From the NCBI GenBank assembly GCA_030706145.1, contig JAUZPB010000043.1, forward strand, positions 1 to 33,139: 33,139 nucleotides of DNA. The letters run 5' to 3'. The DNA is from Bacteroidota bacterium (GTDB taxonomy: Bacteria > Bacteroidota > Ignavibacteria > Ignavibacteriales > SURF-24). Shown here in pieces: positions 1 to 33,139 of the stretch. The position numbers and the translations under genes are program-made. Below the pieces are notes generated by a model. It searched no databases. It was not told where the DNA came from and saw only the letters and a program-made list of their open reading frames with translations. Each line of letters starts with the position of its first letter. Position 1 is the stretch's first letter.

Positions 1-25
1 ATTCAGGATATTATATCAGACAGAT

Positions 26-64
26 AAATAAAAGAATTGCGGAAAATTTACCATTTCCCGCAAT
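26..64 (-). terminator. Probable intrinsic terminator of the deoxyhypusine-synthase-like gene
   Basis: Arms ATTGCGG (36-42) and CCGCAAT (58-64) pair. The stem extends inward through AAA/TTT with one bulged C. Read on the minus strand, the hairpin is followed by a T-rich stretch (the complement of 26-35). It lies about 45 bases past the stop of the minus-strand gene at 110, which fits the end of that transcript. Confidence 0.6.
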
Positions 65-109
65 CCAGATTTATCTTTTCTTAGCAAGATTATTTTGTCA
101 GACTTATCT

Positions 110-1153
110 TTATACTGACTGTGGTTGCTTTGCAAACAGCTTCTGGTGCTCTTTGCCATTTCTGGCTTTCCAGCTTCCTTTGTGATATGCATAACCAGTT
201 ATTAATGGCATAGCAATTGTCGCTTCTGCATATACCATCTGTTCGTATGTAGTTTCAACTTTACCCCAGGAACTAGCTTCTTTCAGAGTTGAACCCGAAA
301 GAGCTCCATCTCGCTCATCTGCTACTGTTATCTGTACAGCATATTTATGCATTGGAGCAGATTCCTGCAATATATCTGCGGCAACAACTATATCCTGAGT
401 GAAATTCTTTGGAACTCCACCGCCAATCATGAAAATACCGCTATCTTTTGAGTTTATTTTAATTTGAGTCAATTCCAGAAAATCCTTTGCTGAATCTATT
501 GAAAGATGCTTGTCTGGATTTTTTGTCTGGTGCATAATAAACCCGAATCCTGCTGAACAATCTGAGAATGCTGGAACAAATATTGGCACATTTTTCTTGT
601 ATGCTGCATATACTATAGAATCTTCTACTTTTGGACCACCGTTGTTTTCAAGATACTTGCCCATCTCCCAAATGAATTCTCTTGAAGAATATGGACGCGG
701 CTCAAGACTATCTGCTATTTTGCCTATTGTTTCGTCGCATATCCTAAGCTCATCTTCGTCAATATATGTATCATATATTCTGTCAATTGCCAAATCTCTT
801 AAAAGATTATCATCACTCCATTTTGTTCCAATATAATGTTTGTAACCCAAGGCTTCAAAGAAATCCTGATCTACAATCAATGCACCTGTTGATACAATTG
901 CATCTACCATGTTGTTTTCAATCAGATCATAAACTACTTTCTTAAGCCCTGCGCTGAATATACTTCCTGCTAAGGTCAAAAATACAGTACAGTCTTTGTC
1001 TTTTAACATCATATCATAGATCTTTGCTGCGCGGTTAAGATCCCTTGCTGAAAATGCCATTTTTTCCATAGCATCAACCAAAGGCACAACATCATATTTC
1101 TTTATATCAATATGCTCAATGGTCTGTTTTAGGAAATCTTTTTTTTCTGCCAT
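110..1153 (-). CDS. Deoxyhypusine synthase family protein (bacterial DHS-like)
   Basis: This 347-residue protein belongs to the deoxyhypusine synthase family, NAD-dependent enzymes that transfer the aminobutyl group of spermidine. The catalytic-lysine motif is visible as SSWGK, with Lys298. A GGG turn at 244-246 and the NAD-fold context SAGFGF (200-205) also match. The length is close to that of eukaryotic and archaeal enzymes. Bacteria lack the eIF5A substrate, and bacterial homologues have been connected with homospermidine or spermidine formation, so the substrate is uncertain. The ATG is preceded by AAGGAG at a normal distance. The gene sits 39 bases downstream of an SDR gene on the same strand, so the two are probably co-transcribed, and a terminator follows. 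Family assignment is firm; the reaction is inferred. Confidence 0.88.
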   Translation of the reverse strand: MAEKKDFLKQTIEHIDIKKYDVVPLVDAMEKMAFSARDLNRAAKIYDMMLKDKDCTVFLTLAGSIFSAGLKKVVYDLIENNMVDAIVSTGALIVDQDFFEALGYKHYIGTKWSDDNLLRDLAIDRIYDTYIDEDELRICDETIGKIADSLEPRPYSSREFIWEMGKYLENNGGPKVEDSIVYAAYKKNVPIFVPAFSDCSAGFGFIMHQTKNPDKHLSIDSAKDFLELTQIKINSKDSGIFMIGGGVPKNFTQDIVVAADILQESAPMHKYAVQITVADERDGALSGSTLKEASSWGKVETTYEQMVYAEATIAMPLITGYAYHKGSWKARNGKEHQKLFAKQPQSV

Positions 1154-1192
1154 TTTTTTGCTCTCCTTATTTATTTTTTAGTGATTATCATC

Positions 1193-2230
1193 TTAAAAGA
1201 ACTGTTTTGCCAATTTCAAAATTCCCTGTTTCCACGGCACTCTGTGTGATATACCTGACTGGTGATCGAAACTCTCAAGGTTATCAAGATACCATTTGTA
1301 GTTTCTTATCAAGGCATCTTTATTTGAGTACTTTGGAGTATACGAAAGAACTTTTTCTGCTTTATCAATTGAAACAAATGAGTCTTTTGAAGCAGTCTCA
1401 TAAACCCATTTGTAAAGCGGGGAAAGCTTTAGTAGTTCAAGAAATCTTAATGTAAATATAATAGGTTTTTCCGGTAGTCCAACTATTTTCTTCCCATATC
1501 CTGCATAATCTAGTACAGCCTGGTAATCTTCCTTCATAGTAGTAAATTCTTTGGCTCCAATATTATATGTATCATTTGCCAAGGTTTCCTCAAGTATTGC
1601 ACACTTATAGATCGCATCGCAAAGATCTTCAACATCAAGAAGCTGATAGCGGTTGTTTCCACTGCCTATCATTGGAAAACCTTTGCCATCTTTTGCCCAA
1701 TCATAAAAAAGAGCAAACACTCCAAGCCTTTCTGGACCTATAAATGATTTGGGCCTTAGTATTGGAACGCACATCCCTTTTTTTCTATATTCCAGACACT
1801 CATTCTCAGCCTGAATCTTGGCTTTCCCATACGGACCAACTCCATCTAGTTTATCGTATTCGAAAATTGGATGATGGTCTGGAATCCCATAAACTGCGGT
1901 AGAGGAGATATGAATGAATCTTTTTACTTTGTGCTCATATGCGGCTTTTAATAATATTCTTGTGCCAATGACGTCTGTTGTGTATATCTCTTCTTCTGTA
2001 TACAAAGGCAATGCAGCTGCAGTATGGACAACAATATCAATACCTTTCATTGCATTCTCTACTGTATCTACATGTCTAATGTCACCCTGTATAATAGTTA
2101 CCTTATCTTTAACATCATTATAGGTGAATTCGGCAATATCTAAGGAAACTACTTCATGACCTTTTGCAAGCAAGTAACGGGTCAGATTGATTCCCAGAAA
2201 TCCAGCTCCACCGGTAATAAGAAACTTCAT
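1193..2230 (-). CDS. NAD(P)-dependent epimerase/dehydratase (extended SDR)
   Basis: This 345-residue extended short-chain dehydrogenase/reductase probably acts on a nucleotide sugar or a related substrate. The N-terminal Rossmann motif GGAGFLG is at residues 7-13. The catalytic residues are HISS (about 107-110) and YGKAK, giving Tyr134 and Lys138. The C-terminal part, from about residue 170, is the variable substrate domain, and I cannot name the substrate. The start is supported by an AGAGG ribosome-binding site just upstream. It is the first gene of a likely two-gene unit with the deoxyhypusine-synthase-like gene, which starts 39 bases after its stop. That pairing gives no known pathway, and the enzyme could equally belong to cell-surface sugar metabolism. 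Confidence 0.85.
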   Translation of the reverse strand: MKFLITGGAGFLGINLTRYLLAKGHEVVSLDIAEFTYNDVKDKVTIIQGDIRHVDTVENAMKGIDIVVHTAAALPLYTEEEIYTTDVIGTRILLKAAYEHKVKRFIHISSTAVYGIPDHHPIFEYDKLDGVGPYGKAKIQAENECLEYRKKGMCVPILRPKSFIGPERLGVFALFYDWAKDGKGFPMIGSGNNRYQLLDVEDLCDAIYKCAILEETLANDTYNIGAKEFTTMKEDYQAVLDYAGYGKKIVGLPEKPIIFTLRFLELLKLSPLYKWVYETASKDSFVSIDKAEKVLSYTPKYSNKDALIRNYKWYLDNLESFDHQSGISHRVPWKQGILKLAKQFF

Positions 2231-2305
2231 CGCATTACCTCTAGAATTTTTGAAATCAAAACATAAAGTTAATAAAAATATAGGTGTATAAAAAGAAATA
2301 TCATT

Positions 2306-2336
2306 TTATTAAATTTGAACATTATTAAATTTGAAC
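2306..2336. repeat. Tandem 15-base direct repeat in a divergent intergenic region
   Basis: TTATTAAATTTGAAC occurs at 2306-2320 and again, identically, at 2322-2336, with one base between (period 16). It lies in the 209-base gap between the divergent SDR gene (minus) and the TonB-like gene (plus), where promoters for both are expected. It could be a pair of protein-binding sites on nearly the same helix face or a small slippage duplication. The sequence does not decide which. Confidence 0.6.
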
Positions 2337-2439
2337 CGCCCTTTTCATATCCAAAATGATTTGCCTTTTGATTTCATTTTATATTGAAAATCGCAGCTAA
2401 AACTTGTAAGTTTTTTTTATTAGAAATTGTTAGCAAAGG

Positions 2440-3273
2440 ATGACCTTACAAAGTATTAAAAGTGGAAAAGAATCTCTATGGGGAGCTATAGGATCGGTTC
2501 TTTTCCATATGATAGTTTTGATCTCTGCTATCTTGTTACTGAAGCTTAGCGGTAGTGGAGAGTTTTCTTCTTCAGGCTATGGTTATTATGTCGAAATTGG
2601 TTCCGTAAAGGGAGCTTTGGGGTCGAATAGGCAGGAAAATGAAGATAAGGGAAATCTTTTGCCTAAGACTGACCCAATATCAGAAAAAATTAATGATGAA
2701 GAAGATCGGATAAAAGAAAATAAAAAGGATTTAGTGAAACTAACTCCAAAGGATTCAAGATCAGAAGTCAAGACTTCAAAGCCTCTAAATCCTGGAGGTA
2801 CCTCTTCTGGAGCTTCTGGTGGTTACCAGAATATAGAATCAGCAGGTTTTGATACATCTTCACTTGGCCAGTTCTATAGAGAACCAACACTTAATGTTAG
2901 AATGCCGTATCCTCAGGGATGGGTTTACGTAGATCAGCAAAAAAAGAAAAAACTCGATGGCATTACTTTCTGGGCTTCAGGTAGTAATTTTAATCCTCCT
3001 CCTTATATACATGTTGAAGTAGTTGATAAATATCTGTTTAATCCTGATCAATATAAGTATAAATACGATTTCGAACATTTTACTGGTTTCTATAACGAAC
3101 CTGTCGAACTTGAAAACCAGGTCTCCCAGGTTATTTATTTACGCACAGAGGATGATAAAGACTTCACTATCAAATTAATTATGGGAAACCCTGCAGCATT
3201 CAAACAGTTCCAACCTGTATTCTTTGCCATAGTCAAATCATTCAAATTTGGGAGCTCTTTTTTCTGGAACTAG
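2440..3273 (+). CDS. Membrane-anchored TonB-like protein with a PsbP/Mog1-like C-terminal region
   Basis: This 277-residue protein has a cytoplasmic N-terminus, one hydrophobic segment at about 14-36, a charged Lys/Glu/Asp-rich linker at about 60-130 with a Gly/Ser stretch after it, and a folded C-terminal region at about 145-272. The layout resembles TonB-type envelope proteins, but the C-terminal region lacks the TonB/TolA fold signature. Its pattern (MPYPQGW near 154-160, then alternating strands ending IVKSFKF) is more like the PsbP/Mog1-type domains of secreted proteins. Function is unknown. The ATG follows AAAGG with almost no spacing and an in-frame TAG lies two codons upstream of it, so this is the only ordinary start, though a weak one. 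It is transcribed divergently from the SDR gene. Confidence 0.7.
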   Translation: MTLQSIKSGKESLWGAIGSVLFHMIVLISAILLLKLSGSGEFSSSGYGYYVEIGSVKGALGSNRQENEDKGNLLPKTDPISEKINDEEDRIKENKKDLVKLTPKDSRSEVKTSKPLNPGGTSSGASGGYQNIESAGFDTSSLGQFYREPTLNVRMPYPQGWVYVDQQKKKKLDGITFWASGSNFNPPPYIHVEVVDKYLFNPDQYKYKYDFEHFTGFYNEPVELENQVSQVIYLRTEDDKDFTIKLIMGNPAAFKQFQPVFFAIVKSFKFGSSFFWN

Positions 3274-3386
3274 AGCCGCCTACAGTATATGCTTTATTTT
3301 ATTCAAAAAATGTGATTTGCTATTTCTTTTTCCATAGAGTAATTTATTATTTGGAAGTACCTTAAAAAAAGGAAGGAAATATTTAT

Positions 3387-4064
3387 ATGAAAATGCAGAA
3401 AAACAATATCTTCTACTTAATTCTTTTTTCCTTATTAAGCTTTAATGCTTTGATTGCTCAAAAAAATTTTGAAGGTGTAGTTGATCTTAAACTTACGGGT
3501 GAAAAAGGAGATAATTCTGTCAGATACTATACAAAAGGTAATATGGTTAAAATAGAAATGGGGGAAAATGCAAGAAGTGATGATAAATTCAAGAAGGTAG
3601 GAACAATAATTGTCAAGAACAAAACATTATTCATGCTTATGCCTGTAGAAAAGACCTATTTCGAAAGACCACTTAACCTGAATGAACAGGTCAAAAAGAT
3701 AGAGAAAAGAAATGATATTAATAAAAAGCTAACTAAAACCGGTCAGACTAAGGATATTTTGGGCTACAAGGCTGAACAATGGACATTAAAAGATAAAAAA
3801 GGTGAGCTTGAACTCTGGAGTACTAATCAGCTTGGGAATTTTGTATCTCCTAAAGATCTTGGCGACCTTAATAGCAATAATATCCCTGAATGGCTGAAAG
3901 AACCTCTTTCGAATGGATTTTTTCCTCTTCTTATAATTCAGCATTCCTTAGATGGAAAAGAGATAAATAAAATAGAGGTGACAAATATAGACCCGAAATC
4001 TTTGAACAGCGATTTGTTTGATATACCTTCTGATTACAAAGAACTGAGCAGGTCAGGAAAGTAA
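3387..4064 (+). CDS. Secreted DUF4412-like protein
   Basis: This 225-residue protein has a clear signal peptide: a basic start, a hydrophobic core at about 7-22, and an AQ cleavage site near residue 25. The mature part looks like DUF4412 proteins, which are periplasmic or outer-membrane-associated and common in Bacteroidota. Typical features are the opening FEGVVDLKLTG, a YYTKGNMVKIE strand near 47-57, an IVKNKTLFMLMP strand, and the later motif ILGYKAEQW. I cannot assign a biochemical role. A good GGAAGG ribosome-binding site precedes the ATG. It follows the TonB-like gene by 113 bases with no obvious terminator between, so co-transcription is possible. Confidence 0.7.
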   Translation: MKMQKNNIFYLILFSLLSFNALIAQKNFEGVVDLKLTGEKGDNSVRYYTKGNMVKIEMGENARSDDKFKKVGTIIVKNKTLFMLMPVEKTYFERPLNLNEQVKKIEKRNDINKKLTKTGQTKDILGYKAEQWTLKDKKGELELWSTNQLGNFVSPKDLGDLNSNNIPEWLKEPLSNGFFPLLIIQHSLDGKEINKIEVTNIDPKSLNSDLFDIPSDYKELSRSGK

Positions 4065-4164
4065 GAAGAAGAGAATTTTTAGCGTTATATACTACATCTA
4101 TATTTGCGAAAATGAAAAAATAAAAGGTTAAGTAACTAGATATAGATAAAATAGACTGGCAAAT

Positions 4165-4194
4165 CAGCGAAAAATTCCATAATTTTTAGACTGA
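4165..4194 (+). terminator. Weak AT-rich hairpin after the DUF4412 gene
   Basis: AAAAATT (4170-4176) and AATTTTT (4181-4187) form a 7-pair stem around CCAT. An outer TCAG/CTGA pairing extends it across a small internal loop. It lacks a downstream T run and is almost all A/T, so it is at best a weak transcript end between the DUF4412 gene and rplM. Confidence 0.25.
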
Positions 4195-4228
4195 AATTAC
4201 AGGAATTTAAAAAATATTGGGCTAATTC

Positions 4229-4257
4229 TTGACTTTCTTTCAATATAAAGTTAATTT
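4229..4257 (+). promoter_or_regulatory. Candidate sigma-70-type promoter for rplM-rpsI
   Basis: TTGACT (4229-4234) and TAATTT (4252-4257) are separated by 17 bases. They lie 45 bases before the GTG start of rplM. The fit to the standard consensus is fair for the -35 element and moderate for the -10 element. An alternative -10, TATAAA, lies at 4244-4249 but is badly spaced. Confidence 0.4.
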
Positions 4258-4302
4258 TAAGACCTTTATTGGGAAATAATAGTTGATTCGGAGGAAACTT
4301 AA

Positions 4303-4743
4303 GTGAAACAAGAAAGAATAACCAAGTTTATCAGGACTGAAGACGCTGATAAGAAATGGTTCGTAGTGGATGCCAAGGATCAGGTTCTGGGTAGATTGGC
4401 TGCAAAGATCGCTAGAGTAATTAGAGGTAAAGAAAAGCCGACTTTTACTCCAAATACTGATACAGGTGATTTTGTAATAGTAATAAATGCCGATCAAGTT
4501 AAAATGACTGGCAAAAGAGAACTTCAGAAAACATATTTCTCTTATTCAGGTTATCCTGGCGGAGCAAAGATCAGAAGTTTCGAAGAGATGCAGAAAAAAA
4601 ATCCTGAATTTGTTATTCAACATGCCGTAAAAGGAATGCTTCCAAAGAATAGATTAGGTAAACAGTTAATAAAGAAGCTTAAAGTTTATGCCGGTGAAGC
4701 TCATCCGCATCAAGCCCAGAAGCCAGAAGTATTAAGTTTATAA
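4303..4743 (+). CDS. rplM: 50S ribosomal protein L13
   Basis: This 146-residue protein is L13, an early-assembly protein of the large ribosomal subunit. The characteristic core is present: [16 protein letters not shown] at 19-34, GDFVIVINA near 54-62, and the later [14 protein letters not shown] stretch. Length matches the family (about 142). The start is GTG, chosen because GGAGG lies 8 bases upstream and the N-terminus aligns with the family. rpsI follows after 13 bases, the conserved rplM-rpsI pair. Confidence 0.97.
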
Positions 4744-4756
4744 TCGGAGTGAATTA

Positions 4757-5143
4757 ATGGTTGACAAAATTTACGTCGGTCGTAGAAAAACCGCTGTAGC
4801 AAGAGTAATATTAAGAAATGGTAATGGAAAAGTTACCGTTAATGACAAAGAGTTTGAAACCTTTTTCTCTTTAGAAACTCACCGGGATGATATTTTAGCT
4901 CCGTTTAGAGTTACTGATACATTAGGGAAATATGATGTTATTATTAATGTCCAGGGTGGCGGCGTTACTGGTCAGGCTCAGGCTGTTAGACTGGGTATTG
5001 CCAGAGCTTTAGAAGAAATTAATGCTGATTATCGCCCTGCTCTGAAATCCGAAGGCTATTTAACCCGTGATCCTAGAATGGTTGAACGTAAGAAATACGG
5101 CCATCCTAAAGCTAGAAAAAGATTCCAGTTCTCTAAGAGATAA
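4757..5143 (+). CDS. rpsI: 30S ribosomal protein S9
   Basis: This 128-residue protein is S9, whose basic C-terminal tail reaches the ribosomal P site. It begins with the family motif [12 protein letters not shown] (6-17), contains [21 protein letters not shown] (about 64-84), and ends in the typical [16 protein letters not shown] tail with a final Arg. CGGAGTG precedes the ATG. It is the second gene of the rplM-rpsI operon, and 198 bases of non-coding sequence follow before rpsB. Confidence 0.97.
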
Positions 5144-5258
5144 TATTTTTATCTTAAGCGATGTCATCTTTTGTGTGCACTTTTCTGCAAAAATGATATC
5201 TGAAAAATTATTAAACAAATTTATTAAGTTAATCATACTTTTGGATTTGCCGACTGTG

Positions 5259-5292
5259 TCCCGGTTTTTGCTAATCTTGCATGAAACCGGGA
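5259..5292 (+). promoter_or_regulatory. Hairpin in the rpsB leader (possible autoregulatory or attenuator element)
   Basis: TCCCGGTTT (5259-5267) and AAACCGGGA (5284-5292) are perfect inverted repeats of 9 bases around a 16-base loop, in the 198-base gap between rpsI and rpsB. Only three T follow, so it is a poor intrinsic terminator. rpsB mRNA leaders are autoregulated by S2 in some bacteria, so a leader structure is plausible here, but I see no match to a known motif. Confidence 0.4.
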
Positions 5293-5341
5293 TTTAGGTG
5301 AAGATGAAAAAAGTAGGAGTAAAACAGGAAGGATTATTAAA

Positions 5342-6184
5342 ATGCGTAATGTAGAGCTAACCGAGCTTATCGAAGCTGGTGCCCATTTCGGTCACCTTAC
5401 CCGCCGCTGGAACCCAAAAATGAAACCATTTATCTTTATGGAAAAAAATGGGATCCATATCATCGATCTTAAGAAAACCCAGATCCTTGTTAAGGAAGCT
5501 GCTCAGCACTTCTCTGATATTGTTGCTGAAGGTAAAAAAGTACTCTTCGTTGGTACTAAAAAACAAGCTAAACATGTAATTGCTACTGAAGCTAGAAGAT
5601 GTGAACAAAATTGGGTAAGCGAAAGATGGTTAGGTGGAATGCTTACTAACTTCTCCACTATTCGTAAGAGCGTTAAACGCCTTACTAATATCGATAAGAT
5701 GGAAAATGACGGTACTTTCGATAAAATAACAAAGAAAGAAAGATTGTTCCTTACAAGAGAAAAGGATAAATTAAGAAAAATTCTTGACGGCGTTGAAACA
5801 ATGACTAAATTGCCAGGCGCAATTTTTATTGTTGATATTAAGAAAGAATCTATTGCTGTCCAGGAAGCTCATAGACTTAACATTCCAATTTATGCTATTG
5901 TTGATACTAACTGCGATCCTGATGAAGTTGATTATGTTGTACCTGCAAATGATGATGCTGTAAAAACTATTGAACTTATTACTAAACTTATGGCTGATGC
6001 TGTTATCGAAGGACTTGGTAAGGCTAAAGAATTAAAAGCTCAGGAAGCAGCTGAAAAGGAAAGAGTAAAGAAAGAACGCGAAGAAGAAAAAGAAGAATCG
6101 AAGGATGTTAAGGATGCTAGACCTTCAAGAGAAGGCAGAAAAGAAAGAAATATTAATAAAGAAACTGAATTAAATAAAGGTTAA
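5342..6184 (+). CDS. rpsB: 30S ribosomal protein S2
   Basis: This 280-residue protein is S2. It has the family opening [20 protein letters not shown] (about 9-28) followed by [14 protein letters not shown], then [10 protein letters not shown], the [10 protein letters not shown] motif, and the [14 protein letters not shown] stretch near 181-194. The core is complete by about residue 228. The last 50 or so residues are a highly charged Glu/Lys/Arg tail, longer than in many bacteria and common in this group. A strong GGAAGGA site precedes the ATG. tsf follows after two bases, so the classical rpsB-tsf pair is intact. Confidence 0.97.
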
Positions 6185-6186
6185 TC

Positions 6187-7053
6187 ATGATTAGTGCAGA
6201 TCAAGTAAAATTATTAAGAGAAAAAACCGGCGCAGGTATGATGGACTGTAAAAAGGCCCTTACCGAAGCTAATGGCGATTTCGATAAAGCTATTGAAGTC
6301 CTTAGAAAAAAAGGTGCTGCAGTCGCTGCTAAGAGAGCAGAAAGAAGTGCTAATGAAGGACTCGTATTAACCCATGTTTCTGATGATAAAAAATCTGCAG
6401 TAATGGTTGAAGTTAACTGCGAAACTGATTTCGTAGCTAAGAGCGATGATTTCAAGAATTTCGCTAGCATGGTACTTGACACTATTGTTAAAGAAAAACC
6501 TGCTAATTTAGATGAACTTCTTGCCGTAAAACATGATGGTAAGCCTATTGCTGAAGAACTTGAAGCTCTTATTGGTAAAATAGGTGAAAAAATTGCAATT
6601 ACTAGATTTGTAATTGAAAATTCTGAAACAGGTGCAGTTGTTGATTATGTACATCATGGTTCAAAACTTGGTGTTTTAGTTCGCGCCGATAACATTGGAA
6701 ATGGCGACTTAAATGAATTAACATCAATTTTGAAAGATGTTGCTATGCAGGTTGCTGCAATGAAGCCACTCTTTACTTTTAGAGAGGAAGTCCCTCAGAC
6801 AATCTTAGATAAAGAAATTGATATCTATAAGGAACTTGCTAGAAAAGAAGGCAAACCTGAGCAGATACTCGATAAAATAGCACAAGGCAAGCTTAATAAG
6901 TATTATCAAGAAAATTGCCTGAATGAACAGGCCTTTATAAAAGATAATACCAAGTCGGTCGGCGAGCTCTTTAATGAGTATAATAAAAAATACTCGACCA
7001 ACACTCGTCTGGTTCTATTTCGCAGATTTCACCTGAGCGATGAGAACAAGTAA
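6187..7053 (+). CDS. tsf: Translation elongation factor Ts
   Basis: This 288-residue protein is EF-Ts, the nucleotide-exchange factor for EF-Tu. The N-terminal UBA-like domain (about 1-55) contains LREKTGAGMMDCKKAL. The signature TDFV lies at about 80-83 in VNCETDFVAKSDDF. The two dimerisation subdomains follow, including KLGVLVRADN and VAMQVAAMKP. The start lies two bases after the rpsB stop, so translation is probably coupled. A strong terminator follows the stop. Codon use is the preferred set of the neighbouring ribosomal genes. Confidence 0.97.
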   Translation: MISADQVKLLREKTGAGMMDCKKALTEANGDFDKAIEVLRKKGAAVAAKRAERSANEGLVLTHVSDDKKSAVMVEVNCETDFVAKSDDFKNFASMVLDTIVKEKPANLDELLAVKHDGKPIAEELEALIGKIGEKIAITRFVIENSETGAVVDYVHHGSKLGVLVRADNIGNGDLNELTSILKDVAMQVAAMKPLFTFREEVPQTILDKEIDIYKELARKEGKPEQILDKIAQGKLNKYYQENCLNEQAFIKDNTKSVGELFNEYNKKYSTNTRLVLFRRFHLSDENK

Positions 7054-7059
7054 TTAACT

Positions 7060-7090
7060 AAAGGTCTTATTTAATAAGGCCTTTTTTTTT
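7060..7090 (+). terminator. Strong intrinsic terminator between tsf and pyrH
   Basis: AAAGGTCTTA (7060-7069) pairs with TAAGGCCTTT (7075-7084) through 10 pairs, one of them G-U, around a 5-base loop. It runs directly into a T tract (7082-7090). It starts six bases after the tsf stop and ends only 23 bases before the likely pyrH ATG. Confidence 0.85.
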
Positions 7091-7113
7091 ATTAAATTAA
7101 TATTTTGAGATTT

Positions 7114-7854
7114 ATGCCAGAATTAAAATATAAAAGACTACTGCTGAAATTAAGCGGTGAATCCCTTATGGGAAAAAAAGGCCATGGAATAGATCCAAGC
7201 GTGCTTGATTTCTTCTCAACTGAAATTAAAAAAGTACATGCTATTGGTGTCCAGGTTGGAATTGTAATTGGTGGTGGGAATATTTACCGTGGCCTAAGTG
7301 CAAATGAACAGGGTATCGATAGAGTGACAGGCGACCAGATGGGAATGCTGGCTACAGTTATTAATTCATTAGCTCTGCAGAATGCTTGTGAGCAAAAAGG
7401 TATTTTTACTCGCTTAATGAGTGCAATTCATATGGAAGAAATTGCAGAACCTTATATCAGAAGAAGAGCTATTCGTCACCTTGAAAAGGGCAGAGTCGTT
7501 ATTTTTGGCGCTGGCACTGGACATCCTTACTTTAGTACAGATACTGCTGCTGCTCTTAGAGCTGTTGAAATTGAGGCCGATGCTATTCTTAAAGGTACTA
7601 GAGTCGATGGTATCTATGATTCTGACCCGGAGAAAAATCCGGATGCCTTTAGATTTGAATCAATTTCATACCTCGATATCTTGAAGAACAGACTTCGCGT
7701 TATGGACCTGACAGCTATTAGTTTATGCCAGGAAAACAATCTGCCATTGATAGTGTTTAATATGGACAAGACGGATAATCTATTAAAAGTTGTTATGGGC
7801 GAAAATGTGGGAACCACTGTAGATAATTATAGTGTAAAAGATGTAACAAAATAA
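7114..7854 (+). CDS. pyrH: Uridylate kinase (UMP kinase)
   Basis: This 246-residue protein is bacterial UMP kinase, which phosphorylates UMP to UDP in pyrimidine synthesis and belongs to the amino-acid kinase fold. Visible motifs are [10 protein letters not shown] (about 8-17), [10 protein letters not shown] in the phosphate-binding region, [15 protein letters not shown], and [20 protein letters not shown] chose the ATG at 7114, giving [20 protein letters not shown] three codons upstream (7105) is possible but adds nothing conserved. Neither start has a good ribosome-binding site. It sits right behind the tsf terminator and 37 bases before frr, the common pyrH-frr pair. Confidence 0.95.
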
Positions 7855-7891
7855 TAATAGAAAATTACATATTAAATAGAGAGGACGCAAA

Positions 7892-8446
7892 ATGAACCAA
7901 ACTGTAAAAGATACTAAACAAAAAATGGACAAATCTATCGATACATTCAGAGGTGAAATTGCGAAGATTCGTACAGGAAAGGCTACTACTGCTCTTTTGG
8001 ATGGTGTAAAAGTTGACTATTATGGAACGTTGACTCCACTTAAACAAATGGGCAATGTATCTGTCTTGGATGTCCATACACTTTCTATCACACCTTGGGA
8101 TAGGTCGGCTGTAAGCTTGATTGAAAAGGCTATACTAACATCTGATCTGGGTCTGAATCCCTCAAGTGATGGTACCAATATCCGTGTCCCCATTCCTATG
8201 CTTACAGAAGAAAGAAGAAAAGAATATGTGAAGATATGTAGAAAAATGGGAGAGGATGCAAAAGTTGCAATTCGTAACGTAAGACGCGATGCTAACGAAC
8301 ACCTTAAGAAGGAAGAGAAGGAAAAGAAAATTTCTGAAGATGAACTAAAGAACCTTGAGAACGAGATTCAGAAAATGACTAATGAACACACTAATCTGAT
8401 TGATGAAATCTTGAAACATAAAGAAAAGGAAATAATGGAGGTTTAG
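7892..8446 (+). CDS. frr: Ribosome recycling factor
   Basis: This 184-residue protein is RRF, which with EF-G splits post-termination ribosomes. Family features are the N-terminal helix with FRGEIAKIRTGKATTALLDG (about 19-38), the VDYYG turn that starts the beta-sandwich domain, SDGTNIRVPIPMLTEERRKE (about 91-110), and a long charged C-terminal helix pair. Length is normal (about 185). AGAGGA lies ahead of the ATG. It follows pyrH by 37 bases and ends before a strong terminator. Confidence 0.97.
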   Translation: MNQTVKDTKQKMDKSIDTFRGEIAKIRTGKATTALLDGVKVDYYGTLTPLKQMGNVSVLDVHTLSITPWDRSAVSLIEKAILTSDLGLNPSSDGTNIRVPIPMLTEERRKEYVKICRKMGEDAKVAIRNVRRDANEHLKKEEKEKKISEDELKNLENEIQKMTNEHTNLIDEILKHKEKEIMEV

Positions 8447-8550
8447 TTTAATCGTGTCAAAAAAGACATCGGGAGATTTTAATTATTGGCCCCGGAATTG
8501 AAATATCCCTAAATTATTAATCCTCTCAAAAGAGTTTGTTGTCCTATTTT

Positions 8551-8582
8551 AAGCCGTCTTTATTGACGGCTTTTGTTTTTTA
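8551..8582 (+). terminator. Intrinsic terminator after frr
   Basis: AAGCCGTC (8551-8558) and GACGGCTT (8565-8572) form a perfect 8-pair stem around TTTATT, followed by a T-rich tail to about 8582. It ends the pyrH-frr transcript before maeB. Confidence 0.85.
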
Positions 8583-8675
8583 AAGTATAACTGCTATTTA
8601 TCTTTTCAAAAAAGAGTTGTAACTTTTACACTAAGGAAAATAATTTATTGAATTCTAATTTGAGAGGAGCGCCAT

Positions 8676-10925
8676 ATGAAAATCAGAAAAGAAGATGCGC
8701 TGGAATATCATAGCCAGGGCAGGAAGGGAAAAATCGAGGTAGTACCGACTAAACCCTGCCTTACTTCTAGAGATCTTTCTTTAGCTTACACGCCTGGAGT
8801 CGCTGAACCGTGCAAAGAGATAGCTCGCAATGATGATGATGTATACCGTTATACTGCAAAAGGAAATCTTGTTGCTGTTGTATCCAATGGAACTGCCGTT
8901 CTTGGTTTGGGTGATATTGGCCCACATGCCGGCAAACCAGTTATGGAGGGAAAAGGAGTCTTATTTAAAAGATTTGCTGATATAGATGTTTTTGATATTG
9001 AATTAAAAACAAAAGATCCAAAAGAAGTTATTCGTACGGTTCAGCTTCTGGAACCAACCTTTGGCGGAATTAATCTTGAGGACATTAAAGCCCCGGAATG
9101 CTTTGAAATTGAAGAAGAACTTAAAGCTACAATGAATATCCCTGTGTTTCATGACGACCAGCATGGAACTGCAATTATTTCGTGTGCAGCCTTAATAAAT
9201 GCTGCCGAGGTCTCTGAAAAAGCATTAGATAAGATTAGACTTGTTATCAATGGTGCTGGCGCTGCTGCAATTGCTTGCGCTAAACTTTATATGAGAGCCG
9301 GCGTAAAGAGAGAACATATAATGATGTGCGATTCAAAGGGAGTCATTAGCAAAAGTCGTACGGATCTTAATAAGTATAAGATGGAGTTTGCAGCTGAGAC
9401 TGAACGCAAAACTCTGGCAGATGCAATGAAGGGGGCTGATGTTTTTGTCGGGCTTTCCGTGGCTAACTGTGTTACAAAAGAAATGGTACAGTCAATGGCT
9501 CCTAACCCTATCGTTTTTGCTATGGCAAACCCGGATCCTGAAATTACTTATGAAGATGCAACAGATGCCAGAAAAGATATTATTATGGCAACCGGAAGAA
9601 GTGACTATCCAAACCAGGTAAATAATGTACTGGGTTTCCCCTTCATATTCCGCGGGGCTTTGGATGTAAGAGCTAAGGCAATTACAGAAGAAATGAAAAT
9701 GGCTGCAGTCAAGGCTTTAGCTGGCCTTGCTAAGGAAAAAGTACCCGATATGGTAGTCAAGGCTTATGGTGGGGAAGAGTTTTCTTTTGGCAGAGATTAT
9801 ATTATTCCAAAACCTTTCGACCCTAGAGTCCTTTGGAAAGTGGCTCCAGCTGTCGCAAAGGCCGCAATTGACTGTGGAGTAGCAAGAATTAAAATTGAAG
9901 ACTGGGTTGCTTACGAGGAAGGACTGCAGGAACGTCTTGGAATTTCAAAAGAAGTAATTCGTGTTATGATACATAAAGCCCAGAAAAACCCTCAAAGAGT
10001 TGTCTTTCCAGAAGGCGAAGAGGAAAAAATTATCAGAGCTGCAAGAGCTGTTTGTGTTGATAATATTGCTCATCCAATTTTACTTGGAAATGAGGAGATT
10101 ATTAGAGCAAAAATGAATGCTTTGGGTATGGATTGCAAGGAATATTCAATCGTCGATCCACTGCGTTCCGATAAGTTCAATTCCTATGCTGAGGAACTTT
10201 ATACTAGCAGGCAACGCAAGGGAATGTCACTCAGGGTTTCTAGGGAGGTATTAAAACAACCTAAGTATTTCGGCTCCATGATGGTTAAACTCGGCGATGC
10301 AGATGCACTCATTGGTGGTTTAACTACAAATTATCCTGAAACAATTCGCCCTGCTCTTCAATGTGTTGGCGTTAAAGATGGTTTTAAGGTCGTTTCGGGT
10401 CTTTATATCGTTATTACTAAAAGAGATGTTTACTTTTTTGCAGATGCTACTGTTAATGTAAATCCAACATCAGATGAACTTGCAGAGATTGCAATCTCTG
10501 CTGCCGATACCGTCTCAAGGTTTGATATTGAACCTAAGTTAGCCATGCTTTCATTTAGTAACTTTGGAAGCTCGCTGAAGCCGGAATCAATAAAGGTTAA
10601 AAATGCTGTCGACATAGTTAAAAAGCTAAGACCAGATATAATGATCGACGGCGAAATGCAGGCTGATACTGCAGTTGTTCAACAGCTCAGAGAAGCGGAT
10701 TTCCCTTTTAGTACACTCAAAGGAAAAGCTAATGTCCTTATTTTCCCGGACCTAAATTCGGGCAATATTGCTTATAAGCTTATGGCAAGAATTGGAAGTG
10801 CAGAAGTAATTGGCCCAGTCTTAATGGGAATGAAAAAGCCAATCCATGTTCTTCAAAAGGGTGCCTCGGTTGAAGATATCATTAATATGACTGCAATAGC
10901 CGTAGTTGAAGCAAATCATAAATAA
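8676..10925 (+). CDS. maeB: NADP-dependent malic enzyme with C-terminal phosphotransacetylase-like domain
   Basis: This 749-residue protein matches the large MaeB type, which decarboxylates malate to pyruvate and makes NADPH. The malic domain (about 15-145) has [12 protein letters not shown] with Tyr38, a Lys at 93 in [17 protein letters not shown], and the ECFEIEEEL and FHDDQHGTA metal/substrate segments. The Rossmann domain follows with [16 protein letters not shown] (190-205). From about 430 to the end is a phosphate acetyl/butyryltransferase-like domain ([16 protein letters not shown]), known in the family as a regulatory module that senses acetyl-CoA. GAGAGGAG lies ahead of the ATG. It is a single-gene unit flanked by terminators on both sides. 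Confidence 0.95.
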
Positions 10926-10931
10926 TTCATT

Positions 10932-10970
10932 AAAAAGCGGTATCCTTTTTCTTACCGCTTTTTCTTTTCT
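10932..10970 (+). terminator. Intrinsic terminator after maeB
   Basis: AAAAAGCGGTA (10932-10942) and TACCGCTTTTT (10953-10963) form an 11-pair stem with a 10-base loop and a T/C-rich tail. It lies 6 bases past the maeB stop. Confidence 0.85.
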
Positions 10971-11053
10971 TCCTTTTCCTTGATTATAATCATATATTTG
11001 TCCTTGGAGAAATATATTTTTTCTTAAATTTTGTATATTATAGATTAATAACA

Positions 11054-11680
11054 GTGATTAAGAGTATTTTATATTTTATTAGTAGTCTGGTTGTCTTTTT
11101 AGCAGGTATGATCCTCTATGGCATGATCTTGAACCTCAGAGAGGTCACTTTGTCTGAGGCTGCTGCTCAAAAGCACTTAACTTATCTAACTAATATCCAT
11201 ATTATAGTTGAAAAACGGAAATATAAATTGGAACTGTATTCCGATACAACACTTGTGAAAACCTATAAGGCGGTTTTTGGCAGGAGCAGCTCTACTAAAA
11301 AATCATTCTTAAATGATAAAAGAACTCCTGTAGGAAAATATGTCATTTGTGATATTGATACTACTTCTCAGTATAGAAAATTTCTACGGCTGAACTTCCC
11401 TAATTCAATTGATATTCAGGAAGCTTATAAACAACGCTTAATTACGGAAAATGAGTTTTTAAGCGCTTCTGAAGCTCTTCAAAATAACCAATGCCCGAAA
11501 CTGGGAAGAATAAAAACTAATGATATTGGAATTCATGGCATAGGAAGACTAAATTTTATTTTTAAGAACTTGCCTTTCGTTTACAATTGGACTAATGGAT
11601 CAATTGCTGTTAGTAATGAAAATATTGATGAGATTTATTCGGTAATTAAAGTGGGAACTGAAGTTGAAATTAAGGAATAA
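11054..11680 (+). CDS. YkuD-fold (L,D-transpeptidase-like) membrane protein with Ser replacing the catalytic Cys
   Basis: This 208-residue protein has an N-terminal transmembrane anchor (about 4-26) and a periplasmic YkuD domain (about 46-206), the fold of enzymes that cross-link peptidoglycan. Family landmarks are KRTPVGKYVI (89-98), LRLNFPNSID (111-120), IHG with His161, and the NWTNGSIAVSN segment near the end. In active members the last segment carries an invariant Cys after Gly; here the codon is TCA, giving Ser183. It may therefore be inactive or use another chemistry. GTG is the likely start because the anchor requires it, but no clear ribosome-binding site is visible. Its stop overlaps the next gene by 17 bases. 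Confidence 0.8.
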   Translation: MIKSILYFISSLVVFLAGMILYGMILNLREVTLSEAAAQKHLTYLTNIHIIVEKRKYKLELYSDTTLVKTYKAVFGRSSSTKKSFLNDKRTPVGKYVICDIDTTSQYRKFLRLNFPNSIDIQEAYKQRLITENEFLSASEALQNNQCPKLGRIKTNDIGIHGIGRLNFIFKNLPFVYNWTNGSIAVSNENIDEIYSVIKVGTEVEIKE

Positions 11681-12320
11681 AAAAACTACATCTCTTTTTA
11701 TGGCTTTTCTCTTGGTCATGGCCTTTCAGGCTTGCAATAAAAAGGAAAATCAACAACCTATACCTCCAGTTATTTCACAGGATTCTGCAAAAGCACTTGA
11801 TAGACAACTTTTAAGCGAAAAAGTAAAAAAACAGCTGGGCGATAGTGCTCTTATTATCGAACCTGGTAAATATCAGAGTGACTCAACTGTTAATGGAGTA
11901 GTTGCTGGAACTGAAACAAATACTAAAAATCTCTGGGGTATCAAATTTATTTATTTTAAGAGCCAAAACGGTACGCTCCAAAAAGATTTTGAATCACCAC
12001 TTCTAAAGGGTTCTTTTAAGGATTGCATGGTTAGAAAGATTAAACTGGCAGATTCGAACTATGAAATGATCTATTATGATTCACAGGATTATTTTATAGG
12101 ATCAGGCGGCGGAGAGGTGTTTTCTTATATTGTTGATATGAATACAAAAATAGTCTATTCGGCTCACTTCTTTACTGTTCCGCAAAAACCGGTTTCTCTT
12201 TTTATTTCGCCTAATGTTGACAAAATGGAAATTAGGGAAATCTTCCTTAAACATTTTAAGAAGGATTATCCTGACTTAAAGGTTGTTAGTAAAGATTATA
12301 ACCTTGAAGATATATTTTAG
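11664..12320 (+). CDS. Hypothetical exported protein, probable lipoprotein
   Basis: I do not recognise the family of this 218-residue protein. It opens with a basic stretch (MKLRNKKTTS), a hydrophobic core, and FQAC at about 21-24 followed by a charged, polar stretch. This looks like a lipoprotein signal, although Phe at the -3 position is atypical. The mature part mixes strands and short helices, with a Gly-rich YFIGSGGGEVFSY segment near 140-152. The TTG at 11664 is preferred because it supplies the basic signal-peptide start; ATG at 11700 would leave only a very short signal. It overlaps the end of the YkuD-like gene by 17 bases and is followed 38 bases later by the Omp85 gene. Confidence 0.6.
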   Translation: MKLRNKKTTSLFMAFLLVMAFQACNKKENQQPIPPVISQDSAKALDRQLLSEKVKKQLGDSALIIEPGKYQSDSTVNGVVAGTETNTKNLWGIKFIYFKSQNGTLQKDFESPLLKGSFKDCMVRKIKLADSNYEMIYYDSQDYFIGSGGGEVFSYIVDMNTKIVYSAHFFTVPQKPVSLFISPNVDKMEIREIFLKHFKKDYPDLKVVSKDYNLEDIF

Positions 12321-12358
12321 TATTTTTAATATAAAATATTACAATATGAAATTATCCT

Positions 12359-14494
12359 ATGCCCAAAAAATACTTGTTTGTGGCTCTTGTCATATTACTG
12401 CTTTTGTCTTTCTCAAGCTCAACTTATGCTCAGAATGAGGCGGAGAGAATTCAATATGAACTTACTAGTATTGAATTTGAGGGCAATAATTCAATTCCAT
12501 CTTCTGCACTGGCAGATGTAATTGTCTCGAAACAAACTCCTAATTGGTTCTTTAAGTTTTTAAATAAATTTTCAGAAAGTATTGGACGAAAACCTCTGTA
12601 TTTTGATTCAACTAAGATTTCAGATGACCTGGCTTCACTGAAAAGTTACTATAGAGATAATGGCTTTTTTAATGCCTGGTTTTCTTATAACTTTAAGCTT
12701 GATAAAGATAAAAAAAACGCTGAGCTTACTTATAAAATAAACGAAGGTACCCGCTTCCTTATACGCAGCTTCGGCTATAATGGCCTCGATAGCCTCCCTA
12801 AGGAACTTATTCCAAAAATTAAAGACTATACAATTGATTCGGCTAATTATTACTCTAAAACTCTTGTTGAACAGAACACCATTCCTTTCTTGTCATTTCT
12901 TCGCGATAATGGCTTTATGCTTTGCAGCATTGCTCGCCCTGTCGTAAATATCTTTCCCGATTCAGGATATGTCGATATTAGGGCAGATATTGCCTTAGGA
13001 CGCCGATATATTATTGATTCCATTCGGGTTGAGAAAAGTGGTGTGGGGCGCCAAAAAGTAAAGGATGATCTGATAAAAAAAATTGTAAGCATTAGCCCTG
13101 GACAGTTTTATAGTGCCGATGAGAAACAAAGAGCTCAGGTGAGGCTCTATAGAACAAATCTCTTCTCTTCCGTACTTGTAAGTGCAATTACATCTGATAC
13201 TTCGGGCGACCGTGTCCCACTAAATATTACTGCTGATATAGGATCTATGAATGAACTATCTCCCGAAATTATTATTAATAATTCAAACAGCACTTTTAAT
13301 TTGGGCCTTGGTGCCAACTATCAGAAAAGAAATTTTTTGGGCGAAGCAAGAACTTTTACGCTTTCGGGCAATTTTGCAATTCAGGACTTTTTTAAACAAG
13401 GTGTGATACCTCATATACCTAACTTTCTTCTGCTTGGTGATACAACAGTTTTTGGATACCTTGACCTTAGAGCCTCTGTCGAGCAGCCCTATGTCTTTAA
13501 CCACAGAATAACCGGAAGGCTCGAAACTTACTGGAATGAAAATAAACAAAAGGATAACAAAACAGTTACTTATGGCTCAAAATTAAGCTTTGATTTTGAA
13601 CTTCCTAAATTTGTCTATATAAATTCACTCCAGATATATTATTCGGTTGAAAGATCAGTTTATGATTTTCAAATTGATTATGTTAAAAGACTCTTAAGAG
13701 ATAAGTTTGCTGGACAGAAAGTTAATCCTGATACAATAAATTTTAAACTGGATACTAAAAGGCAATTTTCTTCACTCTTAGGGGCTGATATTGGCGCCAA
13801 TAAGACTAATAATCTGCTTTTCCCTACTGCAGGATACAATATTTCCTTGACTTTGGAAGAAGCTAATCTGATTCCGGCAATACTTAACTTTCTCGGGACG
13901 AATCTTTCTTATATTAGTCAATTCTATAGGATGCAGTCTACTTTTATTTATTATCCAAACATATATAATTCAACAACATCTGCAGTTGGTATTAAACTCA
14001 AGACTGGATATCTTCAGGCTTATGCTGGTGATAAAAGCGAAGTCCCATTAAATAAAAGATTTATGGCTGGCGGAAGTAACTCTGTCCGTGGCTGGAGAGC
14101 TAGAGAATTAGTGCCTAATAGATCTCTTAATTTTTCGCTCCTTTCCTCAAGTGTTGACCTTGCAGATTATTTACTTAGAGATTATCCGATTGGTGGACGC
14201 TTTCTTTTAGAGGGGTCCTTTGAGACTAGAAACAGGTTGTTTGGTCAGTTCGGTGCGGCTGTCTTTCTCGATTATGGAAATACATGGGAAAGTTATAAAG
14301 ACTTTTCCTTTAATCAATTGGCTGTAGCCTTTGGTTTTGGTTTTAGGTATTACTCCCCATTTGCACCAATCAGGATAGATTTTGGCTTTAAGGGATATGA
14401 CCCAGCATCTAAGGAAAATTTCTTTAAGATAATTAAAGGAAAGACTCTGCTGGATATAATTACTTTGCATCTTGGAATAGGTGAGGCTTTCTAG
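12359..14494 (+). CDS. Omp85-family outer-membrane protein (BamA/TamA-like) with POTRA repeats
   Basis: This 711-residue protein has a signal peptide ending in YAQ (about 23-25). Then come about three POTRA-like repeats (about 33-130, 131-210 and 211-290, with SIEFEGNNSI opening the first) and a C-terminal 16-strand-type beta barrel (about 300-711). The Omp85 barrel signature is present as VRGW (576-579) in GGSNSVRGW, and the chain ends in an aromatic residue (Phe), as expected for barrel insertion. It is shorter than a standard BamA (about 800), so a TamA-like or accessory Omp85 role is more likely than the central BamA. No ribosome-binding site is obvious. It follows the lipoprotein gene by 38 bases. 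Confidence 0.85.
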   Translation: MPKKYLFVALVILLLLSFSSSTYAQNEAERIQYELTSIEFEGNNSIPSSALADVIVSKQTPNWFFKFLNKFSESIGRKPLYFDSTKISDDLASLKSYYRDNGFFNAWFSYNFKLDKDKKNAELTYKINEGTRFLIRSFGYNGLDSLPKELIPKIKDYTIDSANYYSKTLVEQNTIPFLSFLRDNGFMLCSIARPVVNIFPDSGYVDIRADIALGRRYIIDSIRVEKSGVGRQKVKDDLIKKIVSISPGQFYSADEKQRAQVRLYRTNLFSSVLVSAITSDTSGDRVPLNITADIGSMNELSPEIIINNSNSTFNLGLGANYQKRNFLGEARTFTLSGNFAIQDFFKQGVIPHIPNFLLLGDTTVFGYLDLRASVEQPYVFNHRITGRLETYWNENKQKDNKTVTYGSKLSFDFELPKFVYINSLQIYYSVERSVYDFQIDYVKRLLRDKFAGQKVNPDTINFKLDTKRQFSSLLGADIGANKTNNLLFPTAGYNISLTLEEANLIPAILNFLGTNLSYISQFYRMQSTFIYYPNIYNSTTSAVGIKLKTGYLQAYAGDKSEVPLNKRFMAGGSNSVRGWRARELVPNRSLNFSLLSSSVDLADYLLRDYPIGGRFLLEGSFETRNRLFGQFGAAVFLDYGNTWESYKDFSFNQLAVAFGFGFRYYSPFAPIRIDFGFKGYDPASKENFFKIIKGKTLLDIITLHLGIGEAF

Positions 14495-14655
14495 AGAATG
14501 TTGTTATCGTATTACTCAATTCGTTTTTTTTTCAGGCAGTTTATAACAGTGCAATATTTATTGTCCATCTGGTTTTCTCTCCAGGAGTCGAATTATAAGT
14601 TTGATAAACAGTATAATTTTAGCTAATTTTGTCAATTAAATTGCAGGAAAAGTAG

Positions 14656-15531
14656 ATGATTTCCAGTATGACCGGCTTTGGCAAGGGTTCAGCTCAGAAT
14701 GAAAATTTTAGCGTTGAGACTGAGATCAAGAGTGTAAACAGTAGATATTTAGAAATTTCGCTGAAACTGCCTAAAAGCTTACAGAATAAAGAATACGAGA
14801 TAAGGGAGATAATCAGAAATAAGGTAAAAAGAGGGAAAATTATCCTTAATATACAGCTGAAAAGAAATGGAGCTGGTAATAATAAACCCTCTTTAAGCAA
14901 AGAAAGTCTTGATTATGCCTTAAAGTTTCTTAAAGAATTAAAAAAAGAAGCTAAACTGCGTGAGAAAATTACGCTTAATCACCTTTTGATGTTTCAGGAA
15001 ATGTATATGGAAGAGACTGTCGAGGAAACTGAAGTCGAATTCATTCTGACTCAGCAAGCTCTCGAACAGGCCGTTAAAGAATTGATTGTAATGAGAAACA
15101 AAGAAGGTAAAGAGTTATCAAAGGATCTGAAAACAAGAATTCGTAACATCGAAGAGACTGTTAATACAATTGAAACGCTTAGTAAAGAGAGTGTCGGTGA
15201 ATATTTCGATAAGCTGAAAGAAAGAGCAAAACAGATGCTTGGTGATATTTCTGCTTACAGCGAAAGACTTGAAATGGAATTGGCCCTTCTTGTCGATAAG
15301 TCAGATATTACTGAAGAATGTGTAAGACTTAAGAGCCATACTAAGTTTTTCTTGGAGAACCTTGATAGTTCCAATGAAGTGGGTAGAAAACTTAATTTCC
15401 TCTGCCAGGAAATTAACCGTGAGGCTAATACTATAGGAAGCAAGACACTTTCTACTGAAATCTCACATCTTACGGTTTTTATTAAAGAGGAACTTGAGAG
15501 AATTCGTGAACAAATCCAAAATATCGAGTAG
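14656..15531 (+). CDS. yicC: YicC/YloC family endoribonuclease
   Basis: This 291-residue protein is a YicC-family protein, a conserved bacterial family reported to have endoribonuclease activity. The signature start MISSMTGFGKG, the EIKSVNSRYLEISLKLP segment (about 23-39), the basic KVKRGKIILNIQLKR segment and the C-terminal region with GRKLNFLCQEINREANTIGSK (about 242-262) all match. Length is as expected. AGGAAAAG precedes the ATG. gmk starts 3 bases after the stop, the usual yicC-gmk arrangement. The first gene of a compact seven-gene run, it is preceded by 161 bases with no clear terminator. Confidence 0.93.
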   Translation: MISSMTGFGKGSAQNENFSVETEIKSVNSRYLEISLKLPKSLQNKEYEIREIIRNKVKRGKIILNIQLKRNGAGNNKPSLSKESLDYALKFLKELKKEAKLREKITLNHLLMFQEMYMEETVEETEVEFILTQQALEQAVKELIVMRNKEGKELSKDLKTRIRNIEETVNTIETLSKESVGEYFDKLKERAKQMLGDISAYSERLEMELALLVDKSDITEECVRLKSHTKFFLENLDSSNEVGRKLNFLCQEINREANTIGSKTLSTEISHLTVFIKEELERIREQIQNIE

Positions 15532-15534
15532 TGT

Positions 15535-16140
15535 TTGAGTAATTCTAAAGGTAAAATATTTGTCTTTTCTGCCCCTAGCGGCGCAGGAAAAACTACTATT
15601 GTTAAATATATACTTAAGACATTCCCTGAGATAATTTTTTCAGTTTCGGCAACAACCCGTAAAAAAAGGGAAAATGAAACCGACGGAGTTGATTATTTCT
15701 TTATTACTGAAGATGAATTTTTAAAGAAGATTCAAGAAGACGACTTTATTGAGTGGGAAAAGTTTTACGATTATTATTATGGCTCTCTGAAAAGCTTCGT
15801 AAATAATAAACTTTCAGAGGGTAAATCAGTTCTGTTTGAATTGGATGTTAAGGGAGCCCTAAACATAAAAAAAATATATCCAGAGGCTATCCTGATTTAT
15901 GTTATGCCCCCAAGCATTGAAGAGCTGGAGAGAAGATTAAGAAACAGGGCAACAGAGACTGAGGCTGACTTTAAGAAGAGAATAGAACGCGCGGATATGG
16001 AATTGGCCTTAAAGGATAACTTTGATTATATTATTGTCAATGATGTGCTCGAAAAGGCTCTTAGTGATGCAAAAAAAATCGTCGAAGAAAATATTATTAA
16101 AATAGATAGGAGTAAAGCTAATGCAGATTCAACCTGTTGA
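15535..16140 (+). CDS. gmk: Guanylate kinase
   Basis: This 201-residue protein is guanylate kinase, converting GMP to GDP. The P-loop SAPSGAGKTT is at 12-21, followed by the GMP-binding region with SATTRKKRENETDGVDYFF (about 38-56), the ELDVKGA segment, and the family's IYVMPPSIEELERRLRNR lid. TTG is the start, 3 bases after yicC; no ATG exists in this part of the frame, and the N-terminus fits the family. The 3' end overlaps the omega gene by 20 bases, so translation is probably coupled. Confidence 0.95.
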   Translation: MSNSKGKIFVFSAPSGAGKTTIVKYILKTFPEIIFSVSATTRKKRENETDGVDYFFITEDEFLKKIQEDDFIEWEKFYDYYYGSLKSFVNNKLSEGKSVLFELDVKGALNIKKIYPEAILIYVMPPSIEELERRLRNRATETEADFKKRIERADMELALKDNFDYIIVNDVLEKALSDAKKIVEENIIKIDRSKANADSTC

Positions 16141-16429
16141 CTTGCGTAAAATCGATGAACAGGCTTCAAATGTTTATGAAGCTATTATTGTTTCAGCAAA
16201 GGAAGCCAGAAGAATTAACGAAGAACAAAGGCTCGAATACAATTTGCAGGTTAATACCATCCCTTCCAAAGGTCTTGAAGATGACAGCGAAGATATGGAC
16301 AATCCTGATCAGTTAAAGGTTTCTTTGGAATTTGAAAAACGCCCGAAACCTCATCTCCAGGCCTTAAATGAATTATTAGACGGAAAAATTGAATTCCGCT
16401 ATAAAACTAAAGATACTAATGAAAGGTGA
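16121..16429 (+). CDS. rpoZ: RNA polymerase omega-subunit-like protein
   Basis: This 102-residue protein fits the Bacteroidota/Chlorobiota form of the RNA polymerase omega subunit, which helps fold and hold the beta-prime subunit. The central helix motif is YEAIIVSAKEARRINEEQRL (about 19-38), and the C-terminal motif RPKPHLQALNELLDGKIEFR is typical of this clade. AGGAG lies ahead of the ATG. It overlaps gmk upstream by 20 bases and coaBC downstream by 11. The gmk-rpoZ-coaBC order is conserved widely and supports the call. Confidence 0.85.
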   Translation: MQIQPVDLRKIDEQASNVYEAIIVSAKEARRINEEQRLEYNLQVNTIPSKGLEDDSEDMDNPDQLKVSLEFEKRPKPHLQALNELLDGKIEFRYKTKDTNER

Positions 16430-17630
16430 TACTCTTTCTGGCAAAAAAGTAATTCTTGGCGTCTCAGGTGGTATTGCTGCTTATAAAGCTTGCCTGATTG
16501 TCAGAAATCTTGTTAAACGCGGAGCAGAAGTTAGGGTCATTATGACTCCCTCTGCTCTTGAATTTATTACACCTCTTACCTTATCCACACTCTCGGGAAA
16601 TGAAGTAATTGTTAATATCTTTCCTGAGACTCAAAAAAATGGCGTAAACCTTAAGACTTGGCATATTGAATATGCCACCTGGGCAGATTTAATGATAATC
16701 GCTCCGGCTACGATTAACACAATCGCAAAAATTTCAAATGGCTTTGCTGATAACGCTCTTACAACTGTTGCCTCTGCTCTAAGATGCCCTCTTCTTATAG
16801 CTCCTGCTGCCGATATGGATATGTATAATAACCCCGTAAATAGAGAAAATTTACGGAAATTAAAAGAACTCTTAGGCGCTACCATAGTCAGTGGTGAAGA
16901 AGGATTCCTGGCAAGCGGACTTTCAGGTATGGGCAGAATGGCTGATCCCGAAAAAATTATTGATATGGCTGAGCTTTGTCTTTCTGGTTTTAAACAGGAT
17001 CTTTTGGGAAGAAAAATTCTTGTTACTGCTGGACCTACTTTTGAAGATATCGACCCAGTAAGGTTTATTGGTAACCGCTCATCTGGCAAAATGGGCTTTC
17101 AGATTGCAAAAGCAGCTTATCTTCGTGGAGCTGAGGTGACACTCATTTCAGGCCCTTCTTCAGAAAAAGCTTATCCTGAAATAAAACTTATTAAGGTCCG
17201 TAGCGCTAGCCAAATGAAGTTAGCTGTTGAAGAAAACCTCATCTCTAACGATACTCTTATTATGTCGGCTGCAGTTGCAGATTATAGACCTCATAATGTC
17301 TCTGTGAAAAAAATTAAGAAGGAAGATTCTTTAAGCTCTATTAGTCTGGTTAAAACCGATGATATTTTGAGCTGCTTAGATAAAGTTGGTAAAACAATCG
17401 TTGGTTTTGCACTCGAGACTGATGAAGAATTAAAGAATGCTCAGGATAAACTAAAAAGAAAAAATCTTGATATGATCGTTCTTAACTCCTTGAATGATAA
17501 AAATGCTGGTTTTGAATTTGATACAAATAAAATTACTGTGATAAAAAATACAGGTGAAAGGAAAGACTATCCTCTCCATTCTAAGTTTATTACCGCTAAT
17601 AACATCCTTACAGAATTAAATAAACTATAA
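16419..17630 (+). CDS. coaBC: Bifunctional phosphopantothenoylcysteine decarboxylase/phosphopantothenate-cysteine ligase
   Basis: This 403-residue protein carries the two middle steps of coenzyme A synthesis. The CoaC half (about 8-180) is a flavoprotein domain with VSGGIAAYK (15-23) and the catalytic His82 in WHIEYATWAD. The CoaB half (from about 190) has VTAGPTFEDIDPVRFIGN and SSGKMG, plus SAAVADYRP. In CoaC the active-site lid reads LASGLSGMGRM (164-174), with Ser166 where the E. coli enzyme has its essential Cys, and the PAMNxxM motif is replaced by APAADMDMY. Similar variants may be normal in this phylum. I chose ATG 16419 over the TTG at 16389 because it starts at the conserved core and matches family length. 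Confidence 0.93.
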   Translation: MKGDTLSGKKVILGVSGGIAAYKACLIVRNLVKRGAEVRVIMTPSALEFITPLTLSTLSGNEVIVNIFPETQKNGVNLKTWHIEYATWADLMIIAPATINTIAKISNGFADNALTTVASALRCPLLIAPAADMDMYNNPVNRENLRKLKELLGATIVSGEEGFLASGLSGMGRMADPEKIIDMAELCLSGFKQDLLGRKILVTAGPTFEDIDPVRFIGNRSSGKMGFQIAKAAYLRGAEVTLISGPSSEKAYPEIKLIKVRSASQMKLAVEENLISNDTLIMSAAVADYRPHNVSVKKIKKEDSLSSISLVKTDDILSCLDKVGKTIVGFALETDEELKNAQDKLKRKNLDMIVLNSLNDKNAGFEFDTNKITVIKNTGERKDYPLHSKFITANNILTELNKL

Positions 17631-17669
17631 CAAACAATATTCTTTCAGAATTTAGTAATCTTTAGTAAA

Positions 17670-18413
17670 TTGATACAAGACACAATTCAAAAGTTTGTAG
17701 AAGCTTTGAAAGACCAGCAGGAGATTTTTGGCGAATGTCTCTTTGAAAAGACTGGCTTTAGAAAAATTGATTTTGAATTTCAAAATAATTACGTTGAAAA
17801 TGGATCGGAAATGAAGAAGCAGGTTGATTCGGAAAAAGAATGCTATGAGCACGCTTCGGATTTAAAGCAACTAAATGAACTGATGCTTAAATGCCATAAA
17901 TGTCCGCTTGAAAAAACCAGGAATAACCTGGTCTTCGGAACCGGGGACCCTAATGCCAAAGTGATGGTTGTCGGCGAGGCTCCAGGGGCAGAAGAGGACC
18001 TTCAGGGTAAACCTTTCGTTGGCCGGGCTGGAAAACTGCTCACAGATATACTTAAGGCAATAAATTTCTCTCGGGAAGAAGTTTATATTACTAATACTGT
18101 TAAATGCCGCCCGCCTGGCAATAGAAATCCCTCTCCAGAGGAAATGGCCATCTGCTACCCTTATCTTGAAAGACAGATAGAACTGATTCAACCAAAGCTG
18201 ATCTTATGTTTAGGTCTAATTGCAGCTTCGGGTGTTCTAAAACTGAAACTGCCTCTAGGAAAAATGCGCGGCAATGTTTATGAATATGGAAATGCAAAAG
18301 TAATGGTGACCTATCACCCGGCTGCTCTATTAAGAAATCCTCAGTGGAAAAGGGGTACCTGGGAGGATGTGCAGAAATTTAGAAAATTATATGATGAGTT
18401 AGTAATTAAATAA
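17670..18413 (+). CDS. Uracil-DNA glycosylase, family 4 (iron-sulfur type)
   Basis: This 247-residue protein removes uracil from DNA. It has the four cysteines of the family's [4Fe-4S] cluster: Cys75 and Cys78 (KCHKCPL), Cys146 (KCRPPGNRNP) and Cys162. The active-site motif GEAPGAEED is at 102-110 and the DNA-binding motif HPAALLR is at 216-222. About 65 residues of poorly conserved, partly charged sequence precede the first cysteine, a common extension in this family. The TTG start has no strong ribosome-binding site, and coaBC ends 39 bases upstream. It lies between coaBC and dnaB, in the same orientation. Confidence 0.93.
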   Translation: MIQDTIQKFVEALKDQQEIFGECLFEKTGFRKIDFEFQNNYVENGSEMKKQVDSEKECYEHASDLKQLNELMLKCHKCPLEKTRNNLVFGTGDPNAKVMVVGEAPGAEEDLQGKPFVGRAGKLLTDILKAINFSREEVYITNTVKCRPPGNRNPSPEEMAICYPYLERQIELIQPKLILCLGLIAASGVLKLKLPLGKMRGNVYEYGNAKVMVTYHPAALLRNPQWKRGTWEDVQKFRKLYDELVIK

Positions 18414-18464
18414 TTTATATAAAATAGAATTTTTAACCGTTAGGGGCATAAGTAAATATATTAA

Positions 18465-19898
18465 ATGAGTAAAGCTAAGAAAGAAAATGAAAATGTAATG
18501 CAAATGGAACCGGCCTCGGTTAAACCCCCAGCTGCTCCTGAAGTCGAAATGGCTGTCTTGGGTGCAATGATGATAGAAAAAGAGGCTGTCCCAAAAGCAA
18601 TCGAATTATTGTCAACTGAAGCTTTTTATCTGAAAGAACATAAACTCATTTTTGAAGCAGCACGTTCACTCTTTGAAGCTAATGAGCCAGTCGATACAGT
18701 AACACTTTATGAAGAACTAAAACGTAAGGGACAGATTGAACAGGCAGGCGGAGCTGCTTACCTGAGCAAGTTGTCGCAGAATATCTCTTCTGCTGCTAAT
18801 ATTGAGTATCATGCGAAAATTGTACTCGAAAAACATATACTCCGCAGCCTTATTAATTCTTCGCTGGAAATTGCCAAATCTGCCTACGAAGGGGCCGATG
18901 ATGCTTTCGATCTTCTTGATGAGGCCGAAAGGAAAATCTTCGAGATCACTGAACAGCATATGAAAAAATCTTATTCTCAAATGGATAAGGCTGTCCGTGA
19001 AGCAATGGAGTACATAGAACTCATACATTCAAAGAAAACACAGACTTTTGCCGTCCCAACGGGATTTTACCAACTAGATGAAATGACAGGTGGATTTCAA
19101 AAATCGGACCTTATTATTATTGCCGCCCGTCCTTCTATGGGTAAAACTGCTTTTGCTCTTTCTCTTGCCAGAAATGCTGCAATCGATCATAAAGTCCCAA
19201 TTGCTATCTTTAGCCTTGAAATGGCTACTATTCAGATGGTTATTCGTCTCCTTTGTGCTGAGGCTAGAATAAATGCCCATTTAGTTAGAACTGGTAAGCT
19301 TCCACATGAAGAAGGTCCAAAGTTAAGTCGTAATATTCACAAGCTTAGCCAGGCTCCGATCTATATAGACGATTCTCCGGCTCAGACCATCCTTGAAGTA
19401 AGAGCAAAAGCAAGAAGATTAAAAGCTGAAAAGAAAATTGGACTGATTATGATCGATTATCTTCAGCTTATGAATGCCTCTACTAAGATGGATAGCCGTG
19501 AACGTGAAATTTCTCACATTTCAAGATCGCTTAAATCCCTTGCAAAAGAATTAAATATTCCCGTTATTGCACTTGCTCAGCTAAACCGCGCTGTTGAATC
19601 CAGAACTGATAAAAGACCTATGCTTTCGGATTTAAGAGAGTCTGGATCTATTGAGCAGGATGCCGACGTGGTTATGTTTATTCATCGACCTGAATATTAT
19701 GGTATGAAGGTTGACGCTGAGGGCAATGACCTCGAAGGAGTTGCTGAGATTATAATAGGTAAACAAAGAAACGGTCCTACCGGGGATGTTAGACTGAAGT
19801 TTTTCAAGGATTATGCTCGCTTTGAGAACCTTGAACTGGTTAGACACATTCAGGAAGCTAATACACAACCTATAAATGATGGAGATACACCATTTTGA
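18465..19898 (+). CDS. dnaB: Replicative DNA helicase DnaB
   Basis: This 477-residue hexameric helicase unwinds DNA at the replication fork. The N-terminal domain (about 22-125) opens with PPAAPEVEMAVLGAMM. The RecA-like C-terminal domain has Walker A ARPSMGKT at 221-228, Walker B DYLQL at 331-335, and the SGSIEQDADVV sensor region near the end. No intein is present: the Walker A region is uninterrupted. Length matches the family (about 440-480). The upstream sequence has only a weak ribosome-binding site. The last four bases (TTGA) overlap the start of the next gene. Confidence 0.97.
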   Translation: MSKAKKENENVMQMEPASVKPPAAPEVEMAVLGAMMIEKEAVPKAIELLSTEAFYLKEHKLIFEAARSLFEANEPVDTVTLYEELKRKGQIEQAGGAAYLSKLSQNISSAANIEYHAKIVLEKHILRSLINSSLEIAKSAYEGADDAFDLLDEAERKIFEITEQHMKKSYSQMDKAVREAMEYIELIHSKKTQTFAVPTGFYQLDEMTGGFQKSDLIIIAARPSMGKTAFALSLARNAAIDHKVPIAIFSLEMATIQMVIRLLCAEARINAHLVRTGKLPHEEGPKLSRNIHKLSQAPIYIDDSPAQTILEVRAKARRLKAEKKIGLIMIDYLQLMNASTKMDSREREISHISRSLKSLAKELNIPVIALAQLNRAVESRTDKRPMLSDLRESGSIEQDADVVMFIHRPEYYGMKVDAEGNDLEGVAEIIIGKQRNGPTGDVRLKFFKDYARFENLELVRHIQEANTQPINDGDTPF

Positions 19899-20743
19899 AA
19901 CTCTTTACAATAATTTTTGTGCTTTTAGGTCTTTCATATTCCTTCTCACAGAGCACATATACTGCAAAGGATAAGGAAATATGTAAATCTAAGTTTGATC
20001 TTGCAGTTGAAAAAAAACTTAGTGAAAAACCTGTTAACGATGTAATTGCCGAAATAGGTAAAAGCTTTCTTGGTTTGGATTATGAAGCCCATACTCTTGA
20101 GAAAGAGGGAAAAGAAGAACTGGTAGTGCATTTGACTGGTTTGGATTGTACGACTTTTCTCGAGAATTCTCTTGTTTTTGCCCGCTGCATTAAATCCGGT
20201 AAAACTTCTTTTGATGATTACCAGAAAGAATTGACGAAAGTCAGATATCGTGGCGGAATTATTAAAGGTTATCCATCAAGACTACATTATTTTTCTGATT
20301 GGATCTTCGATAATTCTTCAAAAGGAATTGTAAGAGATATTACAAGGGAAATTGGTGGTAAACCATTTCCTATTAAAGTTGGCTTTATGTCCAAAAATCC
20401 CGACAAATATAGCCAGTTAAATAATAAGGATTTTCTAGAGGCCTTAAAATCTACAGAAGCTCTTATCAATTCAAGAAGTTATTCATATATACCCAAAAAA
20501 GATGTTAAGAGCATTGAATCTAAAATTGAAAATGGATACCTGATTGCAATTACTTCAGGAGTTGAAGGTCTTGATATCGCCCATGTTGGTATTGCTGTTA
20601 AAATGGACGACGGAAGAATCCATTTTATGCACGCTCCCATTGTCGGTGCAAAAGTTCAGATTACAGAAAAACCACTTGCAGATTACCTGATGAAAAATAA
20701 GTCGCAAACAGGTATAATGATCTTAAAGCCACTGGAACCATAA
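19895..20743 (+). CDS. DUF1460 protein (N-acetylmuramoyl-L-alanine amidase-like, NlpC/P60 superfamily)
   Basis: This 282-residue exported protein has a signal peptide (MKLFTIIFVLLGLSYSFSQ, cleaved near 19). The DUF1460 domain carries the likely catalytic Cys85 in GLDCTTFLE and His230 in DIAHVGIAV, as in the NlpC/P60 papain-like fold. Family members act on peptidoglycan, and some are reported as amidases. The TTG start overlaps the stop of dnaB by four bases (TTGA), so translation is probably coupled by termination-reinitiation. It is the last gene of the yicC-to-DUF1460 run; a hairpin follows. Confidence 0.85.
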   Translation: MKLFTIIFVLLGLSYSFSQSTYTAKDKEICKSKFDLAVEKKLSEKPVNDVIAEIGKSFLGLDYEAHTLEKEGKEELVVHLTGLDCTTFLENSLVFARCIKSGKTSFDDYQKELTKVRYRGGIIKGYPSRLHYFSDWIFDNSSKGIVRDITREIGGKPFPIKVGFMSKNPDKYSQLNNKDFLEALKSTEALINSRSYSYIPKKDVKSIESKIENGYLIAITSGVEGLDIAHVGIAVKMDDGRIHFMHAPIVGAKVQITEKPLADYLMKNKSQTGIMILKPLEP

Positions 20744-20760
20744 ATTTATTATTAAAACTG

Positions 20761-20793
20761 AGAGTAGGGAATACAATTAAATTTCTCTACTCT
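20761..20793 (-). terminator. Hairpin between convergent genes, probable terminator of nfo
   Basis: AGAGTAGGGA (20761-20770) and TCTCTACTCT (20784-20793) pair with one mismatch in ten. On the minus strand it is followed by a T-rich stretch, so it most likely ends the nfo transcript. The plus-strand side has few T. Confidence 0.5.
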
Positions 20794-20799
20794 TAGCCT

Positions 20800-21666
20800 T
20801 TACTCTCCATTACACTTCTTCACCAATGCTTTCAGCCTTTTTATATTCTCAAGATCCTCTAGCTGTCCTTTTGTTTTGGGAGTCTCTAGGATCATTGGAA
20901 TGCCTGCAAGTCTTTTGTCATTCATTATGTTAGTGAATCCCTCATTTCCAATAAATCCTTCGCCAATATGCGCGTGCCTGTCAACGCGGCTGCCAAGTGG
21001 TTTTTTGCTATCATTCATATGAATGCATTTAAGTAGTTTAAGGCCTATTATATCATCGAATTCTTTGATTGTCTTTTCATAACTGCTTAGCTCTTTTAGA
21101 TCATATCCTGCAGCATAAATATGTGCTGTATCAATGCAAACCGAAAGTCTGCTTCTATCTTCTATCCCATTAATTATTTTTTTTATATGTTCAAAGCTGT
21201 ATCCTAAAGATGTTCCTTGACCAGCTGTTAGCTCTATCATGCTCTTTACAGAATAACCTTCAGTCTTTGAATGAGCAATATTTAGAGATTCTATTATCTT
21301 TTCAAGCCCTTCTTTTTCTCCACAGCCGCCATGTGAGCCCGGGTGGAAGTTTAAATACTCTATTCCTAACTGCTCACATCTTTGAAGTTCCTCTATGAAT
21401 GCTTCGCGCGATTTATCCAGCATCTCATTTGATGGGGCACAAAGGTTTATTAAATATGAATCATGTGCAATTACGGGAGTAATTCTTGTTTTCTTGAGTC
21501 TTGCTTTATACCTGTCAATTTCTTCCTCTGTTAATGCTCTTTGAAACCACCTGCTGTTATTCTTTGTAAAGATCTGCATGGTACTAAAGCCAAGACTATC
21601 AGCTAGTTCCACTGCTTTTGCTACCCCTCCCATTGTGGAGGTATGTGCGCCTAGATTATGCTTCAT
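20800..21666 (-). CDS. nfo: Endonuclease IV (AP endonuclease)
   Basis: This 288-residue protein is the Nfo-type apurinic/apyrimidinic endonuclease of base-excision repair, a zinc-dependent TIM barrel. It opens with MKHNLGAHTSTMGGV, the family start. Metal-ligand segments are visible as FHPGSHGGC (about 111-119), CIDTAHIYAAGYD (about 192-204), HMNDSKKPLGSRVDRHAHIG, and the late ILETPK. Length is normal (about 280). The start is the only ATG in a suitable position. It runs against the flanking plus-strand genes, and 137 bases separate it from anmK. Confidence 0.95.
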   Translation of the reverse strand: MKHNLGAHTSTMGGVAKAVELADSLGFSTMQIFTKNNSRWFQRALTEEEIDRYKARLKKTRITPVIAHDSYLINLCAPSNEMLDKSREAFIEELQRCEQLGIEYLNFHPGSHGGCGEKEGLEKIIESLNIAHSKTEGYSVKSMIELTAGQGTSLGYSFEHIKKIINGIEDRSRLSVCIDTAHIYAAGYDLKELSSYEKTIKEFDDIIGLKLLKCIHMNDSKKPLGSRVDRHAHIGEGFIGNEGFTNIMNDKRLAGIPMILETPKTKGQLEDLENIKRLKALVKKCNGE

Positions 21667-21803
21667 AATTTTTTATTCTTATTTTCTGAAAGAATTAAAA
21701 GTTTTTTTATAACTGGCTTTCTTATAAAAATAATTTGTTATTTTTAACCTGTTGCTTCTAAAAGCTCTCTATTTTTTAGAAAACTATTAACCAAAGCCTG
21801 AAT

Positions 21804-22991
21804 ATGCAAAAGTTAATTGAACTAATCAAAAAAGAAAAAAGAAATGTCATCGGCCTTATGTCTGGTACTTCTTTAGACGGGGTTGACTGCGTTCTGGTTG
21901 AAATAACAGGAAGTGGTACTTCGACGAAATTTAATCAGATGGGCTATGTGGAATATCCCTTCCCTGAAGGGCTAAAAGATCTGGTCTTAAAAAATTCGCA
22001 TAAGGACTCAAGTAACGTTGAGGATATCTGCAGATTGAATTTTTTGATTCCCCAGATATACTCTGATGCTGTTAAATTTCTATGCAAAAAACTAAATTTC
22101 CCTCTCGAGCAAATCGACCTTATTGGAAGTCATGGGCAGACTATTCAGCACTTGCCATCTTCATGTGAAATGTTTGGCTATAAGGTTAAATCTACACTCC
22201 AGATTGCTGATCCTGCCGTTCTAGCTAAGTTGACAGGTGTAATTACTGTGGGTGACTTCAGAACAGGTGATGTAGCATTAAATGGGCAGGGAGCGCCACT
22301 TGTACCATATTTTGACTATATACTGCTTCATTCGGAAAAGTTAAACCGCGCGCTTCTGAATGTTGGTGGAATTTCTAACTTTACAATACTTAAAGTAAAT
22401 GGCAAAAGAGAAGATGTTATTGCTTTTGATACCGGACCTGGCAATATGATGATTGATATACTTATGAAGAAATTCTTTCAGAAAGAATATGATTTAGATG
22501 GTATGACTGCTTCAAGAGGGAAAGTAAATGAAGATTTGTTAAATAGTCTTAAAAAACAGGATACATTTATTGAAATTGCCCCTCCTAAGTCCACTGGAAG
22601 AGAACTTTATGGCGAACCTTTCCTGAAGGATCTTCTTTCTGATTACATTGATATCTCAAATGAGGATTGGGTTGCAACTATTACAGATTTTACAGCTTAT
22701 GGCATCTATAGAAATTATGAGAAATTTGTCCAAAGTAAAATTAAAATAGACGAACTGATAATAAGCGGTGGTGGGGCTAAGAATAAAGCTTTAACTAATT
22801 GTTTGAAAAAATATTTCGGTCCTTCAGTGCAAATAAGAAATATTGAAGAATTGGGATTTTCTTCAGATGCAAAAGAAGCAATATGTTTTGCAGTCCTGGC
22901 AAATGAACTTATTTCTGGTAAAACATCAAATATGCCCTCTGTTACAGGTGCATTAAGGGAAACATTACTGGGAAAAATATGCCTGCCTTAA
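21804..22991 (+). CDS. anmK: Anhydro-N-acetylmuramic acid kinase
   Basis: This 395-residue enzyme phosphorylates and hydrolyses anhydro-MurNAc released from peptidoglycan turnover, giving MurNAc-6-phosphate. The family start is visible as GLMSGTSLDGVD (18-29), together with GSHGQTIQH, GDFRTGDVALNGQGAPLVPY, and AFDTGPGNMM. Length is as expected (about 370-395). The last 13 bases overlap the next gene. It is the first gene of a short unit with the RmlD-like reductase. Confidence 0.95.
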   Translation: MQKLIELIKKEKRNVIGLMSGTSLDGVDCVLVEITGSGTSTKFNQMGYVEYPFPEGLKDLVLKNSHKDSSNVEDICRLNFLIPQIYSDAVKFLCKKLNFPLEQIDLIGSHGQTIQHLPSSCEMFGYKVKSTLQIADPAVLAKLTGVITVGDFRTGDVALNGQGAPLVPYFDYILLHSEKLNRALLNVGGISNFTILKVNGKREDVIAFDTGPGNMMIDILMKKFFQKEYDLDGMTASRGKVNEDLLNSLKKQDTFIEIAPPKSTGRELYGEPFLKDLLSDYIDISNEDWVATITDFTAYGIYRNYEKFVQSKIKIDELIISGGGAKNKALTNCLKKYFGPSVQIRNIEELGFSSDAKEAICFAVLANELISGKTSNMPSVTGALRETLLGKICLP

Positions 22992-23875
22992 AAAGAGTTT
23001 TAATTACTGGAGGCTCTGGACTGCTGGGCCAGTATCTGAATGTTGAACTGTCAAAGAATTATGAGCTGCTTACTACATATAACCATAATATAGGAAATAC
23101 AACAGACTATAGGTCAGTTCATGCAGACATTACAAATTTATCCAAATTAAAAGATATTTTCGATGGCTTCCATCCAGAGGTTGTCATTCATACTGCATCG
23201 GTTTCTAATAATGAAATAGCATCTCAGATGCCTGAAGATAGTGTTATTTCTATTAATGTTGTGGCTACTGAGGAAATTGCCAAACTTTGTGAAAAATATA
23301 AGGCAAAATTATTTTATACATCAACTGACCTCGTTTACGATGGTGACAATGGCCCATTTTTAAGAGAGAATGCTAACATAAAACTTGTCTCATTGTACGC
23401 AGAAACCAAATTCCAGGGGGAACTGAGGATAAGGCAAACCTTTGGTAATTTTATTATTCTTAGGGTAGCCCTGCTATTTGGCAATGGATTAAATCACTCA
23501 ATTAATCATTTCCAGAAAATGTATCAGGCCTTAAAGCAAAATAAAACTGTTAATTTATTTTATGATCAGTTCAGGAGTCCCCTTTCTCTTTTTGAAGCTG
23601 CTAGGATACTTTCTCAGTTAATCAGTAAAGATATTTCCGGTGAAGTATTTAATTTCGGAGGATTGCAAAGAGTATCCAGATTTGATATGGGGGAATTGCT
23701 TTGCAAATTAACAGGCCTTAACGAACAATTATTAATAAGAACCTCTATGTTTACAATCTCTAACCTTCCTAAAGTCCCTGACGTTTCAATGAATACGGAC
23801 AAACTTGATCTGCTGAATATCAGGCGGAAAGACATTGAAGAATCTATGCTTGAGATCATCAGAAATTTCGAATAA
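22979..23875 (+). CDS. RmlD-like sugar nucleotide reductase (extended SDR)
   Basis: This 298-residue protein resembles dTDP-4-dehydrorhamnose reductase. Its N-terminal NAD(P)-binding motif is GGSGLLG (11-17). The active site STDLVYDG (about 115-122) and YAETK (Tyr140, Lys144) follow. The C-terminal half is a substrate-binding domain. The usual rmlA-rmlC-rmlB neighbours are absent here, so a role outside rhamnose synthesis is possible. ATG overlaps the anmK end by 13 bases, so the pair is probably co-translated. Confidence 0.8.
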   Translation: MPALKRVLITGGSGLLGQYLNVELSKNYELLTTYNHNIGNTTDYRSVHADITNLSKLKDIFDGFHPEVVIHTASVSNNEIASQMPEDSVISINVVATEEIAKLCEKYKAKLFYTSTDLVYDGDNGPFLRENANIKLVSLYAETKFQGELRIRQTFGNFIILRVALLFGNGLNHSINHFQKMYQALKQNKTVNLFYDQFRSPLSLFEAARILSQLISKDISGEVFNFGGLQRVSRFDMGELLCKLTGLNEQLLIRTSMFTISNLPKVPDVSMNTDKLDLLNIRRKDIEESMLEIIRNFE

Positions 23876-24054
23876 ATTATTTTCGAAATATTATTGCGAT
23901 TTTATAAAAATCTTGTAGATTAGATGAAAACTTAAGTGCCGGGGGAAATTGATCTTAAGTAATATATACTTTCTGTTAAGTCATATCTTCTCCCACTTTT
24001 GTCGAATATTATCATTATTGAATAAAATCTATTTTTTTTTGTAAAGGAGGAAAA

Positions 24055-24648
24055 ATGGCTATCACGCTACCGGAATTACCTTATTCCAAAGATGCTCTTG
24101 AACCGCATATCAGTGCTAAAACACTTGAATTTCACCACGATAAACATCATAATGCTTATGTTGTAAATACTAATAAGCTGATAGAAGGAACAGAATTGGC
24201 TAATGCTGACCTTGCTGAGATTATTAAAGCTACAGTAGGAAAATCAGATAAGGTCGGAATTTTTAATAATGCTGCACAGGTTTGGAATCATACATTTTAT
24301 TGGAATTGTATGAAGAAAAATGGCGGGGGTAAACCTACAGGCCAAATTGCTGAAAGAATAATTAAGGACTTCGGCAGTTATGAAAAGTTTGTTGAAGAAT
24401 TTAAGAATGCCGGCGCTACTCAGTTTGGAAGTGGATGGGCCTGGCTTGTTCTTCAAGATGGAAAACTTCAGATAATGAAAACATCAAATGCTGATACTCC
24501 TATTGCTCATGGCGTTGTTCCTCTTCTTACGGTTGACGTTTGGGAACATGCATACTATCTGGATTATCAGAACAGACGGCCTGATTATTTATCAATATTT
24601 GTAGATAATTTAGTTAACTGGGATTTTGTAAATTCCTGTTTAAAATAA
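24055..24648 (+). CDS. sodB: Superoxide dismutase, Fe-type
   Basis: This 197-residue protein is an Fe/Mn-family superoxide dismutase that converts superoxide to peroxide and oxygen. The metal ligands are His27 (FHHDKHH), His79 (WNHTFYW), Asp161 and His165 ([11 protein letters not shown]). The segment [11 protein letters not shown] has Gln at 75, the position that marks Fe-type rather than Mn-type enzymes. FGSGWAWL (124-131) is also typical. A very strong AAAGGAGG site precedes the ATG. It is a single-gene unit, with a strong terminator after it. Confidence 0.95.
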
Positions 24649-24663
24649 TGTTTTGATGCTAAG

Positions 24664-24700
24664 AAGATAAACGGAACTTTATAGTTCCGCTTATCTTTTA
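24664..24700 (+). terminator. Intrinsic terminator after sodB
   Basis: AAGATAA, one mismatch, CGGAACT (24664-24678) pairs with AGTTCCG, mismatch, TTATCTT (24683-24697) around TTAT. T residues follow. It lies 15 bases after the stop. Confidence 0.85.
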
Positions 24701-25004
24701 TTAAAAGTAGCAGAAAGTTTGTCTCGTATAAGTTCCTTTTTTTGATAATATAGAACACTCTTTTAGTTTGAATTCTATCGCAAAGATCTATGAAATTTGA
24801 CCTTTGGTTTACAATTTATAACTCTAACTGTATAGTTGTAATATAATTTTGCAAGAAGAAATTGAGTGTATAAGGGCAATACACTCAGTAACGGCTCTTT
24901 TTTTGTGGAGTCTGTAATTTCTCTGGCTTTAGCAGAATTATCCGGCCTCATAAGGTTTTGGGTATCATAAGGTTTTCAATAATTTAAACATATAAGGAGG
25001 GAAG
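24701..25004 (+). promoter_or_regulatory. Long leader of the outer-membrane protein gene with hairpin and direct repeats
   Basis: This 304-base stretch contains no gene. It holds a perfect 9-base hairpin, TGAGTGTAT (24863-24871) with ATACACTCA (24879-24887), followed 11 bases later by a T tract (about 24898-24904). It also has a direct repeat TCATAAGGTTTT at 24948-24959 and again at 24965-24976. A TATAAT-like element at 24842-24847 could be a -10 box, but no convincing -35 lies at the right distance. A long 5' leader for the next gene is plausible. Confidence 0.4.
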
Positions 25005-25712
25005 ATGCGAAAGACTTTTATTGTTCTATTTTCTGCTTTATCTATTCTACTCATTGGCTCAACACGTGACTATGCCCAATTCAGGCTATCACTTGGGCCC
25101 CAAACTGGGTTAAATTTTAACATTCACACAGGATCTGACCTTTCTGAAAGCGGAAATGGATTCGGCTTTGTTATTGGAGGTACTGTTGACATGTCATTTA
25201 ACAGAACCTTAGGTTTAATTACAAATCTTCAGTTTTATGACAATAGAAGTGGTTCAACAAAAAGTGAGGGATCAAATCAGTATCAGACTGGTAATGGAAT
25301 AATCAGTTCTACTGTTTCAACTGAAAATGCTGCTAGTCTTGCTTATTTTTTGGTCGAGCCATTGTTAAAGCTTTCTCTTCCAAATAGCGGTATGTATTTC
25401 ATAGTCGGTCCTTCCTTTGGGTTTAATATTGAAGGATCATATGATTATACTGTCACAGAAACTTTGCCTCAGGGATATCAGTTTGATACGGGGCAGAATT
25501 CGATTACTCAGAAATCAAAGGGAAGTCTAAAAGACCTTAGCGCTCGCTTTGAGTTAAAGATGGGTGCTGGTTATAACATCCCTATCGGTTCTGGAATTGA
25601 CTTATTTCCACAGCTTACTTTTGGATATGGTATTACTAAGGTGCAGTCAGATGTATCCTGGAGAATACTCACAATTCAGGCGCTTTTTGGAGTTAAGTTT
25701 AATTTGATTTAA
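25005..25712 (+). CDS. Outer-membrane beta-barrel protein (PorT-like)
   Basis: This 235-residue protein has a signal peptide (about 1-24, ending DYAQ) and then alternating amphipathic strands rich in Gly, Phe and Tyr, with loops of Ser/Gly/Thr. Such eight-strand barrels are typical of small outer-membrane proteins in this group. Strand examples are SLGPQTGLNFNIH (about 29-41), FVIGGTVDMSFNRTLGLITN, and the ending TIQALFGVKFNLI. No enzymatic motif is visible. AAGGAGGG lies ahead of the ATG. The gene has its own terminator and a long leader. Confidence 0.75.
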   Translation: MRKTFIVLFSALSILLIGSTRDYAQFRLSLGPQTGLNFNIHTGSDLSESGNGFGFVIGGTVDMSFNRTLGLITNLQFYDNRSGSTKSEGSNQYQTGNGIISSTVSTENAASLAYFLVEPLLKLSLPNSGMYFIVGPSFGFNIEGSYDYTVTETLPQGYQFDTGQNSITQKSKGSLKDLSARFELKMGAGYNIPIGSGIDLFPQLTFGYGITKVQSDVSWRILTIQALFGVKFNLI

Positions 25713-25732
25713 TCATTGTTTCATTGATAATA

Positions 25733-25759
25733 AAAAGTCCCGGTTCAGCCGGGACTTTT
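25733..25759. terminator. Bidirectional terminator between convergent genes
   Basis: AAAAGTCCCGG (25733-25743) and CCGGGACTTTT (25749-25759) are a perfect 11-pair stem with a 5-base loop. A run of A precedes and a run of T follows, so it can end both the outer-membrane gene (plus) and gatB (minus). Confidence 0.9.
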
Positions 25760-25783
25760 ACAATAAATTCAATTGGATTACTA

Positions 25784-27229
25784 CTATTTTCTTTTAGCCT
25801 CAAGACTTTCTTTTAATATATCATTTACTGCCTTTGGGTTTGCCTTTCCCTTCGTTTCTCTCATAACCTGGCCAACAAGAAATCCAAAAACCTTTTCCTT
25901 TCCCGATAAATACTGCTCAACTTCATTCGGATTATTATTTAAAATCTTCTGAATAGCAGATTCAATTGCAGAGGAATCTGTTATCTGTACAAGGTTTTTC
26001 TCTTTTACAATTACCTCTGGATCTTTACCTTCCTTAAGCATAAAAGGAAAAACATCTTTTGCAATTTTTCCGCTTATTGTATTATTGTTTATTAGGTTAA
26101 TAAGTTTCCCTAACTGAACTGGTTTAATGGAAAAATCCTTTATTGATGTCTTTGTTTCATTAACAACCTTCAATATATCTCCCATTATCCAATTGCTTGC
26201 CGATTTATAGTCGGCTGTTACTTTGGCAACTTCCTCGTAATAATCTGCAAGATCCCGGCTTGAGGTAAGTATATCTGCGTCATATGTTGGAAGCTTATAT
26301 TCACTTGTAAATCTTTGTTTTCTGGCTTCTGGGAGTTCAGGCAAATTTTCTGATATTTCCTTTACCCAATCATTGCTTACAATAACCGGCATAAGATCTG
26401 GCTCTGGAAAGTAGCGGTAGTCATGTGCTTCTTCTTTTCCTCTCATTGGCGAGGCGATGTTAAGATCGGCATTCCATAGTAGTGTCTCCTGAATGACTTT
26501 CCCTCCATCTTCAATTAGCTCTATCTGGCGCTCAATTTCGTAGTTTAAGGCTTTCTCGACATTCTTAAATGAGTTCATATTCTTGATCTCAGTCTTTGTA
26601 CCTAACTTTGTCTCACCCTTTAACCTTACTGAGATATTCGCATCACATCTTAATGATCCTTCTTCCATGTTGCCATCGCATATACTAAGATATTGAACGA
26701 TTTGTTTGATCTTTGAGAGATATTGGTATGCCTCCTCAGCAGATCGCATATCCGGTTCACTTACTATTTCTATCAGGGGAACACCACAGCGGTTTACATC
26801 AACCAGTGTTTCAAATGCCTGATCATGAATTGATTTACCTGCATCTTCTTCCAGGTGAATTCTTGTAATACCTAACCTCTTTGTACTTCCATCAGATAAA
26901 TCAACATCTATATGACCAGCTTCACAAACAGGTAGATCATATTGCGATATCTGGTAACCCTTGGGTAGGTCGGGATAAAAATAATTTTTTCTTGCAAAAA
27001 CTGACTTCTCGTTTATTCGACAGTTCGTAGCAAGCCCCATAAGAACTGCATATTCAACCGCTTTTTTGTTTAATACCGGCAATACACCAGGATGACCAAG
27101 GCATATTGGGCAGACGTTTGTATTAGGTGGATTCCCAAATTTGGTTGAGCAACCGCAAAACAGTTTTGTTTCCGTAAGTAATTGGGCATGGACTTCAAGG
27201 CCAATTACAGCTTCATACTTTGAATTCAT
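25784..27229 (-). CDS. gatB: Asp-tRNA(Asn)/Glu-tRNA(Gln) amidotransferase subunit B
   Basis: This 481-residue protein is GatB, which with GatA and GatC turns misacylated Glu-tRNA(Gln) or Asp-tRNA(Asn) into the correct amidated forms. It opens with [15 protein letters not shown] (4-18), followed by the zinc cysteines [20 protein letters not shown] (about 25-44). Later motifs are [24 protein letters not shown], and EPDLMP. The C-terminal YqeY-like tail (about 330-481) binds tRNA. Length is normal. Neither gatA nor gatC is next to it. The ribosome-binding site is weak. Confidence 0.97.
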
Positions 27230-27324
27230 ATTCTTTATTTATTTTATTATTTTTTGTTTTACACACTTTTACGAATATAAGTAATTCTTAAAAAAAATGA
27301 CGAACAAAATTTGAATTGTAATGA

Positions 27325-27783
27325 CTAAGGATTTACAGCAATCTTAATTACTGCTTTTCGAATATTGCCTTCTTCGTTAACTAAAGGTGCATGGGCATCT
27401 TCTGGAAAAAAGATTGCAAAGTTTCCAGGTTTTACTGTAACCCAGCAATCAGGAGCATCTGAGAAAAACCCATAATCTTTTTCTTTATCGTAAATAGTAT
27501 CAATTTCTTTGCAGTCTTTAGTTGCTCTCCACCCAATTGTATCTTTTCCTTCAATCGTAAAGTGAATGTCAATATAATTCCGATGAAATTCTAGTTTCGC
27601 ATCTTCCTTCTTTTTACCTTTTTGTCTCGATATTGTGCAGTATAGCTTATCCCCATTGATCTTTATTGTCCCGTCTTCAAAATTGGGAAAGTCTGAGGAA
27701 AGCAAAAACTCAAAGGCTTCGCTAAAAAGGGGAGATAAAGAACTATATTTCTCCAATGTGTTTTCAGTGCTGCTTAAAATCAT
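27325..27783 (-). CDS. YhcH/YjgK/YiaL family cupin-like protein
   Basis: This 152-residue protein belongs to the YhcH/YjgK/YiaL family (DUF386), a metal-binding double-stranded beta-helix. E. coli YhcH (NanQ) acts as a sialic-acid anomerase; other members may act on related sugars. Matching segments are LEFHRNYIDIHFTIEGKDTI (64-83) with His67 and His74, and FFPEDAHAP (125-133) with His131. AAGGGA lies ahead of the ATG. No sialic-acid genes are nearby, so its substrate is open. It lies between nfnB and gatB in the same orientation with 95 and 116 bases on either side. Confidence 0.85.
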   Translation of the reverse strand: MILSSTENTLEKYSSLSPLFSEAFEFLLSSDFPNFEDGTIKINGDKLYCTISRQKGKKKEDAKLEFHRNYIDIHFTIEGKDTIGWRATKDCKEIDTIYDKEKDYGFFSDAPDCWVTVKPGNFAIFFPEDAHAPLVNEEGNIRKAVIKIAVNP

Positions 27784-27844
27784 ACTATTTCCCTTAAAAT
27801 TTGATCAGTTTTGTTGGTATGCAAATATTTGATATGCTTTTACA

Positions 27845-27883
27845 AAATAAAAATAGCTGCCGAAAAAATAGTTTCAGCAGCTA
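27845..27883 (-). terminator. Intrinsic terminator after the NfnB gene
   Basis: TAGCTGC (27854-27860) and GCAGCTA (27877-27883) pair, and four more pairs follow inward after one mismatch. On the minus strand the complement of 27845-27856 gives a T-rich tail. It lies 16 bases past the nfnB stop. Confidence 0.75.
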
Positions 27884-27899
27884 CTAAATTTTTATGGAA

Positions 27900-29324
27900 T
27901 TACCATATTTCTTTATTGCTCAGGTAACTATCAATTGCTTTAGCTGCTTTTCGTCCTGCTCCCATTGCAAGAATTACAGTCGCTCCACCTGTTACAATAT
28001 CTCCACCGGCAAAGACACCTTTTTTTGATGTCTTCATCGTTATATCATCTGCTACAATGTTACCACGCTTATTATATTCAATATCAGGAGTAGTTTTCTG
28101 AATTATTGGATTACTTCCATTTCCAATTGCAACTACTGCCATGTCGATATCCATAAGGTGCTCTGAGCCCTCGACTGCAACTGGTCTTCTTCTTCCGGAG
28201 GCATCTGGCTCGCCGAGTTCCATCTTCTGCAGCTTTACCTGCTTTAACCAGCCATTTTCACCTATAAATTCAATAGGGTTTTCTAATACTAAGAATTCTA
28301 CACCTTCCTGCTTTGCATGGTGAACTTCTTCCTTTCTTGCCGGCAATTCAACTTCACTTCTTCTGTAAATAATGTAGGCTTTCTTTGCTCCTAATCTTTT
28401 TGCAGTCCTTACAGCATCCATCGCCGTGTTTCCACCGCCAAAAACAGCAACATTCTTGTCTTTACAGTTAAATACTGGAGTATCATATTCGGGGAATTTA
28501 TAGGCCTTCATCAGGTTTACCCTTGTCAGGAATTCATTTGATGAATAGACACCATTTAAGTTTTCTCCGGGAATATTAAGGAAATAGGGAAGTCCGGCTC
28601 CAACTGCAATGAAAACGGCATCATAACCGTTTGAGAATAGTTCATCAACAGTGTCTGTAAAACCAATGATTGAATTGGTCTGAAAATCAACTCCAAGCTT
28701 TGTCAAAGCTTCGACTTCTGCTTTTACAATTTCCTTCGGAAGACGAAACTGCGGAATTCCATAGACTAGTACACCACCTATTTCGTGAAGCGCTTCAAAT
28801 ACCGTTACATCGTGCCCCATCTGAATTAAATCACCTGCACAACTAAGTCCTGCAGGTCCGCTTCCTACTATTGCAACCTTTTTCCCAGTCTTTGCTTTTA
28901 CTTCTGGTGTCCTTATTCCAGAGGTGTTTCTCTCATAATCTGCTACAAATCTCTCTAACCTGCCAATTCCAACAGACTCACCTTTCTTTCCAAGTATGCA
29001 AACTGATTCGCACTGCTCTTCCTGTGGACAAACACGCCCGCAAACAGCAGGTAGCGCATTATCTTCTTTTATCTTTGCTGCCGCTGCAAGATAATCCCCC
29101 TTGCTAACAAGCTCAATAAAATCTCTTATCTTTACTCCAACAGGACACCCGGTGGTACAGGAAGGTTTAGGACACTGTATGCATCTTAATGCTTCCATCC
29201 TTGCTAGCTCTTCTGTAAAGCCAAGATTAACTTCGTCAAAATTTGAGGACCTTTCAAAGCTGTCCTGTTCAGGCATCTTTTGACGCGGTATTTTCATTCT
29301 ATCTTTTTTTGACATTTCTTCCAT
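27900..29324 (-). CDS. nfnB: NfnB-type large subunit of NADH-dependent ferredoxin:NADP+ oxidoreductase (GltD/GltA-like)
   Basis: This 474-residue flavoprotein looks like the large subunit of the electron-bifurcating transhydrogenase NfnAB, which couples NADH, ferredoxin and NADPH. The N-terminal part has two sets of cluster cysteines, 48/51/56/60 and 95/99/105/109. FAD binding is at GSGPAGLS (154-161) and NADPH binding at GGGNTAMDA. It is often annotated as glutamate synthase small subunit (gltA/gltD), because it has the same fold. The gene directly upstream on the same strand encodes an NfnA-like partner, 71 bases away, and no glutamate synthase large subunit is present, which favours NfnB. 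TGGAG lies ahead of the ATG. Confidence 0.85.
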   Translation of the reverse strand: MEEMSKKDRMKIPRQKMPEQDSFERSSNFDEVNLGFTEELARMEALRCIQCPKPSCTTGCPVGVKIRDFIELVSKGDYLAAAAKIKEDNALPAVCGRVCPQEEQCESVCILGKKGESVGIGRLERFVADYERNTSGIRTPEVKAKTGKKVAIVGSGPAGLSCAGDLIQMGHDVTVFEALHEIGGVLVYGIPQFRLPKEIVKAEVEALTKLGVDFQTNSIIGFTDTVDELFSNGYDAVFIAVGAGLPYFLNIPGENLNGVYSSNEFLTRVNLMKAYKFPEYDTPVFNCKDKNVAVFGGGNTAMDAVRTAKRLGAKKAYIIYRRSEVELPARKEEVHHAKQEGVEFLVLENPIEFIGENGWLKQVKLQKMELGEPDASGRRRPVAVEGSEHLMDIDMAVVAIGNGSNPIIQKTTPDIEYNKRGNIVADDITMKTSKKGVFAGGDIVTGGATVILAMGAGRKAAKAIDSYLSNKEIW

Positions 29325-29395
29325 TTAAAGCTCCATTTGAGAATCAGATTCCCTACAAAAGACTCTCTCCTTTGGAAAATCCTGACTCGGCATTC

Positions 29396-30235
29396 TTAAT
29401 GTAAATTGTTCATCCTGCATTCATGTTTCTCTAGTGCAAGCTGTTCATCAGTTCTATAAGTCCGGTTCCTCTGTTCTAATAGACTGAAATCTACTTTGTG
29501 TGCATCAAACTCCGGCCCATCAACACAAACAAAGACTGTCTTATTATCAACTGTCGCACGGCATCCACCACACATCCCAGTCCCATCTACCATTATTGGA
29601 TTTAAGCTGACAACAGTTTTTATTCCATATGGCCTTGTAGTCTCTGCAACTGCTTTCATCATTGGAATGGGACCAATTGCTAGAACAAAATCTACTTTTG
29701 TACCGGAATCAATTAGTTCTTTTAGCTTTTGCGTAACAAATCCATGAAATCCATAACTTCCATCATCTGTTGTTGGATATACTTCATCACAGACCTTTTT
29801 TAGCTCATCTTCTAAAATGACAAATTCTTTTGACCGGCCGCCAACAATACTAATAGTATGATTCCCAGCTTGCTTAAGTGCAACTGCAATAGGATATGCA
29901 ATAGCTGTTCCTACTCCACCTCCTATACTTACAGCAGTCCCAAAATGTTCAATATGCGAGGGCTTGCCAAGTGGTCCTACTACATCTTGAATAAAATCAC
30001 CACTGCTCAAAGAATTGAGCTCTTTTGTGGTTTTGCCTACCCCCTGCACGATTATCGTTATTGTATTATCCTCCAGGCTTGAGTCGGCTATTGTTAGCGG
30101 AATTCTTTCTCCACCATCCTTTACCCTAATTATTACAAACTGTCCGGCTCTTCTTTTCTGTGCTATCTTTGGAGCCTCTATTATAAACTTTTTGATATTC
30201 GGGGCAAGGAATTCTGCATGTTTTATTTTATACAT
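29396..30235 (-). CDS. nfnA: NfnA-type small subunit (sulfide/dihydroorotate dehydrogenase-like FAD/NAD-binding protein)
   Basis: This 279-residue protein resembles the FAD- and NAD(H)-binding small subunit of NfnAB. The FAD part (about 1-98) is a ferredoxin-reductase-like barrel with RIPLTIADSS near 44-53. The NAD part (about 100-210) has SIGGGVGTAIAYPIAVALKQ. The C-terminal [2Fe-2S] site reads DGTGMCGGC (217-225), with Asp217, Cys222 and Cys225, and Cys237 further on; this Asp-plus-three-Cys pattern is the NfnA hallmark. It is the first gene of the pair with nfnB. The region to bshB1 (232 bases) is a divergent promoter region. An isolated dihydroorotate dehydrogenase electron-transfer subunit (PyrK) is the alternative. 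Confidence 0.85.
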   Translation of the reverse strand: MYKIKHAEFLAPNIKKFIIEAPKIAQKRRAGQFVIIRVKDGGERIPLTIADSSLEDNTITIIVQGVGKTTKELNSLSSGDFIQDVVGPLGKPSHIEHFGTAVSIGGGVGTAIAYPIAVALKQAGNHTISIVGGRSKEFVILEDELKKVCDEVYPTTDDGSYGFHGFVTQKLKELIDSGTKVDFVLAIGPIPMMKAVAETTRPYGIKTVVSLNPIMVDGTGMCGGCRATVDNKTVFVCVDGPEFDAHKVDFSLLEQRNRTYRTDEQLALEKHECRMNNLH

Positions 30236-30467
30236 AGACTCTATTTTAATTTAAATGTTCTAAACTGCTTCTAATTTGTCCGTTAATATAACTAAATACA
30301 AAGGAAAGAAACAGTTACTAAATTATGGTGTAACACACATATTATAAGTGTGGTCAAATTTAACGATTATTTTTGAAAAATCTCTCATGATTTTCTTTAA
30401 AGATTAATGACTTAAATAAAATTTTTTATTATGTTCATCAATCACAAACAAAGAGAAAAATAAGCCT

Positions 30468-31190
30468 ATGAACTTAGATGCACTTGTCTTTGCTGCGCAT
30501 CCTGATGATGCCGAACTGGCTATGGGAGGTACTATTGCCAAACTTGCCAAACATGATCTGAAAGTAGGAATAATCGATTTCACACGCGGTGAGTTGGGCA
30601 CTCGTGGCTCTGCTGAAGTCCGCCAGAAAGAGGCTTTTCAAGCCGCAATTATTTTGAAGGCTGCTATTCGTGAGAACCTCGGTATACCTGATGGGGATAT
30701 TGAGATAAATAAGGAAAATATTACTAAAGTTATTATGTGCATCAGAAAATATAAGCCTAAATTCATTTTTGCCCCTTACTGCAATGATAGGCACCCTGAC
30801 CATATCCAGGTAAGCCATATTGTCAAAAAGGCTATGTTTTCCAGTGGCCTGGAAAAGATAAAAACATTTGAAAAAGAAAGAAAACAGGATGCCTTTAGAC
30901 CTAAGAAACTTTATTATTATATGCAGACATATACCTTTGAACCTTCATTCATCATAGATATAAGTGAATCATTTGCCGACAAAATGAAGGCTGTAAGTGC
31001 TTATTCCTCCCAGTTTTATAATCCCAAGAGCATCGAACCAGAAACCTTTATTAGTCAACCAAATTTTATCAAATATGTCGAATCCAGAGCTCTGGTCTAT
31101 GGGTTTAAGATTAGTAAAGACTATGGTGAACCTTTTTTCTCTGAGGAGAGTATGGAGTATGACATTATTAAAAGTCTGAAGAATAAATAA
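30468..31190 (+). CDS. bshB1: Bacillithiol biosynthesis deacetylase BshB1
   Basis: This 240-residue protein is a LmbE-like deacetylase of the BshB1 type, which removes the acetyl group from GlcNAc-malate in bacillithiol synthesis. The zinc and catalytic motif AHPDDAE is at 10-16 (His11, Asp13, Asp14), and DRHPDHI (107-113) supplies His109 and His112. FTRGELGTRGS (38-48) is typical of BshB1. Bacillithiol is known in Bacillota and in part of the Bacteroidota/Chlorobiota. The other bsh genes are not in this window. The ATG has only a weak purine-rich stretch upstream. A terminator follows. Confidence 0.9.
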   Translation: MNLDALVFAAHPDDAELAMGGTIAKLAKHDLKVGIIDFTRGELGTRGSAEVRQKEAFQAAIILKAAIRENLGIPDGDIEINKENITKVIMCIRKYKPKFIFAPYCNDRHPDHIQVSHIVKKAMFSSGLEKIKTFEKERKQDAFRPKKLYYYMQTYTFEPSFIIDISESFADKMKAVSAYSSQFYNPKSIEPETFISQPNFIKYVESRALVYGFKISKDYGEPFFSEESMEYDIIKSLKNK

Positions 31191-31221
31191 GCTATATAAG
31201 AATAATTAAGCTTTATTCGAT

Positions 31222-31261
31222 AAGGGGTGTAAATCAAAGGTTTACAACCCTTATTTTTTTT
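31222..31261 (+). terminator. Intrinsic terminator after bshB1
   Basis: AAGGGGTGTAAATC (31222-31235) pairs with GGTTTACAACCCTT (31239-31252) through 14 positions with two G-U pairs, around AAA. An eight-T run follows at 31254-31261. Confidence 0.9.
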
Positions 31262-31282
31262 GCTAAATTGAAAGATTAGCTT

Positions 31283-31663
31283 TTATTCTTCTATCCATTT
31301 CGCTACTGGCTTTCCTAACCATATCCAGGCAATGAAATCTACTACGGGTGGTTCACCTGAAAGCTCTCTTAAACGGCTATTTATCTGCCCGCGATGATAT
31401 TGACTATGCAGTGCTACCTGAAGCATTGATTCCCCAATAGTAATAGGACTAACTTCTCTTCCGGCTTTTTCTTCAAACCATTTTGACCATGGTACCTGAA
31501 GATTAAGATCCTTATCCTGCTCTTTTAGACTCTTTAAAAATATGCCTAGATCTTGATGGTATTCATATCCCCTAATTTCAGCATTTGTATGAAAATTGGA
31601 AGAAATTTTCTTAGAAAAGTCGATCCAATTAAAAGGTGAGTTATTTAAATAAATTTCTTTATT
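31283..31663 (-). pseudogene. Remnant of a DinB-family protein, N-terminus missing
   Basis: On the minus strand, 126 codons are open up to the stop at 31283. They encode the C-terminal part of a DinB-family (four-helix, metal-binding) protein. Diagnostic pieces are [19 protein letters not shown] and the ending [18 protein letters not shown]. Two of the three family metal-ligand histidines are in HSQYHRGQ; the first one and the preceding 40-50 residues are absent. An in-frame stop lies at 31664-31666 and the open stretch has no ATG, GTG or TTG before an internal Met 47 codons from the end. lysA begins 45 bases past the open stretch. It looks like a gene cut off at its 5' end, not a working enzyme. 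Confidence 0.75.
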
Positions 31664-31708
31664 TTAGATCCTAATATTTTTAGTCTTTTTATTTTTTTTC
31701 GAGGAAAA

Positions 31709-32980
31709 ATGCAATTATTTGAACCAGGCCCGTTTCATTACCTTAACAATAAGTTGTTTTGTGAACATAAATCTGTTGAGGAGATTATTTCTACTGTAGG
31801 TACCCCTTCATATATATACAGTAAACAGTATTTTACCGAACGTTTCAAAGAATTTGATGAAGCCTTCAATGATGTTAGTCACTCAATTTTCTTTGCAGTA
31901 AAATCGAATTTTAACCTGAATGTTATGAAAATATTCTCAGACTTGGGCAGTGGTTTAGATGTAAATTCAGCTGGCGAACTCTATAGAGCAAAGAAGATTG
32001 GAACAGATCCTTCAAAAATTATTATGTCTGGAGTAGGTAAAACAAAAGAGGAGATAAAACTAGCTCTTGAATATAATATTAAACTAATTAAGGCTGAGTC
32101 TTTAGAGGAATTAAAAATTATCAACGATGTCGCTGGCCAGCTAGATAAAATTGCAAGAGTAGCCTTTAGAGTAAATCCAAATGTTGATGCTAAGACACAT
32201 CCATATATTTCAACCGGATTAGCAGAAAACAAGTTCGGTATTGATGCTTCAAATGCAGAGGAGATCTATAAGATTGGTTCGGATCTTAAGAATATAGCTC
32301 TTACAGGCCTGGATATGCACATTGGATCACAAATAACAACAACAGCTCCTTTTGTGGAGGCTATTGAAAAAATGGCCGAGCTTTATACTAGAATTAAATC
32401 ATTTGGCATTCCTTTGGCTCATTTCGACATTGGTGGTGGTATAGGCGTAAGATATAAAGATGAAAAGGTCTTTACTCCTCAGGAATTAGCTACAGCTATT
32501 AAACCAATCATTAAACAGTTGAATTGTGAGATAATGTTTGAACCTGGCAGATACCTTACAGCTAATGGCGGAATTTTGGTTGCCGAATTACTCTATACGA
32601 AAAAGAACAGAAACAAAATGTTTTATGTGACAGATGCCGCAATGACTGAACTTATTAGGCCAAGTCTTTATAGCGCTTATCACCATGTTCAACCCGTGGT
32701 AATCAATAGTGAAAGAGAAACTATCAAAGCTGACATTGTTGGCCCTGTCTGCGAAAGCAGCGACTTTATTGCTAAAAACAGGGAGATTCAGCAGTGTCAG
32801 GCAGGCCAAAAACTTGCCGTTATGTCAACAGGTGCTTATGGAATGGTTATGGCTTCTAATTATAATGGTAGGCGCCGTCCGCCAGAAATAATAGTCGATG
32901 GAGATAAATTCTATACCGCAAGAGGCCGTGAAAGCTTTGAACATCTCCTTTGGGATGAAGAAGTAATTAAAGAAATCTAA
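31709..32980 (+). CDS. lysA: Diaminopimelate decarboxylase
   Basis: This 423-residue PLP enzyme converts meso-diaminopimelate to lysine. The PLP lysine is Lys65 in FFAVKSNFNLNV. Further motifs are GSGLDVNSAGEL (about 79-90), GLDMHIGSQI, HFDIGGGIGVRY, EPGRYL, and the substrate-site GPVCESSDF with Cys348. Length is normal. A GAGGA site sits just ahead of the ATG. No other lysine gene is adjacent. The next gene, at 33025, is in the same orientation. Confidence 0.96.
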   Translation: MQLFEPGPFHYLNNKLFCEHKSVEEIISTVGTPSYIYSKQYFTERFKEFDEAFNDVSHSIFFAVKSNFNLNVMKIFSDLGSGLDVNSAGELYRAKKIGTDPSKIIMSGVGKTKEEIKLALEYNIKLIKAESLEELKIINDVAGQLDKIARVAFRVNPNVDAKTHPYISTGLAENKFGIDASNAEEIYKIGSDLKNIALTGLDMHIGSQITTTAPFVEAIEKMAELYTRIKSFGIPLAHFDIGGGIGVRYKDEKVFTPQELATAIKPIIKQLNCEIMFEPGRYLTANGGILVAELLYTKKNRNKMFYVTDAAMTELIRPSLYSAYHHVQPVVINSERETIKADIVGPVCESSDFIAKNREIQQCQAGQKLAVMSTGAYGMVMASNYNGRRRPPEIIVDGDKFYTARGRESFEHLLWDEEVIKEI

Positions 32981-33024
32981 AACAAAATAATTTTTTAGAA
33001 TATTGCTAGAGAAAAATCTTAATC

Positions 33025-33139
33025 ATGCAAAGAAGAAACTTTATACGTACAATTTCTGTAGCTTCTGCTCTCTCTGTTTTGTCTAATAAGATTCCTGCAA
33101 TGACCAATGGACATAATAGTAGTGGTGATGCCACTCAGC
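33025..33139 (+). CDS. N-terminus of a Tat-exported protein (cut by the window end)
   Basis: Only 38 codons lie in the window. They begin MQRRNFIRTISVASALSVLS, which has a twin-arginine RRNFI motif followed by a hydrophobic stretch. This is the usual Tat signal of a folded, often cofactor-binding, periplasmic enzyme. In this phylum many such proteins are oxidoreductases of the Gfo/Idh family, but nothing here identifies the mature part. No strong ribosome-binding site is visible. Confidence 0.6.
   Translation, partial: MQRRNFIRTISVASALSVLSNKIPAMTNGHNSSGDATQ

Follow-up and report, generated by a model that had tools for sequence, protein, structure and literature searches.

YkuD proteins are considered to be cysteine enzymes. 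In E. coli DpaA, one of the closest described systems, Lys83 is placed on the mDAP carboxylate and is essential, as its loss abolishes activity, and an alanine (Ala145) is found where many transpeptidases have Arg (PMC10653827). When the catalytic cysteine of LdtMt2 was replaced by serine (C354S), the protein gave no product, yet it was crystallised with its natural substrate (PMC11410929; 8pxy). Serine-dependent turnover of beta-lactams has been described for the YkuD fold of Lpg1514; because it is another serine that acts there, with the protein's own Cys still present (PMC13400389), this is not a direct precedent for a serine at the nucleophile position. In the literature that we searched, with partial coverage, no report was found of a YkuD family in which Ser is naturally fixed at that position.

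The window (the whole 33,139-nucleotide stretch of Ignavibacteriales DNA that was analysed) contains an ORF, ykuD-S, that encodes a genuine YkuD-domain protein (Table 1). Its match to PF03734 scores 57.9 bits (E 2.3e-15), where the curated cut-off is 23.4 bits. An AlphaFold model, based on 5 sequences, has a pLDDT of 75.8 and is poor at the active-site loop (pLDDT <50 at residues 165–179), and for this reason we claim no pocket distances. A structure search with the model returned mostly LDTs among the top 50 matches (Z 12–15.8, with the highest Z over ~110 residues); as judged from a predicted model, they establish the YkuD fold without discriminating between its subtypes. Weak matches to glucosamine-6-phosphate deaminase (E 0.005–0.02) fit no YkuD feature and were discarded as chance. 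The hydrophobic N-terminal helix is predicted to be an inner-membrane anchor, and inspection of the N-terminal sequence found no lipobox. The host genome also carries canonical Cys YkuD proteins, among them L001, which is long, LDT-like and has SHGCVRL, and the DpaA-like L004, with SGCFAM, so the ordinary activities are still available to the cell and ykuD-S is a specialised paralogue. Elsewhere, the window encodes a deoxyhypusine synthase family protein, in a bacterium (110–1153, minus strand; PF01916, E 1.6e-102), a 277-aa ORF with no Pfam family match (2440–3273, plus strand) and, at its other end, an Orn/Arg/DAP decarboxylase family protein (31709–32977).

Table 1. Positions of ykuD-S, its sequence features and the two genes downstream, in window coordinates.
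Feature	Coordinates	Strand	Residues or size	Description
ykuD-S	11054..11680	+	208 aa, GTG start	YkuD-domain protein, Ser at nucleophile position
N-terminal hydrophobic helix	11057..11134	+	2–27	Seen in sequence; AlphaFold helix 2–27
YkuD domain	11198..11671	+	49–206	PF03734 match; structure matches
Lys83	11300..11302	+	83	Aligned with diaminopimelate-binding Lys83 of E. coli DpaA (profile alignment to 8ikr)
Cys99	11348..11350	+	99	Clade-specific, 88/92
Cys147	11492..11494	+	147	Clade-specific, 83/92; never without Cys99
His161	11534..11536	+	161	Conserved HG histidine; 74/92 in Ser clade, 47/47 in Cys relatives
Loop beside catalytic loop	11555..11578	+	168–175	Invariant Leu173-Pro174-Phe175
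Catalytic loop NWTNGS	11585..11602	+		Ser183 (TCA, 11600–11602) replaces Cys
Small lipoprotein gene	11664..12320	+		Overlaps end of ykuD-S
Omp85-superfamily outer-membrane protein	12359..14494	+		POTRA domains; PF01103 E 6e-33, PF07244 E 1e-18

Ser183 stands within NWTNGSIAV, at the position of the YkuD-enzyme Cys. The ORF, its coordinates and the TCA codon are as the first-pass annotation had given them, and TCA is indeed two changes away from TGT or TGC. That annotation had also named the outcome that would undo its claim, a Ser confined to this one assembly or placed in the column by misalignment; we find instead that Ser is fixed among the relatives, in 92/92 non-redundant orthologues. Homologues were present in 86 of 96 relative genomes and were also taken, with flanking DNA, from named Ignavibacteria and Ignavibacteriales records. 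Every full-length orthologue of this first set has Ser, and Cys occurs only in three more distant paralogues. A class-wide profile search added a sister family from 5 genomes (G105, G114, G123, G132 and G141), all with Ser, so that the set of 92 covers Ignavibacteriales and this one additional family from within the class. The Ser183 codons are mostly TCN, with AGC in one orthologue (L048) and two counts of AGT, and thus both Ser codon classes are represented. Outside the Ser clade Cys is found in 47/47 relatives, with 13/13 among the distant sequences and 34/34 among the nearest. The two sets can be aligned unambiguously and without gaps through W-T-x-G-[SC]-[IVA]-A. Together with dN/dS values far below 1, these observations rule out an assembly error, a pseudogene or a misalignment, to which we assign next to no probability. 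Cys99 or Cys147 was considered as a displaced nucleophile and rejected, as each is missing in some members and they lie in a strand and an inserted loop, outside the catalytic loop. A DNA pattern for WTxGSxA was run over 99 genomes of the phylum, and those matches outside the clade that were fetched and translated are unrelated proteins or lack a YkuD sequence; in viral contigs there were 23 pattern matches, none of which encodes a relative. A separate Cys-type YkuD family with DWTxGC exists in the same class (L093–L095, L104–L113) and accompanies ykuD-S in a small number of genomes (G014, G050, G093).

To see which way the residue had changed, we searched 395 genomes of the phylum, which supplied the 34 closer outgroup sequences, and built the tree with the Ser and His columns left out. 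The Ser and Cys states require one change on this tree, with the Ser set forming one side of a branch (SH-aLRT 92), although it is a quick tree with long outgroup branches and the exact placement is uncertain. A tree with only the distant outgroup again gives a single Ser group (support 100). With the root placed on the distant Cys set, the nearer Cys sequences are not monophyletic, which makes Ser the derived state; we conclude that Cys changed to Ser once. Since then ykuD-S has been under purifying selection. Close pairs within the Ser clade have dN/dS of 0.02–0.15, and S183 is unchanged across ~31 substitutions per site, as are G23, K69, G76, P92, G94, P116, G162, G164, L173, P174, F175, W179, T180 and E193.

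The pocket gives an indication of what the ancestor may have been. The first-pass annotation had aligned this segment with the catalytic loop of L,D-transpeptidases; it is a YkuD catalytic loop, but the parent type is no classical L,D-transpeptidase, as its WTxG[C/S]IA frame is not SHGCIR and is nearer to the hydrolase-type proteins DpaA/YafK and Csd6 than to the cross-linking enzymes. The L,D-transpeptidase motif HxxX14–17[S/T]HGCxN with Cys is absent, WTNGS being found in the window, and the DpaA/YafK equivalog NF040599 of NCBIfam gives 18.3 bits against a cut-off of 365. The best profile matches among solved structures are Csd6 (E 2.7e-5) and DpaA (E 5e-5). Relative to DpaA, Ser183 takes the place of catalytic Cys143 while the essential mDAP-binding lysine is retained, an assignment made after the chain numbering of 8ikr had been checked against Cys143. 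Position 83 is Lys or Arg in 84/92 Ser proteins and Lys in 47/47 Cys proteins, the DpaA-Tyr109-like aromatic at position 107 is Y in 78 and F in 10 of 92, and the TPxG and WTxG pocket frame is kept. The residue equivalent to DpaA Ala145 is Ala185. As Csd6 and DpaA are the best profile relatives, Lys83 aligns and Ala185 corresponds to Ala145, ykuD-S probably descends from a hydrolase-type YkuD protein.

Such an ancestor would suit an enzyme that has kept its chemistry with a new nucleophile, in which Ser183, assisted by His161 where that is present, acts in an L,D-carboxypeptidase or amidase and the protein is a thiol-free YkuD hydrolase. Ser183 never varies, nor do W179, T180, G162 and E193, His161 is kept in 74/92 orthologues, and a YafK protein turns over beta-lactams in a Ser-dependent manner, via a different serine (PMC13400389). 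The column around Ser132 of Lpg1514 (column 105, by an estimated and approximate correspondence) is, however, Ser in only 23/92, and His161 is relaxed in the Ser clade. Another residue stands there in 18/92 Ser proteins (Gln in 15, Glu in 2, Ile in 1) and in 0/47 Cys relatives (Fisher p 3.7e-4, an approximate value owing to relatedness), and the replacements amount to 12–13 separate changes on the tree, some 12 losses with Ser unchanged. The landmarks that the annotation took to be kept are present in the window, both His161 and NWTNG, but the histidine is not fixed in the clade. Because His161 was lost repeatedly while Ser stayed, and because the LdtMt2 C354S protein gave no product (PMC11410929), we regard serine chemistry as the less likely half of the binding-or-catalysis alternative that the annotation had posed, and an active serine enzyme as an unlikely, if credible, account. 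The wider proposal that the YkuD fold switched once to serine catalysis, and that the whole order runs a serine L,D-hydrolase coupled to Omp85, appears to us rather doubtful.

Two further features mark the clade. The span from H161 to W179 is 19 in 92/92 Ser proteins, whereas it is 10–11 in 29/34 of the nearest Cys proteins, 17 in the other 5/34 and 19 in the distant Cys set; the invariant LPF is therefore a clade feature, but these spans would allow either a lengthening or a shortening of the loop over the tree. Cys99 and Cys147 are both present in 83/92 Ser proteins and are absent in Cys-type relatives, and a disulfide between them is possible judging from this co-occurrence.

The gene order around ykuD-S is pyrH, frr, a malic enzyme-PTA gene, ykuD-S, the small lipoprotein, Omp85 and yicC. 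The overlap of ykuD-S with the lipoprotein gene makes translational coupling probable. The lipoprotein has no Pfam family and no structure match at E ≤0.001, and in relatives it carries a canonical lipobox (e.g., LASC, IAGC). A lipoprotein homologue lies downstream in 51/91 Ser loci, Omp85 in 85/91 and one or both in 91/91, with 45 loci having the lipoprotein and then Omp85, 40 having Omp85 directly and 6 having only the lipoprotein within the flank. In one genome (L150), ykuD-S and the lipoprotein gene are found together, away from Omp85. Where ykuD-S has been lost, Omp85 comes immediately after frr in one genus, and two genomes keep the lipoprotein; an Omp85 match is kept in all sampled genomes. 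The context supports a functional linkage but not an obligate dependence, and given the widely conserved pyrH-frr operon context the adjacency to Omp85 may be partly historical. The host genome has a second Omp85 copy (G000:C25:4019-6163, upstream side = L149), 49% identical and without a ykuD-S neighbour.

This constant gene context, along with the invariant LPF loop that adjoins the catalytic loop, would also be expected of a pure protein–protein scaffold in which the loop fills the old cleft, there is no contact with peptidoglycan, Ser183 is structural and the protein serves as an inner-membrane platform for Omp85 or the lipoprotein. The 8/92 members without Lys83, four of which also lack His161, agree with this. 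Most members, however, keep Lys83, the TPxG frame and the aromatic at position 107, which suggests retained ligand binding and leads us to consider the scaffold improbable.

We favor, at a probability of roughly 0.55, a reading in which ykuD-S is a catalytically dead YkuD pseudoenzyme, anchored in the inner membrane, that binds stem peptides and works with Omp85. The fixed and selected Ser, the largely kept pocket Lys and the low dN/dS speak for the binding or scaffold role among those the annotation offered, and the single change separating Ser in 92/92 from Cys in 47/47, the relaxation of His161 and the gene context point to a pseudoenzyme. The loss of activity, the binding of stem peptides and the physical partnership with Omp85 are the parts of this reading that we infer. 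In this pseudoenzyme model, one substitution would have taken the thiol nucleophile from a Cys-type YkuD hydrolase ancestor, with the fold, the TPxG/WTxG pocket frame and, in most members, the mDAP-carboxylate Lys being retained. The periplasmic protein would then bind peptidoglycan stem peptides, neither cutting nor joining them, and would keep a point of the inner membrane close to the wall, in concert with the lipoprotein and Omp85, during envelope assembly. The LdtMt2 C354S data indicate that Ser at this position can leave binding without catalysis. Against this reading, Ser is never replaced by Ala, Gly or Thr, a stricter conservation than binding alone would obviously require and one that a nucleophile could equally explain; the invariance may reflect either a hydroxyl contact to ligand or backbone or genuine serine chemistry. 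His161 is moreover still present in 80% of Ser proteins, and stem-peptide binding may not be universal given the loss of Lys83 in 8/92; also to be set against the reading are the two genomes with the lipoprotein but without ykuD-S and the retention of an Omp85 match in all sampled genomes.

An ancient, fixed Ser would be the natural counterpart of the C-to-S trap made in the laboratory, and with this family one can test whether a YkuD protein has become a wall-binding pseudoenzyme linked to the assembly of the outer membrane or has switched its nucleophile. Were the serine-hydrolase reading true, this would be an enzyme without the thiol that carbapenems acylate. A match to PF03734 alone is in any case no warrant for naming a protein an L,D-transpeptidase.

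The nearest relatives of ykuD-S are Cys-type NWTQGC YkuD proteins from other classes of the phylum (L171–L204), which share a helical insertion around residues 120–150 and the HGxG motif but have Cys and His in 34/34, a shorter pre-Trp loop in 29/34 and no conserved Cys pair. E. coli DpaA (YafK/LdtF, PDB 8IKR) is alike in its YkuD fold, aligned Lys83 and Ala after the catalytic loop; DpaA, however, is an active amidase with Cys143, whereas ykuD-S has Ser, a membrane anchor, the LPF loop and the Cys pair. The L,D-carboxypeptidases Csd6 (4XZZ/4Y4V) and Pgp2 (6XJ6) and Bdellovibrio Bd1075 (7O21) have the same fold (Z 13–14 over 121–129 residues); all are longer than ykuD-S, and Cys is the catalytic residue of Csd6 and Pgp2. 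Classical L,D-transpeptidases (B. subtilis YkuD 1Y7M, LdtMt1 and LdtMt2) also share the fold (Z up to 15.8), but they carry HxxX14–17[S/T]HGCxN with Cys and a second His in place of WTNGS. A natural precedent for a Cys-to-Ser pseudoenzyme is Plasmodium SERA5, a papain-like protein of unrelated fold and organism with Ser for Cys, which is reported as non-enzymatic (PMC4671257).
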